Assembly (NCBI GenBank): GCA_017465565.1 | Contig: JAFTWA010000059.1 | Coordinates: forward strand, 1 to 64,000 | Source of the DNA: Tyzzerella sp. | Lineage (GTDB): Bacteria; Bacillota; Clostridia; Lachnospirales; Lachnospiraceae | Length of the DNA: 64,000 nt | Reading direction: 5' to 3' | Shown: positions 1-64,000 of the stretch, in pieces | Numbering within the stretch: the first letter of the stretch is position 1 | Layout: each line of letters opens with the position of its first letter | Notes under the pieces: model-generated | Databases searched by the model: none | The model's input: only the letters and a program-made list of their open reading frames with translations | What the model was told of the DNA's origin: nothing | Program-made: the position numbers and the translations under genes

Positions 1-105
1 AAACTGCTCGTTTTTGGGTATACAAGAGTAAAAAAGACTGCCTGTGCCCAACCGCATCGGTAATCTCATCTCCCCCGCCAAACACAAATATGCCTGCTGC
101 ACCAC
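1..105. other. left edge, no gene assigned
   Basis: I could not support a gene here. One minus-strand frame stays open across it, but it has no clear start with a ribosome binding site and no recognisable motif. It lies just beyond a minus-strand terminator, so it is intergenic or the first bases of the next gene off the window. Confidence 0.3.
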
Positions 106-129
106 AAAAAAAGCCACCACGCAAGTGGC
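106..129 (-). terminator. intrinsic terminator after the small acidic protein gene
   Basis: On the minus strand a GCCAC / GTGGC stem with a 7-nt loop is followed by seven T residues. It lies about 50 bases past the stop codon of the 178..441 gene. It probably ends the HAD phosphatase-small protein transcript. The stem is short, so strength is uncertain. Confidence 0.55.
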
Positions 130-177
130 AGCCAAAAATCCATATTATTCTTTTGATTTTTAATTTTTTCTATATAA

Positions 178-441
178 CTAACCTTCTACGATGAGATATT
201 GTCCACTCGGCAATACAAACACTTCTGATGCCTCTTCCAGTTCTTCATCCGACATGTCAGAAATATCTGTTCCATTCTCTTCAAAGTATTCTCTCACTTC
301 ATCAAGTGAATCTACAACCTGCGCCATACAATCTTCAAGAAAGGCTTCTGCCTCTTCCAAAGTTTCTGCAACTGGCTCATCAAATAATTGCATTTGTTTC
401 TTCAAAAATACTCTCAAACATTCTTCATCATATCCGTACAT
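178..441 (-). CDS. small acidic conserved hypothetical protein
   Basis: I read an 87-residue, strongly acidic protein with no signal peptide or membrane segment. The longest frame starts nine codons earlier, but the ATG at 441 (MYGYDEE) has GGAG nine bases upstream and begins one base after the stop of the HAD phosphatase gene. That spacing suggests translational coupling and one transcript. Residues 20-80 are rich in Glu and Asp and look helical; the protein ends in a short hydrophobic stretch (VLPSGQYLIVEG). I recall similar small proteins in Lachnospiraceae genomes under vague names, but no domain supports a function and I assign none. Confidence 0.75.
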   Translation of the reverse strand: MYGYDEECLRVFLKKQMQLFDEPVAETLEEAEAFLEDCMAQVVDSLDEVREYFEENGTDISDMSDEELEEASEVFVLPSGQYLIVEG

Positions 442-442
442 A

Positions 443-1111
443 CTATTCGTCTCCTTTTTCTCGCACAATTGTGATTAGTTCTTCAGCTCTGTCAATGGTG
501 TGCTTTGCACCACTCTCAATCAGAACCTCTTTTGTTCGGAAGCCCCATGATACTCCGACAGTTTCCATTCCCGCCGCATTTCCAGTCTGCATATCCACAT
601 CAGAATCGCCAATATACACACATTCTTCCGGCTTCACTCCAAACCCTTCCGCAATCATAACCGCTGCTGCGGGGTCTGGTTTTCTCGGAATTCCTTCCTG
701 CTGTCCCTGCACCCTTGCAAACATCTCTTTCCCAAAGAAAGTTTCCACAACATCCACCGTCTGTAAATGTGGCTTGTTTGATAATACTGCAAGCTTGATT
801 CCCTGCGACTTCAGAATATGCAGCATATCAACAACTCCATCATACGGGGCAACGTGATACGTGCAGTTCACTTTAAAAATCCTTCTGTAGACTTCCATCG
901 CTTCTTCCACATGAATAAGCTTCTCATCTCCTGCGGCCTGCAAAGATCTCTCAATCAGATATCTTGCACCATTTCCCACAAAAGCCTTACACTGTTCATC
1001 TGTAATCTGACCCAGGCCCAGCTCTTTCAAGGTCGCATTCACAGAGTACGACAAAGATTCCAGCGTGTCAGTCAGTGTTCCATCCAAGTCAAATATGCAT
1101 GCCTTGTACAT
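443..1111 (-). CDS. HAD-superfamily hydrolase, phosphoglycolate phosphatase-like
   Basis: A 222-residue haloacid dehalogenase-fold phosphatase. Motif I is FDLDGTLTDT (nucleophile Asp near residue 8), motif II is the Ser in VLSNKPH, motif III is the Lys in RKPDP, and motif IV is GDSDVD, which binds Mg. The roughly 70-residue helical cap after motif I places it in subclass I, the Gph/PpaX-like group acting on small phosphate esters such as 2-phosphoglycolate or pyrophosphate. Substrate cannot be decided from sequence. The ATG has GGAGG six bases upstream. It is followed within one base by the small acidic protein gene. Confidence 0.88.
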   Translation of the reverse strand: MYKACIFDLDGTLTDTLESLSYSVNATLKELGLGQITDEQCKAFVGNGARYLIERSLQAAGDEKLIHVEEAMEVYRRIFKVNCTYHVAPYDGVVDMLHILKSQGIKLAVLSNKPHLQTVDVVETFFGKEMFARVQGQQEGIPRKPDPAAAVMIAEGFGVKPEECVYIGDSDVDMQTGNAAGMETVGVSWGFRTKEVLIESGAKHTIDRAEELITIVREKGDE

Positions 1112-1186
1112 CGTCTTCCTCCTAGTACTATGATAATTTAATCATAGTATGAACAGTATAGAATTTCAACACAATTTTTTTTACGA

Positions 1187-1963
1187 TTATGTTAAATAGT
1201 TTCTCATCATTTTTAACGCGTGCTTTTCCAGCCTGCTGACCTGTGCCTGGGAAATGTTAATTTCCTCCGCCACCTCCATCTGTGTCTTCCCCTCAAAAAA
1301 ACGCAGTCGAATAATATAACGTTCCCTTTCACCGAGACGGTCAATTGCCGCCCGCAGCGCCAATTCCTCCACCCAGTTCTCCTCTTTATTCTTCTTATCA
1401 CTCACCTGGTCCATCACATACAGCGCATCCTCGCCGTCATTGTAGACTGGTTCCTGCAGACTCATAGGCGTCTGGATTGCATCCATCGCAAACACAATCT
1501 CCTCTTTGGGAATTCCGATTTCCGCTGCAATCTCCTGAAGCGTAGGTTCACGCAAATTTCTCTTCTCATAATTTTCTTTCGCATAAATCGCCTTGTAGGC
1601 GATATCACGAAGCGAGCGGCTCACGCGAATCGAGCTGTTGTCCCGCATATATCTTCGGATTTCCCCTATAATCATCGGTACCGCATAGGTCGAGAACTTC
1701 ACATCCAGTTCTGTATTAAAATTGTTGATGGCCTTAATTAAACCTACACAGCCAATCTGAAATAAATCATCCACATTTTCATTACTATTTCCAAAACGTT
1801 TAATTACGCTAAGTACCAAGCGTAAATTCCCTTTAATATACTTCTCCTTTGCCTCCTGGTCCCCCTGTTTAATTCGTTCGAATAAAACCTTTTTCTCTTC
1901 TTCCTTTAGCAGCGGAAGCTTTGTCGTATCTACCCCACAAATCTCAACTTTATTAAGAGCCAT
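1187..1963 (-). CDS. sigG: RNA polymerase sporulation sigma factor SigG
   Basis: Sigma-70 family factor that drives late forespore transcription during endospore formation. The N-terminus NKVEICGVDTTKLP is the SigG signature that binds anti-sigma factors. Region 2 (RLVLSVIKRFGN, DDLFQIGCVGLIKAI, KFSTYAVPMIIGEIRRY), region 3 and the region 4 helix-turn-helix (TQMEVAEEINISQAQVSRLEK) are complete. I start it at the ATG at 1963 (MALNKVEI, 258 residues) because GGAGG lies nine bases upstream; an ATG three codons earlier abuts the GGAGG and an even longer frame has no site. The leader is strongly self-complementary around this start. It lies downstream of sigE, as in Bacillus, but a nuclease gene separates them. 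Confidence 0.97.
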   Translation of the reverse strand: MALNKVEICGVDTTKLPLLKEEEKKVLFERIKQGDQEAKEKYIKGNLRLVLSVIKRFGNSNENVDDLFQIGCVGLIKAINNFNTELDVKFSTYAVPMIIGEIRRYMRDNSSIRVSRSLRDIAYKAIYAKENYEKRNLREPTLQEIAAEIGIPKEEIVFAMDAIQTPMSLQEPVYNDGEDALYVMDQVSDKKNKEENWVEELALRAAIDRLGERERYIIRLRFFEGKTQMEVAEEINISQAQVSRLEKHALKMMRNYLT

Positions 1964-2021
1964 CTTGTTCATCCTCCTATTACATTTCGTAATAGTAAAA
2001 TGATGCACAAGATGGCTCTTA
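1954..2021 (-). promoter_or_regulatory. sigG leader hairpin covering the start codon
   Basis: The 15 bases at 2007-2021 are the exact reverse complement of 1954-1968. After one mismatch four more pairs follow (2002-2005 with 1970-1973). The start ATG (1963-1961) lies inside the stem. The loop holds a second perfect 7-bp hairpin (1989-1995 with 1977-1983) ending on the AGGAGG ribosome binding site. In the sigG mRNA both start codon and Shine-Dalgarno would be masked. A leader hairpin lowering sigG translation is known in Bacillus subtilis, so a shared control is plausible but inferred. Confidence 0.75.
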
Positions 2022-2054
2022 TCTATTCTTCTCTATTCAGAAATAAAAAAACTT

Positions 2055-3668
2055 TTACTCCTTGACATCCCACTTATCTACCAGATTCTGAATCTGTCCT
2101 TCGAACTTCGCGAGATCCTTATTTGCCATGCCTTCACACTTCATAACAACTGTCATCAGGCGCTTGCATGCAAGTACAAGACGGTTAAATGCGTTATCTG
2201 CACGAAGTCTCGCAGGTTTCTCCACTTTCTTCTTCACGGCACGAACACCTTCTGTCAGAATCGTATTCGTTGCCAAATCCACACATCCGCCTGAGAATGG
2301 TGCAAATGCATTCCAGCCAAGTGTATCTTCCACGGTCTGTGCAAATTCTTCTGTTACCGTATCTTCGCCATGTACCACAAATACATGCTGCACGTCACTT
2401 TCAAATCCATTCAGCCAGTTCAAAAGTCCATTCATGTCTGCATGGCCACTGATACCCTTGAGGGACTCAATTCTCGCACACACCTCGATATTTTCACCAA
2501 AAAGCTTCACGGAAGATGCGCCGTCAATAAGCTTCCGTCCAAGCGTTCCAACTGCCTGATATCCCACAAAGAGAACAGTTGAATCGCTTCTCCAGAGATT
2601 ATGTTTCAAATGATGGCGGATACGGCCCGCCTCACACATGCCGGATGCGGATACGATTACTTTTGGATTCTCATCAAAGTTAATCAATTTCGAATCATCA
2701 CTGCTCACTGCAAGCTTAAGTCCTGGGAAAACCAATGGATTGATTCCCCGGTCAATCAGCTCCATTGCAGCCTCATCATAGCAACCTTTTCCATTCTTTG
2801 TAAACACTTTAGTTGCTTCTATAGCAAGTGGGCTATCCACATACACTTCAAAGTTCGGATATTCCGGCAATAAATTCTGTTCTTTAATCTCACGAATAAA
2901 ATACAGAATTTCCTGCGTTCTTCCCACGGCAAAGGAAGGAATCACAACATTTCCACCTTTTAAGAAAGTTTCTTTCAGAATTCTTGTAAATTCTCCAAGA
3001 TAGTCTGGTCTCTCCTCGCTGTGAATGCGGTTTCCATATGTAGATTCGATTACGATATAATCTGCTTCTTGCGTAGGCGATGGGTCACGAAGGATAGGCT
3101 GCTCAATATTTCCAACATCACCTGAAAATACAATTTTCTTAGAAACGCCTTCTTCATCTATCCACACCTCAATGCTGGCAGAACCAAGCAAATGTCCAAT
3201 GTCTGTAAACCGTACACTCAGCCCCTGCGAAAGATCTATCTTCTGACCATAATCTACAGGTGCTATCAGGCTAATCGCATCCAACGCGTCCTGCGTCGTA
3301 TATAACGGTTCATAAAGTGGTGCACCAGAACGCTTTGCCTTACGGTTACGCCATTCCGCTTCAAATTCCTGGATATGCGCACTATCACGAAGCATAATGT
3401 CACACAAATCTGCCGTTGCAAATGTGGTAACAATCTCTCCCTTAAATCCACGTTTACACATAAGCGGGATTAATCCCGAATGGTCGATATGCGCATGAGT
3501 CAGAAGAATATAATCAATATCACCTGCCGCAATTGGCAGCTCTTGATTTTCATACAAATCCGGCCCTTGTTCCATCCCACAGTCGATTAAAATATTCTTG
3601 CCGCATGCTTCCAGCAAATGACAGCTTCCTGTCACCTCATGAGCGGCGCCGATAAATGTAAGTTTCAT
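2055..3668 (-). CDS. beta-CASP metallo-beta-lactamase-fold RNA-processing nuclease
   Basis: A 537-residue protein of the metallo-beta-lactamase fold with a beta-CASP insertion, the group that includes RNase J and CPSF73-like nucleases. The zinc-binding motif HAHIDH is at residues 58-63, a second metal ligand in SGDVGN near 185, and the CASP-region motifs SASGMCEAGR and GYQAVGTLGR follow. A late GISGHADMNGLLNW supplies the last histidine. These point to a metal-dependent exo- or endonuclease acting on RNA; the exact substrate is unknown. The C-terminal 60 residues are helical and basic. AAGGGG sits eight bases before the ATG. It separates sigE from sigG here. Confidence 0.85.
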   Translation of the reverse strand: MKLTFIGAAHEVTGSCHLLEACGKNILIDCGMEQGPDLYENQELPIAAGDIDYILLTHAHIDHSGLIPLMCKRGFKGEIVTTFATADLCDIMLRDSAHIQEFEAEWRNRKAKRSGAPLYEPLYTTQDALDAISLIAPVDYGQKIDLSQGLSVRFTDIGHLLGSASIEVWIDEEGVSKKIVFSGDVGNIEQPILRDPSPTQEADYIVIESTYGNRIHSEERPDYLGEFTRILKETFLKGGNVVIPSFAVGRTQEILYFIREIKEQNLLPEYPNFEVYVDSPLAIEATKVFTKNGKGCYDEAAMELIDRGINPLVFPGLKLAVSSDDSKLINFDENPKVIVSASGMCEAGRIRHHLKHNLWRSDSTVLFVGYQAVGTLGRKLIDGASSVKLFGENIEVCARIESLKGISGHADMNGLLNWLNGFESDVQHVFVVHGEDTVTEEFAQTVEDTLGWNAFAPFSGGCVDLATNTILTEGVRAVKKKVEKPARLRADNAFNRLVLACKRLMTVVMKCEGMANKDLAKFEGQIQNLVDKWDVKE

Positions 3669-3735
3669 ATTCGCAACCCCTTTTTCTTTTATTCTACCAC
3701 TTTTACAGGGCTAACAGTACTATTTTCTGAAAATT

Positions 3736-4458
3736 TTATATTTCATACCGGACCATTTCTCGTTTTAATCTCTGCATAATCTTCTTTTCCAGTCTGGATA
3801 TATAAGACTGGGAAATACCAAGTAAATCTGCAACCTCCTTCTGGGTCTTTTCCTTTCCATCGTGAGATGTTAAGCCATACCGCATCTGCACAATCATTCT
3901 CTCACGATTGGACAGTCTGCTAATCGCTTTAAAAAGCAGTCTTCTCTCTGCTTCATTTTCTAAATCCTTATAAATCGTATCCTCTTCCGTTCCCAGAATA
4001 TCCGATAAAAGAAGTTCATTTCCATCCCAGTCCACGTTGAGCGGTTCATCAATAGAAACCTCCAGTTTCGTCTTATTATTCCGTCTCAGATACATTAAAA
4101 TTTCGTTTTCAATACAGCGTGATGCATACGTCGCAAGCTTAATATTCTTTGTTGGATTAAATGTATGAATGGATTTAATAAGACCAATGGTCCCAATCGA
4201 AATCAAATCCTCCACTCCAATTCCTGTATTGTCAAATTTCTTTGCTATGTATACTACTAAACGCAGGTTGTGTTCGATGAGCAATTTCTTCGCTGCATCA
4301 TCCTCATCTGTGCCTAGTTTTAAAATCGCATCATTTTCTTCGCTAGCCTCCAACGGAGCCGGCAGCACCTCTGCCCCTCCTATGTAATGAATTTCCTGAC
4401 TTTCCGGAAATAAAAACGTCCGGAAAATCTGCTGTGGCATTACAAGCTTCATAATCAT
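3736..4458 (-). CDS. sigE: RNA polymerase sporulation sigma factor SigE precursor
   Basis: Pro-sigma-E, the first mother-cell sigma factor. The N-terminal pro-sequence ends in the conserved block [14 protein letters not shown], where SpoIIGA cuts in the family. Region 2 ([52 protein letters not shown]) and the region 4 helix-turn-helix ([21 protein letters not shown]) match SigE almost residue for residue. Length 240 equals the family norm. The first ATG has AGGAGG about seven bases upstream. It starts 11 bases after spoIIGA, its activating protease, giving the standard spoIIG operon. Confidence 0.97.
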
Positions 4459-4469
4459 CCTAACTCCTC

Positions 4470-5252
4470 CTAAAATAAATTCGGATTTAAAATCATTTCA
4501 TATTCTCCTCCAGCTGAAATTCTTTCTTCACTGATTCCAATTAGCGGTCTTTCGAACCAGCAAGCCTCCTCCCTAAGTACACACATTCTGTCTATACTAA
4601 AGATAGGCAGTACCCCTTCTTTTTTCCCGATGGACTGATAAGGAATAAAACGGAGCCCTTCCTGCACTTCCTCCCCAAGAAGCTTCCTCGCAGTCTCTCT
4701 GTCCAGTATGGAAACTGGCCGTCCCGTAAATGGGTCGCACAACCCGTTTCCTGTATCGATTAGCCCCGCTGCCTCTACTTTCTTTTCGCCCAAATATAAT
4801 TCCACCTTACAATGGTACTGATTCCATCTATGGATGCGGGACATAAAATTCCATATGCCAAGAGTGACATAATAACCAAAAGCCGCAAGTAAGAGAAATA
4901 AACTTCCGATTCTCACGTATTGGTGAAAATACTCCAGAATTCCGCCCATAAAAAAAGCGCCTATGTAAAGCATTATCATCGCTTTCAAAAAAGACCGTAT
5001 TGTTTTGATTTTAAGTCCTACTCGAATCATGCAAGTATTTACAAGTGCGTGAAACAATATAAATTCCAGAAATGCATTTGGAATCGGTAAGATGATGACT
5101 ATGCAGGTCAAAAGCGAACCAATTATGGCTCCTAAGAAGACATTTCCGTGCGTGGCATTACACTTTAAGCTCCTTCTGACAAGCAAAAGCAAAAGATAGT
5201 CCATCGTAAAATTTACCAAAAACAATACATCCACATACAATTCATAGTACAT
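4470..5252 (-). CDS. spoIIGA: sigma-E processing peptidase SpoIIGA
   Basis: Membrane aspartyl protease that removes the pro-sequence of sigma-E after a signal from the forespore. The first 150 residues hold about five hydrophobic segments starting with [19 protein letters not shown]; the C-terminal cytoplasmic half carries the catalytic motif [18 protein letters not shown], equivalent to the D-[ST]-G-N of the family. At 260 residues it is shorter than the Bacillus protein (about 309). The start has GAGGTG four bases upstream. A Spo0A-type promoter lies ahead, and sigE follows directly. Confidence 0.95.
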
Positions 5253-5307
5253 GCTTCACCTCGTTTTTCTTTCGCTATGTAATAGATTTGGTATTCAAGC
5301 AAGAACT

Positions 5308-5341
5308 ATTATAGGAAATTGGACAAAAAAAAATTGTCGAA
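5308..5341 (-). promoter_or_regulatory. candidate Spo0A-dependent spoIIG promoter
   Basis: On the minus strand TATAAT (5313-5308) lies 55-60 bases before the spoIIGA start. Exactly 22 bases upstream is TTCGAC (5341-5336), overlapping an inverted 0A-like box; a second box TGTCGAA lies at 5373-5367. The Bacillus spoIIG promoter is a sigma-A promoter with an abnormal 22-bp spacer and 0A boxes, so the match is suggestive. The boxes are also the arms of the ftsZ terminator. Confidence 0.5.
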
Positions 5342-5376
5342 GAATGATGTGGTTTCCCACATTTCCTTCGACAATT
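5325..5376 (-). terminator. ftsZ intrinsic terminator
   Basis: Beginning about ten bases after the ftsZ stop, arms of about 20 bases (5353-5375 against 5333-5352) pair with two mismatches around a short loop, followed by nine T residues on the minus strand. It should end dcw transcription before the spoIIG operon. The outer arms read ATTGTCGAAG and its complement, so they also look like two inverted 0A boxes. Confidence 0.85.
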
Positions 5377-5385
5377 TTCGTCAAC

Positions 5386-6600
5386 TTATTTCTTTAAGAA
5401 TGATGGAATCTTGATTGACTGCTCTTTCACCTGGCTTGTTGGAATTCTTGTTTCCTGGAATGATGGTGTTGTTCCAACAGTCTGTCTTGGCTGAACTGTT
5501 GCTTTTGCTGGAGCTGGATTCGCTAATCCTAAATCAAGTTCTGGCATCTTTGGTGTTGGAACTACTGGTGCTTCGTATTTTTCTACGTTTTGGATTGGTG
5601 GCACCTTTGTTCCTTCTAATCTAGATTTTAATTTTGCTGCTGTTCCGCTTGCATTATGTAATCCTGTTGCGATTACAGTAATTGTAGCTTCATCAACCTT
5701 GCTGTCATCATACATAGCACCGAAGATAATGTTTGCATCTTCACCTGCAAGATCTTGTACATATTCAGCTGCATCACTTGCATCCATTAATGTGATATCA
5801 CCAGAGATATTGATGATAACATGTGAAGCACCTGAGATTGTTGTTTCAAGAAGTGGACTTGCAACAGCTTCTTTGACAGCCTGAAGAGCTTTGTCATCAC
5901 CTTTACCATATCCAATACCGATATGAGCGATTCCTTTGTCAATCATAACTGTCTGAACGTCAGCGAAGTCAAGGTTGATTAATGAAGGTACGTTGATTAA
6001 GTCTGTGATACCTTGGATACCTTGTTGTAATACTTCGTCTGCTTTCTTGAGAGCATCTGGCATTGTTGTTCTTCTGTCAACAACTTCTAATAATTTATCA
6101 TTAGGGATAACGATTAATGTATCCACATTTTCTTTTAATTTTTCGATACCTGTTAAAGCATTGTTCATACGTGTCTTTGCTTCAAAACGGAAAGGCTTTG
6201 TAACAACACCTACTGTTAATGCTCCCATTTCTTTCGCGATACGTGCTACAACTGGTGTTGCTCCTGTACCAGTTCCGCCACCCATACCACAAGTAACGAA
6301 AACCATGTCAGCACCTTTTAATGCTGCTGCGATTTCTTCTGCACTTTCTTCTGCTGCCTTTTCACCGATTTCCGGGCGGGCACCAGCGCCAAGTCCTTTT
6401 GTAATCTTATCTCCAATTTGCATTAATGTTGGAGCTTTTGACAATTGTAATGCTTGTTTATCTGTATTAATTGCGATAAATTCAACGCCTGCAATCTGTT
6501 CTTCAATCATACGGTTAACCGCGTTATTTCCGCCGCCACCTACACCGATAACTATAATTTTTGCTGCTGCTTCTGATTCATTTGTTTTGATTTCTAACAA
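5386..6600 (-). CDS. ftsZ: cell division GTPase FtsZ
   Basis: Tubulin-like GTPase that forms the Z ring. The nucleotide-binding [13 protein letters not shown] (19-31), the tubulin signature GGGTGTG (107-113) and the T7 loop with NLDFADV are present. A variable linker rich in Pro, Val and Thr leads to the C-terminal peptide IKIPSFLKK, which binds FtsA/SepF/ZapA-type partners. Length 404 is typical. The start is TTG at 6600 with AGGAGGAG six to seven bases upstream; no ATG nearby fits. It is the last gene before a strong terminator and has its own candidate promoter. No ftsA is visible in the cluster. Confidence 0.97.
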
Positions 6601-6674
6601 GAGTTTCTCCTCCTTCGTTTCCTTATTTATCTTATACGTCCCTAGACTATAGATGTCATGCCATATATAGTTAT

Positions 6675-6703
6675 ATAATAAAGACTTTTTCTAAAATAAT
6701 CAA
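6675..6703 (-). promoter_or_regulatory. candidate sigma-A promoter of ftsZ
   Basis: Minus strand TTGATT (6703-6698), 17-base spacer, TATTAT (6680-6675). It lies in the 131-base gap between divIB and ftsZ and would give a leader of about 70 bases. Good spacing and near-consensus hexamers; it suggests ftsZ can be expressed apart from the upstream dcw genes. Confidence 0.55.
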
Positions 6704-6731
6704 TACTATTTTTTCTTATTTTTTTCTTTTT

Positions 6732-7529
6732 TTACTCTGTTTCTGGCACCTCTACAGGTTCTGGCTCTTCTGCCTCAAATTTTTCGAAGCTAATCTTCTC
6801 CCCAACCTCACTATAGTGTTCCATATGCAAAGTTCCTGCCTCGCCTTCCAGGCCCCCAAGTATTCCCGGAAGCTCTGCTATTTTCACATCATAGTTCATT
6901 TTTCCAAGCTGGACACACACTTCACCGAAGTATAGGTTCATACTGTCATCTTCCCATGCAACCCTGTCTGGAGAAAGCTCATTCTTCCTGAGTGTCTTCG
7001 TGATATTCTCGATATAAGAAAACAGCTTCTCCTCTTTCACCTTCATGACCTTGAACTGTTTTGCATCCTGCACTGTAATATTTTCCACAAGCAGAACATG
7101 CTCCTGCCATTCAGGAAGTATCTGCATCACAAGTCCATCTTTATCAAAGTATACATAGGACTCTTTGTATAGTGCACAGGCAATAATCTCTTTCTCGGTC
7201 ACATCCACCTGCACCTTCCAGGGTGCACCCAGACTCACCTTCACATCCTCCAAATAGACAGGCTGCCCATAAGAGCCCATATTAAATTTCCAAAGTGTAT
7301 ATAAAGCATTCGTAGTCAGCGGGTCTTCTGTTACCCACGCCACAATCTCTTCCTCTGTCGAAATCCTAGTACCACTCACTTCGATTTTCTGCACATGGGT
7401 GAGCAGTAAAATCGCCAGCGTAATATTGGCAACTGTCAAAAGCAGTACCACAACTGCATACAGATAATAACCAAATCTGCTTTTCTTTTTTCGACGCTTT
7501 CTTGGTCTTTCTTCTGTCTCCCCTTGCAT
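6732..7529 (-). CDS. divIB: cell division protein DivIB/FtsQ
   Basis: Bitopic division protein linking the septal PBP/FtsL complex. A basic cytoplasmic N-terminus (RPRKRRKKKSRFG) precedes one membrane segment at about residues 25-45, then a POTRA-like domain starting VQKIEVSGTRISTEEEI and a beta domain. Length 265 fits DivIB. The C-terminus is acidic and Pro-rich. GGGAGG lies six bases before the ATG. It sits between ftsW and ftsZ; murG and murB, which lie here in Bacillus, are absent. Confidence 0.9.
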   Translation of the reverse strand: MQGETEERPRKRRKKKSRFGYYLYAVVVLLLTVANITLAILLLTHVQKIEVSGTRISTEEEIVAWVTEDPLTTNALYTLWKFNMGSYGQPVYLEDVKVSLGAPWKVQVDVTEKEIIACALYKESYVYFDKDGLVMQILPEWQEHVLLVENITVQDAKQFKVMKVKEEKLFSYIENITKTLRKNELSPDRVAWEDDSMNLYFGEVCVQLGKMNYDVKIAELPGILGGLEGEAGTLHMEHYSEVGEKISFEKFEAEEPEPVEVPETE

Positions 7530-7558
7530 GCTATTCCTCCCTAGTAAATTCTCACACT

Positions 7559-8644
7559 TTATTCTATCAGATTAGACACATTTAATACAAGCCCTATTTC
7601 CATTAACAGAAACATAACTGAGGTTCCGCCATAGCTTACAAACGGAAGTGTAATCCCAGTATTTGGAATCGTATTGGTTACAACTGCAATATTTAAAATC
7701 ACCTGAATCATGAGATGCGCCATGGCTCCTGCTGCGATGAGTGAGCCGAACATATCCTTCGCATGCACTGCTATCACAAAAAAGCGCCATATCAGTATTA
7801 AAAATAACAGAATCAAAAATGAGGCTCCAACCAGTCCCCACTCCTCACAGATAATCGAAAAAATCATATCATTTTGCGCCTCTGGAACAAATCCAAGCTT
7901 TTGGATGCTTTCTCCAGTACCCCTGCCAAAAAGTCCTCCGGAGCCAATGGCATAGAGTCCCTGCAGTGTCTGATATCCTTTTTCATATAATTCTGGATTT
8001 CTCCAGATAGCAAGCCGCTCCAGGCGGTAGCTTTCCAGCGCCAGAAAAATGGTAAGAAATCCCACGCCGCATACACCAAGCCATACAAACTGGGCATAGA
8101 GGGGACTTGCCACAAACACAAGCACAACTCCAATTCCCAGAATAATAATTGCCGTACTTAGGTTGCTGGCCCCCACAAGACCGACAATTGGCAGGATTGA
8201 CACCATGACCAGAAGGAGCACCCGCATCTTCTTCATCTGTTTTCCAAATTTCACAATCAGCCATGACAAGAATAGAATCACAGCTACTTTCGCAAATTCG
8301 GACGGCTGAAATGACAAAGGCCCAAAAGACAACCATCTTTTGGACCCATTATATTCATCACCGATAAACAGAACCAACAGCGATAACACCAGCGATAATA
8401 AATAGGCTGGCACCGCAAATTTCTGCCATACATGATAATCGATATTTGCCATCACATACATCCCTGCAAGTCCCAGAGATGTTGCGAAAACTTGTTTTTT
8501 CAAATAGTAAAAAGAATCTTGAAATTTCACCTGGCCATTATAGGCACTCGTACTATATAGGACATACCATCCAATTATCACGAGTAAAATCACTGTAATC
8601 AAAAGGGCATAATCACAGCTCTTTTTCTTTTTTGGCTTTTCCAA
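7559..8644 (-). CDS. ftsW: SEDS peptidoglycan glycosyltransferase FtsW/SpoVE
   Basis: Multi-pass lipid II polymerase of the SEDS family that works with a class B PBP at the septum. Ten or so membrane segments follow a short lysine-rich N-terminus. Family motifs are KRWLSFGPLSFQPSEFAK, the extracellular GLFGRGTGES loop, and the C-terminal NTGITLPFVSYGGTS. I prefer a TTG start at 8644, eight bases after GAGGTG; the longer frame uses a GTG that is itself part of that site. It lies next to murD, the spoVE position in Bacillus. A close paralogue is at 17565..18722, so one may serve division and one the spore cortex. Confidence 0.92.
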   Translation of the reverse strand: MEKPKKKKSCDYALLITVILLVIIGWYVLYSTSAYNGQVKFQDSFYYLKKQVFATSLGLAGMYVMANIDYHVWQKFAVPAYLLSLVLSLLVLFIGDEYNGSKRWLSFGPLSFQPSEFAKVAVILFLSWLIVKFGKQMKKMRVLLLVMVSILPIVGLVGASNLSTAIIILGIGVVLVFVASPLYAQFVWLGVCGVGFLTIFLALESYRLERLAIWRNPELYEKGYQTLQGLYAIGSGGLFGRGTGESIQKLGFVPEAQNDMIFSIICEEWGLVGASFLILLFLILIWRFFVIAVHAKDMFGSLIAAGAMAHLMIQVILNIAVVTNTIPNTGITLPFVSYGGTSVMFLLMEIGLVLNVSNLIE

Positions 8645-8659
8645 AGCTATTTTCACCTC

Positions 8660-10006
8660 TTATAAAGCATTTACGAACTCTTTAAACTTATCTCCACGTT
8701 CTTCGTAATTCTTAAACATGCCCCAGCTTGCACAGGCAGGTGACAGTAACACTGCATCTCCTGGCTCAGAAAGCTCTGAACAAACCTTTACGGCTTCTTC
8801 CAGAGACTCTGTCATGATAATCTCCTCAAAGCCAACATTTCTTGCAGCCTGGGCAATCTTCTCTTTTGTCTGGCCAAGTAATACCAATTTTTTTACCTTT
8901 CCATCAAACGCTTCAATCCACTCTTCATATTCCGAATCCTTATCGTAGCCGCCACCGATAAGGTATGTCTTGCGGTTCATTGCCTGAATACCCTTAATAG
9001 CCGCATCCGGATTCGTTCCCTTGGAGTCATTGTAGTAAGCTACCCCATTCTTTTCGCAGACGAACTCAATGCGGTGTGCAACACCTGCAAATTCCTTGAT
9101 TGTCTTACGAATCACATCCATAGAAACACCGTAGGCTGCTGCCATGGCAGACGCCGCCATTACATTTTCATAATTGTGTGTTCCCAATAATTTGAGTTCG
9201 CTCACATGGCAAAGCACTACCTCTTCACCATCTTTATATATAATATTTCCATTATCCAAATAAATGCCTTTTTCTAATTTACGCTGGCTGCTGAAATATA
9301 GAACCTTCGCTTTTAAAGTTTCACCGAACTTGCGAGTCACTTCATCTTCATAATTGAGTACACAAGTATCCTCTTCTGTCTGGTTCTTTGCAACATCTTC
9401 CTTCGCTGCAATATAAGCTTCCATCGTATGATGACGGTTCAAATGGTCTGGTGTAATATTCAGAATCGCGCTCACTCTAGGCTTAAATGCATGAATCGTT
9501 TCCAATTGGAAGCTGCTTACCTCCGCTACTGCCACACTTTTTTCATTCATATTGAGCGCCTCTGTTGTATATGGATTTCCAATATTTCCAACCACAAATA
9601 CACTTTCTGTGTGATTCTTCATAATCTCACCGAGAAGCGCAGTTGTAGTAGTCTTTCCATTTGTACCTGTAATTGCAAGCACATCACCTTTACCATATGT
9701 ATATGCCAGCTCAATTTCACCCCAAATCGGAATGCCCATTTCTCTCATCTTATTTACAACTGGGAGGTCCGTTGGAACACCTGGACTCATAACAACCAAA
9801 TCCAAGGTTTTCATCACTTCTTCCGGAAGCTCCCCAAGTAAAATTTCGACCTTTGTTCCTTCTCCGAGCTGCGCTTTCATGTTTTCAGGATCAAGAGAAG
9901 TATTTCCATCATAGAGAATGACGTCTTTTCCCACCTGCTCTAACAAACGGCTTGCGCCTATTCCACTGACTCCCGAACCAAAAACAAGCACCTTTTGATT
10001 ATTCAT
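8660..10006 (-). CDS. murD: UDP-N-acetylmuramoyl-L-alanine--D-glutamate ligase
   Basis: Mur ligase adding D-Glu to UDP-MurNAc-L-Ala in the cytoplasm. The N-terminal Rossmann-like domain begins VLVFGSGVSGIGASRLL; the ATP-binding loop is TGTNGKTTT near residue 115; central motifs include ITPDHLNRH and NDSKGTNPDA near 320; the C-terminal domain ends with LLSPACASWGMFKNYEERG, a MurD hallmark. Length 448 is typical. AGGAGG lies upstream of the ATG, and the gene follows mraY by 27 bases. murE and murF are not in this cluster. Confidence 0.97.
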   Translation of the reverse strand: MNNQKVLVFGSGVSGIGASRLLEQVGKDVILYDGNTSLDPENMKAQLGEGTKVEILLGELPEEVMKTLDLVVMSPGVPTDLPVVNKMREMGIPIWGEIELAYTYGKGDVLAITGTNGKTTTTALLGEIMKNHTESVFVVGNIGNPYTTEALNMNEKSVAVAEVSSFQLETIHAFKPRVSAILNITPDHLNRHHTMEAYIAAKEDVAKNQTEEDTCVLNYEDEVTRKFGETLKAKVLYFSSQRKLEKGIYLDNGNIIYKDGEEVVLCHVSELKLLGTHNYENVMAASAMAAAYGVSMDVIRKTIKEFAGVAHRIEFVCEKNGVAYYNDSKGTNPDAAIKGIQAMNRKTYLIGGGYDKDSEYEEWIEAFDGKVKKLVLLGQTKEKIAQAARNVGFEEIIMTESLEEAVKVCSELSEPGDAVLLSPACASWGMFKNYEERGDKFKEFVNAL

Positions 10007-10033
10007 ACCCTTAAGTTCCTCCTAGTTTTCTTC

Positions 10034-10990
10034 CTATAATGCCATCAAGGCAATCAGACAAAGAATTGCTGTAATAATAGAAAATACAGCTACCACTCTT
10101 GTCTCTGACCAGCCAGAAAGCTCAAAGTGATGATGGATTGGCGCCATTTTAAAAATACGCTTTCCACCCGTTTTCTTATAATATGTTACCTGAATCATAA
10201 CTGATAATACTTCTATCAAGTAAATAAGCCCCACAATCACAATAAATAATGGCATTTGCAGCATGTATGCTGTGGACGCTACAAATCCACCGAGTGCAAG
10301 AGAACCGGTATCTCCCATAAATACACTTGCAGGATATACGTTGAATAATAAAAATCCAAGCAAAGCACCTACAACTGCACAGGTAATTGGTTCAATACCA
10401 CTCTTTGTTCCGATTGCAACGACTGTAAAAAAGGTTGCAACAAGAACAGTTACGCTGGAAGCAAGGCCGTCAAGACCATCTGTGAAGTTTACACCATTTA
10501 CTGTTCCAATAATTACAATAAACATGAGTGGAATTGCAAGAATTCCCCAATCAATGTACTGGCCGCCTGAAAAAGGAATCAGCCATGTAAGCGGCACCTC
10601 TGTGAATCTCACCATATAAAATGCAAAAACAGCCGTCACAAGAATCTGGAGTGCCATCTTCTGTTTTGGATACAATCCGTCTGAACGTTTCATAACAACC
10701 TTCAGATAATCATCCAAAAATCCAATTAATCCAAAGCCCAATGTCACGAATAAAATCGGAATAATCTTCGGATAATCTTTGATGTAAAACACAGAAGTAA
10801 GTGCGATACTTCCTAAAATAATGACTCCACCCATTGTAGGAGTACCTGCTTTTTTCAAATGTGACTGTACGCCTTCTTCACGTTCTGTCTGCCCCATCTT
10901 AAGCTTTCTGAGAATCGGAATCACCACCGGTCCCATAATTGCACTGAGTGCAAACGCGATTAAAACAGGCACAAAAATTCTATAGTCCAT
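10034..10990 (-). CDS. mraY: phospho-N-acetylmuramoyl-pentapeptide transferase
   Basis: Membrane enzyme that makes lipid I from UDP-MurNAc-pentapeptide and undecaprenyl phosphate. About ten membrane segments. Conserved motifs: GTPTMGG near residue 50, FLDDYLK with the catalytic Asp pair near 90, NGVNFTDGLDGL near 165, and the cytoplasmic APIHHHFE near the end. Length 318 fits the family. GAGGTG four bases before the ATG supports the start. Standard place between spoVD-like PBP and murD. Confidence 0.97.
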   Translation of the reverse strand: MDYRIFVPVLIAFALSAIMGPVVIPILRKLKMGQTEREEGVQSHLKKAGTPTMGGVIILGSIALTSVFYIKDYPKIIPILFVTLGFGLIGFLDDYLKVVMKRSDGLYPKQKMALQILVTAVFAFYMVRFTEVPLTWLIPFSGGQYIDWGILAIPLMFIVIIGTVNGVNFTDGLDGLASSVTVLVATFFTVVAIGTKSGIEPITCAVVGALLGFLLFNVYPASVFMGDTGSLALGGFVASTAYMLQMPLFIVIVGLIYLIEVLSVMIQVTYYKKTGGKRIFKMAPIHHHFELSGWSETRVVAVFSIITAILCLIALMAL

Positions 10991-11045
10991 AAAACACCTC
11001 TTTATCTCTTTTGTTAGTTTCTCTTTAACCTTATATAGTATACAA

Positions 11046-12779
11046 CTATTCGCTCACCTTTTCAATCCCCAGATATGGAAGGATATTTTCAAAAATGGTT
11101 CGGACTACTGGAGCCGCAATGGTTCCTCCATAGTAAATTCCCTGCGGATTGTGGATAACAACAAGCGCCAGCACCTTTGGATCGTCTGCAGGTGCAAATC
11201 CGATAAACGAAGAAATGTACTTATTCGCACTTCTCGGCAGCGTCTGGGATGTGGCTGTTTTTCCGCCAATCTCATAGCCTTCAATATAAGCCTTCGAGCC
11301 GCTTCCTTCCGAAATCACGCTCTCGAGCAGCATCTGCATTGTTTCTGAGGTTTCATTCGAAACAATATTTTTTTCTTCTTTGTATGTAAATGTTTTTACG
11401 GTTTCTCCCTCTGCGTCCATTACTCTGACACCAAGGTGAGGCGTCACTCTGGTTCCACCATTTACAAACGAACTTACCATGGTCGCCAGTTGAATCGGTG
11501 TAATCTGAAAGGACTGCCCAAAGGTCATGGTAGCCAGCTCTACCTGACCCACATTTTCCTGTTTATGCATGATGGTGCCGGCCTCTCCCGGCAGGTCCAC
11601 ACCCGTTTTATTCATCAACCCAAATTCCTTAAAATATTTATAAAATTTTTCCACACCCAGCTCTAAGCCGATATCCATAAACACTGGATTGCATGAATTC
11701 TGAATTCCTTCCACAAAGGTTTCTGAGCCATGCCCGCCAACTTTGTGACAGCGGATTCTCCGGTCCTCCACAATCCGGTATCCCGGACAAAAAAACGCAT
11801 CATTCAGCTCCAGCGTTCCTGCTTCTAAACACGCCGCTGTTGTAAATGTTTTAAAAGTAGAGCCTGGCTCATAGGTATCGTTGATGCAGCTATTTCTCCA
11901 CATTTGATTCAGCAAATCCTGCTTCTCCTCATCATCCACCGGCTCCTCAGTGAGCTGCAGCGGCTCCAGAGAAAATGGCTCGTTGAGGTTAAATTCGGGC
12001 ACATTTACCATCGCCATAATTTCCCCATTCTGAGGATTCATAAGCAAAACCGATACTTTATCCGCCTGCTTTTCTTCCATTACCTTTTCCGCCATCTGCT
12101 GTGCGTACATCTGAATATTATAGTCTATGCTGATTTGAAGTGTGTTGCCAGGAATTGCCTCTACTCTATCTTCCGCAATGCCTTCTAATTCAATTCCTCT
12201 GGCATCCGTTGTTGTTAATATTGTTCCATTCTGGCCCTTCAAATAATCCTCGTATTTTACTTCCAATCCGATAATTCCCTGATTATCCCCGCCAGTAAAT
12301 CCCAGCACCTTTGAAGCCAATTCATTATATGGATAATATCTTTTATAGTCCTCATCTACCTTGACTCCATCTAATTCATATTCACGGATACGGTCACCGA
12401 TTGCCTTATCTACGTTGGTTTTAATTTTTTCACGCGAAGACACTTTTTCCACCTTTTGCCGAATAGTCATTTCGTCCATCTCAAGTTCTTCCGAGAGAAC
12501 CTTGATAACCGTTTCTGCATCCGTTATCTGGCTGTGAATGACAGAAATGGTACAGACCGTCTTATTCGTCGCAAGCACCACGCCATTTGCATCTATGATT
12601 TCTCCGCGCGCCGCTTTGATTTCCCTCTCTCTTTCATGAAGCTGCTCCGCCTTTTCCTGATAATATTCAGCTTCAAATATCATTAAATACGCAAGTCTTC
12701 CAATGAGACCAATTAACAGCACAATTGCAACGGAAAATACAATGAGTACTTTCCGTCTGTTATACGTTTTGTTTTTCAT
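11046..12779 (-). CDS. class B penicillin-binding protein, SpoVD-like, with KTA motif
   Basis: Septal or cortex transpeptidase anchored by one N-terminal membrane segment (residues about 10-32), then a dimerisation domain and a transpeptidase domain. The active site reads STFK in YEPGSTFKTF and SCN in IQNSCNPVF, but the third motif is KTA (GGKTATSQT) rather than the usual KTG; I checked the bases and the change is in the DNA. Length 577; no PASTA repeats, unlike Bacillus SpoVD. By position, second PBP after ftsL and before mraY, it matches spoVD. Its ribosome binding site lies within a hairpin. Confidence 0.88.
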   Translation of the reverse strand: MKNKTYNRRKVLIVFSVAIVLLIGLIGRLAYLMIFEAEYYQEKAEQLHEREREIKAARGEIIDANGVVLATNKTVCTISVIHSQITDAETVIKVLSEELEMDEMTIRQKVEKVSSREKIKTNVDKAIGDRIREYELDGVKVDEDYKRYYPYNELASKVLGFTGGDNQGIIGLEVKYEDYLKGQNGTILTTTDARGIELEGIAEDRVEAIPGNTLQISIDYNIQMYAQQMAEKVMEEKQADKVSVLLMNPQNGEIMAMVNVPEFNLNEPFSLEPLQLTEEPVDDEEKQDLLNQMWRNSCINDTYEPGSTFKTFTTAACLEAGTLELNDAFFCPGYRIVEDRRIRCHKVGGHGSETFVEGIQNSCNPVFMDIGLELGVEKFYKYFKEFGLMNKTGVDLPGEAGTIMHKQENVGQVELATMTFGQSFQITPIQLATMVSSFVNGGTRVTPHLGVRVMDAEGETVKTFTYKEEKNIVSNETSETMQMLLESVISEGSGSKAYIEGYEIGGKTATSQTLPRSANKYISSFIGFAPADDPKVLALVVIHNPQGIYYGGTIAAPVVRTIFENILPYLGIEKVSE

Positions 12780-12831
12780 AAAAAAACCTCATAAAAGTGT
12801 TGTTATACTTTATGTACACTTTTATGAGGTT
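12780..12831 (-). promoter_or_regulatory. terminator-like hairpin that includes the Shine-Dalgarno of the second PBP
   Basis: Two perfect 16-base complementary arms (12816-12831 and 12785-12800) enclose a 15-base loop. Seven T residues follow on the minus strand, then immediately the ATG of the downstream PBP. The GAGG that must serve as ribosome binding site is in the 3' arm. The structure can act as terminator and as a block to translation, so it should lower expression of the SpoVD-like PBP relative to the first PBP. Confidence 0.7.
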
Positions 12832-12838
12832 ATTCACT

Positions 12839-14728
12839 TTATTCTGTTACAGGTTCTTCCACCGTCTGTGTCTTTGTAATATCCAGATATGGGAATGCTT
12901 CTGTCATAATATTCTTTGCCAAATCTCTTACATAAGCACTATTCGACTGATCATCCACATTTGGCTCATCAATTACAACATAGACAAGTACTTCCGGATT
13001 CTCCACTGGCGCAAAGCCCATAAACGACAGCAAATACTTTCCATTTCCACGTGGAAGTTTTTCAGCTGTACCTGTTTTAGCCCCTATTTCATAGCCTTCT
13101 ACCTGCGCTCCCTTTCCAGTACCCGATGTCATCGTCTGAAGCATATATTTTTTTAACATTTCACTAGTCTCTGCGGAAATTGTTTTCTTCAATAGCACTG
13201 GCGAAATATTATCTAACACATTACCATTTTCATCCTGAATCTGTTTTACCACATGTGGCTCATAATAATAACCACCATTAATTAAAGACGAAAATCCTGC
13301 TATCATTTGGGTCGCAGTAACATTAAATCCCTGCCCAAACGAACTGGTTGCAAGTTCCAAAGGCCCCATATTTTCTGGACTAAAAACCAGACCCTCTGTG
13401 GCCGCTTCCCCTGGCAAATCAATTCCTGTTTTCTGCCCAAATCCAAAAATCGTCTGATATTTACACATTTCATCTGCCCCAAGAGAGGCCGCGATATTCA
13501 TCATTACCACGTTGCACGAATTGGCGATACCATCACTCAGCGTCTGCATACCATGTCCGCTGCGTTTATGACAGTGAATTGGCTTTGTGCCTTCAATAAC
13601 AACCTTAGAACCAGTACAATTATAAACTTCGTTGCCATTCAAGGTTCCATTTTCCAAACCAATCGCCATTGCAAACGGTTTAATCGTAGAACCTGGTTCG
13701 TAAGTGTCACTTACACAGAAATTCTTCCAGAGCGCATTCAGATTTTCCAAAAATTCCTCATCGGACATTGCCTCAATCGCCTCTTCTGAATAGTAAGCCG
13801 ACAAATCTCTTGGATTATTCAAATCATAGTTTGGATAAGAAGCTTCTGCCAGAATCTCCCCAGTATTTGGGTCTGCAATAATGACAGCCGTATTCTTACT
13901 TCCAGGCCCCTGTGTCACTTCATTTTTATGCTCCTCATTAAACTGCAAAATATATTTTTCCACAATACTCTGCAGCGTAATATCAATTGTCGACACGACT
14001 GTATCCCCATTCACAGCCGCCTTCACCGTACGTTCCAAGTTCGAATCCGAATCCAGATATCCATACTCTCTTCCGTCTGTGCCATTTAAAATCGAATTGT
14101 AAGATGCTTCCAGGCCACCATTTCCTACATTTCCCGCAACGGTAAATCCGATGACATCTGATGCCAGGCTATTGTATGGGTACGTACGCTCATAATCCTC
14201 TTCCAGCCAGAGGCAGGAAATGTAAGGATAATTTTCCTCATCCTTCTCCAGCTCCACAAATTTCTGTGCTGTATCATAGCTTATCTTTTTCGTGAGAATA
14301 CAGTAGCGGCTCGATGGCTTTTCCTCGATAATCTCGTCAATGACATCCTCATCAATTCCAAAGCAGAGCTCCACTGCCTCTTTTACCTGGTCAATTGTAT
14401 CCTCTCTTTCTTCTTCGTCGTCGCCCGACAGCATGACATATGCATCCAGAATGACGTTGTATACACGCTCACTCGTAGCAATTACGGTACCATTCCTGTC
14501 TAAAATATCGCCCCGCCTAAACGGAATCGTGCGGCTATTATATTGCTGCTGATTCAGTACGATTTTTGTATATTTTTCACCATTTTCTGCATTAATATAA
14601 GTAATTCTCCCAATCAAGAAAACAAAAGCTAGTACGATTGCCACAAACAACATTACTAGCTTTTTTTGCATCTTTCTAGGAAATTTTCGTCTTGCAGATT
14701 TTTTCTTTTCTTGCTTTACCTGAGACAT
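12839..14728 (-). CDS. class B penicillin-binding protein, FtsI/PbpB-like
   Basis: Septal D,D-transpeptidase. Basic N-terminus, one membrane anchor at about residues 25-45, a dimerisation domain starting NSRTIPFRRGDILDRNGT, then the transpeptidase domain with STIK (YEPGSTIKPF), SCN (IANSCNVVM) and KTG (GAKTGTAEK). Length 629; no PASTA domains. AAAGGGGAAG precedes the ATG by about seven bases. Directly after ftsL, the pbpB/ftsI position. Compared with the next PBP it keeps the canonical third motif, which suggests this is the main division enzyme. Confidence 0.92.
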   Translation of the reverse strand: MSQVKQEKKKSARRKFPRKMQKKLVMLFVAIVLAFVFLIGRITYINAENGEKYTKIVLNQQQYNSRTIPFRRGDILDRNGTVIATSERVYNVILDAYVMLSGDDEEEREDTIDQVKEAVELCFGIDEDVIDEIIEEKPSSRYCILTKKISYDTAQKFVELEKDEENYPYISCLWLEEDYERTYPYNSLASDVIGFTVAGNVGNGGLEASYNSILNGTDGREYGYLDSDSNLERTVKAAVNGDTVVSTIDITLQSIVEKYILQFNEEHKNEVTQGPGSKNTAVIIADPNTGEILAEASYPNYDLNNPRDLSAYYSEEAIEAMSDEEFLENLNALWKNFCVSDTYEPGSTIKPFAMAIGLENGTLNGNEVYNCTGSKVVIEGTKPIHCHKRSGHGMQTLSDGIANSCNVVMMNIAASLGADEMCKYQTIFGFGQKTGIDLPGEAATEGLVFSPENMGPLELATSSFGQGFNVTATQMIAGFSSLINGGYYYEPHVVKQIQDENGNVLDNISPVLLKKTISAETSEMLKKYMLQTMTSGTGKGAQVEGYEIGAKTGTAEKLPRGNGKYLLSFMGFAPVENPEVLVYVVIDEPNVDDQSNSAYVRDLAKNIMTEAFPYLDITKTQTVEEPVTE

Positions 14729-14743
14729 TCATCTTCCCCTTTA

Positions 14744-15211
14744 TTATTCTACATCGTCTGAGCTTGCTAAAATTCCGCTTTTCGGAATTGCTTCGTACTG
14801 CGCAATAGCATTGCTTGTCGGACTCTTATATGTAATAATTTGTTCCGGTGCTGCATATACCATACCAAGACGGTTCATTGCTATATCACGTACTTCCTCC
14901 AGATTCATAGAATTCATGATTACATTATATTTTGTTGTATTTGCTTCCTTCGCGTCCGCTAACTCCTGCTGCAAAGAAGTAATGTGCTTTGAGCGGTTTG
15001 TTATTTCTGATTGTAATTGCAGATACTGCACACAGGCAAACAGAACCACAACAGCTGCAACAGCAAGAAATGCCACATACCCCTTGTTCATATGCAAAGC
15101 ATTACTACGATTTTTGCGGACACGCTGGCTGACTTCTTTTGGCTGCTGTGCAGGTACCTTTGTTACGGTCTGTTCTTTGCGCACAACATTGCCATGAACA
15201 TATGCTGCCAT
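14744..15211 (-). CDS. ftsL: cell division protein FtsL-like
   Basis: Small bitopic protein: about 45 cytoplasmic residues rich in Lys and Arg, one membrane segment GYVAFLAVAAVVVLFACVQY, then a coiled coil (LQLQSEITNRSKHITSLQQE) of leucine-zipper type. This layout and the place between rsmH and the first PBP identify it as FtsL, partner of DivIB and DivIC. Start chosen at ATG 15211 (MAAYVHGN, 155 residues) with GGGAG eight bases upstream; the longer frame begins with GTG inside that site. Confidence 0.85.
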   Translation of the reverse strand: MAAYVHGNVVRKEQTVTKVPAQQPKEVSQRVRKNRSNALHMNKGYVAFLAVAAVVVLFACVQYLQLQSEITNRSKHITSLQQELADAKEANTTKYNVIMNSMNLEEVRDIAMNRLGMVYAAPEQIITYKSPTSNAIAQYEAIPKSGILASSDDVE

Positions 15212-15259
15212 CGGTATCACTCCCTTATTTAATTATCATACTCACCTTTAAAAGACCCT

Positions 15260-16195
15260 TTATCCGCGCTCAAAGATACGAAGCTTTGCGCTCTTTGAAC
15301 GGCTATTTTCTTCCAGTTCCCCTTCACTTGGAAGAATTGGTTTCTTAGTAATTATTTTACCCTTTGGTTCATTTCCGCAGACACACACTGGGAAATGGCT
15401 TGGACATGTGCAAGGATTCTCAGCCTTTCTGAAAATCGTTTTCACAATTCTGTCCTCTAATGAATGGAAGGTGATAATGCAAATCCTTCCGTCCTTATTT
15501 AACAAATCAATCATGTCATCTAAGTTTTCTCTGAGTACTTCCAGCTCCCTGTTTAATTCGATTCGAATTGCCTGGAAGGTTCTCTTTGCAGGATGGCCTG
15601 CAGTCTTTTGAAACTTCATTGGTATGGCACGTTTGATAATTTCAATCAATTGTCCAGTAGTTTCGATAGGACCCTTTTCGCGCTCCATCACAATATGCTT
15701 TGCGATATTCTTCGCGAATTTATCTTCCCCATAGTCGCGAATGATGCGAAAAAGATCCATCTCACTATAGTCATTGACGATGTCCCTGGCTGTCATCTTC
15801 TGACGTCTATCCATTCTCATATCCAGTGGAGCATCTACCCGATAGGAGAATCCCCTCTCTGCCGTATCTAACTGATAAGATGATACGCCCAGATCGAGTA
15901 CGATCCCATCTACTTTGTCAATGCCTAATTCTTGAAGCCGCAACTTCATATCACAATAGTTGCTTCGGACTATTGTAACTCTCTCCCCGAAGTCGCGCAG
16001 GCGGACACCCGCAGCCTCGATTGCTGCTTCGTCCTGATCTATACCTATAAATCTCCCCTTGTTACTTAACCGCGCACACACCTCATAAGCATGCCCGCCA
16101 CCACCAAGCGTTCCATCTACGTAAATGCCATCTGGCTTGATGTTCAGACCATCTACGGTCTCTTCTAATAACACTGACGTGTGCTTAAATACCAT
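15260..16195 (-). CDS. rsmH: 16S rRNA (cytosine1402-N4)-methyltransferase
   Basis: SAM-dependent methyltransferase (old name MraW) acting on C1402 of 16S rRNA. Motifs: [10 protein letters not shown] at the N-terminus, the SAM-binding [41 protein letters not shown], and [10 protein letters not shown]. The C-terminus keeps [14 protein letters not shown]. Start set at ATG 16195 (MVFKHTS, 311 residues) because GGAGG is five bases upstream; the longer frame starts six codons earlier without one. It lies 32 bases after mraZ. Confidence 0.97.
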
Positions 16196-16227
16196 AAATA
16201 CCTCCAAATCCAAATGTAGCTAAAGAA

Positions 16228-16674
16228 CTAAATTCCAAGCCCCAATTCTTCCATCTGGCTTGCGATATCATCCATGTTTTCTTCTACAGCAGCATTATTT
16301 TCATCCCATTTTGCCTTGTCCCAAATTTCAACTCGGTCCAGCACCCCTACTAGAACGACTTCTTTTTCTAACCCGGCAAAACTTCTGAGGGCTGAAGAGA
16401 TCAAAACTCTGCCTTGTTTGTCAAGGCCGCCATCCACTGCGCTTCCTAAAAAGAAACGTGTAAATGTTCTGGCGTTTTTGTTGGTAAGTGGTAAGGTTCT
16501 TAGTTTCCCTTCGAAGATTTTCCATTCATTGTTTGGATACAGGAATAAACAACCATCTAATCCTTTCGTGATAACAAAATCTTCCCCAAGAATATCACGA
16601 AATTTAGAAGGGATAATTAATCTGCCCTTCGGATCAATACTATGATTAAATTCACCTGTCAACAATGAGTTCAC
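16228..16674 (-). CDS. mraZ: transcriptional regulator MraZ
   Basis: AbrB/SpoVT-like DNA-binding protein that represses the dcw operon. Two MraZ domains are visible: SIDPKGRLIIPSKFR at residues 11-25 and GLDKQGRVLISSALR about 50 residues later, both with the D-x-x-G-R signature. Length 148 is typical. It is the first gene of the dcw operon, and six boxes of the expected operator type lie immediately upstream, so autoregulation is likely. Confidence 0.97.
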   Translation of the reverse strand: MNSLLTGEFNHSIDPKGRLIIPSKFRDILGEDFVITKGLDGCLFLYPNNEWKIFEGKLRTLPLTNKNARTFTRFFLGSAVDGGLDKQGRVLISSALRSFAGLEKEVVLVGVLDRVEIWDKAKWDENNAAVEENMDDIASQMEELGLGI

Positions 16675-16693
16675 CTTCTTTCGAAATGGGTTG

Positions 16694-16758
16694 CCACTTT
16701 CGCCCCATTTTCATCCACTTTTCACCACAATCTACCACTTGAAATCATTGTAAACCAC
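16694..16758 (-). promoter_or_regulatory. MraZ operator: tandem GTGG boxes
   Basis: On the minus strand (A)AGTGG or close variants recur with a 10-11 base period: GTGG at 16758-16755, 16738-16735, 16728-16725, 16718-16715, ATGG at 16708-16705, and GTGG at 16697-16694, with one step empty. MraZ is known to bind such direct repeats with about ten-base spacing. The farthest box lies in the spacer of the promoter and the others lie just downstream, fit for repression. Confidence 0.8.
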
Positions 16759-16775
16759 TTTCTATGCTATTTCAA
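16747..16775 (-). promoter_or_regulatory. sigma-A promoter of mraZ and the dcw operon
   Basis: Minus strand TTGAAA (16775-16770), 17-base spacer, TACAAT (16752-16747). It lies about 70 bases before the mraZ ATG and overlaps the outermost MraZ box. Both hexamers match consensus in at least four positions. Confidence 0.75.
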
Positions 16776-16902
16776 GAGGAAATTTTATGAATTTGAAAAT
16801 TTTTTCACAAAAATTATGCTGTGGCTTAGGGAAATTTTCCATATGCAACTTTTTTCAAACTCTACGGATGAAAAATCCTTGTTTTTCACCCATTTTTACA
16901 GT

Positions 16903-17008
16903 TTTTCAAACATTTTTTTCTTTATAAAAAATAATGTTGTCATTCTGCTAACGATTATGCCCAAACTGTTAGCATAGCAAGCATGTTTTTTTGTATATGG
17001 AAAACCCT
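16903..17008 (-). repeat. intergenic repeat, copy A
   Basis: About 105 bases with clear similarity to the reverse complement of 18826-18932. Shared blocks include CTTTAT, TGCTAAC-N15-GTTAGCA (16945-16973) and TATATGGAAAA at one end. The 7-base arms and the 15-base spacing are identical in both copies while the spacer differs, so the arms look selected. It lies between the terminator of the 17104..17478 gene and the mraZ promoter. Confidence 0.7.
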
Positions 17009-17062
17009 CCGTTCCACCTTGTTGAAAACCAAGTTCAACAGGAACTTCCCGATATTTGCAAC

Positions 17063-17089
17063 AAAAAAAGAACCTCGTCTCCGAGATTC
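17063..17089 (-). terminator. intrinsic terminator after the STDGT-repeat protein gene
   Basis: Minus strand GAATCTCG, loop GAGA, CGAGGTTC (one G-T pair), then seven T residues, 15 bases past the stop codon. It separates the ftsW-paralogue transcript from the dcw operon. Confidence 0.8.
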
Positions 17090-17103
17090 TTTCGTATTTG
17101 TTT

Positions 17104-17478
17104 TTATTCTGCATCATCTGCTGCTTCTGTATCATCTGTAGTTTCTGCATTATCTGTACTTTCTGTACCATCTGTACTCTCTGTACCATCTGTACTTTCT
17201 GTACCATCTGTACTTTCTACATCATCTGTAGATTCTATAGTCTCTGTGCTAAGTGATGCCGCATATTCGTCGATTGCATTGAAATCTGCTTCCACATTAA
17301 GACGTGGCTGATTTTCAATATAGTATGTAACTCCTGAATATCCAACCCATCCAATCACTGCCACACACACAACACCTGTAACTATGTTGCGGATGAGACG
17401 TGCTCTTTTTTCTTTTTTCATGGTTTGTTTACGATTAGCTTTCGCTTCTTTATATTTTGCTACTTTTTCTTGACTCAT
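17104..17478 (-). CDS. single-pass membrane protein with acidic STDGTE repeat tail
   Basis: Unrecognised protein of 124 residues. A lysine-rich cytoplasmic N-terminus (about residues 1-28) is followed by one membrane segment (NIVTGVVCVAVIGWVGYSGV) and an outside tail of about 70 residues that ends in six-residue acidic repeats of the type ESTDGT. The start is ATG 17478 (MSQEKVAKYK), 11 bases after GGAGG; an upstream TTG only two bases from that site is unlikely. It follows the FtsW paralogue by about 85 bases and ends in a terminator, so the two probably form one transcript. A role in envelope growth is a guess from context only. Confidence 0.75.
   Translation of the reverse strand: MSQEKVAKYKEAKANRKQTMKKEKRARLIRNIVTGVVCVAVIGWVGYSGVTYYIENQPRLNVEADFNAIDEYAASLSTETIESTDDVESTDGTESTDGTESTDGTESTDNAETTDDTEAADDAE
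17158..17229. repeat. four 18-bp tandem repeats inside the membrane protein gene
   Basis: Four consecutive 18-base units (starting at 17158, 17176, 17194 and 17212) related to ACTTTCTGTACCATCTGT, differing at 1-3 positions. They encode the in-frame six-residue repeat and are a likely place for slippage and length change between strains. Confidence 0.85.
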
Positions 17479-17564
17479 TTCAATCAAATCCTCCGTTTCT
17501 GTATGACATCTATAATACCACTATCCCCGCCAGATGTCGAGTTAATTCACAAAATTATTACATT

Positions 17565-18722
17565 TTACTCATCAAATTGTATTCTATTTGATACGCTAAG
17601 TGCCAGTCCCATCTCAATCATCAAGAACAGCACCGAGGTTCCACCATAACTGATAAACGGTAACGTAATACCTGTCGTTGGGATTACGTTTAGCACAACG
17701 GCAACATTCAAAACCACCTGCAGTGCAATGTGTGCAAAAATTCCAGTTGCCAAAAGCGAACCATATAAGTCTGGGGCATTCTGTGCAATAAACATAAGCC
17801 GATATAAAAGGACACCAAACATTCCCAGAAGAATAATGGCGCCAAATACTCCCAACTCTTCGCAGATAATTGATAAAATCATATCGTTCTGAACCTCTGG
17901 AATAATCATCTTCTGTGCACTATTTCCAAGCCCTTTTCCAAAAAAGCCGCCAGAACCAATAGCGTATAAACCTTGCATTACCTGGAATCCGCCATCTGAA
18001 AGATACTGTTCCGGATTCAGCCACACCAAAATTCTCCGCAAGCGGAAGCTGGACGCGGCATCTGCATTCTGCACAATCATACTCAAAAGTTTAACTACAA
18101 CTCCTATCAGACCTGCGCCTGCACCTGCCAAAACAAGAAACGGTGCTGTCTTTGGATGCGCCACAAAAATCATAATACATACCATTCCCATGACGATAAC
18201 GGCAGTACTCAAGTTGTCTGTCAGTAAATATACACCGCCAGCAGCAGCTGCTCCCCATACAAAAATCTTCCCTAAGACTTTTACATCTTTAATCTTCTTT
18301 CCCGCTTTGCAAATCAAAAGTGGAATAAATAGTATAATTGCAATCTTCGTCACTTCCGCAGGCTGCATCTGCATGCCAAATGGTAGTCGAATCCAGCGTC
18401 TTGCATTGTATGCTTCAATTCCAAGCGGTGTCTGTACTAATATCATTAATATAAAAGCTACAACATAGGATAATTTTGCAAGTCTTCCATAAAAATGATA
18501 GTTGATTTTCGCAACAACCAGCATCACAAAAAAACTAACAGCACTAAAGATTGCCTGTCGTTTAAAATAGTACATGCTATCGCCAAACTTTACCTGTGCA
18601 CTGTATGAGCTTGTACTATAAAGCATTACAAGTCCAAAACAAACCAGGAAAATAACGATTGCCAGCAAGCTATAATCAAAGTATTGAATTTTGTCCCCTT
18701 TTTTCTTTTTCTTCTCTCCCAA
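17565..18722 (-). CDS. second FtsW/RodA/SpoVE-family SEDS glycosyltransferase
   Basis: SEDS lipid II polymerase, a paralogue of the product of 7559..8644. Both have a lysine-rich N-terminus and then FDYSLL/CDYALL-type entry to the first membrane helix, the block MLYSTSSYSAQVKFGDSMYYFKR (compare the paralogue), the GSGGFFGKGLGNS loop, and a C-terminus ending TTGITLPFISYGGTSV. The longest frame begins at 18791, but a TTG at 18722 has AGGGG about seven bases upstream and gives an N-terminus like the paralogue. It is transcribed toward mraZ but a terminator intervenes. Division, elongation or sporulation role cannot be told from sequence. Confidence 0.88.
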   Translation of the reverse strand: MGEKKKKKGDKIQYFDYSLLAIVIFLVCFGLVMLYSTSSYSAQVKFGDSMYYFKRQAIFSAVSFFVMLVVAKINYHFYGRLAKLSYVVAFILMILVQTPLGIEAYNARRWIRLPFGMQMQPAEVTKIAIILFIPLLICKAGKKIKDVKVLGKIFVWGAAAAGGVYLLTDNLSTAVIVMGMVCIMIFVAHPKTAPFLVLAGAGAGLIGVVVKLLSMIVQNADAASSFRLRRILVWLNPEQYLSDGGFQVMQGLYAIGSGGFFGKGLGNSAQKMIIPEVQNDMILSIICEELGVFGAIILLGMFGVLLYRLMFIAQNAPDLYGSLLATGIFAHIALQVVLNVAVVLNVIPTTGITLPFISYGGTSVLFLMIEMGLALSVSNRIQFDE

Positions 18723-18825
18723 AATTACACCCCTATCAAAATTAGGTCTCCCAATGATTAACATTATAGCGAGAAGCGAAAAGAAAAGCAACTAGGGAAT
18801 TAAATTGGGCCGCGCTTGGTGGGGC

Positions 18826-18932
18826 GATTTTCCATATACGAAAAAACTTGCTCGATATGCTAACGCTTTTTGGATATTTGTTAGCACATTTAACTTATTA
18901 TTTCTCATAAAGAAAAACTTGCTTAAAAAAGC
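18826..18932 (+). repeat. intergenic repeat, copy B (inverted relative to copy A)
   Basis: Related over about 105 bases to 16903-17008 on the other strand. It contains TGCTAAC-N15-GTTAGCA at 18858-18886 and the block TTTTCCATATAC at its left end. A perfect 10-base inverted repeat, GGCGATTTTC (18823-18832) and GAAAATCGCC (18935-18944), encloses the copy. The two copies flank the FtsW paralogue and its neighbour, each pointing outward. Confidence 0.7.
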
Positions 18933-18934
18933 TT

Positions 18935-18962
18935 GAAAATCGCCGGAAAATGGCGTTTTTTT
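18935..18962 (+). terminator. attenuator-like terminator in the leader of the 19107 gene
   Basis: Plus strand CGCC (18941-18944), 7-base loop, GGCG (18952-18955), then seven T residues. No plus-strand gene precedes it. Its 5' arm is also the end of GAAAATCGCC, which can pair with 18823-18832 instead, so the two folds exclude each other, as in attenuators. A short plus-strand RNA from about 18800 is possible. Confidence 0.5.
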
Positions 18963-18975
18963 ATCCGTGGAAGGA

Positions 18976-18997
18976 GGAAAAATTTGCATATGGAAAA
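18976..18997 (+). repeat. intergenic motif GCATATGGAAAA, copy 1 of a perfect 22-base pair
   Basis: These 22 bases, centred on TTTGCATATGGAAAA, are exactly repeated in inverse orientation at 21121-21142. Shorter relatives sit at 16836-16852, 16993-17004 and 18829-18840. All are between genes. Function unknown; it is not a sporulation promoter that I can recognise. Confidence 0.65.
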
Positions 18998-19106
18998 TGT
19001 AAAACAACAGCTAAAAAGAACTAAATAAATTTTTAAAAAAGCACTTTACTTTTGTAAAAATTTGTGTTTCAATAAAGAACACTAACTAAAAAGGAGGACA
19101 AATATT

Positions 19107-19886
19107 ATGATTTACAACAGAATACTGGATGAGCGACAAAGGCTTGAAAAGCAAATCGCAGATGTGCAGTCTCAGTTACAAACGCTTCCCGAGGGAAAGT
19201 TAATAAGTACTAACTGCGGAAAATACAGTAAGTGGATTCTAAGTGATGGACATTCTCAAACCTACCTTCCCAAGGAGCAACGACCACTTGCAGAAAAACT
19301 GGCTCTAAAAAAGTATCTCTTACTTCAATTAAAAAATCTGCTTCATGAACAGCGGGCAATTGATTTTTATCTCAAGCATCACAAACACGATACACATCAA
19401 ATCGAAGAATCTTTTATGAATTCACAAGCATATGGCGAACTTCTCTCAGCAAATTTCACACCTTTATCCCAAGAATTAAACGACTGGATGCATGCACCTT
19501 ACCCAAAGAATGATAGACACACTGAAAATCTTATCCACAAAACCCCATCTGGCAACATCGTACGCTCAAAGTCTGAGGCATACATTGACATGGTCCTGCA
19601 CAGGAATAGGATACCTTTTCGCTATGAGTGCCTATTACAATTGGGAGAAATCTATCTTTATCCAGACTTCACAATCCGTCATCCAAAAACGGGCGAAACA
19701 TTTTTCTGGGAACATTTTGGAATGATGGACGATTCATTTTATAGTTCAAAAGCATTTTCAAAATTAGATCTATATAATTCTTATGGCATTATCCCAACCA
19801 TTCATTTAATCACAACTTTTGAAACCAAAGAACATCCCCTAAATTTAGAAATTGTAGAAAAGCTAGTCGATTATTATTTCCTATAA
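19107..19886 (+). CDS. hypothetical protein with a PD-(D/E)XK-like nuclease fold
   Basis: A 259-residue protein. Residues 1-95 look like a coiled coil (DERQRLEKQIADVQSQLQ). The C-terminal half has the order of a restriction-endonuclease-like core: SKSEAYIDMVL (Glu157), YLYPDFTI (Asp187) and TFFWEHFG (Glu202), followed by an aromatic-rich end. I infer a PD-(D/E)XK superfamily domain, with His replacing Lys in the last motif, so catalysis is not certain. AGGAGG lies nine bases before the ATG. It is 72 bases before cotJA on the same strand, so it may be co-expressed in sporulation, or be unrelated. Confidence 0.7.
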   Translation: MIYNRILDERQRLEKQIADVQSQLQTLPEGKLISTNCGKYSKWILSDGHSQTYLPKEQRPLAEKLALKKYLLLQLKNLLHEQRAIDFYLKHHKHDTHQIEESFMNSQAYGELLSANFTPLSQELNDWMHAPYPKNDRHTENLIHKTPSGNIVRSKSEAYIDMVLHRNRIPFRYECLLQLGEIYLYPDFTIRHPKTGETFFWEHFGMMDDSFYSSKAFSKLDLYNSYGIIPTIHLITTFETKEHPLNLEIVEKLVDYYFL

Positions 19887-19958
19887 TTTTCTCGCAAGGA
19901 ACGGATTTTCCCAAATCACATATTATATCATTAGAAAGAATATGAAAGGAAAATCTCT

Positions 19959-20186
19959 ATGCCAAATTATAGAAACAATGCGATGCCTTACACAAACTAC
20001 CGGCAAACGCAAATGGTTACTCCTGTTGTAAGAAGAGATACCTCGGACGACATGTCGCTTGCGATGGCGTATGTACCTTGGCAAGTCTGGCGTAATCTCT
20101 ATGATGCCGAAAAAGGATTTCACTGCGGAACCATTTTCCAGGAACTTAACATGCCATTCTTAGGAAAAGGAGGCATGAAACGATGA
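19959..20186 (+). CDS. cotJA: spore coat protein CotJA
   Basis: Small inner-coat protein of 75 residues. The family signature is clear: LAMAYVPWQVWRNLYDAEKGFHCGTIFQELNMPF. The N-terminus is rich in Asn, Tyr and Gln. AAAGGAAA lies six bases before the ATG. Its last bases overlap the start of cotJB (ATGA), typical of this mother-cell operon, which is sigma-E driven in Bacillus; I could not define the promoter in the 72 bases upstream. Confidence 0.92.
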   Translation: MPNYRNNAMPYTNYRQTQMVTPVVRRDTSDDMSLAMAYVPWQVWRNLYDAEKGFHCGTIFQELNMPFLGKGGMKR

Positions 20187-20452
20187 GTAACAAGCCTAAC
20201 CGAAAAGAATTATTAAATCGAATTAATGTCGTTAGCTTTGCAGTGGATGACGTGAAGCTCTTCTTGGATACACATCCTTGTGATACAGAAGCTCTTGCTT
20301 ATTTTCATGAATATAGCAAGCTTCGCAACCAAGCTATGCATGAATATGCAAAATATTATGGTCCTCTCACCGTCGACACCACAGTAGAATCTTGCAGTGA
20401 CAGATGGAATTGGATTAATGAGCCATGGCCATGGCAGGAAGGAGGATGTTAA
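20183..20452 (+). CDS. cotJB: spore coat protein CotJB
   Basis: 89-residue coat-associated protein. The helical block LLNRINVVSFAVDDVKLFLDTHPCD, the HEYSKLRNQAMHEYAKYYGPLT stretch and the final WNWINEPWPWQ are family hallmarks. It overlaps cotJA by four bases, and AGGCATG ahead includes a GGAGG site within cotJA. It precedes cotJC by three bases. Confidence 0.93.
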   Translation: MSNKPNRKELLNRINVVSFAVDDVKLFLDTHPCDTEALAYFHEYSKLRNQAMHEYAKYYGPLTVDTTVESCSDRWNWINEPWPWQEGGC

Positions 20453-20455
20453 TAT

Positions 20456-21073
20456 ATGTGGATTTATGAAAAGCGTTTACAATATCCTGTAAAAATCACA
20501 CAGACAAATCCAAAATTAGCACAGGTTATAATGAGTCAATTTGGCGGTCCTGATGGCGAACTCGCAGCTTCTATGAGATATTTATCGCAACGTTATACCA
20601 TGCCATACAAAGAAGTAACGGGAATTCTTACGGACATTGGAACAGAGGAGCTTGCCCACATGGAAATCGTTTCTTCTATTATTTATCAGCTTACTAAAGA
20701 CTTATCTATAGAAGAGATTGAAAAATATGGCTTTGATAAATACTATGTAGACCACACACTCGGTCTCTGGCCACAAGCAGCAGGTGGAACTCCTTTTACA
20801 GCAACTTATTTCCAATCAAAAGGTGACCCTATCACAGATTTGCATGAAGACATGGCTGCAGAACAGAAAGCCCGCACTACTTATGACAATATTCTTCGCC
20901 TGGTAAAAGACCCAGAAATTGCTGACCCTATTCGCTTCCTTCGAGCTCGTGAAGTTGTACATTACCAAAGATTTGGAGAAAGTCTCCGAATTGTGCAAGA
21001 TAACTTAGACAGCAAGAACTTCTATGCATTCAACCCAGCGTTTGATACGAAATCTGACTGTGGATGTAAATAA
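20456..21073 (+). CDS. cotJC: spore coat protein CotJC, manganese-catalase family
   Basis: 205-residue ferritin-like protein of the Mn-catalase family found in the spore coat. Metal-site helices are visible: GPDGELAASMRYLSQRY, TDIGTEELAHMEIV (E-x-x-H), DMAAEQKARTTYDNI and RAREVVHYQRF (E-x-x-H). Length is short of true Mn catalases (about 260-290) but normal for CotJC. The C-terminus ends DCGCK. GGAGG is ten bases before the ATG. Last gene of the cotJ operon, followed by an inverted repeat. Confidence 0.93.
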   Translation: MWIYEKRLQYPVKITQTNPKLAQVIMSQFGGPDGELAASMRYLSQRYTMPYKEVTGILTDIGTEELAHMEIVSSIIYQLTKDLSIEEIEKYGFDKYYVDHTLGLWPQAAGGTPFTATYFQSKGDPITDLHEDMAAEQKARTTYDNILRLVKDPEIADPIRFLRAREVVHYQRFGESLRIVQDNLDSKNFYAFNPAFDTKSDCGCK

Positions 21074-21084
21074 AATTTGTAGAT

Positions 21085-21125
21085 AACCAGCTTAGAGTCG
21101 AGTTGCCGATGATAAGCTGGTTTTC
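21085..21125 (+). terminator. terminator of the cotJ operon
   Basis: A perfect 10-base inverted repeat AACCAGCTTA ... TAAGCTGGTT with an 18-base loop, ending in a short run of T residues, begins 12 bases after the cotJC stop. The T run is short (four), so termination may be partial. Confidence 0.6.
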
Positions 21126-21142
21126 CATATGCAAATTTTTCC
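21121..21142 (-). repeat. intergenic motif GCATATGGAAAA, copy 2
   Basis: Exact reverse complement of 18976-18997 over 22 bases. It lies between the convergent cotJ and copA-csoR-copZ transcripts, next to both terminators. A second partial CATATG follows at 21144-21149. Confidence 0.65.
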
Positions 21143-21149
21143 GCATATG

Positions 21150-21184
21150 AAAAAAAGAGCCAGTCCCACAACCAGAACTGACTC
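21150..21184 (-). terminator. terminator of the copper operon
   Basis: Minus strand GAGTCAGT ... ACTGGCTC (one G-T pair) with a 12-base loop, then seven T residues. It starts 12 bases after the copZ stop. Confidence 0.8.
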
Positions 21185-21195
21185 CCACTTATTTC

Positions 21196-21393
21196 TTATT
21201 CTTCTACTACACCTTCAAATCCAAGATCATCCAACGCTTCCAACGCTGTCTTTACACAGTGCTGACATCCATTGATTGTCACGGTCTTATCAGCTAAGCT
21301 TACTGAAAAGTCTAACCCTTCTTCTGTCATAATTTTTGTAATTCTTTCTACACATTTTTCGCAGTGCATATCTGCGACTTTGATTACTGGCAT
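21196..21393 (-). CDS. copZ: copper chaperone CopZ-like, heavy-metal-associated domain
   Basis: 65-residue HMA domain that carries Cu(I) to the ATPase or regulator. The metal site is MHCEKC (residues 9-14), with the usual beta-alpha-beta-beta-alpha-beta order. Unusually a second pair, GCQHC (about 42-46), sits where most chaperones have none. GGAGG lies nine bases before the ATG. Last gene of copA-csoR-copZ. Confidence 0.88.
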   Translation of the reverse strand: MPVIKVADMHCEKCVERITKIMTEEGLDFSVSLADKTVTINGCQHCVKTALEALDDLGFEGVVEE

Positions 21394-21408
21394 GTTTTCG
21401 CCCTCCTA

Positions 21409-21738
21409 TTATTTCATGATTTTTTTAATTGTTTCGCAAAGCTCATCTACCGCCTCATCTTTCCCTGCCCGGATATCATCCACCACGCAGGAATGAATAT
21501 GATTTGCCAGAAGTTCCTTGCTGAAACTGTTAAGTGCTGCCTGTACGGCTGACACTTGATTTAAAATTTCCACACAGTAGCGCTCTTCGCCTACCATATT
21601 TTTAATCCCCCGGACCTGTCCCTCAATTCGGCTAAGACGAGTGATTAAATCCTTTGTTTCTTTCTCAGAACGGTGTTTGATTCGATTACAACATGTGTGC
21701 TGTGCCAAATCTTTTTGTACTAAATTGTTTTCTGCCAT
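21409..21738 (-). CDS. csoR: copper-sensing repressor CsoR
   Basis: 109-residue all-helical repressor (DUF156) that leaves DNA on binding Cu(I). The core RLSRIEGQVRGIKNMV is conserved. The three metal ligands follow the Cys-His-Cys pattern: Cys in RYCVEILNQV, His and Cys in NHIHSCVVD. The N-terminus adds a His/Cys stretch (HTCCNRIKH). AGGTG precedes the ATG by seven bases. It sits between copA and copZ, and a matching operator lies before copA, so it should autoregulate the operon. Confidence 0.93.
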   Translation of the reverse strand: MAENNLVQKDLAQHTCCNRIKHRSEKETKDLITRLSRIEGQVRGIKNMVGEERYCVEILNQVSAVQAALNSFSKELLANHIHSCVVDDIRAGKDEAVDELCETIKKIMK

Positions 21739-21761
21739 GACATTTCACCTACTCCCGACCT

Positions 21762-24005
21762 TTAATCCAGCTTCGTCTTGCGAAGGCGCAAAGCATTACT
21801 TACTACACAAACAGAACTGCAAGACATTGCAAATCCTCCGATAATCGGGCTTAAAAGCATTCCGTTGATTGGGAATAATACGCCCGCTGCCAACGGAAGA
21901 CCGCACGCATTATAGAAAAATGCCCAGAACAGATTCTGCTTGATATTGCGGATTGTTGATTTACTAAGCTTGATTGCTTTGTAAACATCGCGCAAATCAG
22001 ATTTCATCAACACAACATCGCTGGAATCGAGTGCGATATCGCTGCCACTTCCAATTGCCACCCCTACATCTGCCTGTACAAGTGCTGGAGCATCGTTGAT
22101 TCCGTCTCCAACCATCATAACACATTTTCCTTCTTTTTGCAGTTTTTCTACGACAGACGCCTTGTCATTTGGCAATACCTCTGCAATCACATGATCAACG
22201 CCAACTTTCTTTCCTATATAATCTGCCGTCAGACGGTTATCTCCAGTGAGCATATGCACTTCAATGCCAAGGTCCTTGATTTTTCGAATCGCCTCTGCGC
22301 TGGTTTCTTTGAGTGTATCTGCCACGCTGACAATACCAATTACCTTACCTTTGCATCCAACAAACATCGGTGTCTGACCTTTATTTGCAATTTCAACTGC
22401 TTCCGCTTCGTATTCCGCAAAATCAATCTGCTGTTCTACACAAAGCTTTTTGTTACCAATATAATAAGTTTCTCCTGCAATTACTGCCTCGATACCTTGT
22501 CCAGTAATGCTTTGGAAATCCGTTACTTTTTCCAGTTCAATACCTTTTTCCTTTGCCCCATTTACGATAGCCTGTCCAAGCGGATGCTCCGACACCTGCT
22601 CGCAGGACGCCGCAATTTTCAGCAATGCATCTTCTTCCATACTATGTGCCACAATGTTAGTGATTGCAGGCTTACCTTCCGTAATTGTACCTGTCTTATC
22701 AAGAACAACTGCATTCACTTTATGGCTGATTTCCAGTGCTTCCCCACTCTTAATTAAGATGCCATGGTTTGCGCCAAGCCCCGTTCCAACCATAATTGCG
22801 GTAGGTGTTGCAAGGCCAAGTGCACATGGACAAGCGATAACCAAAACAGAAACGAAAATCGTAAGCACAAATGTAATGTCATGCCCGAGCAAGGTCCAAA
22901 TGATTGCAGCAACGACTGCAATGGCCATAACTGCCGGTACAAAATACCCAGCTACTGTATCTGCGAGCTTGGAAATCGGTGCTTTCTTCCCCTGGGCATC
23001 TTCCATCATTTTCACAATCTTAGCAAGCGTCGTATCCGCTCCCACATGTGTTACCTTCACAGTCACAGCGCCGTGATAGTTTACACTGCCGCCAATCATT
23101 TCATCATCCACGCCTTTTTCCACCGGAATACTTTCGCCAGTCAACATGGATTCGTCCACACTGGTACTTCCTTCCACCACAATACCGTCAAGTGGAATAC
23201 GGCTTCCCGGCTTAATCAGAATCAGCTCGCCAAGCGCAACCTGTTCTACTGGAACCTCGATTTGTTCTCCGTTGCGAAGAACAATTGCAGTATCAGGTGC
23301 AAGCTCCATTAATTTTCGGATGGCTTCCGATGTCTTTCCTTTGCTGCGGCCTTCCATGTATTTTCCAAGCATAACCAAGGTCACAACTACTGCTGCCGAT
23401 TCATAATACAGGTTGTGTACACAGCTTGGATCCGTTGGAATCCCAAGTGTCATTACAAAACTATAAACAAATGCACTGCCAGTTCCAATCGCCACCAGCG
23501 AGTCCATATTTGGATTTCCTTTGAAAAGGCTCTTGAAGCCGACCAAGTAAAATTTGCGTCCATTGACCAAAATTATAATTGTGAGCACCATCTGAACAAG
23601 TGCAAATGTAAGCGGATGCTTATGCATGTCCATAAATGGTGGAAGCGGCATTGGAATCGGAAGCATATGTCCGAGACAGATATAAAGGAGTGGAAGTGCA
23701 AGGATGGTATTGCAAATCAGACGGCGTTTCGTCTTCTGCATAGATTCTTCCAGACTTTCCTCTGCTTCCCGCTTCTCTTCCTTATTCTTTTCCACATAGA
23801 GCTCTGCGCCAAATCCCGCGCGGTCTACTTTACGAATAATATCTTCAGGGGTAATCTTTGCTTCATCATAAGTAATGGTAAGGAGTGCTGTTGTCAGATT
23901 CACATTGCTTTCTTCCACACCATCCATCTTGCGAGTTACGCGCTCCACCGCACTACTACATGCTGCACAAGTCATACCCGTAATCGTATACTTTTGTGTA
24001 ACCAT
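21762..24005 (-). CDS. copA: copper-exporting P1B-type ATPase CopA
   Basis: Cu(I) efflux pump in the cell membrane. One N-terminal HMA domain (GMTCAAC, residues 10-16), then eight membrane segments. The metal channel motif CPC is in ACPCALGLATPTA, the phosphorylated Asp in DKTGTITEGKP, TGES in the actuator domain, the HP dipeptide in SEHPLGQ, and GDGINDAPAL near the end; the last helices hold YNACGLP and MSCSSVCVV. Start set at ATG 24005 (MVTQKYTITG, 747 residues) with AAAGGAGAT seven bases upstream; the longer frame starts inside the operator. First gene of copA-csoR-copZ. Confidence 0.96.
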   Translation of the reverse strand: MVTQKYTITGMTCAACSSAVERVTRKMDGVEESNVNLTTALLTITYDEAKITPEDIIRKVDRAGFGAELYVEKNKEEKREAEESLEESMQKTKRRLICNTILALPLLYICLGHMLPIPMPLPPFMDMHKHPLTFALVQMVLTIIILVNGRKFYLVGFKSLFKGNPNMDSLVAIGTGSAFVYSFVMTLGIPTDPSCVHNLYYESAAVVVTLVMLGKYMEGRSKGKTSEAIRKLMELAPDTAIVLRNGEQIEVPVEQVALGELILIKPGSRIPLDGIVVEGSTSVDESMLTGESIPVEKGVDDEMIGGSVNYHGAVTVKVTHVGADTTLAKIVKMMEDAQGKKAPISKLADTVAGYFVPAVMAIAVVAAIIWTLLGHDITFVLTIFVSVLVIACPCALGLATPTAIMVGTGLGANHGILIKSGEALEISHKVNAVVLDKTGTITEGKPAITNIVAHSMEEDALLKIAASCEQVSEHPLGQAIVNGAKEKGIELEKVTDFQSITGQGIEAVIAGETYYIGNKKLCVEQQIDFAEYEAEAVEIANKGQTPMFVGCKGKVIGIVSVADTLKETSAEAIRKIKDLGIEVHMLTGDNRLTADYIGKKVGVDHVIAEVLPNDKASVVEKLQKEGKCVMMVGDGINDAPALVQADVGVAIGSGSDIALDSSDVVLMKSDLRDVYKAIKLSKSTIRNIKQNLFWAFFYNACGLPLAAGVLFPINGMLLSPIIGGFAMSCSSVCVVSNALRLRKTKLD

Positions 24006-24024
24006 ATGATATATCTCCTTTCCA

Positions 24025-24042
24025 ATACCCATAGGGGGTATA
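24025..24042 (-). promoter_or_regulatory. CsoR operator
   Basis: The pseudo-palindrome ATACCC-ATA-GGGGGTATA matches the known CsoR box (ATACCC...GGGTAT). It lies five bases downstream of the -10 element of the copA promoter, over the expected transcription start, fit for repression in the absence of copper. Confidence 0.8.
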
Positions 24043-24047
24043 TGTAT

Positions 24048-24076
24048 ATAATAACATATGTTCTTATACTTGTCAA
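24048..24076 (-). promoter_or_regulatory. copA promoter
   Basis: Minus strand TTGACA (24076-24071), 17-base spacer, TATTAT (24053-24048). A consensus -35 and near-consensus -10, directly before the CsoR box and about 43 bases before the copA ATG. Confidence 0.82.
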
Positions 24077-24208
24077 TTCACAAAAATAGGACAGTTTACA
24101 TCTGCCCTACTTTTTTGCACATCTATCCTTACGAAAATCCTTAGATTTAACATGCCTATTCCAAAAAGGTTTTGGGAAATATTCCAACAAAAATTGTCTC
24201 CGAGGACA

Positions 24209-25312
24209 CTACTCTTCATCAAATGCACCTGCTTTATACATTTTTTGTAAATTATGTGCCCGACGTAATTCCTTATCAGTCAACGAAGCTATTGACTTAA
24301 TTTTTCCATTTGCAAGATTAAAATAACAATCCGGTCTGAGCAAATCATTACTAATCAAATCTGTATTATGGCTGGTAAAGAAAATTTGCGTATTTTCAAG
24401 TTCCTTTGTCAACTGTACAATCTGCTTTGCTAATGCAAAATGATAAAAAGCATCAAATTCGTCAATAAACACCAAAGATGCAGAATCCATTATTATATAC
24501 CAATAATAAAAAGAGGTTAAGGATTTCGTTCCTGTAGATGCAATCGTGAAAAAATTAGCTTCTCCTTCTTCAAACACACAATATATTCTTTTATTGCCAT
24601 CAACTTCTCTTTCAACTAATGTATAATCTATTCCCTGCGTTCTCAAGAACTCTTCAAAATCTTTCAACCTGCCACTCTCTATGATTCCCTCCGAAACAGA
24701 ATGGGTTCCTACTTGTATTCCTTGATATCTTCGTTCATCCAAAGAGTAAAACAACAGCATACTGTCAACAAAGTTTACAAATTGATAAAATACATGATTA
24801 ACTAAATTATCTTCTAAAATCGCATTGCTTTTCACATACTTCACACGAGACATGTCATTATCCGATTTCAGGTTTAATGTCTCTGTGCCAATTAATCTTG
24901 TACTTCCCTGCTGTTCAACATGATCAAAAAATATTACTTCTTGTCCATCTATCATTAACTGTTCTTTTAACAATTTTCTGCTGGATTTCTTTTGATACTT
25001 ATATACCACTTCCACATCAGAAAACATAAAATGGTACTCAAATTCAGCATATTTTTTCGAAGAATCCAAGTTCAAATATGGAACATATTTATTCTCTAGC
25101 TTTGCTCTATCTGTCAAATGTAAAATGATATCAAAAAGTGCCAACCCCAAATTGGACTTACCGCTGCCGTTTACACCAAAAATCAACCCTTTTTTTACAC
25201 AATACCGACCTACTGCTTCTTCATTAAATTCATAATTATTACATTGTGTCAAATCCCATTCAAATCTGTCTTTGAAATTCTTAAAATTCTCCACACAAAA
25301 CCTGGTTAACAT
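24209..25312 (-). CDS. AAA15-type ATPase (COG1106 class, ABC-like P-loop)
   Basis: 367-residue ATPase of the SMC/ABC-like group. Walker A is GVNGSGKSNL (46-55) after an N-terminal FCVENFKNFKDR strand typical of RecF/OLD-like proteins; the signature region STGTKSLTSFYY, Walker B SLVFIDEFDAF and the switch FFTSHNTDLI are all present near residues 255-335. Such ATPases occur in anti-phage settings (RloA, AbiLii-like pairs), but no partner nuclease adjoins it here, so it is either solitary or not a defence gene. It stands alone between copA and glyA, with no clear operon partner. Start ATG at 25312 follows GGAGG. Confidence 0.8.
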   Translation of the reverse strand: MLTRFCVENFKNFKDRFEWDLTQCNNYEFNEEAVGRYCVKKGLIFGVNGSGKSNLGLALFDIILHLTDRAKLENKYVPYLNLDSSKKYAEFEYHFMFSDVEVVYKYQKKSSRKLLKEQLMIDGQEVIFFDHVEQQGSTRLIGTETLNLKSDNDMSRVKYVKSNAILEDNLVNHVFYQFVNFVDSMLLFYSLDERRYQGIQVGTHSVSEGIIESGRLKDFEEFLRTQGIDYTLVEREVDGNKRIYCVFEEGEANFFTIASTGTKSLTSFYYWYIIMDSASLVFIDEFDAFYHFALAKQIVQLTKELENTQIFFTSHNTDLISNDLLRPDCYFNLANGKIKSIASLTDKELRRAHNLQKMYKAGAFDEE

Positions 25313-25333
25313 ACTGCACCTCCATATAGCAAA

Positions 25334-25376
25334 ACAGATATAGCGTCCGTAAAAAAATTACGGATACTATATCTGT
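25334..25376 (-). terminator. glyA terminator, or leader hairpin of the AAA15 gene
   Basis: Arms ACAGATATAG and CTATATCTGT (10 bases perfect), plus an inner TCCGTAA / TTACGGA pair around a short A/T loop, form a long hairpin about 40 bases after the glyA stop. Four T residues follow on the minus strand. It also lies 22 bases upstream of the AAA15 start, so it may limit read-through into that gene. Confidence 0.65.
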
Positions 25377-25415
25377 ATTATACACACATATATGTTTATT
25401 ATGCAAGCCAGATTG

Positions 25416-26651
25416 TTAAGTTAATGGATATTTCGCAGTAAGCTCTGCTACCATTTCTTTTACTTTTTCTACATTGTCTTCACTTTCCATTACAAGCGCA
25501 ATTGCTTCTGCAATCTTATCCATATCATCTTCCACCATACCTCTCGTAGTTACGGCTGGTGTTCCAAGGCGCACACCACTCGTTACAAATGGAGAGCGTG
25601 GGTCATTTGGAATCGTATTCTTGTTACATGTAATGTGTGCGCGGTCCAAGCGTTTTTCCAGCTCCTTACCGCTAAGTTCTGTCTCACTGAGGTCAACTAA
25701 CATCAAGTGATTGTCTGTTCCACCAGAAACAATTTTTACACCACGTTTCATAAGCCCGTCGCAGAGCGCTTTCGCATTTTTCACGATTTGTGCCTGGTAA
25801 GCCTTGAATTCTGGCTGAAGCGCTTCCTTGAATGCAACCGCTTTCCCCGCAATCACGTGCATCAGCGGTCCACCCTGAATTCCTGGGAAAATCGCTTTAT
25901 TAAAGTTAAACTTGTCCGCCGCCTCTTGATTGCAGAGAATCATACCTCCACGTGGTCCACGAAGTGTCTTGTGAGTTGTAGTTGTTACAACGTCAGCATA
26001 TGGAATTGGTGATGGATGAAGTCCTGCTGCAACAAGACCTGCGATGTGGGCAATATCCACCATAAGATAAGCCCCAACTTCATCCGCGATTTCTCTGAAC
26101 TTTTTAAAATCAATGATACGGCAGTATGCACTTGCACCTGCCACAATCAACTTAGGCTGTTCCTTGATTGCAATTTCGCGAACCCTTTCATAGTCAATAA
26201 CACCTTCGTCATTCACTCCATAAAATGCCACATCAAAATATTTTCCTGACATATTTACAGGGGAACCATGCGATAAATGTCCGCCGTGGTCTAAGTTCAT
26301 ACCAAGAACCTTATCGCCAGGATTCAACATTGCAAAAAATACTGCCATATTTGCCTGTGCGCCAGAGTGTGGCTGTACATTTGCATAATCACAGCCAAAC
26401 AATTCTTTCGCACGGTCTCTCGCCAGATTTTCCACAACATCCACACAGTCACAACCACCGTAGTAACGTTTTCCAGGATACCCTTCTGCATATTTATTTG
26501 TAAGGATGCTTCCCATAGCCTCCATAACTGCTTCACTTACCCAGTTTTCTGACGCAATAAGCTCGATATGCGAATTCTGTCTTTCGCTTTCCGCCTCAAT
26601 TGCTTCAAAAACTTCTGTATCTACACATTTCAGCGCTTCAAATTTGTCCAT
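25416..26651 (-). CDS. glyA: serine hydroxymethyltransferase
   Basis: PLP enzyme interconverting serine plus tetrahydrofolate with glycine plus methylene-tetrahydrofolate. Motifs: [22 protein letters not shown], the folate/PLP region [21 protein letters not shown], and the Lys motif [16 protein letters not shown] near 225. Length 411 is standard. Start at ATG 26651 (MDKFEALK) with GGAGG eight bases upstream; five extra codons in the longer frame are dropped. Stands alone with its own terminator. Confidence 0.97.
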
Positions 26652-26700
26652 AATTGGCACCTCCAATCAAAAATATACATCAAGGATACCACAATTACGC

Positions 26701-26731
26701 AAAAAGAGGAAGAACTTTTCGTTCTCCCTCT
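26701..26731 (-). terminator. htrA terminator
   Basis: Minus strand GAGGGAGAAC, loop GAAAA, GTTCTTCCTC, then five T residues, 13 bases after the htrA stop. The ten-base stem has one G-T pair. Confidence 0.85.
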
Positions 26732-26743
26732 CATTTTTCATGC

Positions 26744-28144
26744 TTATTGGTCGATTTTTGACAGTGTAACTTCGACTGTCTCCTCTGTGTAACCACCTCT
26801 GATTGGAACCTCAATAGTAAGCTCCACAGTTTCGCCGGCTTTGTAGTATTCCAGCTGTTCCTGCAATTCTTCCATTGTGTCAATACTTGTTCCATTGATT
26901 CCTGTGATAATAGAGTTCACTGGAAGTCCTGCCGCATCTGCGCCACTTCCTTCAATAACCTCAGAAACCAAAACACCTGCTGACATATTCAGCGCCTGCA
27001 TATAAGCATCACTTACTGTTTGCCCTATAATACCAAGGCCTCCACGTTCGCTTTCTGCAACCTTTGTCTTCGTTTCACGATTCATGAGTTCATTTAAGAT
27101 ATCGATAACGTCCGAAATAGGAATCGCATAACCCATAGACTCTACAGTCTCACCATATAACTTCGCACTGTTGATTCCGATTACCTCACCATTTGCATTC
27201 AGAAGTGCGCCACCACTATTTCCTTCGTTAATTGCAGCATCCGTCTGAATGAGTTCACCTGCGTAATCATCCAATGTACGTCCAAGTGCACTTACGATAC
27301 CAGAGGTAACTGACTGACCGTATCCAAGTGCATTTCCAATTGCGATAGTTGTCTCGCCTACGCGAAGCTTATCTGAATCACCCAATGTTGCAACTTTAAT
27401 CGAATCAATCGTTGTCTTGTCAATATTGGCCAAAGGCACTGCAACGATTGCAAGGTCCCTATCTGAATCTGTTCCCTTAATCTGCGCTTCAATATTTGCA
27501 TCATCAATAAATGTAACCGTCAAAGTCTTGCTGCCTTCTACTACATGATAGTTGGTTACGATTAAAAGTTCCGAATCATTTTGTCCGATAATAATACCAG
27601 AACCACGACTCTCACTTTCGTATTGTGTTGTGCCGTAAAAGAAGTTCTGTACTTCCTGTACACTCATATTTGTAATAGATACAACCGATGGCATCACATT
27701 ATCAACTACATCCGCGGTATTAGAAATCGTTGTTGTGCCAGAATTTGTAGAAATCTGTGTTGTACCCACCTCTTTTTTCGCATCCCCATATTCTATTCCA
27801 AAAAAGCTGCCTAAAATGGCATTGCTAGCCATAAATACACCGCTTGCAGTTAAACCGAATATTGCTCCACAGGCAACTGCTGCGAGAAATTTTCTAAAAC
27901 CACCTTTTTTCTTTTCTTTCTTCTTTGGTTCTTCCTGCTTTGGCGGCTCCTGAATACTCTCATAATAATTTGTGTACTTGTAAGCGTAAGTGCTAGATTC
28001 TTCTTCGAACTGAGGCGCATTCTTCTCCTCTACTACTTCTACTTGAGGTTCTTCTTCAAATTGAGGCTCGTCGTTCTTCTGAGGCTCATCATTCTGCTGA
28101 GGTCCCCCATATCTATATGGTTCGTAATTATATTCATCATTCAT
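26744..28144 (-). CDS. htrA: HtrA/DegP-type membrane-anchored serine protease
   Basis: Cell-envelope quality-control protease of 466 residues. The cytoplasmic N-terminus (about 85 residues) is rich in Glu, Gln, Pro and repeats of NDEPQ type; one membrane segment follows (FLAAVACGAIFGLTASGVF). The trypsin-like domain has His in TNYHVVEG, Asp in SDRDLAIVAV and Ser in NEGNSGGALLN. A single PDZ domain (GLGIIGQTVSDA ... GINGTSIDTMEEL) ends the protein. AAAGGAGAG is seven bases before the ATG. It follows the cohesin-protein gene by about 125 bases. Confidence 0.93.
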   Translation of the reverse strand: MNDEYNYEPYRYGGPQQNDEPQKNDEPQFEEEPQVEVVEEKNAPQFEEESSTYAYKYTNYYESIQEPPKQEEPKKKEKKKGGFRKFLAAVACGAIFGLTASGVFMASNAILGSFFGIEYGDAKKEVGTTQISTNSGTTTISNTADVVDNVMPSVVSITNMSVQEVQNFFYGTTQYESESRGSGIIIGQNDSELLIVTNYHVVEGSKTLTVTFIDDANIEAQIKGTDSDRDLAIVAVPLANIDKTTIDSIKVATLGDSDKLRVGETTIAIGNALGYGQSVTSGIVSALGRTLDDYAGELIQTDAAINEGNSGGALLNANGEVIGINSAKLYGETVESMGYAIPISDVIDILNELMNRETKTKVAESERGGLGIIGQTVSDAYMQALNMSAGVLVSEVIEGSGADAAGLPVNSIITGINGTSIDTMEELQEQLEYYKAGETVELTIEVPIRGGYTEETVEVTLSKIDQ

Positions 28145-28238
28145 ATGCTAACTCTCCTTTATCATCTTTTCTATGATGAGTCTATCAATCAATTGTGAAA
28201 AAAATGTGTTTGAATCGTAAAAAAAATTTGAATTGTAA

Positions 28239-28264
28239 ATGAGGATGCCAGCTGACATCCCCAT
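28239..28264 (-). terminator. terminator-like hairpin after the cohesin-protein gene
   Basis: Minus strand ATGGGGATG and CATCCTCAT pair (one G-T) around an 8-base loop, six bases after the stop codon. The following T run is short and broken, so efficiency is doubtful. Confidence 0.5.
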
Positions 28265-28269
28265 TATCA

Positions 28270-29562
28270 TTAATCATCTAAGTCAATAAAGTCCACCATG
28301 AAACTGCTGTCTAAATCGTCATAGAACGCTTCTTCATCATCATAAAATTCTCCTGAATCTTCAGCTGATTCTTTTGAAGCTTCCATTTGTGGTTTCGCTG
28401 TATTTTCCACTGGTGCTTCTTCTTTGCCAGCTCCTTCTTTGTCCTCTCCAAAGAAATCCTTGATGGATTCTTCTACAAAGAATTCTACTTCTACTTCTGG
28501 ATCATCTTCTTCATCCAAATCTTCATCTTCTTCGTCAGCTACCAGAACTACGTCATCTTCTGTTTCGTATTTTGCCTTTTTATTGTTCTCTTCTTCATCG
28601 TCCAAATCAATACCATATTCATCATAAAGCTCATCCAACTCTGCATTTCGGTTATACAACTTCACACTGAGTACAATGATTAAGATTACGAAAATAAGCA
28701 ATACAGCACCTGCACCGAAAACTACATATTCCGCTTTTTCTCCGAAAATTCCAAGAATCTTTTCTAAGCCTGAGCCTTCTTCCTCTGTTTCGGTTGGTGT
28801 AAATCTTTGGTATGTATTTTCTAACGTATCATAGCGGTATAATGATGTTTCCCCAGTACTGCTGGTTGCATACAGGATGTAAAGGTCCTCGTCCTCCGAA
28901 TCCTGCCATGCTGTGAATTCTTGTTCGTTTACCGTAACCGTTGTCTCTACATATCTCTCTGGAAGAATCACACTTGACACATCATCAATCAGTGTAATTG
29001 TTGTTGAATTTGAAATATTAATTTCTGCCCCAGCAGTTGTATCATCGGATGGTTCTGCATCTGGATTTTCTGCATCTGGCTCTGTTGTATCTGGATCTTC
29101 TACAGGGTCTGCTACCGTTGTGCCGTCAGCCTTTGTGATAACAACCTTAGAGGTCCCCAATTCCCATGTCACTGACTCACCACTGATAATATTGTGTTTT
29201 TCAATTTCAATCGTTGCTGTACCAGCCTTCAGTGCCTGGAATTTGAGGCTGAAATTGAAACCTCCGCTAAATGAAGCCCAATTAATTGGATTCACATATT
29301 GCACTGTACCTTCTGCGGTTTCAGTTGCCATATCACCGCCCACAAACTTCAATAACGTTGGGTCATAAGACAATGTGAGATCAACCTTTTCTACAGAACC
29401 TGGTGTCTTCATATTAATTTTGACATCTACCGTTTCCCCCACTTTCACAGTTGGGTCATTGAAACGGATTGTTCCTTCATCCGCATGGGATATCATCGAA
29501 AAACATGGTACTGCTAAACATATACATAACAGCATTGTTGCTACTTTTCTCATTAATTTCAT
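28270..29562 (-). CDS. surface protein with cohesin-like domain and membrane anchor
   Basis: 430 residues. A signal peptide (MKLMRKVATMLLCICLAVPC..., cut likely after SHA near 27) is followed by a cohesin-type beta domain (about 30-150: VKVGETVDVKINMK, VDLTLSYDPTLLKF). A Thr/Asp/Glu-rich linker and a second small domain lead to one membrane helix near 275-295 (VVFGAGAVLLIFVILIIVL) and a very acidic cytoplasmic tail (DEEDEDLDEEDDPEVE). Cohesins bind dockerins, but none is seen here, so the domain may have another adhesive role. Just downstream of the 63-residue membrane protein and LCP genes, suggesting one envelope transcript. Confidence 0.82.
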   Translation of the reverse strand: MKLMRKVATMLLCICLAVPCFSMISHADEGTIRFNDPTVKVGETVDVKINMKTPGSVEKVDLTLSYDPTLLKFVGGDMATETAEGTVQYVNPINWASFSGGFNFSLKFQALKAGTATIEIEKHNIISGESVTWELGTSKVVITKADGTTVADPVEDPDTTEPDAENPDAEPSDDTTAGAEINISNSTTITLIDDVSSVILPERYVETTVTVNEQEFTAWQDSEDEDLYILYATSSTGETSLYRYDTLENTYQRFTPTETEEEGSGLEKILGIFGEKAEYVVFGAGAVLLIFVILIIVLSVKLYNRNAELDELYDEYGIDLDDEEENNKKAKYETEDDVVLVADEEDEDLDEEDDPEVEVEFFVEESIKDFFGEDKEGAGKEEAPVENTAKPQMEASKESAEDSGEFYDDEEAFYDDLDSSFMVDFIDLDD

Positions 29563-29587
29563 ATATACTTCCTCTTTCTTTCGTTTT

Positions 29588-29779
29588 TTATAATAGATTC
29601 TTGAACCACTCCATCTGCTGGATTGTATCGAAATGTGTCATCACATAACCAATCCCCAGCAAAATCAAGAGAATCAAAATCTCAATCACCAAAACAAGAA
29701 TACGTTTCCTTCGAATTGCTCGTCTTCTCTGGGCTGCCTTTTCAGCCTTGACTTCCCTTAAACTTCTGCTCTTTGCCAT
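29588..29779 (-). CDS. small single-pass membrane protein
   Basis: 63 residues, not recognised. A very basic N-terminus (SLREVKAEKAAQRRRAIRRKR) precedes one membrane helix (ILVLVIEILILLILLGIGYV) and a short outside end. AAGGGGAG is six bases before the ATG. It lies 26 bases after the LCP gene and 25 before the cohesin-protein gene, so all three are likely co-transcribed. Confidence 0.75.
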   Translation of the reverse strand: MAKSRSLREVKAEKAAQRRRAIRRKRILVLVIEILILLILLGIGYVMTHFDTIQQMEWFKNLL

Positions 29780-29805
29780 AAGCGTCTCCCCTTTAAGATG
29801 GTAAC

Positions 29806-31386
29806 TTAGGATGTGGATGGTGTGTTACCGCCAGTTCCTGAAGGAGTGCTTGGTTCCGTTGGCGTCGTTGGAGTTGTCGGAGTTGTTGGAGTTGTCGGCG
29901 GATTTGTCTCCTCATTACCGCCTTGGTCTCCTTCACCAGTTCCTTCGCCGCCATCGCCTTTGTTCACGTCATCTCCGCCACCTTGGCTTGTATCGTTTTC
30001 ATCACCTTGGTTTGTGTCATCTCCGTCACCTTGGTTTGTATCGTTTTCATCACCTTGGTTTGTGTCATCTCCGCCACCTTGGTTTGTATCGTTTTCATCA
30101 CCTTGGTTTTTATCGTCTCCATCACCTTGGTTTGTATCGTTTCCGCCACCTTGGCTTGTATTGTTTTCATCACCTTGGTTTGTGTCATCTCCGTCACCTT
30201 GGTTTGTATCGTCTCCATCACCTTGGTTTGTATCATTTTCAGTTGTTTCGTCTGTTCCACTGTCGGATGAACTGCTACTCTGTTTCTTAGTTGAAACCAA
30301 ATAAGCGATTTCATCACTGATTTCAGCCACCTTGGAAGATGTTTGATAATCTACTGTACCAAATAAGAATTCATGCAATTCTTGCACATTGCTTTCCAGA
30401 GTAACTGGATATACGCAGCTACCTCTTCCCGAGATGGTCGCCGTTTTCTGTTCAAATGGGAAACCTGAGTTTTCACCGAAAGAGTATTTTGCAAAATCTG
30501 CTGCATAAGATACAATTTCAGACATTGTGAAGTTTGTTGAAATCTGAGGCAATATCGCATCGATAATCTCATTGATGGTTGCCAAATCAGATTTTAATAT
30601 CTTTTCAACTACTTTCTGGATAACCAAACGTTGTCTTTCCGTTCTTGCATAGTCATCACCTACGCCCTTACGGATACGGGCATAAGTAGTTGCTTGAACG
30701 CCGTCCAAAGTTTGGAGACCGCCTCCTGTCAGATGTTTCGCCCTCTGTCCAACTACACCTGCAGTTTCATCAATATAATTGTTAACAGCTCTAGCTTCTG
30801 CATCTGTGACCTCTACTTCAATGCCACCAACCATGTCTACAATATCAACAACCGCACTAAAGTTAACCGTTACATATCTCTGAATGTTTAAATCCAGGTT
30901 CATATTCAACATGTTAATTGCCTGTTTTGCACCACCGCGCGCATACGCCGAATTACATTTCTGGATGCTGCCATTTGTCATATCAAGCAAAGTATCTCTA
31001 TATACAGAAACCATCTTTACTTCTTTTGTTGCATTGTTCAAACTCACAATAATAATGGTATCGGTGTTCAAATCCGCATTTACATTATCCGAACGCGAGT
31101 CACTACCAAACAGAACAAAGTTTGTGTATCCCACACCCACTTCTTCCGGGAGTTCATTAATGATGATTTCTTCTTCTTCAAAATCTTCTTTTTCTATTTT
31201 ATTAAACTTCGACATTACGAAAATAACAACAGCAATAATTAATACAAGTAAAATGATTCCCGCAATCAAAGCTGCTTTTTTCGGTTTACTTAGTCCTTTA
31301 AACCAGTTCACCATCTTTTTTCCAATTGCTTTAAAATTAATCCCTTTTCTTGTTCTCTTCTTTCTTCTCCCTCTTCTATGTTTCAT
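29806..31386 (-). CDS. LytR-CpsA-Psr (LCP) ligase with long Asn/Gln/Gly/Asp repeat tail
   Basis: LCP enzymes attach wall polymers to peptidoglycan from undecaprenyl-linked precursors. Basic N-terminus, membrane helix (ALIAGIILLVLIIAVVIFVM), then the LCP domain: FVLFGSDSR, VSVYRDTLLDM, VDIVDMVGGIEVEV, LDGVQATTYARIRKG and DDYARTERQR with the key Arg residues. After residue 370 a tail of about 12 eight-residue units (TNQGDGDD or TNQGDEND) and a Thr/Pro-rich end extends outside. The tail is not part of the catalytic fold and may span the wall. A polysaccharide cluster lies 14 kb away. AAGGGGGAT precedes the ATG. Confidence 0.92.
   Translation of the reverse strand: MKHRRGRRKKRTRKGINFKAIGKKMVNWFKGLSKPKKAALIAGIILLVLIIAVVIFVMSKFNKIEKEDFEEEEIIINELPEEVGVGYTNFVLFGSDSRSDNVNADLNTDTIIIVSLNNATKEVKMVSVYRDTLLDMTNGSIQKCNSAYARGGAKQAINMLNMNLDLNIQRYVTVNFSAVVDIVDMVGGIEVEVTDAEARAVNNYIDETAGVVGQRAKHLTGGGLQTLDGVQATTYARIRKGVGDDYARTERQRLVIQKVVEKILKSDLATINEIIDAILPQISTNFTMSEIVSYAADFAKYSFGENSGFPFEQKTATISGRGSCVYPVTLESNVQELHEFLFGTVDYQTSSKVAEISDEIAYLVSTKKQSSSSSDSGTDETTENDTNQGDGDDTNQGDGDDTNQGDENNTSQGGGNDTNQGDGDDKNQGDENDTNQGGGDDTNQGDENDTNQGDGDDTNQGDENDTSQGGGDDVNKGDGGEGTGEGDQGGNEETNPPTTPTTPTTPTTPTEPSTPSGTGGNTPSTS
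29949..30244. repeat. 24-bp tandem repeats in the LCP gene tail
   Basis: About twelve 24-base units, plus-strand core TCACCTTGGTTTGTATCG, each encoding eight residues. Units differ by a few bases and alternate between DENDT, DGDDT and GGDDT types in a partly higher-order pattern, as expected from unequal exchange. They create several false open frames on both strands. Confidence 0.9.
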
Positions 31387-31497
31387 TTTTATCCCCCTTG
31401 TATATTTACCAAGAAATAATAGTTTCTATTTGTATCATCTTAATTTATTTTTGTAACAATCTACATTATTATACACGAATATTTACTTGAACGCAAG

Positions 31498-31535
31498 AAA
31501 AGGGAATGACATCATTCAAAAATCATTCCCTTTTT
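31498..31535. terminator. bidirectional terminator between HTH gene and LCP gene
   Basis: A perfect 12-base inverted repeat AAAAGGGAATGA / TCATTCCCTTTT with a 13-base loop. It lies 30 bases after the stop of the minus-strand HTH gene. With A and T runs on both sides it could work on either strand. Confidence 0.75.
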
Positions 31536-31564
31536 CACAAACTTTTCACGATTCTATTAATTTC

Positions 31565-31801
31565 TTATAAGTAACTCTTCTTCTTTTTTGGTGGATATGG
31601 AGTTTTTTCATCTGTCAATTCTAGCAAATAATCGATACTCGTTTTATGAAATTTTGCCAGTTCTATCAAAACACGAACCGGCATTTCCACTTCTCCACGC
31701 TCATAATTGCTATAAACTCGCTGACTACAACACAAGTATTTCGCCATCTGCATCTGGGTCATATCCTTGTCTTCCCGAAGACCTCTTATCCTCTCGTACA
31801 T
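31565..31801 (-). CDS. small XRE-family HTH regulator
   Basis: 78-residue DNA-binding protein: RIRGLREDKDMTQMQMAKYLCCSQRVYSNYERGEVEMP is a complete helix-turn-helix of the XRE/Cro type, and the C-terminus (LAKFHKTSIDYLLELTD) is the usual family end, with a basic tail. Start set at ATG 31801 (MYERIRG) with AGAGGTG six bases upstream; the longer frame has no site. Target unknown. It stands alone at the border of the accessory region. Confidence 0.85.
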   Translation of the reverse strand: MYERIRGLREDKDMTQMQMAKYLCCSQRVYSNYERGEVEMPVRVLIELAKFHKTSIDYLLELTDEKTPYPPKKKKSYL

Positions 31802-32008
31802 GTTTATCACCTCTCTTATTTTATGATATAACAGTGTACCTTTTTTCCAAGTTCGTAGCGAGTTTTTCGCTAAATTTTTATGATTTTCGCGACTATTCAT
31901 GTATATTATCATGTTCTAATCTTCCTGCCACAACACCATGATGTATTTCTATTTTCTTGCCACCATTATACATTCCGAAAAAACATTTTACTTTGAAGTT
32001 TCATCCAA

Positions 32009-35000
32009 CTAGCTTGCTTTATTTTTCCATATCTCGTTCCATTTTCTTGTGAATACCCCTTTATGATAAGGATTTGACTCCCACAATTGTCCATAAACTC
32101 TATAATACAAAGTTTTGCTTCCAAGAAGTTCCATGTTCTTCGGTTCACAAATGAGTTTTTGAAACGCTATGCTATCTTGTTCTGTCGCAAATTTTCCAAA
32201 TTCATTCAGATATTTTTTCTTTATTTCAATATCTGTTTGTTCTTTAAAAATGTATTCAAAAAACCGTTTGTGTTGAGAAACTTTAAAAATCGGAACAACA
32301 TGCTTCTCAGACAATTTTGATATATCTGCCTCTTGTTGTAACCTTTCTAAAAACTCCCAATGATTTGACATGATGTCAAACATTCGGTCGATTCTTATAT
32401 AAACATAAACGTAGTCAGAAAATGGAATCCTTTTGTCAATTATCATATCTTGTTTTCTCAAAGAATCTGCAACAATATAATCTTTATAATATTTCCTTTT
32501 ATGCAACTCTTGACATAAATGTTCGGATAGTCCAATAGTTACATGATATTTATCTAACCTTGCAAGATAGATATCTGTTAATTCATCTATATCTCTCACA
32601 ACTTCTGTGTATTTCACACTATCTTCATAATCACTTTTAATTAATTCTTCTACTTCTGGAATGAAACATCCGATGTGTTTTGTAAGCTGAATTGCTTTTT
32701 CTCCATTATTCACTTCGCACTCTTCTTCTATGACAGAATATAGGTGGCTACGCTGTTCATTTGATAAAATTTTCATGTCCACTCGATTAAATTCAAAATC
32801 TTCAACAAATTTTGTTCTTACATCTTCGTCAACAACACATATTTCACGTTCTTTATTCAACAAATTGTCAAACACCGTAAGAACATCTTCTGCCGTATTC
32901 ACTTTACGATAAATTAACGCTAATACTTCCGTGAGATTTTCCGAGGTGATTTTCAACGGATTAATCAAAACAACCCCTTCTGAAATATCAGAAGACATAT
33001 CAAACTCTTTTTCCGTAACCAATGGATATTCACCAAAGAACAATTGACGATATTCTTCTTTTTGCATTTCCAAGGCAAAATAAGTTCGAAATGCAACTAA
33101 AATATTCGGGTACCTATCATTTAATTTTTTACAAGCGCCTAAAATTTCTTCAAAGTTTCCTATATAAGGATTTAACATTTTTAATTTATTATTATTAACC
33201 AGATATAAAATAGCGGTATAAAAAAGTTTCTGTTCCAACAATGTCATTACAATTTCTTCACTGATGTACCTTTCGAATCCCATATTATCAATAGCCTTCA
33301 TATAATCCTTTGAAAAATCCGTAGGTTTAAATAAATTTAAATAATCTGCTATTCTATCTTGAGAAACTTCTGATTCACCTACCACTTCAAAGAACCCATC
33401 GTTACAAATCATGTTATTCTGCATAAAACATAATATTTCTTCACCAATATCAACTGGTTCTATATTTTCTGCAAAAAACTGCATGATTTTCCAGCATATA
33501 TTTTCTACCTGCGTAAAATCTGTTGGAGATATAGCATTTACTACTTTACACAAATACTGTGCTTGCGATTCCTCCAGTTTTTTCAGATTTACAAGTTTTA
33601 TCGCAGTAAGGGGACTTCGAATTTCTTCGATTTCTTCTTCCGAAATCTGCGGGGCGCCATCATTAACAAAAACATCTGTAAATTCAAGCAGATCAAACTT
33701 TACTCCTTTAATAATATTGATACGCTCTTGAATAATGTTTTCTTCAGTTTCAGATAAAGAGATTATTCTTGTGATACATTTATTTATAAATTCCGTTCTT
33801 TTTTCTTTTAAAGTATTTATTCTGTCCCATATGCAAACCGCCTCTCCTAAGCCTTTTTCTATTCCAATCATCTTTTTTAGAAAGGCTTCAAACAGCTTAT
33901 CCATCGAAACAACTGCTGCCTCTACAAATAAAATGTCATTCATCAAAACAACTGGCGGAAAGGTCTCTAGAGTTCCTAGTGTCTGCTTAATCGTTCTATT
34001 TTCGCCGTCATAGTATGCTCTTTCAACATTATAATCTAATTTTTCATAGCTCATATTTTGATTTGGAAACAGTAACCAGTCGCAGAGCGCTCTTTCTTCT
34101 GTCGTTTTTATATGGCTTCCTTTTGGATATGTATAGAAATACATTCTAAAATCATCATTAAATATGCCATTAAAAACCATGTCACACAGATCCAACACAA
34201 ACTTCTCTGAATAATTACCTTTACCCAAACATTCATTAAATGCCTGTATCAATTCATCTATATCTTCTTGTTGGTTTGCCTCATTGACAATCTTATAGCT
34301 TCTTTGCATAAACTCTGCAAATGCCTTTTCATCTTTAATCAACGCATAGTAATCTTTTGAAAATTGATTCTCCAAGTAAGATATTGCCGTACACGCCTCA
34401 AAATTAACAGCTGTATTTACTTTATATTCTTGATTCTTCAACGATACCATTATAGCAATGGCTTTATTTAACCGTTCCTTCAAATCACGCAGTGTTAGAT
34501 TTGTCCCCTTTTTTATCCATTTAAACGATTCTGGCAACACATCTTCCACTTTTATACCAATCAAATTTTGCAATGCAATTTTACTTGATGCATCACTTTT
34601 TATCAAACGTAACAAAATAGAATCATAATCATCAAAATGTATTGGCTTTAATGAGACAATAATATCAAATACTTTCGTATATACATAATCCACTTCCTTG
34701 TCATCCTCTAATTGCTTTAGTTCAGATTCTGGCTTAATGGAAATAACAAAGACAAATTTAGAACAATCTTCTACCAGTGAATCTTGAAACCGATAAATTT
34801 CTTTTAAAAATTCAATCATTACCTCTTTTTCATTAATACGATCCAAATCATCAATAAAAACTAACTGTTTACCCTTTTTAGGTTTTATTTTCTCAATTAT
34901 CATACTGTATGTATCAAATACATCGCTAATCTGTATTTCACTTTTGCCCAACATTTTCCAATGAGAGAATGCAATACAAACATCCTTTACGCCCAAAAAG

Positions 35001-35572
35001 ACAGCTATTCCCGCAATCAATACAAAAACAGGAGAGATCGCTTTGAAAAAAGCTACTGCTATATCACACCATTTCGGCAAAAATTGCATGACTCCTGTAC
35101 CTGAAACATTCGCCACTTTATAAAGCGTATATGACACACCAGCTATTATAAACCAGACAACAAACCATACTAAATTATTAACCGAAAATGATATATTGCC
35201 ATAGTTTTTGCTTAAAATTTTATTTATATAACGTCCAAATTTTGATGCATGACCATTTGCCAATTGATACAAAAAAGATTTTGTCAGATTAGAAACATTT
35301 TCATTTAACTCTTTTCCTGTTTGCGAACTTAAGCAATCCCACATATTTACTTTTATAGGCTTCGGATTTTTATCATTTTGTATTTCATTACAAAGCAGAT
35401 TCGTCATGCTTGTTTTTCCCGTACCATAATCAGCAATTACCCCTATCATATTAGCCCCTTTGTTTATTGCTGAGCGTATAATATCAACTTGTGATTGAAA
35501 TCCTATTACATCTTCACCGCTATCAGATATTGGATTGTTCACAAAAACTATAGGTTTGTATTTATTATTCAA
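32009..35572 (-). CDS. KAP-family P-loop NTPase
   Basis: Large ATPase of 1187 residues. Walker A (IADYGTGKTS) lies at 45-54 and Walker B (QLVFIDDLDRI) at 236-246; two membrane helices (134-153 and 176-196) sit between them, the diagnostic layout of KAP NTPases such as Kidins220 and the phage-exclusion protein PifA. About 900 residues of unassigned, mostly helical sequence follow. Start is TTG 35572 with GAGGAGA seven bases upstream; a longer frame reads through this site. A promoter-terminator cassette shared with two other units precedes it. An exclusion or defence role is likely for the family but unproven here. Confidence 0.85.
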   Translation of the reverse strand: MNNKYKPIVFVNNPISDSGEDVIGFQSQVDIIRSAINKGANMIGVIADYGTGKTSMTNLLCNEIQNDKNPKPIKVNMWDCLSSQTGKELNENVSNLTKSFLYQLANGHASKFGRYINKILSKNYGNISFSVNNLVWFVVWFIIAGVSYTLYKVANVSGTGVMQFLPKWCDIAVAFFKAISPVFVLIAGIAVFLGVKDVCIAFSHWKMLGKSEIQISDVFDTYSMIIEKIKPKKGKQLVFIDDLDRINEKEVMIEFLKEIYRFQDSLVEDCSKFVFVISIKPESELKQLEDDKEVDYVYTKVFDIIVSLKPIHFDDYDSILLRLIKSDASSKIALQNLIGIKVEDVLPESFKWIKKGTNLTLRDLKERLNKAIAIMVSLKNQEYKVNTAVNFEACTAISYLENQFSKDYYALIKDEKAFAEFMQRSYKIVNEANQQEDIDELIQAFNECLGKGNYSEKFVLDLCDMVFNGIFNDDFRMYFYTYPKGSHIKTTEERALCDWLLFPNQNMSYEKLDYNVERAYYDGENRTIKQTLGTLETFPPVVLMNDILFVEAAVVSMDKLFEAFLKKMIGIEKGLGEAVCIWDRINTLKEKRTEFINKCITRIISLSETEENIIQERINIIKGVKFDLLEFTDVFVNDGAPQISEEEIEEIRSPLTAIKLVNLKKLEESQAQYLCKVVNAISPTDFTQVENICWKIMQFFAENIEPVDIGEEILCFMQNNMICNDGFFEVVGESEVSQDRIADYLNLFKPTDFSKDYMKAIDNMGFERYISEEIVMTLLEQKLFYTAILYLVNNNKLKMLNPYIGNFEEILGACKKLNDRYPNILVAFRTYFALEMQKEEYRQLFFGEYPLVTEKEFDMSSDISEGVVLINPLKITSENLTEVLALIYRKVNTAEDVLTVFDNLLNKEREICVVDEDVRTKFVEDFEFNRVDMKILSNEQRSHLYSVIEEECEVNNGEKAIQLTKHIGCFIPEVEELIKSDYEDSVKYTEVVRDIDELTDIYLARLDKYHVTIGLSEHLCQELHKRKYYKDYIVADSLRKQDMIIDKRIPFSDYVYVYIRIDRMFDIMSNHWEFLERLQQEADISKLSEKHVVPIFKVSQHKRFFEYIFKEQTDIEIKKKYLNEFGKFATEQDSIAFQKLICEPKNMELLGSKTLYYRVYGQLWESNPYHKGVFTRKWNEIWKNKAS

Positions 35573-35615
35573 TGCTATATCTCCTCTCCATTCTTTCAGA
35601 TAATTTATCCCAAAC

Positions 35616-35704
35616 AAAAAGGCAGGCAAACAAAGGGCTTCCGCCCTTTGTTACCTACCTATCGACCCATGTCTATTCTAACATATTATTACATTTTACG
35701 ACAA
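35616..35704 (-). promoter_or_regulatory. shared leader cassette, copy 1 (before KAP NTPase)
   Basis: Promoter TTGTCG (35704-35699), 18-base spacer, TAGAAT (35680-35675). About 15 bases after the expected start, arms 35659-35643 and 35638-35621 fold into a 17-bp hairpin with one bulge and a 4-base loop, followed by five T residues. The cassette ends about 43 bases before the TTG start. Homologous to 40757-40847 and 43633-43722. Confidence 0.75.
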
Positions 35705-35735
35705 CCATTTCTATTTTTATTTTCTGTTCGATATT

Positions 35736-36827
35736 TTACTCAAACGTTGCCTTATTCTTGTAGTTAATCGCAATATAACTCTTGCCTCGATTAATCACCA
35801 ATTCCTGTCCATTCTCATCATAAAACTTCAAATACGATGCTTCATCCGCCTTTGACCAGTGAATCTTTTGCACCGCTCCATTAGAAATGTAATATCCAAC
35901 AGCACTTGATGAACCCTCCCAGTCTACACTCTTATGACCAACCTCATCTCTTGTACTGATGCTGGTCTCTAATACGAACACATTGGTAAACGCAAGCTGT
36001 GTCCCAGTCACACCATCCATATGAGCACTTCCATTTATCTGTTTCAGATATGTGTCAGTCGCTGCGTCATAAGTCAAAGTTGCAGTAGCTGCACCAAAAT
36101 TTATATGTACCTTACTACATTCGTCACCTTGCGGTTTCACTATTTCACCAACTTCATGGAAATCAAACGCCGTCCCCTGCTTCGATTCCAGTAAATCTGT
36201 TCGCATTCCATTTTTGCTTACTGCGTTTACGAAACTCGTTCCGTCAAAATAACCAGTATGCTCTAATGAATATCCCGCACTTCTTCTAGCAGAATCACGA
36301 CCAAACAATCCACCCGTATTCACTAAACCATCGAAACGGTCCATCTTCAAGGAATTCAAATAACTCGTTATAGTCTGGTCTTGTCCCCAGTGCACATAAT
36401 ATGCATCGAATCCTTTTGCGATTGCCGGATAATAATAACGACAGCTTCGTATTGCACAAATCTTCGGAATCTGTGTATAGTCTGCATACAAGGCCATTAA
36501 TCGTGTTAAATTCCCCTCTACTGGAATCTCAAAAATTACATCTGCCTGTGCCACACCGTATTGCGGAAGTGCCTCTTCCACGTTATTAACCATTACCGCA
36601 ACTGGACGCTTTCCAATGGCTTCTTTCGTCAAATCGTTTAAACCGGTTAGTAAGTTCTGTCTTGCCGTAAGGTCTTCCTCTGTTACTTGTGGTATACCAA
36701 TGTCGAGCGAGGTATCCAGGTCCGTTGAGCCATTGGCGGAAGCACCTTTGTCTCCACAGCCAGCCAATAAACTCATTGTGATAAAAATCCCAAGTAAACA
36801 GCCTATCTTGCGCATTCTTTTGTACAT
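35736..36827 (-). CDS. DUF3048-type lipoprotein
   Basis: 363-residue secreted lipoprotein. Signal peptide MRKIGCLLGIFITMSLLAGC ends in the lipobox LLAGC. The mature protein matches the DUF3048 family (YerB of Bacillus): RPVAVMVNNVEEALPQYGVAQADVIFEIPVEG, RLMALYAD, IRSCRYYYPAIAKGFDAYYVHWGQ, and a C-terminal part with WSKADEASYLKFYDENG. Function in cell-envelope upkeep is unknown. Start at ATG 36827 (MYKRMRK) with GAGGGGA six bases upstream. It looks like a core gene left between two accessory units, since it lacks the shared leader cassette. Confidence 0.9.
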   Translation of the reverse strand: MYKRMRKIGCLLGIFITMSLLAGCGDKGASANGSTDLDTSLDIGIPQVTEEDLTARQNLLTGLNDLTKEAIGKRPVAVMVNNVEEALPQYGVAQADVIFEIPVEGNLTRLMALYADYTQIPKICAIRSCRYYYPAIAKGFDAYYVHWGQDQTITSYLNSLKMDRFDGLVNTGGLFGRDSARRSAGYSLEHTGYFDGTSFVNAVSKNGMRTDLLESKQGTAFDFHEVGEIVKPQGDECSKVHINFGAATATLTYDAATDTYLKQINGSAHMDGVTGTQLAFTNVFVLETSISTRDEVGHKSVDWEGSSSAVGYYISNGAVQKIHWSKADEASYLKFYDENGQELVINRGKSYIAINYKNKATFE

Positions 36828-36908
36828 TATAAATCCCCTCATTCCTTTATTTGGATTACTTTAATTTATTGTACCACAAAACTTACATATAGTAGAATAG
36901 TTTTTACT

Positions 36909-38603
36909 CTACAATTCGTATATTTTTTTCAGACCCTCTCTACATATCATACACTCGTCTTTATCGAGTTTGCATACTGGAACATCAATTTCAGCCAATG
37001 CAAATCGCTTAATACTAATTGGAAATTCTGCCCCATTTTGTTCATCACCATCTAAGAGATTCTTATTATAAAACAAAGCGAGAACAAAAAACTCCGAACA
37101 TTTTTGCAAAGCTTTATCAGATGCTATTATTTCTTTTAAATATGTTGTAGTTGGCATTATATCGCATATCAATAAAATTTTTTCAAACTCATTAAATTCG
37201 TTCCACAATGACTTTTCTCTATTAATATGTTCATCTTTTTTATGAACAGATGGATATAAATGATAACTCACTTTGTTTTCTATCCAGTAATCCAACAAAC
37301 TACTTCCGATTATATTCCCTTCCATTCCATAACCTATTGCCACTTGAATATTAGGGAAATTCATTTTATGCATTCCCATTATGCATTCTTTAATTCTATT
37401 TAAAATGTCTATGTTTCCGAGAAAAGCCGGTATATTTATCCATCCTAAAGTTTTTCTACCGTCTTTCCAGTGGAAATGACCATCTTTATAATTATTATCT
37501 TTTTTCAAATGTTCAATTAAAAACCTATTATTTTCATTCACAACAATTTCCTTAGAGTATTTCGCAATAACTTTTTGTTCATTATCATCATCTACCTTAG
37601 GTAATTCCTCCACTTGTGACACAGGTTCCGTTTTTTGTTTTGTCTGTCTTACTTGCAATTTATGTAAATATTTTCTATCATTTACTTCGAGCCAATCTCC
37701 CGCTGTATATGCATAGTCATGCAAGTCCAACTCATTATCTTTGCATATTGCCACCGAAAATCTATTTGTAAAAGCATCGCCGTTTTCATTTGTTAAAATC
37801 TTACCCAAACTACCAATTTCAATATATCTATATAATTCTCCACCATCACCCACTATATCCAAATGACTTTCTGACGTATGATGATGTCCATAAATAAAGG
37901 TATTTATTTCTTTTAATCCCAAATTCTTTTTAACTACATCCGCATTTTTTAGTGTAGCCAATTCTCTGTTTCCGGTAACCGCAAAACTATGGTGAGTCGC
38001 TACAAATACAGATGCCTTCTTTCCTACCATAAACTTGTCTAACTCTCCATTTAATTTTTTAATATCAATATATCCCACATGATGTTCATCCAAATGTCCT
38101 TCTTTTGCTAACGAATTCAATCCGACAATATATGTGTCAATTTCATCAATATATATATAATCGAGAAGTGCGTTACTTACCTCTAAATTTTTGTTATCTA
38201 AAATTTTTTTATAAAACTCCTTAAAGTTTCCCAATTTTATATCATACAAATTAGGGGCATCGTTTCCGGATATTCTATTATCATCGCAATAAGTTGTTAA
38301 CTTCGCTCTATCTATATCATGATTCCCAGGAACTAATAAAATATTTTCTATTCCTATTTCTAATCTATTGCATAATCCCTTTAAAATCTCTTCAAAATCT
38401 TCATATTCCATCTTTCGAGCAGTATCGGCAATATCCCCTGTAACTACCAAATATTTGAATTTTATTTTTTGATTCTTTTGTAATTCCAACAAAAAATTTT
38501 CCCACTTCTGATAATAATCATTTTCATCTCCTTTCCAAAATTGTGATTTTGTCTTATTATCAGTATAATGAATGTCTGAAACTAACAAAATTGCACTATT
38601 CAT
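36909..38603 (-). CDS. calcineurin-like phosphoesterase fused to a phosphoribosyltransferase-like domain
   Basis: 564 residues, third gene of the operon. The N-terminal 290 residues are a metallophosphoesterase: D-x-H (DIH 10-12), GDIAD (56-60), GNHD (93-96), HH (204-205) and GHHH (239-242). After a linker, residues 420-490 resemble a type I phosphoribosyltransferase: VAIGYGMEGNIIGSSLLDYW for the PPi loop and LLICDIMPTTTYLKEI for the PRPP loop. The end has Cys544, Cys551 and Cys554 as a possible zinc site. Start ATG 38603 (MNSAILL) is nine bases after GGAGG and overlaps the previous gene by eight bases. Partners suggest a nucleotide-like signal; inferred. Confidence 0.82.
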   Translation of the reverse strand: MNSAILLVSDIHYTDNKTKSQFWKGDENDYYQKWENFLLELQKNQKIKFKYLVVTGDIADTARKMEYEDFEEILKGLCNRLEIGIENILLVPGNHDIDRAKLTTYCDDNRISGNDAPNLYDIKLGNFKEFYKKILDNKNLEVSNALLDYIYIDEIDTYIVGLNSLAKEGHLDEHHVGYIDIKKLNGELDKFMVGKKASVFVATHHSFAVTGNRELATLKNADVVKKNLGLKEINTFIYGHHHTSESHLDIVGDGGELYRYIEIGSLGKILTNENGDAFTNRFSVAICKDNELDLHDYAYTAGDWLEVNDRKYLHKLQVRQTKQKTEPVSQVEELPKVDDDNEQKVIAKYSKEIVVNENNRFLIEHLKKDNNYKDGHFHWKDGRKTLGWINIPAFLGNIDILNRIKECIMGMHKMNFPNIQVAIGYGMEGNIIGSSLLDYWIENKVSYHLYPSVHKKDEHINREKSLWNEFNEFEKILLICDIMPTTTYLKEIIASDKALQKCSEFFVLALFYNKNLLDGDEQNGAEFPISIKRFALAEIDVPVCKLDKDECMICREGLKKIYEL

Positions 38604-39672
38604 TACATTTCCCCTCCATTTCACATCCAGCACACAAATCCGTCTTAATTTTATAATCTATTTTATTATTTGTTTTTGAAACAGTATATAATGAAGCCCT
38701 ATTGTCAACTTCTCTATTTTGAACTGTTTTTATATCGACAACACAAGTTTCACCGCCAACTCTTCCACCACAATATTCTATTATTGTTCTAGCTCGTCCC
38801 ACTTCTCCTCCCAAACATATTACATCTGATACAATAATATAATTCTTATCATCCGCTATGCTCTTTTCGAAATGTTTTCTGTGTACACTTCCTAAAGGTC
38901 CCAAATGATCGAGATAGACCATATCAACATTAAATAATTGCGCCAGTTGTGCAGCTATATAGCCACCATTCATAGTATGAAAAAACAAACTGATATCCTT
39001 ATTTTGATTGCATTCCTGCTTAATAATATTTTTATCCATCATCTGCAAAGCCAAATAATAAATACATAATCTAAAAAAACCTGCATTACTTTCTGCCATT
39101 TTCTTTATGTCTATATATTTAGACAAATATACCGGAACAGAGGTATGTTGCTCATTTGTGTTATTCAATTCATCTGTACACTCTGATACTACTCTTCCAA
39201 ATTCTTCTCGAAAAGCTTCTTCTGCCTCACAAATCAATTGATCGTACTGTGGAGTAGCTTTCCCTCTACCAATTCTGCCCGAAACTATACAATCAGTTTC
39301 TTCTAAAATCTGGAATTTATCTCCCCAATTCATTTTCTCCAAAATATTTTTTTGCACGTTCAATAAATAGACATTCTTTCCTTTTGCACAAAATTGTTTC
39401 TTTATAAAAGTAACAAATGCTACTAAATTATTTTCTGTTATTTCTTCAATCTTTTTAAAATCAATACATATACTTTTGTTTTCATAAGGATAACTGTATA
39501 TGTGTTCAAAGATATCTGCATTAATTTTTCTGCAGTATATCCCCTGCTTTTGACGTGATGTATTTTTTATGCGCTCATCTTCTATAAAGCCGTTTAAATA
39601 TGTATGTAATGCACATTCAGCATGCATATTTAAATAATATCTATTTTCATCTTTCAGTATCGAATAGAGCAT
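38596..39672 (-). CDS. STAS-like plus phosphoribosyltransferase-domain protein
   Basis: 358 residues, second gene of the operon. Residues 55-115 (SICIDFKKIEEITENNLVAF...) look like a STAS fold (SpoIIAA-like). Residues 225-315 form a phosphoribosyltransferase core: SLFFHTMNGGYIAAQLAQLF and the PRPP loop VSDVICLGGEVGRARTI (281-297), as in orotate PRTase. The end has Cys347, Cys350 and Cys356. Start ATG 39672 (MLYSILKDE) has GGAGGAGG six bases upstream and begins one base after the previous stop; the 11 extra codons of the longer frame are dropped. Substrate base unknown. Confidence 0.8.
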   Translation of the reverse strand: MLYSILKDENRYYLNMHAECALHTYLNGFIEDERIKNTSRQKQGIYCRKINADIFEHIYSYPYENKSICIDFKKIEEITENNLVAFVTFIKKQFCAKGKNVYLLNVQKNILEKMNWGDKFQILEETDCIVSGRIGRGKATPQYDQLICEAEEAFREEFGRVVSECTDELNNTNEQHTSVPVYLSKYIDIKKMAESNAGFFRLCIYYLALQMMDKNIIKQECNQNKDISLFFHTMNGGYIAAQLAQLFNVDMVYLDHLGPLGSVHRKHFEKSIADDKNYIIVSDVICLGGEVGRARTIIEYCGGRVGGETCVVDIKTVQNREVDNRASLYTVSKTNNKIDYKIKTDLCAGCEMEGKCNE

Positions 39673-39673
39673 T

Positions 39674-40708
39674 TTAATCCTCCTCCTTGTCCACTGCAAT
39701 TTCAATTCTTACTCCCTGAAATCCTACACCAAATAACTTAATCGGAGAATATGAATCTTCACTCTGCCGTTCTAATAGACAGCTTACACATGAAGAAATA
39801 TCCTTTTTACCCTCATTTCTTTTACAATTCTTACAACTATTTTGAGAAAAAATCACTTGAGTATTTCCATATTGAATTTTAAAAATCCCATTACATTTCA
39901 CTACATTGGTCATCAACGTCCATAAATCTGCTCTTTTATCTTTCAAGTGCTTCTCATATGAATAATTCAACACGCTCATTATGACTAAATAATTATGAAA
40001 TTTAGGCCCTAATTTTTGATATTTTTCTACCATATTTAACTTGCGTTTTTCTTTTATAAATGACCGTTCAAATCCCACACCCGAGTCTGCAATACTGATG
40101 TTTGTTCCATATTTGTCTGACGCAACATATGTAAAAGAATAAGAATTACTGTATATTATTGAATTTGTTTCAATCTCAGCTATTGAACTAATTGTTGCAT
40201 CTATGATGTTAATCGGTAATTGATGCGTATCTTGCAATATTTTGCCATAGACCGCTTTACTTTTATCCACCAAGCAATCATAAATATAATCCCTTTTTTT
40301 CACAGGATTTTTAATTCTATCTACATCAGTATAATGTATGTTCGTATATGAAATCTTGTGCAAATCCCGCAATTCTTTATAATTCCAACTTTCAATTATC
40401 TCTTTATCAATTTTGAAAATTTGCAATTTTTCTGATATGCTTTTAAATTGACTACATATAATAAAATTCAACAAACTCGATTCAGAACCAATCAACAATT
40501 CTATTGGTTGTTTATACAACTTTCTAAGATAATCTCCAAAAGACAATATAACAGGTACCGCTGATGGTGTTATATATTGTGTTTTTCTCATATCTAGTAT
40601 AGGAGGCGTCTCTCTATCCAAAGAATATATTTCAAAAGATTTCCTTAATATATTGTTATAGAAATAATATGTCGATATCTTCTCATCAAATATTATTATA
40701 TTATCCAT
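39674..40708 (-). CDS. STAS-like domain fused to GHKL ATPase
   Basis: 344 residues, first gene of the operon. Residues 30-90 (PPILDMRKTQYITPSAVPVI...) resemble a STAS domain. Residues 150-290 are a GHKL ATPase: N box SIAEIETNS (175-183, Glu180 and Asn182) and G1 box ISIADSGVGFE (204-214). No kinase histidine, so it is closer to RsbW/SpoIIAB-like or HSP90-like ATPases than to sensor kinases. Four cysteines, 292, 295, 307 and 310, suggest a zinc knuckle. All three proteins of the operon share C-terminal cysteine clusters. It follows leader copy 2. A partner-switch with the STAS domain of the next protein is possible. Confidence 0.8.
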   Translation of the reverse strand: MDNIIIFDEKISTYYFYNNILRKSFEIYSLDRETPPILDMRKTQYITPSAVPVILSFGDYLRKLYKQPIELLIGSESSLLNFIICSQFKSISEKLQIFKIDKEIIESWNYKELRDLHKISYTNIHYTDVDRIKNPVKKRDYIYDCLVDKSKAVYGKILQDTHQLPINIIDATISSIAEIETNSIIYSNSYSFTYVASDKYGTNISIADSGVGFERSFIKEKRKLNMVEKYQKLGPKFHNYLVIMSVLNYSYEKHLKDKRADLWTLMTNVVKCNGIFKIQYGNTQVIFSQNSCKNCKRNEGKKDISSCVSCLLERQSEDSYSPIKLFGVGFQGVRIEIAVDKEED

Positions 40709-40756
40709 ACCTATTTTATCCTTTCATCTTCAAAATTTCTTATTTTCTATTTACGC

Positions 40757-40847
40757 AAAAAAGGCAAGCAAATAAAGGGCATACGCCCTCTACTCACCTA
40801 CCTTTTGACCCAATAATATTCTATCATATTTCTACATTTTTCGACAA
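40757..40847 (-). promoter_or_regulatory. shared leader cassette, copy 2 (before STAS-GHKL operon)
   Basis: Promoter TTGTCG (40847-40842), 18-base spacer, TAGAAT (40823-40818). Arms 40802-40785 and 40780-40763 pair over all 18 positions if G-U pairs are counted, with a 4-base loop, and six T residues follow. It ends about 49 bases before the ATG at 40708. TGTCGAA, a 0A-like box, overlaps the -35. Confidence 0.78.
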
Positions 40848-40871
40848 CTATTTCTGTCACTTATTTTGATT

Positions 40872-41060
40872 TTACTTTCCAAATACCATCTGAAGATTTA
40901 ACCAAACTTCAATACTTATCCCTAACATTATTGACAATTTTTGTTCCAGATCATTAGATAAATTTGCCTGACCATTTACTAATTTACTTACTGTTTTAGG
41001 TGTTGTACCAAGTCTAATTTTCGGTAATATAATTTCATCGTATATTATAATTAAAGTCAT
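40872..41060 (-). pseudogene. HigA-like antitoxin remnant
   Basis: 62 codons. From residue 17 the sequence RLGTTPKTVSKLVNGQAN and LGISIEVWLNLQ matches the second half of HigA-type XRE antitoxins. The first helix and the LTQ-type part of the helix-turn-helix are missing, replaced by an unrelated hydrophobic stretch (MTLIIIYDEIILPK). The ATG follows the stop of the 842-residue protein gene after three bases, without a strong ribosome binding site. It may be translated by coupling but probably lacks function. No HigB toxin is nearby. Confidence 0.6.
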
Positions 41061-41063
41061 TTA

Positions 41064-43592
41064 CTAACCTGTTATTATTGTACCTGCTGGACTTTCTTTA
41101 ACATTAACAGATATTTTAGCGGTAACGCTAATTATTTTCCTTTTGTTGTAAAGGAATTCCTCTAACTCGTTTTCTGTAAACTCTATAGGCACTCCATTGA
41201 TAATCGGATAATAGTAGGCATCTAACTCGTTATCATATTCCACTTTTTCCTCTGATATGCTCGAAGAATTTACGGAAACATTTACATCAATTAAACTAAC
41301 TTGAATAGCATTTTCTTTCAACAAAATCCCTTCTCTCACTGCATCAGTAAATACCGTCTCACATTCTTCTTTAAACCTTTTAAATTCAGCTGCCAACTCA
41401 TAATCTCTATTCGCTACTGCATACTGAGACCCCAATAATATTTTCAAACTGTTTGCATTCAAATAATTTATGAAATCTTTGTCGTCGATAAAGTCCCTAG
41501 TTCTGTTTTTCAATTCCACATCGTTACTTTTATACAAATAATTTGCAATACCTACCAATAAACGTCCTACTATATATGAATAATAACCGCTTATACCTTC
41601 CTCTACGACTGTATTTGTATATACATTCAAATGTAGCAACGGGACATTTATAATTTCATTTTTAGAATCATCGTCCGTTAAAATAACTGCGCACTCTTCT
41701 TTAATTAACTCAAAAACATTTTCTTCAATTTTTCTACATAACTCCCTTTCATTTACTTTTTCTTCGTACTCGTGTTGTTCTTCTCTAGCAGTTTTAACAT
41801 GTTTCTCTTTTATATTCTGCTTTATCGTTTTTTCTAGCCTTTCATACAACAAACCTACTTCTGTATTAATCTTATTTTCATTTGCATCAGAAGCACAAAT
41901 TAATCTGTATAGAGTTGTAAACGTCTCCTTTACTTTTCGTTCATTCTCTATTTGAACATATCTATATACATTTATATCATCAATATTGTTTTTTAATAAT
42001 TGTGGCTTATAATATTTCTGGGATATGTATAGAACAGTAAATATATAGAAATCGTCTATTACATAATCAATAATAGCTTCTTTCACAACAAATTCTTCTG
42101 AAAAATATTCGTATTTATCTAACACTTCATGCATTCTCTGCAGCATTGTCAAATCCAGCCACTCTGCATTCATTGATAATAATCTCAAAAAATGATCGTA
42201 TGCAGCTTTCACTTTATGATCTAACATAATATCTTGGGCATTTTGTTTAATTTTCTCTGAAACATATTTTTCACTTTCTCTTTCAGCCAAGTAATAAGTA
42301 TAGCAATGGAACATTAAATATAATAATGCATGATACCTGTTTTTCAATCTATATGTATTTTTAATCCCTTGCAGGTAAAGTCCCTTTTTAAGTATATCTC
42401 CCATTCCATTTACCAATAAGCTATAACAGTAGACAAAATATATCTTACTCTTGTCCCACAAAAATTTCTCACATTTATCGCTTGGAATGTTATATTCAGA
42501 GAAAATAGCCCATGTACTAAGAGGTTGTTCCCATTGTCTCTGACTCAAAACATGATTTCTATTCTTTTGCTCCGCTAAATAATATCCCATTCTTCCTGCA
42601 AACCGGCAAAGTTCTCCCACATCACTTTCTTTAGTTCCCAACCAAATTTCAATTCTTTGAACCATATCTATGAAATGCTCAAATCTAAATACCCTTTCCA
42701 CTCTTTCTATACTTTGTTCGTAAATTGCTTCTAATATCTCGCTTGAAATATCATTAAACAACCAAAATCCTTCTTTATACTGTTCTTCTGACGGTTGCTC
42801 GTTTAATATCATACTCCACAACAGGTTATATACTTCTTGTGTAAACTCAACACCTCGTACTTTCATAAGGTTTTTTTCAGAACCTAATAAACAATATGAA
42901 ACCTTGTAGCATTGTTGTTGAATACACCCTAACCCACCATCTGTCTTGTGCATCCATAATTTATGCATACACTTTTTGAACACCTCAAGATATTTTTTAT
43001 AAGTTGCTTTATCCTGTTCATTTATTTCCTTTAGCCAGTCAAGCACAAAATTCTGAAATATACTATTCTTGGTTTTACAATCGAAAGCACTCTCTAGTAC
43101 ATAATCTATATATGCCTCTATTTCATCATTCGCAATATTTTTCCCCTTAAAAACCGAATAAATTTCTATGATAGAAATTGCAATTGTAATCAGAGTTGCA
43201 ATAAACAAAAAAAATACTGTATTATATATCTCTAACACATGAAATAGCACACTTATCACAGTTAAACCTAATGCCATCAAAATAATTACCTTTTGTTTCA
43301 ATTTCCATGGTCTTATGTTTAAATAGTAATCACTTATCGATACACCCATATAAGAATCCGAAATATTTCCTGTAATCAGCGCAATAATCGACATCACTAA
43401 TGTTCCTATAGTAGATTGCACTTGTAATAGAGTTAATGAAAAATCATTTATATCTTGAATTTCAATCTTGGCTTTGAAATTTATTACATACCAATCACAA
43501 AAAAGTCCCACTACCAAACACAATATAATACTTATAATCCCTATTAGTTCTGTGCGAACATATTTTTTTCGTATTTTATTCCATTTATCCAT
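41064..43592 (-). CDS. 842-residue membrane-anchored protein of unknown function
   Basis: Not recognised. Four hydrophobic segments lie in the N-terminal 150 residues (about 15-35, 57-77, 101-120 and 124-146); about 690 residues of Glu/Lys/Tyr-rich, helical, presumably cytoplasmic sequence follow, with no motif I know. Near the end there is a beta-like stretch (VSLIDVNVSVNSSS, IISVTAKISVNVKE). The ATG has GGAGA eight bases upstream and leader copy 3 lies ahead. The layout, membrane anchor plus large helical domain, is common for membrane effectors in defence islands, but this is only by analogy. Confidence 0.72.
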   Translation of the reverse strand: MDKWNKIRKKYVRTELIGIISIILCLVVGLFCDWYVINFKAKIEIQDINDFSLTLLQVQSTIGTLVMSIIALITGNISDSYMGVSISDYYLNIRPWKLKQKVIILMALGLTVISVLFHVLEIYNTVFFLFIATLITIAISIIEIYSVFKGKNIANDEIEAYIDYVLESAFDCKTKNSIFQNFVLDWLKEINEQDKATYKKYLEVFKKCMHKLWMHKTDGGLGCIQQQCYKVSYCLLGSEKNLMKVRGVEFTQEVYNLLWSMILNEQPSEEQYKEGFWLFNDISSEILEAIYEQSIERVERVFRFEHFIDMVQRIEIWLGTKESDVGELCRFAGRMGYYLAEQKNRNHVLSQRQWEQPLSTWAIFSEYNIPSDKCEKFLWDKSKIYFVYCYSLLVNGMGDILKKGLYLQGIKNTYRLKNRYHALLYLMFHCYTYYLAERESEKYVSEKIKQNAQDIMLDHKVKAAYDHFLRLLSMNAEWLDLTMLQRMHEVLDKYEYFSEEFVVKEAIIDYVIDDFYIFTVLYISQKYYKPQLLKNNIDDINVYRYVQIENERKVKETFTTLYRLICASDANENKINTEVGLLYERLEKTIKQNIKEKHVKTAREEQHEYEEKVNERELCRKIEENVFELIKEECAVILTDDDSKNEIINVPLLHLNVYTNTVVEEGISGYYSYIVGRLLVGIANYLYKSNDVELKNRTRDFIDDKDFINYLNANSLKILLGSQYAVANRDYELAAEFKRFKEECETVFTDAVREGILLKENAIQVSLIDVNVSVNSSSISEEKVEYDNELDAYYYPIINGVPIEFTENELEEFLYNKRKIISVTAKISVNVKESPAGTIITG

Positions 43593-43632
43593 CGTTCAAT
43601 TCTCCAATATAAAAAGTAAAGGTAACAAATAC

Positions 43633-43722
43633 AAAAGGCAAGCAAATCAAGAACATCTGCCCTTTATTCGCCTACCTTTTTGCCCCATCTCTATTCTAAC
43701 ACACTTTTACCTTTTTCGACAG
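43633..43722 (-). promoter_or_regulatory. shared leader cassette, copy 3 (before 842-residue protein)
   Basis: Promoter CTGTCG (43722-43717), 18-base spacer, TAGAAT (43698-43693). Arms 43676-43659 and 43655-43637 pair with one mismatch and several G-U pairs; four T residues follow. It ends about 40 bases before the ATG at 43592. The most diverged of the three copies. Confidence 0.72.
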
Positions 43723-43777
43723 TAATTTCTAATATTCACTCCCCAAACTTTGCCCTAAAAAGAGAAATAAACAAAAT

Positions 43778-43816
43778 AATGCTCTCATTTTGATAGTCTA
43801 CCAAAATGAGAGCATT
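43778..43816 (-). terminator. hairpin after nagB
   Basis: A perfect inverted repeat GCTCTCATTTTG / CAAAATGAGAGC, extended by three outer pairs, starts five bases past the nagB stop. The T run after it is broken (TTATTTTG), so it may be a weak terminator or an mRNA-stabilising end. Confidence 0.65.
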
Positions 43817-43820
43817 CATA

Positions 43821-44552
43821 TTATTCTTCAATTTTTGAATATGCTTCTGCATCACAGATAACTGTTACATCTGGATGGAACTGTAAAATTGAGCCTGGTA
43901 CTTGTGGTGTTACAGGGCCTGTGAAAGCTTTCTTCACTGCATCTGCTTTATCAGCACCACTTGCAACTACAACAATCTTCTTAGCACTCATGATTGTTCC
44001 AATACCCATTGAGAAAGCCTGGCGTGGAACATCATCGATAGATGCGAAGAAACGTTTATTTGCTTCAATTGTACTTTCTTCTAAGTCTGAAAGATGTGTT
44101 GCCTTATCAAATGAATCTGAAGGTTCATTGAATCCAATGTGTCCATTGCGTCCAATACCTAATAATTGTAAATCAACTCCGCCCAATTCTTTGATTAATG
44201 ATTCATAGCGTACACATTCTGCTTCTGGGTCTTCTGCCATACCGTTTGGTACGTTAGTTCTTGCTTTATCAATATTAACATGGTCGAAAAGATTGTCATT
44301 CATGAAATAGTAATAGCTTTGGTCATTGTCTCTTGTAAGACCTTTGTATTCATCTAAGTTTACAGTTGAAATGTCAGAGAAATCGATATCTCCCGCTTCA
44401 TATTTTTTAATTAATTCTTTGTACATACCAACTGGCGATGAACCTGTTGCCAAACCTAACACGCTGTTTGGTTTTAATGTGATTTGTGCTGCAAGAATGT
44501 TTGCAGCTACTCTGCTCATTTCTTCATAAGATTCTGTTCTAATAAGTTTCAT
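43821..44552 (-). CDS. nagB: glucosamine-6-phosphate deaminase
   Basis: Converts glucosamine-6-phosphate to fructose-6-phosphate and ammonia. Motifs: LGLATGSSPVGMYKELI (phosphate loop), NLDEYKGL with catalytic Asp, LLGIGRNGHIGFNEP with the catalytic His/Asp region, and TIMSAKKIVVVASG. Length 243 is typical of the Gram-positive form. AAAGGAGAC precedes the ATG. A glmM remnant lies just upstream, so this locus once held two amino-sugar genes. Confidence 0.97.
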   Translation of the reverse strand: MKLIRTESYEEMSRVAANILAAQITLKPNSVLGLATGSSPVGMYKELIKKYEAGDIDFSDISTVNLDEYKGLTRDNDQSYYYFMNDNLFDHVNIDKARTNVPNGMAEDPEAECVRYESLIKELGGVDLQLLGIGRNGHIGFNEPSDSFDKATHLSDLEESTIEANKRFFASIDDVPRQAFSMGIGTIMSAKKIVVVASGADKADAVKKAFTGPVTPQVPGSILQFHPDVTVICDAEAYSKIEE

Positions 44553-44587
44553 TTCTTTTGTCTCCTTTACTTATATTTATCTTTAAA

Positions 44588-44893
44588 TTATTCGACGATT
44601 AATCCTTGCTCGCGAATAACTCCGATAACTCCATCCACGTATTTTACACAAAGCTCATCTGTTGCGGTCTCTACCATAACACGAATTACTGGCTCTGTTC
44701 CGCTTTCGTACCAAGATACGTCCGTCATCACCAAGTTCTTCTGTTACTTTTGCAATCGCTGCTACAACTGCTGGATTCTCTCTTGCAGTTTTCTTATCTG
44801 CAACCCTTACATTCTTAAGAAGCTGTGGGAAAATCTTCACTTCTTCCGTAAGCTTTCCAAGTGTCTGTTTCGTTTCTAGTATAACTTCCATGC
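44588..44893 (-). pseudogene. glmM: 3' remnant of glmM (phosphoglucosamine mutase), frameshifted
   Basis: From 44893 the minus strand encodes MEVILETKQTLGKLTEEVKI and DGRILVRK, the C-terminal end of GlmM. At about 44706 the frame breaks: RKSGTEP is expected but two bases are missing, and SGTEPVIRVMVETATDE continues in another frame to a TAA at 44588. The first 370 or so codons are gone. It abuts an IS110-type fragment, so insertion and deletion likely removed the rest. A working glmM must exist elsewhere. Confidence 0.88.
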
Positions 44894-44927
44894 TGGAATG
44901 TCTTCCTCTACCTACCAATCACGATAG

Positions 44928-45155
44928 ATGGATAATTGTTATTCACGCATGGGAAAATGTGTTTCAAAATATCTCAGATATGCTTTATATAACGCAACCA
45001 AGTACATTTGTCACCGAGGTGAATCTTTTGGTCTTTACATCTCAAAAAAAGTAGAAGGCAAGCATTATAATGTTGCTCTATATCATGTCACAAAAAAACG
45101 CGTGCGTTTGATTTACCAACTCGAAAAATTCGGACAAGTATACCTATTTTTCTAA
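44928..45155 (+). mobile_element. IS110-family transposase remnant (C-terminus)
   Basis: 75 codons on the plus strand. SKYLRYALYNATKYICHRGE, KKVEGKHYNVALYHVTKKRV and RLIYQLEKFGQ match the C-terminal part of IS110/IS116/IS902 transposases, the Ser-containing transposase_20 domain region. The upstream RuvC-like catalytic half is missing, so it is dead. It lies head to head with the glmM remnant. Confidence 0.82.
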
Positions 45156-45383
45156 TCAAATATCTCCTCTTCTAGCGCACCTGATAGATGCCCTAATTTG
45201 TATGCAGTTTTTTGGAATCTAATTTCCCTCGAATGTATTTTTTAATTTCATCCAATAAATAGTAATTTTAGACTTGACTTTTAACAGTACGTCTTACCAT
45301 ATTTTCATACTTTACCTTCTTATCACAGGTTTTGATAAGACCAAAATTGACTTAATTCTATATCTTCGGCAAAAAGAGAATTT
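45156..45383. other. gap between IS110 remnant and gtrA-like gene
   Basis: AT-rich, no gene supported. A short inverted repeat CTTATC / GATAAG (45324-45344) is the only structure I see; it could weakly end the polysaccharide transcript. An open plus-strand frame from 45274 is antisense to the gtrA-like gene and has no coding features. Confidence 0.4.
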
Positions 45384-45890
45384 TCATCTGCTTTTAAAAG
45401 CCCAAAACTTATTCATAATGAAATTCAACGGCACACTTACTAGCAAGTTTATAATTGGCGAAACCATCTTTGACCAATGCAATATTTCCACCCAAAACAT
45501 TGAAAGTAAACTATTTAAAAATAATCCTGTAAATGCATAAGATATATAAGTTTTTATCAATGCTTGAAACCAATTTCGTTTTTTTTCTTCCTCTTTAAAC
45601 ACATATATATTGTTCCAATAAAACGACCATAAAACACTTAGTATAAATCCTATAACCTGTGCAATCAAATAATCAATCTTAGGAAATATATTAACACTTT
45701 GAAATCCAAAAAGTGCTAATACATAAATCAGATATGAAATCAATGTGTTACTTAATCCTATGACACCAAATTTTACAAATTCTATAAGAGCCTGCAATTT
45801 GTTCTCTGTAATAGATACTTTACAAATTCGTTCTAAGAACCACCTCAAAATTTTTTCTATTAGATAAAAAAATTTATTTATCATAACCAT
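45384..45890 (-). CDS. GtrA-like membrane protein
   Basis: 168 residues with four membrane helices, typical of GtrA proteins, which help move undecaprenyl-phosphate sugars across the membrane. The conserved LIEFVKFGVIGLSNTLISYLIY and the C-terminal NFIMNKFWAFKS fit the family. Start at ATG 45890 (MVMINKFF), six bases after GAGG, overlapping the end of the glycosyltransferase gene by 17 bases. With that gene it forms a GtrB-GtrA pair. Last gene of the polysaccharide cluster. Confidence 0.88.
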   Translation of the reverse strand: MVMINKFFYLIEKILRWFLERICKVSITENKLQALIEFVKFGVIGLSNTLISYLIYVLALFGFQSVNIFPKIDYLIAQVIGFILSVLWSFYWNNIYVFKEEEKKRNWFQALIKTYISYAFTGLFLNSLLSMFWVEILHWSKMVSPIINLLVSVPLNFIMNKFWAFKSR

Positions 45891-46833
45891 TCGTTGCCTC
45901 ATCAAAATTGATACGTTCTTCTTCTATAACAAGCGGACGCTTCATAACTCTTTGATTTATACTTAAAATATACTCTCCGATAAATCCTAAAAAAAACAAC
46001 TGAATCGCCCCAAGGAAAAACATACCAATCAATACTGGTGCCATTCCTGCCGTGAAAGTTTCCCACATCACTAATTTCATAATTAAATAAACGAGGCCAA
46101 CTAACGCACTACCACCCGCAATAAACATTCCGAAAAATGTACATAATCTCAAACCAATTTTCGTATATGAAGTAACACTCAACATTGCCGCATCATACAA
46201 CCGCATAAAATTATTGCTAGTTTTTCCTGCTCTTCTTTGCGGCTGTTCGTAAGGGATTTCTTTTCTCCTATATCCTAGTTCAGCTACAATTCCACGTAAA
46301 AAAGGAGTCGGATCTTTCAACTCTCGCAATACATCTATGAAGCTCTTATCATATAATCCAAATCCTGTAAAATGTTCAATCTGCTCTACATCCGAAAACT
46401 TCTTTATTAATTTGTAATACATAGTTCTCAAGCGATACATAATAGGATTTTCTTTACTACTAGTTTTAATACCAATTACAATTTTATACCCCTCTTCCCA
46501 CTCCCTTATATATTTAGGAATCATTTCAACTGGATCCTGAAAATCAGCAACCATTAAAATTGTACAAACTCCTGTAGTTTGAAGCATTCCGTAATAGGGA
46601 GAATTAAATTGCCCAAAATTTTTAGCATTGAAAATTGCTTTGATTTTTCTATTTTTATTGCAAATATCACGTAAATATTCCCGAGTTTTATCTTTTGAGT
46701 CGTTATCAATAAATATCAACTCATAATCATATTGTTGCAACTGTGTTGCAAACAGCTCTGAAATTGCTTCACTCATTGGAATTACATTAGCTTCTTCATT
46801 GTAACATGGAATCAGTATACTTATTTTCTTCAT
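45874..46833 (-). CDS. GtrB/DPM1-like undecaprenyl-phosphate glycosyltransferase
   Basis: GT2-family enzyme of 319 residues: ISILIPCYNEE at the N-terminus, FIDNDSKD, and ADFQDPVEMIP as the metal-binding region, then two C-terminal membrane helices (about 225-245 and 260-285) followed by GEYILSINQRVMKRP. This is the layout of GtrB and DPM1 relatives, which load a sugar onto undecaprenyl phosphate. Start ATG 46833 (MKKISILIP) overlaps the stop of the reductase gene. It likely supplies a side-branch sugar flipped by the GtrA-like protein. Confidence 0.9.
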   Translation of the reverse strand: MKKISILIPCYNEEANVIPMSEAISELFATQLQQYDYELIFIDNDSKDKTREYLRDICNKNRKIKAIFNAKNFGQFNSPYYGMLQTTGVCTILMVADFQDPVEMIPKYIREWEEGYKIVIGIKTSSKENPIMYRLRTMYYKLIKKFSDVEQIEHFTGFGLYDKSFIDVLRELKDPTPFLRGIVAELGYRRKEIPYEQPQRRAGKTSNNFMRLYDAAMLSVTSYTKIGLRLCTFFGMFIAGGSALVGLVYLIMKLVMWETFTAGMAPVLIGMFFLGAIQLFFLGFIGEYILSINQRVMKRPLVIEEERINFDEATNGYDK

Positions 46834-47750
46834 TATTCTCTTCCTTTGTACCAATTTATCGTTTCTAAAATACCTTGTTCAAATGAATATTCTGGAATGA
46901 ATCCCGTATCTTCTGTTAATGATTGGATATCTGCACACAAATGCATTACCTGTTTCTCTGCGTACGGAATTGCCCCAATTCCTAACTCTGCTGATTCATT
47001 TATTTCATTTCTCATTATTTTCACATACTCCAATAATTGTCGAGTTCCTCCGCTTCCTATACAATAGGTTTTTCCATGTTTCCCATACAATCCCATAAGA
47101 TACATTGCCTTTGCTGCATCTTTAGAATATAAATAATCCCATTGTTGTTCACCCTTCGTTAAATTGGGAACTTCTCCATTAAGTAATTTTCTTATTGTGG
47201 ACATAATCATAGTATTTTCACCATCATGTGGACCATAAACACTTAGTATTCTTGTCCATACATGTTCTATCTTCTTCTGTTCACACAGAATACGACTCAT
47301 TTGTCCTGCACACAATTTCGCAATTCCATACCCATTTTCTGGAAAAACAGGAGTATCTGGCGTCAATAATCCTTCTACTCTTCCATATTCAGCTTGCGAA
47401 CCGGCCCCAATAAACTTTTTGCACCCTATTTGTGAAGCTGCCTCTACTGCATCTAAAGTATAACTAATATTATCCAACTGCCCCTTCATATTATTTCTTG
47501 AATTTCCAAAAGTACCATCCCAACCAAAATGGTAAAACACATCATAGGATTCCCCTAGAATTTGAGGTAGACTCTTTAAAGAATCCAAATCTAATTCAAT
47601 ACACTTTACTTTTGCATCCTCTGGAATATTTTTTTTTCGAACAGAACCTTTTCGACATACAGCTGTAACTTCTATCCCCTCTTTTATTAACAGGTTAATC
47701 AAAGCAATTCCAATTGTTCCAGTAGGGCCTGTAATAACTACTCTTTTCAT
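46833..47750 (-). CDS. NAD(P)-dependent NDP-sugar reductase/epimerase
   Basis: Extended short-chain dehydrogenase of 305 residues. The Rossmann motif is TGPTGTIG (8-15), the active-site Tyr and Lys are in YGIAKLCAG, and Ser/Tyr in GAGSQAEYG lie before it. Placed after rfbFGH and the split transketolase, it probably reduces a keto group of the CDP-sugar or its branch, as RfbJ and YerF-like enzymes do; the exact product is not decidable. Start at 47750 after GGAGG. Confidence 0.85.
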   Translation of the reverse strand: MKRVVITGPTGTIGIALINLLIKEGIEVTAVCRKGSVRKKNIPEDAKVKCIELDLDSLKSLPQILGESYDVFYHFGWDGTFGNSRNNMKGQLDNISYTLDAVEAASQIGCKKFIGAGSQAEYGRVEGLLTPDTPVFPENGYGIAKLCAGQMSRILCEQKKIEHVWTRILSVYGPHDGENTMIMSTIRKLLNGEVPNLTKGEQQWDYLYSKDAAKAMYLMGLYGKHGKTYCIGSGGTRQLLEYVKIMRNEINESAELGIGAIPYAEKQVMHLCADIQSLTEDTGFIPEYSFEQGILETINWYKGRE

Positions 47751-47776
47751 TTAATTCCTCCTTAGCCAAAACATAT

Positions 47777-48733
47777 TCAATTTGAACGCAACATATTTAA
47801 CATGCTCTGTACCAAACCATTTGTATCAATTCCATTAAGTCTATATAAATAATTTGCATGAGCCATTGCTTCAAACTTATCATTTATTCCAAGAATCCTG
47901 AATTTAACACCGTTTCCTGTTTCTGCAATAACAGTAGCCACCATTGAACCCAAACCTCCAATTATGTTATGATCTTGTGCAACAATAATATTGCCAGTCA
48001 TACACGCAGAAACAATAGCATTTTCATCAATAGGTTTAATTGAATACATATCAACAACTCGAATTTCTGCTCCAACTTGCTTTCTAATTATTTCAGCAGC
48101 CTCCAATGCATATTGTACAATTACGCCCGAACAAAGAAACGTTCCATCATTCCCTTCTCGCAAAACTGTCGAACTCCCGACTTCAAACTGACAATTCTCA
48201 TCATAAATATCTTTAACAGGTTCCACACTACTACGTATATATATTGGACCGTTATATTGTAATGTTGCATCTAACATTTTCTTGGCTTGTACTGCATCAC
48301 TCGGCTCTAAAACAACCATTCCCGGTATAGCACACATTATTCCACAATCTTCTAACGCCCAATGCGTTGCACCTGAAATTCCGCCTGAAACACCAGCATA
48401 AACTCCCATTAGTCGTACACTTAGATTTGCATATGCAACATCTGTCCTACATTGTTCACATGCTCTCATAGTAAGAAATGGAGCCATTGAAAATGTATAT
48501 GGTATAAAGCCTTCATGTGCCAAACCTGCTGCAAAAGATATCATATTTTGTTCCGCTATGCCTGTATTAAAAGCACGTTCTGGATATGCTTTGCAAAAAT
48601 CCGTATTACGACAAGTTCCTGAAAGATCGGCATTGACAACAACTACTTTTTCATCACGCTTTCCCAGTTCAGTCATATATGCTCCCATTACATTGCGTAA
48701 ATAGCTAACTGTCTCTTTTCCCTTATTTAACAC
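47777..48733 (-). CDS. transketolase-like enzyme, C-terminal subunit
   Basis: 318 residues: the pyrimidine-binding and C-terminal domains of a transketolase. GIAEQNMISFAAGLA holds the Glu that activates thiamine diphosphate; GVYAGVSGGISGATHWALED and the C-terminal IVAQDHNIIGGLGSMVA are conserved. It is encoded right after the N-terminal subunit with a seven-base overlap, so the two form a split enzyme. In a CDP-sugar cluster this points to two-carbon transfer onto a sugar rather than central metabolism (inference). Confidence 0.9.
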   Translation of the reverse strand: MLNKGKETVSYLRNVMGAYMTELGKRDEKVVVVNADLSGTCRNTDFCKAYPERAFNTGIAEQNMISFAAGLAHEGFIPYTFSMAPFLTMRACEQCRTDVAYANLSVRLMGVYAGVSGGISGATHWALEDCGIMCAIPGMVVLEPSDAVQAKKMLDATLQYNGPIYIRSSVEPVKDIYDENCQFEVGSSTVLREGNDGTFLCSGVIVQYALEAAEIIRKQVGAEIRVVDMYSIKPIDENAIVSACMTGNIIVAQDHNIIGGLGSMVATVIAETGNGVKFRILGINDKFEAMAHANYLYRLNGIDTNGLVQSMLNMLRSN

Positions 48734-49581
48734 TTATTCCACCTTCTTTCAAATGCTTTATCTAAATGAAAGATGCACTCTTCTAACTGTTCATCATTAA
48801 TTTTCCCTGCATGCCATCTCATTTGATTTTCCATAAAAGAAACCCCTTTTCCTTTTACGGTGTGGCAAACAAACACAGTTGGTATCATAGAATCTGCTGG
48901 TGGAAGGCTATCGAAGTTTTGTTTAATCACAGTAATGTCATTACCATCAAATTCTTTTACATTCCAGCCAAATGTCCTATACTTTTCCGCAATATTCCCC
49001 AGTCCAGTTATTTCATCAAGAAAACCATCCGCCTCTAGTCCATTATAATCGACAATCGCCACTAAATTTCCAAGTTGATAGCGTTTTGCATTTGCAACTG
49101 CTTCCCAAATAGAACCTTCTGATTGCTCTCCATCTCCCATAACTGTATATACACGACTAGTTGTGTTTCCTTTTAATCTCAACGCCGCTGCCATCCCACA
49201 GGCAATTGGTAGTCCATGCCCCAAACTTCCCGTTGAAACTTCAACAAAAGGATTCACCAAATTACAAGAATGCATTGAAAAACGACCTTGGTCAGTTGCA
49301 TATTCTTTAATAACATCTTCCGCTTTAAAACAACCTATTGCCGCTTGATTAAAACTAGTAACCGCTGAAGCATGACCTTTTGACAAAACAAACCTATCAC
49401 GTTTCTCATCCTTAGTATTCTCTGGATTATATTTCATCTGATATTGCCATAGTACAGTCATAATATCAGTAATTGACAAATCACCACCTATATGAATAAC
49501 CTCTTTATTACAAAGACTCAAAAGTTGTTTTCTAATATCTAATGCTGCCTTCTCCAATTCATAAACACTGTTTAGCATCAT
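48727..49581 (-). CDS. transketolase-like enzyme, N-terminal subunit
   Basis: 284 residues: the thiamine-diphosphate pyrophosphate domain. DRFVLSKGHAS and TGSLGHGLPIACGMA bind the substrate and cofactor; the ThDP/Mg motif is GDGEQSEGSIWEA followed by VDYNGLEADG. GGAG lies just before two ATG codons; either could start. It overlaps the C-terminal subunit gene and follows rfbH. Confidence 0.9.
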   Translation of the reverse strand: MMLNSVYELEKAALDIRKQLLSLCNKEVIHIGGDLSITDIMTVLWQYQMKYNPENTKDEKRDRFVLSKGHASAVTSFNQAAIGCFKAEDVIKEYATDQGRFSMHSCNLVNPFVEVSTGSLGHGLPIACGMAAALRLKGNTTSRVYTVMGDGEQSEGSIWEAVANAKRYQLGNLVAIVDYNGLEADGFLDEITGLGNIAEKYRTFGWNVKEFDGNDITVIKQNFDSLPPADSMIPTVFVCHTVKGKGVSFMENQMRWHAGKINDEQLEECIFHLDKAFERRWNKC

Positions 49582-49591
49582 ATATCTCCTT

Positions 49592-50932
49592 TTACTGATT
49601 TAGAGCTTCTTTAATAATTCGTGCCATGTAATCAATTTTTTCATCTGTCATGCCTGGATATACACCCACCCAGAACGTATCATTCATAATACGGTCTGTA
49701 TTAGCTAATTCTCCAACCACACGGTACCCCACACCTGTTTGTCTCATCTCATCAAAACATGGGTGTTTAATCAGGTTTCCCGCAAATAACATTCTTGTTT
49801 GAACACCGTGTTCTTCAATATACTGAACTACTTTATTTCTGTCTACACCTTCCTTGCATGTGATAAGAAATCCAAACCAACTTGGATCAGCATTTTCACA
49901 GGCTACTGGAAGAATTAATTTATCTTCCACTCCTGTAAGTGCTGATTTTAATCTTGCAAAATTGTGTTTTCTCTTCTCTACAAAAGTTGGAAATTTTTCT
50001 AATTGGGCACATCCAATAGCAGCTTGCATATCAGTTGCTTTTAAGTTATAACCGAAATGAGAATATACATATTTATGGTCATATCCTAATGGAAGTTCCC
50101 CATATTGTTTATCAAAACGGTGTTTACATAAATTATCTTGCCCTGACGCACATACACAATCACGTCCCCAATCACGGAATGAACGAATACATTTATTGAG
50201 AAGCGCATTGTTAGTGTATACAGCACCACCTTCACCCATTGTCATATGATGTGGTGGATAAAAACTTGATGTACCTATATCTCCAATTGTTCCTGTAAAC
50301 TTTTCTTCTCCATCGATTGTATATTTCGATCCTAAAGCATCACAGTTATCTTCTACAAGCCACAAACCATGCTTGTCACAGAACTCTTTTACCGCTTTCA
50401 AATCAAATGGATTTCCCAATGTATGTGCAATCATAACTGCTTTTGTTTTTTCACTGTAGGCAGCCTCTAACATTTCAACATCAATATTGTACTGTGGAAT
50501 TGTAACATCTACAAATACTGGAACTGCACCGTATTGAATTGCTGGTGTTACAGTTGTTGGAAAGCCTGCTGCTACTGTAATAACTTCATCTCCACGTTTG
50601 ATTCTTCTTTCACCTAATAATGGCGATGTCAATGCCATAAACGCATTTAAATTTGCAGATGAACCAGAGTTTACCAATGAGCAGTATTTTACTCCCAAAT
50701 ATTCTGCTAATTTTTTTTCAAATTGGTCGGTATAGCGCCCTGATGTAAGCCAAAATTCCAGTGAACTATCTACGAGGTTCACCATTTCAGCACTATCATA
50801 TACACGGGATGCATAAGAAATTCTGTCACCCTCTTTAAAATCCTTTTTAACATTATGGTATGTGTCACAATATTCTTTTACTAATTCTAAAATTTCTTCT
50901 CTTGCCTGTTGCTCTGTTTTATTTTGAAACAT
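49592..50932 (-). CDS. rfbH: CDP-4-keto-6-deoxyglucose 3-dehydrase (E1, RfbH/DdhC)
   Basis: 446-residue PMP-dependent dehydrase of the DegT fold that removes the C3 hydroxyl. The usual PLP lysine is replaced by His in SSFYPPHHMTMGEGGA, the mark of RfbH/ColD-type dehydrases. Iron-sulfur ligands fit RDWGRDCVCASGQDNLCKHR, with three cysteines visible; I cannot place a fourth with certainty. The conserved GYDHKYVYSHFGYNLKATDMQAA follows. No E3 reductase (DdhD) gene is seen in the cluster, so electrons must come from another reductase. Overlaps rfbG by 14 bases. Confidence 0.95.
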   Translation of the reverse strand: MFQNKTEQQAREEILELVKEYCDTYHNVKKDFKEGDRISYASRVYDSAEMVNLVDSSLEFWLTSGRYTDQFEKKLAEYLGVKYCSLVNSGSSANLNAFMALTSPLLGERRIKRGDEVITVAAGFPTTVTPAIQYGAVPVFVDVTIPQYNIDVEMLEAAYSEKTKAVMIAHTLGNPFDLKAVKEFCDKHGLWLVEDNCDALGSKYTIDGEEKFTGTIGDIGTSSFYPPHHMTMGEGGAVYTNNALLNKCIRSFRDWGRDCVCASGQDNLCKHRFDKQYGELPLGYDHKYVYSHFGYNLKATDMQAAIGCAQLEKFPTFVEKRKHNFARLKSALTGVEDKLILPVACENADPSWFGFLITCKEGVDRNKVVQYIEEHGVQTRMLFAGNLIKHPCFDEMRQTGVGYRVVGELANTDRIMNDTFWVGVYPGMTDEKIDYMARIIKEALNQ

Positions 50933-51995
50933 AATTTGCTCCTTTATCTACGAAAAATTCTTTAATCTGTTTATCCATGCATGCTGGAATGTCTCCATCA
51001 GTATAATATACCTTAGACCATGCAACTGTTTTCTCAATTGCTTCTTCGACTCCCCATCTAGGTTTCCAGCCAAAGACACTCTTAATTTTCGAACAATCCA
51101 GTTTTAAAAAGTTCGCTTCATGTGGTCCTCCATCATACTGGTTAATCCATTTGAGATTCTCGCCCCATTTTTCACAGAATAAATCTACAAGTTTTCCTGT
51201 TGTTACGCAATCACAATCATCTGGACCAACATTATAGAATCCTGCATACTTCTTATCTTCGTATTGTTCTTTTACAATTCTAAGATACATAGCCAACGGC
51301 TCTAAAACGTGCTGATAAGGTCTTGTGGAAAATGGATTTCGCACCACGATATCTTTCTTTGCACCAGCTGCTCTCACGCAGTCTGGAATAATTCTGTCGT
51401 TAGCAAAATCACCTCCACCAATCACGTTTCCAGCTCTTGCAGTTGACACCGCCACTTCCATATTATTAAAGAAAGAATTGATATAACTGTGTGTCACAAG
51501 TTCTGAACATGATTTACTATTTGAATATGGGTCATATCCATCTAATGGTTCATTTTCACGATATCCCCACTCCCATTCATTGTTTTGATACACTTTGTCT
51601 GTCGTTACATTCAGAAACGATTTTACACATGGATTCAAACGAACGCATTCACAAATATTTACCGTTCCCATCACATTCGTCTCATATGTATATACTGGAT
51701 TTTTATAAGAATCTCTTACAATTGGTTGTGCTGCTAAATGAATTACAATTTCTGGCTGAACTTTTTCAAACACTTTCTTCATATGTTCTAAATCACGTAC
51801 ATCTCCAATGATAGAATTGATCCTTTCCTCTACGTCACAAAGAGTGTACAAATTGGGATTCGTTGGTGCTTCTAAAGAATATCCTGTTACTTGTGCCCCT
51901 GCATTAACTAAGATACGACATAACCAAGAACCTTTAAATCCTGTATGACCAGTTACTAAAACCTTTTTATTTCTATAAAATGAATTGTCAAACAT
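50919..51995 (-). CDS. rfbG: CDP-glucose 4,6-dehydratase
   Basis: 358-residue extended SDR. NAD-binding TGHTGFKGSWL (15-25), catalytic Thr/Asp/Lys region NVTTDKVYQNNEW and the active Tyr-Lys pair in YDPYSNSKSCSE. TARAGNVIGGGDFANDRIIPD is typical of RfbG. Makes CDP-4-keto-6-deoxyglucose from CDP-glucose. Between rfbF and rfbH. Confidence 0.96.
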   Translation of the reverse strand: MFDNSFYRNKKVLVTGHTGFKGSWLCRILVNAGAQVTGYSLEAPTNPNLYTLCDVEERINSIIGDVRDLEHMKKVFEKVQPEIVIHLAAQPIVRDSYKNPVYTYETNVMGTVNICECVRLNPCVKSFLNVTTDKVYQNNEWEWGYRENEPLDGYDPYSNSKSCSELVTHSYINSFFNNMEVAVSTARAGNVIGGGDFANDRIIPDCVRAAGAKKDIVVRNPFSTRPYQHVLEPLAMYLRIVKEQYEDKKYAGFYNVGPDDCDCVTTGKLVDLFCEKWGENLKWINQYDGGPHEANFLKLDCSKIKSVFGWKPRWGVEEAIEKTVAWSKVYYTDGDIPACMDKQIKEFFVDKGANYVSK

Positions 51996-52017
51996 TATTT
52001 CTTTCCTCTTCCTTCGC

Positions 52018-52800
52018 CTAATCTTGCCATTTTTTCCAAGGTGCTGTACCCATCTTCAAATACTCATCAAGCATATCCATTTCTCGTTTTGTGTCCATAC
52101 ATTGCCAAAATCCCTTATGCATATAAGACATTAATTCTCCTTGTAAAGCAAGTTTTTCTAATGGTTCCCTCTCAAATACCGTTTTATCATCTATCAAATA
52201 ATCAAAAATTTCTGGATTGAGCACCATGTATCCTGCATTAATTGGAGCGCCATCTGTGTGTTTCTTTTCTCTAAAGGACTTTACTGCATTATTACCACCT
52301 ATATCTAACACACCTTTTTGCTGCTCTAACATTACTGCCGTCAAAGTTGCTACTTTTCCATGACTTTGATGATACTCTAAAAGGTCTCGTATATTTACAT
52401 CGCAAACACCATCACCATAAGTCATCATAAATGGTTCATCTCCCACATATTTTTGAATACGCTTAATACGGCCTCCTGTCATTGTATGAAGTCCCGTATC
52501 CACAACAGTAACTTTCCATGGTTCACAATGGTTGTTATGAATTGTCATCTCATTATCACCATGTGTAAAATCAAAGGTTATGTCACTATTATGTAAAAAA
52601 TAATCTGCAAACCACTCTTTAATGACATGTTGTTTGTATCCAGCACAAATTATAAATTCGTTAAAACCATAATAAGAATACTCCTTCATAATATGCCACA
52701 GAATAGGCTTCCCACCAATTTCAATCATTGGTTTTGGTTTAAACTGTGATTCTTCAGAAATACGTGTTCCAAATCCGCCAGCTAATAGTACTACTTTCAT
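52018..52800 (-). CDS. rfbF: glucose-1-phosphate cytidylyltransferase
   Basis: 260-residue nucleotidyltransferase: MKVVLLAGGFGTRISEES at the N-terminus, KPKPMIEIGGKPILWHIM, and TYGDGVCDVNI with the metal-binding Asp. Makes CDP-glucose from CTP and glucose-1-phosphate. Start at ATG 52800 with AAGGAGG six bases upstream; 31 extra codons of the longer frame are dropped. First enzyme of the CDP-deoxysugar path. Confidence 0.96.
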   Translation of the reverse strand: MKVVLLAGGFGTRISEESQFKPKPMIEIGGKPILWHIMKEYSYYGFNEFIICAGYKQHVIKEWFADYFLHNSDITFDFTHGDNEMTIHNNHCEPWKVTVVDTGLHTMTGGRIKRIQKYVGDEPFMMTYGDGVCDVNIRDLLEYHQSHGKVATLTAVMLEQQKGVLDIGGNNAVKSFREKKHTDGAPINAGYMVLNPEIFDYLIDDKTVFEREPLEKLALQGELMSYMHKGFWQCMDTKREMDMLDEYLKMGTAPWKKWQD

Positions 52801-52831
52801 TTTTATCCTCCTTGAAGTGCATTGCAGAAAC

Positions 52832-54310
52832 TTATTTTGCAAAATATTTAAAAAAGAAATTGTCTTCAATATCTCCTGAAAAATTGCTTTCATTTAACAA
52901 ACTTACGCTATCTCGGTCTTCTGCATAGACCGTTTGACCATTAGTCTTTCGTGTGTAGGTCTCTGTAATTGTTCGATACATTTCTGCCAACGGTGTTGCC
53001 GCCCCTATTAGAAGTGCAAAAATAATGCCAACACACAAAACTCTCTTTCTCTGTTCCCATGTTTTTTTCAGTGCGTCAACAACCCATAAAGTTAATAAAA
53101 AGAGAGCAGGTATGGAAGCTCTCATGCAAAAATCATTAGAATATCCAACCCTAATCAACGGAATAATACACAAACACACAAGATTGTAATAATAGATTTT
53201 ATTTTTTTTATTAAATTGATATATCAGTTGAAAATAAATTCCAATATCCACTAACAAAAACACAAACAATGTACTTAGATTATTTTGATAACCTTTCATT
53301 CCAACTTGACCTGCTGATGAATTTCCACACAAATATATAAAAGACATAATTCCTATAATTCCACCACCAAGCACATTTTGCACAGTACAGGTATCTTTGA
53401 TTAAACTAATTACATATTTTTTCCCTTTTTCTCTTAGTGTCATCGCTTCCTTACACTCATATTTTCTTTCTAAGCACCAGAAAACGACCAATAATAACAA
53501 CCCAACAAAAGGTATTGTACTAGTTAGCATACAACAGGCTAATATAAAAACTAAATTCCTATTATTTTTCTGAGAATATGCAAGTATTGTACACAGCCAT
53601 GCTGGAATAGATTGATTGAATGTCCAATATAGTTGTGTGGTCATACTAGAATATTGATATGCTCCTCCCCACCATTCCAAATGTGTGTTCCAGCTTCGCA
53701 CTGTGTCCATTCCTATTTCTTTTATAAAGATTCCCAAAGCATCAAGCCCACTAAAAAAAATGAATACAAACAGTGGCCAAATCAAAACTTTTTTTTGATG
53801 CACACAAATAAAATAATAGACTAGAATAATACCCATGACTGCCCAGATTAATTGCGCAAAATATCCTGCACCAACACCAAATATTTTCCCAATAACTGCA
53901 GATGGAAGCCAAAATCCAATATAGTAAATCATTCCGCTTGCTTCCATTTTCCCTATATTATCACCTATAATTTCATAATTAATAACTGGCCAATCATATT
54001 CTACTAAAATATTAAAAATAGTATTTCTCCACATATGATCCGGATTCTGAAACACATACTTTCCTACACCTGAACTATAGCACCATAAAATTATAAATAA
54101 ACATATAATTATTATCTTTAAAATGTTTTGTTTGCTCCACTCTGGCATCCATAATTCTGGACTGTCTTTACATACTTTGTATAAGCAATACAGCACACAC
54201 AATAACAATGGTATTGCAATTATTGACTTAATCCACGTTGATACAAAAATCAAAAAAGGCAACACAATATATACACTAGCAATTTGTGAGAATATTTTTG
54301 ACTGTTTCAT
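52832..54310 (-). CDS. multi-pass membrane protein, GT-C-like or unknown
   Basis: 492 residues with about ten to twelve hydrophobic segments and long outside loops (for example NPDHMWRNTIFNIL and NTHLEWWGGAYQYSSMTTQL). The position in the cluster and the Asp/Trp-rich loop after the second helix suggest a GT-C-type sugar transferase or similar, but no defining motif is visible. Start ATG 54310 (MKQSKIFSQ) follows GGAG by ten bases. Confidence 0.7.
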   Translation of the reverse strand: MKQSKIFSQIASVYIVLPFLIFVSTWIKSIIAIPLLLCVLYCLYKVCKDSPELWMPEWSKQNILKIIIICLFIILWCYSSGVGKYVFQNPDHMWRNTIFNILVEYDWPVINYEIIGDNIGKMEASGMIYYIGFWLPSAVIGKIFGVGAGYFAQLIWAVMGIILVYYFICVHQKKVLIWPLFVFIFFSGLDALGIFIKEIGMDTVRSWNTHLEWWGGAYQYSSMTTQLYWTFNQSIPAWLCTILAYSQKNNRNLVFILACCMLTSTIPFVGLLLLVVFWCLERKYECKEAMTLREKGKKYVISLIKDTCTVQNVLGGGIIGIMSFIYLCGNSSAGQVGMKGYQNNLSTLFVFLLVDIGIYFQLIYQFNKKNKIYYYNLVCLCIIPLIRVGYSNDFCMRASIPALFLLTLWVVDALKKTWEQRKRVLCVGIIFALLIGAATPLAEMYRTITETYTRKTNGQTVYAEDRDSVSLLNESNFSGDIEDNFFFKYFAK

Positions 54311-54333
54311 ATTACACACTCTCCTTCTATTTA

Positions 54334-55353
54334 TTATGGCAACAGATATTTCCCAAAAGGTATTTTTCTTACAATCTTTGCTATTAAGACACATATTACA
54401 AAAATGATGAATGGAGAAACCAACCGATATATAATACCCGTAGTGTCCATATCAAAAAGTGCCACCATTATGTCTATTAGATAATAATGCATTAGATATA
54501 CTGAAAATGTATATTTATCAAACGACGCAATCCATTGAACCATTTTATGTTTTTCTGTCCGTTTCACAATTTCTTTCAAAAAAACAAAAATGGCAACCGA
54601 ATATAAAACACAAGGTAAATTATTATACCCTTTATAGGTACTTATAACACTTCCTGCATCTACAGAAAGTATGTATGTGCCAATTGCATGAATACATAAA
54701 CCGCAAATCCCTGCTATATAAATTATAAATCGATTTTTCTGTAAATCGTACTCAGAAAGCAAGTATCCCACAATTGTATATAATAGATATTCGGAAACCA
54801 CTTTAATCATTAATCCACCATTATAAGAAAAATTACATGTATTTGCCAGAAAAGGAAATAGACAATTCAAAACAAACCCGCCTACTGCTAAATAGGAAAA
54901 TATCTCTTTCCGTTTTTCCTTAGGTACAGCTGAAAACAGCGGAATAACCATATAAATACTAAACAAGGGAATAAAGAACCAATATATTCCAATAATCTGA
55001 GTATTTAATATCATCTCTCCCACATTTACTAATGAGAGAGTTTCAAGCAAAATTCTCTTCCTCAAAATTTCATAAACCAGTCCAATAAGATTCCACACAA
55101 CGAAAGGAATCAGTGTTTTTCTGATACGCTTTATAAAATACTCTTTTGTAGTATATCTTTCTCTATAATCCATTAAAGTTGCCCCAGAGAGCATAAAAAA
55201 AACTGGAACGGCAAAATACATTACACTTTCAATAATGTTAGCAATAATCCAATAAGGTTTTATGCTGAACTCCCAGAAGCACCCATTAATATGCAACATA
55301 ATTACTGCTAAAGATGATACCACACCAAGCACTGAAATATAACAACGCCTCAT
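54334..55353 (-). CDS. membrane acyltransferase (acyltransferase-3 family)
   Basis: 339 residues, about ten membrane helices. Start region MRRCYISVLGVVSSLAVIML followed by the catalytic-type His in LHINGCFW, then VPVFFMLSGATLMDYRE and KRIRKTLIPFVVWN, all typical of O-acetyl/acyl transferases of the OafA/WecH type. Probably acetylates the polysaccharide. Start ATG 55353 with GGAGG eight bases upstream. Confidence 0.88.
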   Translation of the reverse strand: MRRCYISVLGVVSSLAVIMLHINGCFWEFSIKPYWIIANIIESVMYFAVPVFFMLSGATLMDYRERYTTKEYFIKRIRKTLIPFVVWNLIGLVYEILRKRILLETLSLVNVGEMILNTQIIGIYWFFIPLFSIYMVIPLFSAVPKEKRKEIFSYLAVGGFVLNCLFPFLANTCNFSYNGGLMIKVVSEYLLYTIVGYLLSEYDLQKNRFIIYIAGICGLCIHAIGTYILSVDAGSVISTYKGYNNLPCVLYSVAIFVFLKEIVKRTEKHKMVQWIASFDKYTFSVYLMHYYLIDIMVALFDMDTTGIIYRLVSPFIIFVICVLIAKIVRKIPFGKYLLP

Positions 55354-55402
55354 GTCAAATTCCTCCATTCCCCTGATGAATTCTTAAACAATACATCATA
55401 AA

Positions 55403-56851
55403 CTATCGAATACTAAAACGTCGAAGGATTTTTCGTAAAATATCCTGTACTATTTGAATTTTTGCCCAAAGACATGCGATTAAGAAAACTACAAAAAACA
55501 TAATACACGTAATCACTAATTCCCAGAATACAGGTAAATCTATCATACATTTTAAAATAATTAATACCAAACCTGATATAATATTTACGATCGTTACTCT
55601 TAATATCTCGTCGATAACAAATATATTATACGAAAACTCTCGCTTTATAAAACACATCTGTACCAATAAGACAGAGATTTCTGCAATTAACGTACCAAGC
55701 GCGGCCCCTGCTGCTCCCATGCCTGGTATGAAAATAGCATTCAAAATCAAATCTACCACTGCACCCACTATTACAGAATACAGTACATATCTTTCTTTAT
55801 TAAGCGGTGTCAAAAATTGTATTCCTGTTACATTTGACAAACCAACAAATATAATAGTTGGTACAATTATTTGCATAGCTAAAGTTGCATCAACATAACC
55901 TTTGCCTGATAACAACAGAATACTTTCTTCTGCCATAACAACAAAGTAAAAAGTCAATGGTAAACTAATCATAAGAACAAATTCTACAGCTGTATGAATC
56001 ATTTTTTTAAACTCGTCCAAACGATTATTATGAATAAAATACGATAATCTAGGCAACAATACCGTTCCTAAGGATGTTACTAACGAAGTAAGAATATTTT
56101 TCACTTTTACCGCAGCAGCATACAGACCAACTTCTGAGTCATTCTTCATGAATCCCAACATCACAGTATCTAAATTTGTGTACACTGTAATCGCAACTGA
56201 CTGCGCAAAGAAAACCAATATAGGTTTTATGTGCTGTTTCAAATTATATTCTTTGTAAGTTTTCAAAAAAATGTGTTTTCTCAGATTTATGAAATTTAAA
56301 ACATTTGACCCTGCCGCTGCAAAAACAGTTATAGCACCATACAAAATGTAATCTCCCTCTTTGTGCACTAAGGCAAACATTAAAAAAATAGATACTATTT
56401 TAAAGAAAATAGATCTTGTAGTAATATATTGATACTGTTCTAATGCTGAATATAACCAATTTACGCCTAATACATTTAAAAACAAGGAAATACCATTAAT
56501 AATCATTAGTTCTTCTTCCTGATGCAATCTCTCAACCCCAAACATCGCCAAGAAAAAGAAACTCAATGAAACAACTGTCATAAAAGCGTGTATGAAAATC
56601 AATTCTTGCGCCGTTTTAGACAATTTTTCTTTATCATCACGAACTGCGGCACATGCTCTTATTCCGTAAGTAGGAATTCCAAGAGCAGCTATCATACTAA
56701 AATAACTAGCCACAGACGCAATAAATGAAATTTTCCCGTTTCCAGCTGCCCCTAAAATCCTCGAAACATATGGAAATGTGACCAGCGGAAACAGGAAATT
56801 AGACGCTGTAAGTATAAAATTCATAATCAAATTAAATTTAACAGATTTCAT
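55403..56851 (-). CDS. polysaccharide flippase (Wzx/MATE-like)
   Basis: 482 residues, about 12-14 membrane helices. The N-terminus NFLFPLVTFPYVSRILGAAGNGKISF and the middle AQSVAITVYTNLDTVMLGFM fit the polysaccharide transporter family. It moves lipid-linked repeat units to the outer face. Overlaps the end of the upstream glycosyltransferase gene by 14 bases. Confidence 0.93.
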   Translation of the reverse strand: MKSVKFNLIMNFILTASNFLFPLVTFPYVSRILGAAGNGKISFIASVASYFSMIAALGIPTYGIRACAAVRDDKEKLSKTAQELIFIHAFMTVVSLSFFFLAMFGVERLHQEEELMIINGISLFLNVLGVNWLYSALEQYQYITTRSIFFKIVSIFLMFALVHKEGDYILYGAITVFAAAGSNVLNFINLRKHIFLKTYKEYNLKQHIKPILVFFAQSVAITVYTNLDTVMLGFMKNDSEVGLYAAAVKVKNILTSLVTSLGTVLLPRLSYFIHNNRLDEFKKMIHTAVEFVLMISLPLTFYFVVMAEESILLLSGKGYVDATLAMQIIVPTIIFVGLSNVTGIQFLTPLNKERYVLYSVIVGAVVDLILNAIFIPGMGAAGAALGTLIAEISVLLVQMCFIKREFSYNIFVIDEILRVTIVNIISGLVLIILKCMIDLPVFWELVITCIMFFVVFLIACLWAKIQIVQDILRKILRRFSIR

Positions 56852-57851
56852 TTTTCATATTTCTCTTTTGTCCGTTTTTTATAATCCAGCGATATCCTCG
56901 GAACTTAGTCAAACGCAACAATTTTAGCATACCACTTTCTTTATTTGAAAGTTGATAAATCCACTCACTTGTCTTTTTTAATTTTTGATCAAACTGGATA
57001 AATTTTTCCTTGGCCACCTTGTCATCCGCAGAATAACTCATAAAAATAGCACTTTGATCTTTTACCATTTGTGCAATTCGTTTTCCCACAAAATAAACCT
57101 TGTCTTGATCCTCTTCATTAGCTTCATTTTTATACCTCTCTGCAAATTCAGACAAATGCATAATCACATCTATATGGTTTTGAATATGCTTTCTAAACCC
57201 TTGCATACTAACACTCTGCGTTGCCACTGCCAAGCGATACATATAAACATACAACTCAAAATAAGCTACTGTTTTTACATATGGCACGGGATATAAAATA
57301 TATTCCACATCTACATAAAAACAATGTTCATCCAAACGAATCTGATTATCCTTTAAAATGCTACTTTTAAAAACAACAGCATGCATAGCAGGTTGAGCAA
57401 CTCGAACAAGTTCATCGAACGTTTTTTTACCTTCTAATTGCTCATATTTTTTTGCTGTTTTTTCTCCTGTTTGGTCATTCACTTCATAGTAGTTTGTCAC
57501 TACATAATCCGCATCGCACTCTTTCAGTTTTTCCACCAATTTCTGAAAATCAGCAGTATTTACCCAATCATCGCCATCTACAACTTTGAAATACTTTCCT
57601 TTACATTCCTGGATTCCACGATTAATAGTAGAACCATGTCCACCATTTTCTTTAGAAATTACTCGAAAACTGTTTGGATACATTTCTTCGTATTTTTTTC
57701 CAATTGTAGCTGTTAAGTCCTTGGAACCGTCATCCACAATTAGAACTTCTATATCCTCCATTATGCTCTCTGCTATAAATGATTGTAACGTCTGCTCTAA
57801 ATATTTTTCCACATTGTAAGATGGTATAACAACAGATAATATCTTACTCAT
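56838..57851 (-). CDS. GT2 family glycosyltransferase
   Basis: 337 residues: LSVVIPSYNVEKYLEQTLQS, VDDGSKD and the metal-binding VDGDDWV, followed by a mainly helical C-terminal half. No membrane segment. GGAGGT lies four bases before the ATG. One of several GT2 enzymes building the repeat unit. Confidence 0.92.
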   Translation of the reverse strand: MSKILSVVIPSYNVEKYLEQTLQSFIAESIMEDIEVLIVDDGSKDLTATIGKKYEEMYPNSFRVISKENGGHGSTINRGIQECKGKYFKVVDGDDWVNTADFQKLVEKLKECDADYVVTNYYEVNDQTGEKTAKKYEQLEGKKTFDELVRVAQPAMHAVVFKSSILKDNQIRLDEHCFYVDVEYILYPVPYVKTVAYFELYVYMYRLAVATQSVSMQGFRKHIQNHIDVIMHLSEFAERYKNEANEEDQDKVYFVGKRIAQMVKDQSAIFMSYSADDKVAKEKFIQFDQKLKKTSEWIYQLSNKESGMLKLLRLTKFRGYRWIIKNGQKRNMKNEIC

Positions 57852-57853
57852 AA

Positions 57854-58837
57854 CTACCTCCTATAAAATAATTTTTTTAAGTTAGAGAGTATAGGAAATA
57901 TCCAATACTGCTCCCATTTAATGATTTGTACAAATAATTTTTCTTTTTTGCTCATATTATTAATAAAACTATTTTTTAAACAATCAGGAAAACGTTCCAG
58001 CACTGCATTTTTGTATTGATTACAGATTTTCTTATTACAATCTCTTAACGCACTTTCTCTAATTGGTAAAAACATTCCATTATAGAATGTCCAAAATTCT
58101 AATTCTTCTTCATAGTTGCTATAAACATTTGCTTCCCTGTAGTAATCCAAAATATGATCGATAATTTCAATTCTATTGTTAAATGCTCTGTCCAACTTTG
58201 CGGCCGTCATAATTGAGCCACCACGAATCTCGTAATAATAATATGGTTTATCAATATATCGAATCTTTTCAGCTAACAGATAAAGTTTGGGTATCGTTCC
58301 CAAATCTTCGTACAATTTTCCTTTTGGAAAAAGAACCTTTGATTTTTTCAAAAAATTTGTACTAAAAACTTTATTGCACGCTGAGGGTGATGTCAGTAAC
58401 AATTCAGGCGTGTTCTTTAACGAGACAATATCCTCTGGCAATTTTTCTCTGCACACAGTAACAATTCCATCCTGCAATCTGTAAAATGCAAATATTAAAA
58501 TGTCCAGATTATCTGCAGAAATAAATCCCATGCAATCTGATATCAAATCTTTCTCAACATAGTCATCACTATCACAAAAATATACATACTCACCAGTTGC
58601 ATGCTCTAACCCAACGTTTCTTGCATCACTCAAGCCACCATTTTCTTTATGAATCACTTTGATTCTCTTGTCTTCTTTTGCATATTTATCACACATTTCT
58701 GCTGAACTATCAGTTGAACCATCATCTACTAAAATAATCTCAACGTTTTTATATGTTTGATTACATATACTCTTTACACATCTATCCAAATACTTTTCTA
58801 CATTAAATATAGGAATAACAACACTAATCTTTTGCAT
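57854..58837 (-). CDS. GT2 family glycosyltransferase
   Basis: 327 residues: ISVVIPIFNVEKYLDRCVKS, VDDGSTDSSAE, GGLSDARNVG and the metal-binding FCDSDDYVEKD. No membrane helix. GGTG site before the ATG. Two bases after this gene's stop the next GT2 gene begins. Confidence 0.92.
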   Translation of the reverse strand: MQKISVVIPIFNVEKYLDRCVKSICNQTYKNVEIILVDDGSTDSSAEMCDKYAKEDKRIKVIHKENGGLSDARNVGLEHATGEYVYFCDSDDYVEKDLISDCMGFISADNLDILIFAFYRLQDGIVTVCREKLPEDIVSLKNTPELLLTSPSACNKVFSTNFLKKSKVLFPKGKLYEDLGTIPKLYLLAEKIRYIDKPYYYYEIRGGSIMTAAKLDRAFNNRIEIIDHILDYYREANVYSNYEEELEFWTFYNGMFLPIRESALRDCNKKICNQYKNAVLERFPDCLKNSFINNMSKKEKLFVQIIKWEQYWIFPILSNLKKLFYRR

Positions 58838-58844
58838 CTCACAC

Positions 58845-60224
58845 CTAAATCTCTTTCTCTAAATTTGCTTTCGAAAGCAAGAAAATAAGATAACCTAAAA
58901 TAAGCCAGAAACAATATGTGGTTAAAATATTTACATAAAAGATATGAGACAAGAACATCGCAGAACCTGCTATCATCACTTCGATAGCAAGTAAATAACT
59001 ACAAATATGCTTATCTTTATCATTTAAACATTTCCATCTACCGACAATAAATTTTAGTATACAAAATACTAGAATTAACAGAATAAGAATTCCAACAATT
59101 CCTTGAGAAACGGCGACATCCACAACCGTATTATGAAACGCATCATAAGCTCCTGAATCATTAGCTATTAAATACGTATTTGGAAGATACTCCTCTGCAT
59201 AAGCAACAATATTTCTGTTTCCAACACCAACTATTGGTTCGTTCTTGATAAAATCCAACGAACTTCTCCAGAGATCAAATCTCCTATTACTTATATCCCC
59301 TGTTAGTATATCATCTCGTCCCATTTCTATTTTAGGATCCTCTTGGGAATCCTGTTCTGTTTCATCAGTATCAATACTAGATGATAGATCAAAATCAATC
59401 GAGTTATACAAAGTAACAACTTTTGGGAAGCCCCCAAATGATATCACTACAACAATCAAACCTATTACAGAATTCTTTATTATATTTTTCTTATTCACGT
59501 CTTCTAATGTTTTGCAAATAAGCAATACCACCGAGGCCATTACAATACACACTTGCGCGGTCCTTGACTGTCCAAAAATAATGAATAATATCTGTATCAC
59601 ATTGCTACATACCAAGCACACTTTCACCGTTAATTTGTTGTTCTGTTTCAGCAGCATATGACTCAAAAAAATACAAACCAATGTAAAAACAGAAGCATAA
59701 TTAATTTCATTATAAATTCCGTATAATCGTCCCCATGGCGTAAGTCCTGTAAGAAAGAGTCTTCCGTCAATAGATTTTACAACAGTCGCATAATTAGCTA
59801 ACATCGTTCCTAAACCAATAGCTGATACAACTGTAGATAGCACAATCATCGTATAGAACACGATTTTCATTTCTTTATAAATATCAGAAACTTTGTTTTC
59901 TAAGTTAATTGTATATAACAAAAAGAACTGAAACCCCATCCATACAAGCATTTGAAACTGTTCCATGACACCATATCTGACAAATATCAAATTCGATATG
60001 ATATAACTAATCATAAATGCAGTCAAAATAAGCACACTATGAAATTTTAAATACTCTTTAATATGAACAATGCGATAGACACCAATAATCACACCGCATA
60101 TTAAAAGTAAAATTAACGAAATTTTATTTCCTGCCGTATATACAAGCAAAGACAGGAACAAATGAACTAAATAAACTATTTTAAATAAAACATTAATATA
60201 TGTCTCTTTAACACTCTTATGCAT
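58845..60224 (-). CDS. O-antigen ligase/Wzy-like polymerase
   Basis: 459 residues, about 11-12 membrane segments, with a large outside loop (about 285-355) that carries SSIDTDETEQDSQEDPK and GDISNRRFDLWRSSLDFI, then PIVGVGNRN and DAFHNTVVDVAVSQGIVG, the O-antigen ligase domain motifs (W-x-x-S and H-N-x). Probably polymerises repeat units. GGGAGG six bases before the ATG. Confidence 0.88.
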   Translation of the reverse strand: MHKSVKETYINVLFKIVYLVHLFLSLLVYTAGNKISLILLLICGVIIGVYRIVHIKEYLKFHSVLILTAFMISYIISNLIFVRYGVMEQFQMLVWMGFQFFLLYTINLENKVSDIYKEMKIVFYTMIVLSTVVSAIGLGTMLANYATVVKSIDGRLFLTGLTPWGRLYGIYNEINYASVFTLVCIFLSHMLLKQNNKLTVKVCLVCSNVIQILFIIFGQSRTAQVCIVMASVVLLICKTLEDVNKKNIIKNSVIGLIVVVISFGGFPKVVTLYNSIDFDLSSSIDTDETEQDSQEDPKIEMGRDDILTGDISNRRFDLWRSSLDFIKNEPIVGVGNRNIVAYAEEYLPNTYLIANDSGAYDAFHNTVVDVAVSQGIVGILILLILVFCILKFIVGRWKCLNDKDKHICSYLLAIEVMIAGSAMFLSHIFYVNILTTYCFWLILGYLIFLLSKANLEKEI

Positions 60225-60225
60225 C

Positions 60226-61350
60226 TCACGCCTCCCCTGTTTGTCTGCACCACAACTTTTCTATCTTCGAACTCAATTCACTATTATCAAACTCTTTTAT
60301 GTTGCTTTGCGCCTTCCTACCTTTGTTCTCTTGAACGCATAATATCTGTTCAACCCATGTTTTTATTTCTAACGGCATAAAAACACAGTTTTCAGCAATT
60401 TTCGATTCACTTGTTATTTTATCGCTTAATATACATGGTAAGCCACACACCTGTGCCTCTAACGCACTAATTGGATATCCTTCAAAAAAAGACGGTAGCA
60501 GAAACAAATCTGCTGCCTGTAAATAATCATTTACATTTGAAATATCCTTCAAAAACAATACATTTTCACATAATCCATAGTCTTTAACCATAGTTCTGAT
60601 TTTTTGCTCTTTGTTTCCCTTTCCAATCAAAACTAACACTAAATTATGCTGTACTTCTCGCGCTTTCTTGAAAACTTCTATCATAAATTCATTGTTTTTT
60701 TGATGTGTAAAATTCGCCACATGGATTAATACCTTCTTATTAGTCCAATCCATTTTTTCTCGCATTGTCTTTCTTATTCCCTCATCAAATACAAATTTTT
60801 TCAAATCCACAGAATTATGTACCACAAAGTAATTGGTACCTTTTAATATGTTTGGCGTACACATCCATTCTCCGGCTTTCTGCGAACAAGCAATAAAGGT
60901 TGTAGCACTTCCAGAAACTATTTTCTTTCCCACTGAATGAATCAACGTCATAATACAACGTTTATACTTGTTCTCCATATCAATACCTGAACTATGACTA
61001 TGCACTACGCGATTTGCGACTTTACATCTCTTGGCAGCTAATAAACCAATACAGTGAATCGCTGTTGATATGTTAAAATATGTCACATCATATTTGTTTT
61101 TATCAATAATTCTTTTAATGCTTTTATATTGCTTAATAGGATGCTTTAATGTTGGAATCTCGTACAAATTAATATTATGCTTCTTCAATTTTTCATATAG
61201 TTCTAAATTCAACCGATTCGTTAAGAGATCTATTTCATACAACTCCTTCTGCACAGACGAAACTAAATTTAAAATATATTTATCTACACCACCAGCATGT
61301 CCATCCCCGATATAACCAATCAACACCTTCTTTTTCAAACTCATATTCAC
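60226..61350 (-). CDS. GT4 family glycosyltransferase
   Basis: 374 residues of the GT-B fold. N-terminal IGYIGDGHAGGVDKYILNLV and the C-terminal nucleotide-sugar motif FFEGYPISALEAQVCGLP (E-x7-E) place it in GT4. I keep a GTG start at 61350 with GGGAG six bases upstream; an ATG two codons in is also possible. Confidence 0.9.
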   Translation of the reverse strand: MNMSLKKKVLIGYIGDGHAGGVDKYILNLVSSVQKELYEIDLLTNRLNLELYEKLKKHNINLYEIPTLKHPIKQYKSIKRIIDKNKYDVTYFNISTAIHCIGLLAAKRCKVANRVVHSHSSGIDMENKYKRCIMTLIHSVGKKIVSGSATTFIACSQKAGEWMCTPNILKGTNYFVVHNSVDLKKFVFDEGIRKTMREKMDWTNKKVLIHVANFTHQKNNEFMIEVFKKAREVQHNLVLVLIGKGNKEQKIRTMVKDYGLCENVLFLKDISNVNDYLQAADLFLLPSFFEGYPISALEAQVCGLPCILSDKITSESKIAENCVFMPLEIKTWVEQILCVQENKGRKAQSNIKEFDNSELSSKIEKLWCRQTGEA

Positions 61351-61352
61351 AC

Positions 61353-62423
61353 CTATCTCCCTTGCTTAGCTCTCGCAAACAACATTGGTAATTTATTCTT
61401 TATTACAAAAATAACTCTTCCTAACAAGAGACATAAAGCTGTCTGCTTGTTTTTTAATGCAAACGTCATTATTTTCAACAAATGGCTTTTGGGGGTTCCA
61501 TATGGAATAATGCTATTAAACAACTTTTCTCTAAACACATTTTGCACCCATTTTTTGCGCTGACCATGATTCATCATAGCCCTCTCATCACAATTTCTTT
61601 GTAATGCCGAAAAAATATATCTGGCATAAAGAGTTGCCAATTTGCTTTTCAACTCCTCGCTGCAAGTCCCCCAATACAAATGTTGATTATAGAGCAACTC
61701 TATTCTTTTTCGGTGTAATTCATAATAATCTGGTACAAATTTACACGTCAGGCTATTATCCATACGTTTATTATAATGATATGGAGTAATTGCTAAGATG
61801 TTCATCTTTGCAATATCCATGCAATATTTGATATTGAACAGTATATCTTCTATTAATGTAACTTTTTCATACCTCAAATTAATTTTCTTGAGGTAATCCA
61901 GCAAATAAAATTTGTTCCATGCATATCCATATAAAGTCTTCATTTCCAAGTCGATAATTACCCTGCGGACATCTTCTTGATTTTTTAAATACATTTCTTC
62001 GTAATCCACTTTTTGAATATGATGCAAATTACCATTATGATCAAAATACTCTTCAATTAGACCAAACACAATAATCTCTGCTTTATTGCATTGAATTGAA
62101 TTGTGAACACATTCAAACAAGTTCAAATCCACATAATCATCCGAGTCCATAAACCAAATGTATTGACCACTTGCAACATCAAGGCCTGTATTTCGAGCTT
62201 CGCTCAACCCTTTATTGACTTCATGATGTATTACTTTTATTTTTTCATATTGTTGAGCGTAATTATCACACATTGTAGGACAATTGTCTGGTGAGCAATC
62301 GTCAACCAAGATGAGCTCAAAATCCTGAAATGACTGTTTCAACACGCTGTTAATTGCCTGCTCCAAATGTTTCTCCACATTATATATAGGCATTACAACA
62401 CTAATCAATGGTCTGCTATTCAT
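61353..62423 (-). CDS. GT2 family glycosyltransferase
   Basis: 356 residues: ISVVMPIYNVEKHLEQAINS, VDDCSPDNCP, KGLSEARNTG and metal-binding FMDSDDYVDLN; helical C-terminus. It starts in the stop codon of the preceding GT2 gene (TAATG overlap), so the two are translationally coupled. Confidence 0.93.
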   Translation of the reverse strand: MNSRPLISVVMPIYNVEKHLEQAINSVLKQSFQDFELILVDDCSPDNCPTMCDNYAQQYEKIKVIHHEVNKGLSEARNTGLDVASGQYIWFMDSDDYVDLNLFECVHNSIQCNKAEIIVFGLIEEYFDHNGNLHHIQKVDYEEMYLKNQEDVRRVIIDLEMKTLYGYAWNKFYLLDYLKKINLRYEKVTLIEDILFNIKYCMDIAKMNILAITPYHYNKRMDNSLTCKFVPDYYELHRKRIELLYNQHLYWGTCSEELKSKLATLYARYIFSALQRNCDERAMMNHGQRKKWVQNVFREKLFNSIIPYGTPKSHLLKIMTFALKNKQTALCLLLGRVIFVIKNKLPMLFARAKQGR

Positions 62424-63484
62424 TATCTTCCCGCCTTTAATTTTGAAAATAATTTTGTATTTCTAGTCTTTACAAATGAAATCGCCTGACATTCCAACAA
62501 TGTCAATGTAACACTTTTCATTTTCATAGGAATTAATAAAATTTTCATATAAGAAGAACGTGGTTTTGCAATTTTCAAAGCCTCACCCACATATGGCTTA
62601 TTCAACATTTCTTTTACCTGTTTTCTCTTCTCTCCATAACTTAGTTCACATTTTGGATTAGTTAAGTTTTCCACACAACCAATGAGACGTTCCACATATC
62701 TTCTTGCAACCATTTCCTGGCTACTTTCATTGTGTACATTCCACTCATTATAGAGATCTACCATCCAGCCATGTTCCTCTTCTCGTTTTTCGTACATATT
62801 TGGGCGATATGCTGCTGTTTCAGACTCTGCACGTTTTCTAATAAAATGGTAATATTGTTTCGAAGTAACTGTTACCCTTTCAACATTACGTACAACACTT
62901 ATATTAAACGGAAAATCATCCCATAATGTTTTTGGGAAACGCAAATTATTTTCCAAAATATAGCGAGAATCATATAATTTATTCCATGGTGTGTACAATA
63001 AGTTTTTATCAAATAATTTATATGCGTTTTGACGGAATGATTCTTTATCACCATATACAGCATCATTTTCAAGAAAATCATCCTGTCTGTATTCTGTATC
63101 ACTGTAATAAGTATCAATATAAAATCCTGCTACCACAAGTTGTGCATTATCGCGTCTTGCCAAATTATACATATCTTCTAGCATTGTTGGTTCAGCCCAG
63201 TCGTCTGAATCCATAAAGTACATATATTCACCTTTCGCAATATCAATCGCCACATTTCTTGCACTTGGTGCACCACCATTTTCTTTGTGAATAACATGAA
63301 TTCGAGCATCTTTTTCTGCATATGCATCACAGATTTCTCCACTTTTGTCTGGAGTTCCATCATCTACAATGAGAAATTCCCATTCTTTTAATGTCTGTGC
63401 CTGAATACTTTCAATTGCCTTTCCAACATACTCTTCTACTTTGTAAACCGGCATGATAACACTTACTTTAATATTTTCACCCAT
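62423..63484 (-). CDS. GT2 family glycosyltransferase
   Basis: 353 residues: VSVIMPVYKVEEYVGKAIES, VDDGTPDKSGE, GGAPSARNVA and FMDSDDWAEPT. Similar in layout to its neighbour (including a C-terminal LLxxK end), so the pair may come from duplication. GGGAG seven bases before the ATG. Follows the glf fragment by 11 bases. Confidence 0.93.
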   Translation of the reverse strand: MGENIKVSVIMPVYKVEEYVGKAIESIQAQTLKEWEFLIVDDGTPDKSGEICDAYAEKDARIHVIHKENGGAPSARNVAIDIAKGEYMYFMDSDDWAEPTMLEDMYNLARRDNAQLVVAGFYIDTYYSDTEYRQDDFLENDAVYGDKESFRQNAYKLFDKNLLYTPWNKLYDSRYILENNLRFPKTLWDDFPFNISVVRNVERVTVTSKQYYHFIRKRAESETAAYRPNMYEKREEEHGWMVDLYNEWNVHNESSQEMVARRYVERLIGCVENLTNPKCELSYGEKRKQVKEMLNKPYVGEALKIAKPRSSYMKILLIPMKMKSVTLTLLECQAISFVKTRNTKLFSKLKAGR

Positions 63485-63495
63485 TATTTTTCTCC

Positions 63496-64000
63496 CTAAT
63501 TTAACTCTTTTTCAATTAATCTGAATGCTGATTCAATCACTTTATCCATATCATAGTATTTATACTCTGCTAAGCGACCACCAAAGATGACATTTCTTTC
63601 CTGTTCAGCGAGTTCTGAATATTTTTGATACAATTCTTGATTTCTAGTATCATTAATTGGATAATATGGTTCCATGCCTTCTTCCCAGTCAGCTGGATAT
63701 TCTCTAGTAATAACTGTCTTCTCTTGAGTACCATACTCAAAGTGTTTATGTTCAATCATACGTGTAAATGGTGTTTCGCGATCTGTATAGTTAACTACAG
63801 CTACACCCTGATGATTTTCTTCGTCTAATACTTCCGATTCAAATCTCAAGCTACGATATTCTAATTTTCCATAGCAATAATCATAGAATGAATCTAGCGT
63901 ACCTGTATAAAGTACTTTTTCACCTAATGCGTTATATTTTTCTTTATTTTCATTATAATCAACATTAAGTTCTACATCACATCCATCAAACAATGCATTA
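63496..64000 (-). CDS. glf: UDP-galactopyranose mutase, C-terminal part
   Basis: The gene enters from beyond the right edge; at least 168 codons are inside. TGTLDSFYDYCYGKLEYRSLRFE, YTDRETPFTRMIEHKHFE and NVIFGGRLAEYKYYDMDKVI are the FAD/substrate regions of Glf. It makes UDP-galactofuranose, so the polymer probably contains Galf. First visible gene of the cluster; its promoter lies outside the window. Confidence 0.95.
   Translation of the reverse strand, partial: NALFDGCDVELNVDYNENKEKYNALGEKVLYTGTLDSFYDYCYGKLEYRSLRFESEVLDEENHQGVAVVNYTDRETPFTRMIEHKHFEYGTQEKTVITREYPADWEEGMEPYYPINDTRNQELYQKYSELAEQERNVIFGGRLAEYKYYDMDKVIESAFRLIEKELN

Follow-up and report, generated by a model that had tools for sequence, protein, structure and literature searches.

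What does a bacterial operon do that joins a GHKL-type ATPase and a STAS-like protein to a phosphohydrolase and two phosphoribosyltransferase (PRTase) folds? This question was raised by a 64,000-nucleotide stretch of Tyzzerella sp. DNA (contig JAFTWA010000059.1), which we refer to as the window. Three adjoining genes lie there on the minus strand, which we call GH, ST and PE (gene 3 of the operon; Table 1). A 1-base gap separates the GH stop from the ST start, and ST shares 8 bases with PE; the coordinates bear out the tight spacing described in the initial annotation. PE is bordered by ST on one side and a DUF3048 gene on the other. A search of the literature, chiefly outside subscription journals and limited to main texts, found no published description of this set. 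Judged from sequence, the trio resembles a system for antiviral defence or stress that has not been described before.

Table 1. Features of the operon region in the window
Feature	Positions	Strand	Remarks
GH leader: promoter-like site and 22-pair hairpin with U-run	40755..40865	-	occurs three times in the window
GH	39674..40708	-	344 aa
ST	38596..39672	-	358 aa (ATG start) or 369 aa (upstream TTG start)
PE (gene 3)	36909..38603	-	564 aa from its ATG

The leader hairpin was rejected as a family-wide feature of the operon: in nine relatives the most stable hairpins preceding GH ranged from -7.7 to -18.3 kcal/mol, compared with -29.0 kcal/mol in the window. It had no blastn match in plasmids or phages, and the window gave no Rfam match.

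Recurrence and genomic setting

Relatives of the operon were located through ST alone, and gene order and strand were conserved in 10/10 operons from several phyla; gene 3 of one of them (L053) is incomplete, being cut by the end of the available DNA. The sequence comparisons show that GH, ST and gene 3 form a conserved operon that is more than a chance association, as the initial annotation had anticipated. Full-length ST is patchy, occurring in 1 of 397 genomes of the family and 1 of 391 of the class. Such rarity would also fit a niche metabolic operon, which speaks against a conflict module. Genes 1-3 diverge rapidly: identity between operons is 18-76% for them versus 61-93% for ThyX, the usual fourth gene.

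Several candidate relatives were set aside. Four of 13 candidate loci (L046, L050, L054 and L055) held no relative on closer scan and were dropped as chance matches, and G062 was left out with a match to a 60-residue fragment only. Four genomes with short GH matches (E 0.0016 or worse) were also left out; rescanning five of their six loci (all except L007) with the GH profile gave no match. Thirty genomes with matches in open frames of 172-239 aa were not counted as relatives, nor were six genomes with single-domain open reading frames of 177-226 aa, which are probably PyrE-type. No relatives were found when the window proteins were compared with plasmids, phages and viral contigs, when viral contigs were scanned with alignment patterns, or when the ST protein of L049 was compared with plasmids. 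The ST DNA motif alone picked up one viral contig, on which the operon and its flanks are as in the Desulfosporosinus locus.

Defence-type or recombinase genes lie beside 7/10 operons, a raw count taken from neighbours that were chosen by eye and then scanned. These include EcoRI restriction-modification, an OLD-family nuclease, AbiH, HEPN, KAP PDC-S49, PDC-S73, PDC-M29A, a GajB-like helicase and recombinases. The other three (L049, L053 and L045) showed no defence-type neighbour among the few genes scanned there. The island setting predicted for the operon thus agrees with most of its copies.

ThyX is the fourth gene in 8/8 relatives, and its RHRxxS motif is intact in all eight copies. The two that were scanned scored 135.8 and 154.3 bits against TIGR02170, above the cut-off of 87.9. 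ThyX is missing from the window copy and was therefore out of sight of the initial annotation. Because the trio occurs there without it, ThyX is dispensable for some forms of the operon, a point against the conflict reading. The operon ThyX is clearly additional to ThyA or a second ThyX in 6/8 genomes. It is the only thymidylate synthase found in G1064, which would fit a metabolic role and counts against a conflict module. The operon copies did not group in a clade of their own, separate from the ThyX of phages and of free-standing genes. Phage records that lack the operon contain ThyX genes related to them.

Domains of the three proteins

GH consists of an N-terminal region proposed to be STAS-like, a GHKL-type ATPase domain and a C-terminal CxxC...CxxC cluster. 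Its N-box (E178 and N182) and G1 box (D208-G210-G212) are invariant in 10/10 operons and have the E...N and DxGxG form expected of GHKL proteins. The best PDB profile matches were histidine kinases, at a weak E of 0.018, and the 10-operon alignment contained no GxGLGL-like run that could represent the G2/lid glycine box. The two invariant boxes and the profile matches support the proposal that GH is an ATP-binding GHKL-type ATPase. The STAS assignment made for its N-terminal part was not established; the sole PDB profile match there was a putative peptidase (0.053).

ST is predicted to carry a STAS-like domain (residues ~1-140) followed by a PRTase-fold domain (~150-350) with an altered PRPP loop. 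A single-sequence model was unusable (pLDDT 36), and we therefore used a model built from 10 sequences (pLDDT 74.9, pTM 0.79), which has a PRTase fold. PurR was among the first Foldseek rows for this model, and PRTase profile matches were weak. The canonical PRPP loop of type I PRTases combines an acidic pair with TTG-T. The ST loop instead reads xDx[IV]CLGxE in 10/10 proteins (D283, C286-L287-G288 and E290 in the window) and is not canonical. In the N-terminal part, the order of elements in the predicted model fits the STAS topology. Its best PDB profile match was TM1442, an anti-sigma factor antagonist (E 0.028), and Pfam STAS matched one ST protein of ten, at 0.046; rows absent from the fold search carry no weight about this part. 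A STAS fold is thus likely in ST, from profile and model, and to this extent the STAS claim of the initial annotation is plausible.

PE begins with a calcineurin-like phosphoesterase domain (~1-300; PF00149, 2.3e-10), which was correctly recognized at the outset. This is fused to an orotate-PRTase-like domain (~345-530) and C-terminal cysteines. The core residues of the calcineurin metal motifs (DxH, GD, GNHD, H and GHxH) are invariant in 8/8 calcineurin-type gene 3 proteins. In the other two operons, the N-terminal hydrolase is swapped for an HD-CE domain (74.5 and 60.2 bits, cut-off 27). The C-terminal part is homologous between the two types (BLASTP 6e-7 in a single comparison), and the columns G, H, Y, E, D, C and C are common to 9/9 aligned proteins. 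Pfam PRTase-CE matches four of nine C-terminal parts (best E 0.0026), and a profile match to orotate PRTases (3m3h, 1.7e-6) covers profile positions 31-173. These comparisons show that gene 3 encodes an exchangeable phosphohydrolase on a constant PRTase/cysteine module.

The PRTase domains named in the initial annotation are thus present, in ST by fold and in gene 3 by profile. That annotation had given structure predictions lacking PRTase or GHKL folds, or homologues that never co-occur, as what would refute it; the ST model has a PRTase fold and the homologues lie together in 10/10 operons. Whole-profile comparisons of ST with gene 3 and of ST with GH were not significant. The PRTase slices of ST and gene 3 gave a weak in-register match (P 0.0045), and slicing out the N-terminal parts of GH and ST gave nothing usable (P 0.094). 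The C-terminal cysteine clusters had been placed correctly in the window for these starts, but they are not general across operons: the GH cluster is absent from the two HD-type operons and the ST cluster occurs in the window, L045 and L051 only. In gene 3, 9/9 aligned proteins share two C-terminal cysteines.

Candidate functions

We tentatively favor the reading that the operon is a horizontally moving module, probably directed against phages or other elements, that acts on the nucleotide pool. GH and ST could form an ATP-dependent partner switch through their GHKL and STAS domains. The PRTase-fold domains of ST and gene 3 may act as sensors for PRPP, a pyrimidine nucleotide or an alarmone rather than as ordinary transferases. 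The ligand would change on infection or stress, and the switch would then set gene 3 free to hydrolyze, through its calcineurin or HD domain, a nucleotide or nucleic-acid substrate and stop replication. The dTMP made by ThyX might refill the pool or set the thymidylate signal being read. This reading draws on the co-occurrence of the trio, the swap of the hydrolase, the invariant metal ligands, the mostly additional ThyX, the rapid divergence of genes 1-3, the patchy spread of ST and the defence-type neighbours, together with published parallels. Besides the points already named, the missing G2/lid box and doubtful STAS part of GH and the absence of a separate clade of operon ThyX weigh against it. 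A narrower version, possible though more doubtful, is an immune system that reads pyrimidine or thymidylate state: a GHKL-STAS switch and two repurposed orotate-PRTase sensors would restrain the exchangeable hydrolase, and its own ThyX would set or rescue a thymidylate pool disturbed by phage. If the operon is protective, one system would bring together ATPases of the partner-switch kind, sensors derived from PRTase folds and effectors that act on the nucleotide pool through interchangeable hydrolases. Through its steady partner ThyX, thymidylate offers a direct, testable way to learn what systems of this kind detect or target.

The same genes might serve nucleotide homeostasis or a starvation response on mobile DNA rather than defence, balancing thymidylate and pyrimidine pools under ATP/PRPP control. 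ThyX in 8/8 relatives and the orotate-PRTase-like folds point to pyrimidine metabolism, and the sole thymidylate synthase of G1064 and the phage ThyX genes lacking the operon are in keeping with this. We nevertheless consider homeostasis unlikely, given the redundancy of ThyX in six of eight genomes, the large sequence divergence of the operon proteins and the defence-type or recombinase neighbours. Slightly less probable again is the messenger-making system that the initial annotation had put forward, in which the PRTases would build a nucleoside-like compound, ThyX would methylate a pyrimidine, and trimming or removal of the compound would fall to the phosphoesterase or HD domain. Two PRTase-fold domains, ThyX and a phosphohydrolase could make up such a pathway, and Ter systems are described as producing nucleoside derivatives by means of PRTases and HAD phosphoesterases (PMC7824862). 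Gene 3 retains a canonical loop (DVIVTGxT) in the two HD types, of which L044 exceeds the Pfam Pribosyltran cut-off (27.7 versus 26.3 bits). However, L045 and L070 have only a partial loop (SG[SE]), the window and the remaining aligned calcineurin types have a degenerate one, and the window trio persists without ThyX. With the ST loop non-canonical in 10/10 proteins as well, ligand binding fits better than messenger synthesis does.

We regard as improbable an RsbW/RsbV-like switch acting on transcription, with PurR-like nucleotide sensing by the PRTase domains and gene 3 serving as a second-messenger phosphodiesterase. This would leave the exchange of HD for calcineurin and the presence of ThyX unexplained. 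No sigma factor or DNA-binding domain was recognized among the operon proteins scanned, and an HTH gene lies directly upstream in L070 and L074 only. It would account for the GHKL-STAS pairing, the appearance of PurR in the Foldseek rows and the profile link from ST to an anti-sigma factor antagonist.

Comparison with described systems

We compared the operon with known phage defence systems. According to PMC13092281, the metallophosphatases of DS-8 and DS-9 protect against phage and require their catalytic residues, their target is still unknown, and DS-8 carries a NACHT domain. A PRTase and a thymidylate synthase also feature among the validated systems of that source. The DS-9 phosphoesterase is calcineurin-type and related to gene 3 (NF053862 DS9_1, 7.6e-21 in the window and 2.9e-28 in L049). 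However, the PE score of 74.5 bits falls far under the equivalog cut-off of 420, and the DS-9 partner is described there as a HAD phosphatase, whereas PE lies beside ST and the DUF3048 gene. NCBIfam DS models did not match GH or ST of the window. Clover pairs an HD dGTPase activated by dTTP (CloA) with a nucleotidyltransferase (CloB; PMC12265719), and thus shares an HD phosphohydrolase effector and a thymidine-nucleotide link with our operon. None of the operon genes (GH, ST, gene 3 and, in relatives, ThyX) encodes a nucleotidyltransferase, and most copies carry calcineurin rather than HD; phosphoribosyl, STAS, GHKL and thymidylate go unmentioned in the Clover text searched. These defining features rule out DS-9 and Clover as families for the operon.

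Looser parallels exist. Ter systems likewise place PRTases and phosphoesterases in a conflict setting, with a HAD fold in place of calcineurin or HD; GHKL, STAS and ThyX are extra in our operon. No Ter gene was seen among the proteins scanned. PRTase-fold proteins also occur in the anti-phage operons of DprA-PRTase (PMC9122126) and, as effectors, type III retrons (PMC12548924). Our operon has no DprA or reverse transcriptase, and its PRTase domains are fused to STAS or a hydrolase. Calcineurin-type phosphoesterases are common effectors in other predicted conflict systems (PMC7159879). Pfam HD-CE and PRTase-CE match the gene 3 domains, a likeness by domain name only. The work of Nicastro et al. 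2023, which is said to lie behind these two families, may describe related effectors, and the effector types may therefore be less new than the operon.

Architecture and spread of the operon

The initial annotation had described three closely spaced genes, and we found GH (GHKL-type ATPase protein), ST (STAS-like plus PRTase-fold protein) and PE (calcineurin-like phosphoesterase with a PRTase-like C-terminal part) in that order, with a one-base gap between GH and ST and an 8-base overlap between ST and PE. The cysteine clusters it had placed in the three proteins proved to be correctly positioned. Pfam matched only the calcineurin domain of PE, so the remaining domain calls required relatives. 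The window's GH and ST had no useful-level match in PADLOC, PHROGs or Pfam models, NCBIfam gave ST weak PRTase matches only, and across all operons the ten GH and ten ST proteins had no more than weak matches in Pfam.

Features of the operon and its surroundings in the window
Feature	Position	Strand	Remarks
GH	40708-39674	minus	
ST	39672-38596	minus	
PE	38603-36909	minus	
Leader element copies	35613-35718; 40755-40861; 43629-43736	minus	~105 nt
842-aa protein	41064-43592	minus	apparent N-terminal membrane segments
62-aa HigA-like HTH ORF	40872-41060	minus	next after 842-aa gene
KAP-family P-loop NTPase, 1206 aa	32009-35629	minus	PF07693 5.1e-10; weak PADLOC PifA match

Relatives of the operon are rare. 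An ST search of 299 genomes of the family recovered its own genome and one 60-residue fragment match, and a GH search of 391 class genomes yielded, its own genome aside, just short weak matches. Among 398 phylum genomes, ST found one true second copy, in a Thermincola MAG (G884). In the species-genome collection, 13 stretches fitted a DNA pattern for an ST motif (LGP-23 residues-Dx[IVM]CLGxE) based on the copies of the window and of G884, and so did one viral contig. Nine of the 13, including that of G884, held true relatives and four did not; the operon on the viral contig is that of the Desulfosporosinus locus. The ten operons, window included, come from Bacteroidota, Cloacimonetes and Bacillota, the last represented by Lachnospiraceae, Bacilli, Thermincola and Desulfosporosinus. 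Relatives with any change in this motif or its spacing escape the pattern, so the family is undercounted. A ten-sequence ST profile found no additional full-length copy in 397 family genomes or 391 class genomes; seven of the 397 were matched, six of them through single-domain ORFs.

Recurrence of the trio across genomes, which the initial annotation had named as support, was borne out: GH, ST and gene 3 occur together in all ten operons, in the same order and on a single strand (gene 3 of locus L053 is incomplete at the sequence end). The N-terminal part of gene 3 is a calcineurin phosphoesterase with invariant metal motifs in eight operons and an HD domain in two (Thermincola, L040; Desulfosporosinus, L044/L057), where Pfam HD-CE scored 74.5 and 60.2 bits (cut-off 27). 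The C-terminal parts of the two types are homologous (BLASTP 6e-7, single comparison), a GH sequence motif and two C-terminal cysteines are common to all nine aligned, and their profile matches orotate phosphoribosyltransferases at 1.7e-6. Since the C-terminal parts are homologous and the N-terminal part is either calcineurin or HD, gene 3 combines, judged by homology, a PRTase/Cys module that stays constant with a hydrolase that can be exchanged, and we read the exchange as a putative effector swap. A second HD-CE protein (locus L042, 938-aa open frame, 180 bits) is encoded elsewhere in the Thermincola genome, on a contig other than the operon's.

Thymidylate synthase as a fourth gene

ThyX (flavin-dependent thymidylate synthase) directly follows gene 3 in all eight relatives with sequence beyond that gene (L040, L044/L075, L045/L074, L069, L070, L071, L072 and L073; the sequence of the ninth, L053, ends within gene 3), and the RHRxxS motif is intact in every copy. 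Pairwise identity among these copies is 61-93%, and 29-36% to the other ThyX in two host genomes; for GH, ST and gene 3 the between-operon values are 18-76%. In a ThyX tree the copies grouped by operon type and together formed no single clade, with phage and free-standing ThyX among or beside them. ThyA is additionally present in four of the eight host genomes and a clear second ThyX in two. In genome G1066 the match to a second ThyX was weak, at 29.9 bits against a cut-off of 24.8, and no thymidylate synthase besides the operon copy was found in G1064. The window's genome (88.6% complete) yielded ThyA and no ThyX; we therefore regard its operon as a ThyX-less form.

At L071 (the L047 operon), a Schlafen AlbA_2 plus HATPase_c_4 protein (10982-12436) lies directly downstream of ThyX with a 4-base overlap. 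L085 (MT837074.1), filed as 'Bacteriophage sp.', encodes a ThyX that shares 66% identity with that of the L049 operon. By eye, the adjoining ORFs resemble housekeeping genes of bacteria (cytidylate kinase-like, LytB-like), so the record may be bacterial DNA.

Genomic context and proposed function

The initial annotation had proposed a survey of homologues for defence or mobile contexts. In seven of ten operons the available flanks (proteins chosen by eye for scanning) contain defence-type or recombinase genes: the window (KAP NTPase, weak PifA match), L040 (tyrosine recombinase upstream; GajB-like helicase and DruK-like nuclease downstream), L075 (OLD-family nuclease, resolvase, integrase), L069 (EcoRI endonuclease and methylase directly upstream), L070 (two serine recombinases), L071 (AbiH, HEPN, KAP PDC-S49, Schlafen-type) and L073 (PDC-S73, PDC-M29A). 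No such genes were seen in the other three: L072 (two flanking proteins scanned), L053 (by eye) and L074 (almost no flank). As a raw count, this neighbourhood is suggestive only.

An ATPase switch, altered-loop PRTase folds, an exchangeable phosphohydrolase, patchy island spread and fast divergence together give the operon the shape of a conflict system whose effector is directed at nucleotides. By analogy with the published systems named next, GH-ST and the PRTase folds would respond to the nucleotide state of the cell and thereby control gene 3, while ThyX would set or restore thymidylate. Published reports describe phage protection by the DS-8 and DS-9 metallophosphatase systems, for which catalytic residues are needed (PMC13092281), calcineurin-type phosphoesterases as common effectors of predicted GTPase-centred conflict systems (PMC7159879), and an HD dGTPase answering to dTTP in Clover (PMC12265719). 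Membership of DS-9 or Clover was ruled out on the defining features of each. Three other explanations remain rivals to this reading: a messenger-making pathway that includes the PRTases, an operon for nucleotide homeostasis alone, and a switch acting on transcription.

Our literature search found no description of the GH-ST-gene 3 set. The validated systems of DefensePredictor include ones containing a PRTase and ones containing a thymidylate synthase (PMC13092281), and similar effector domains have, to judge from the Pfam names HD-CE and PRTase-CE, already been catalogued. For these reasons we restrain the claim of novelty and would place the operon, by analogy, within known nucleotide-directed conflict systems and not in a wholly new class. 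A bolder reading, which we consider rather unlikely, is a new immune system that reads pyrimidine/thymidylate state through a GHKL-STAS switch and PRTase-fold sensors restraining an exchangeable hydrolase, with its own ThyX.

Neighbouring elements in the window

A leader element stands before the KAP NTPase gene, before the GH operon and before the 842-aa gene, all of them accessory units. It consists of a promoter-like TTGTCG-18-TAGAAT (CTGTCG in one copy) and then a long hairpin (folding z -4.8 to -7.3) with a U-run, and looks like the shared promoter and attenuator of a co-regulated island. When its own genome was searched with the element, the 43.6-kb copy was the sole match apart from short ones of 18-24 nt. 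Since the 35.6-kb copy, which is more diverged, escaped this search, additional diverged copies may exist. The 842-aa protein had no match in Pfam or NCBIfam; its gene, the HTH ORF and the operon lie within one AT-rich stretch (about 30% GC). The KAP NTPase is likely a second conflict gene adjoining the operon.
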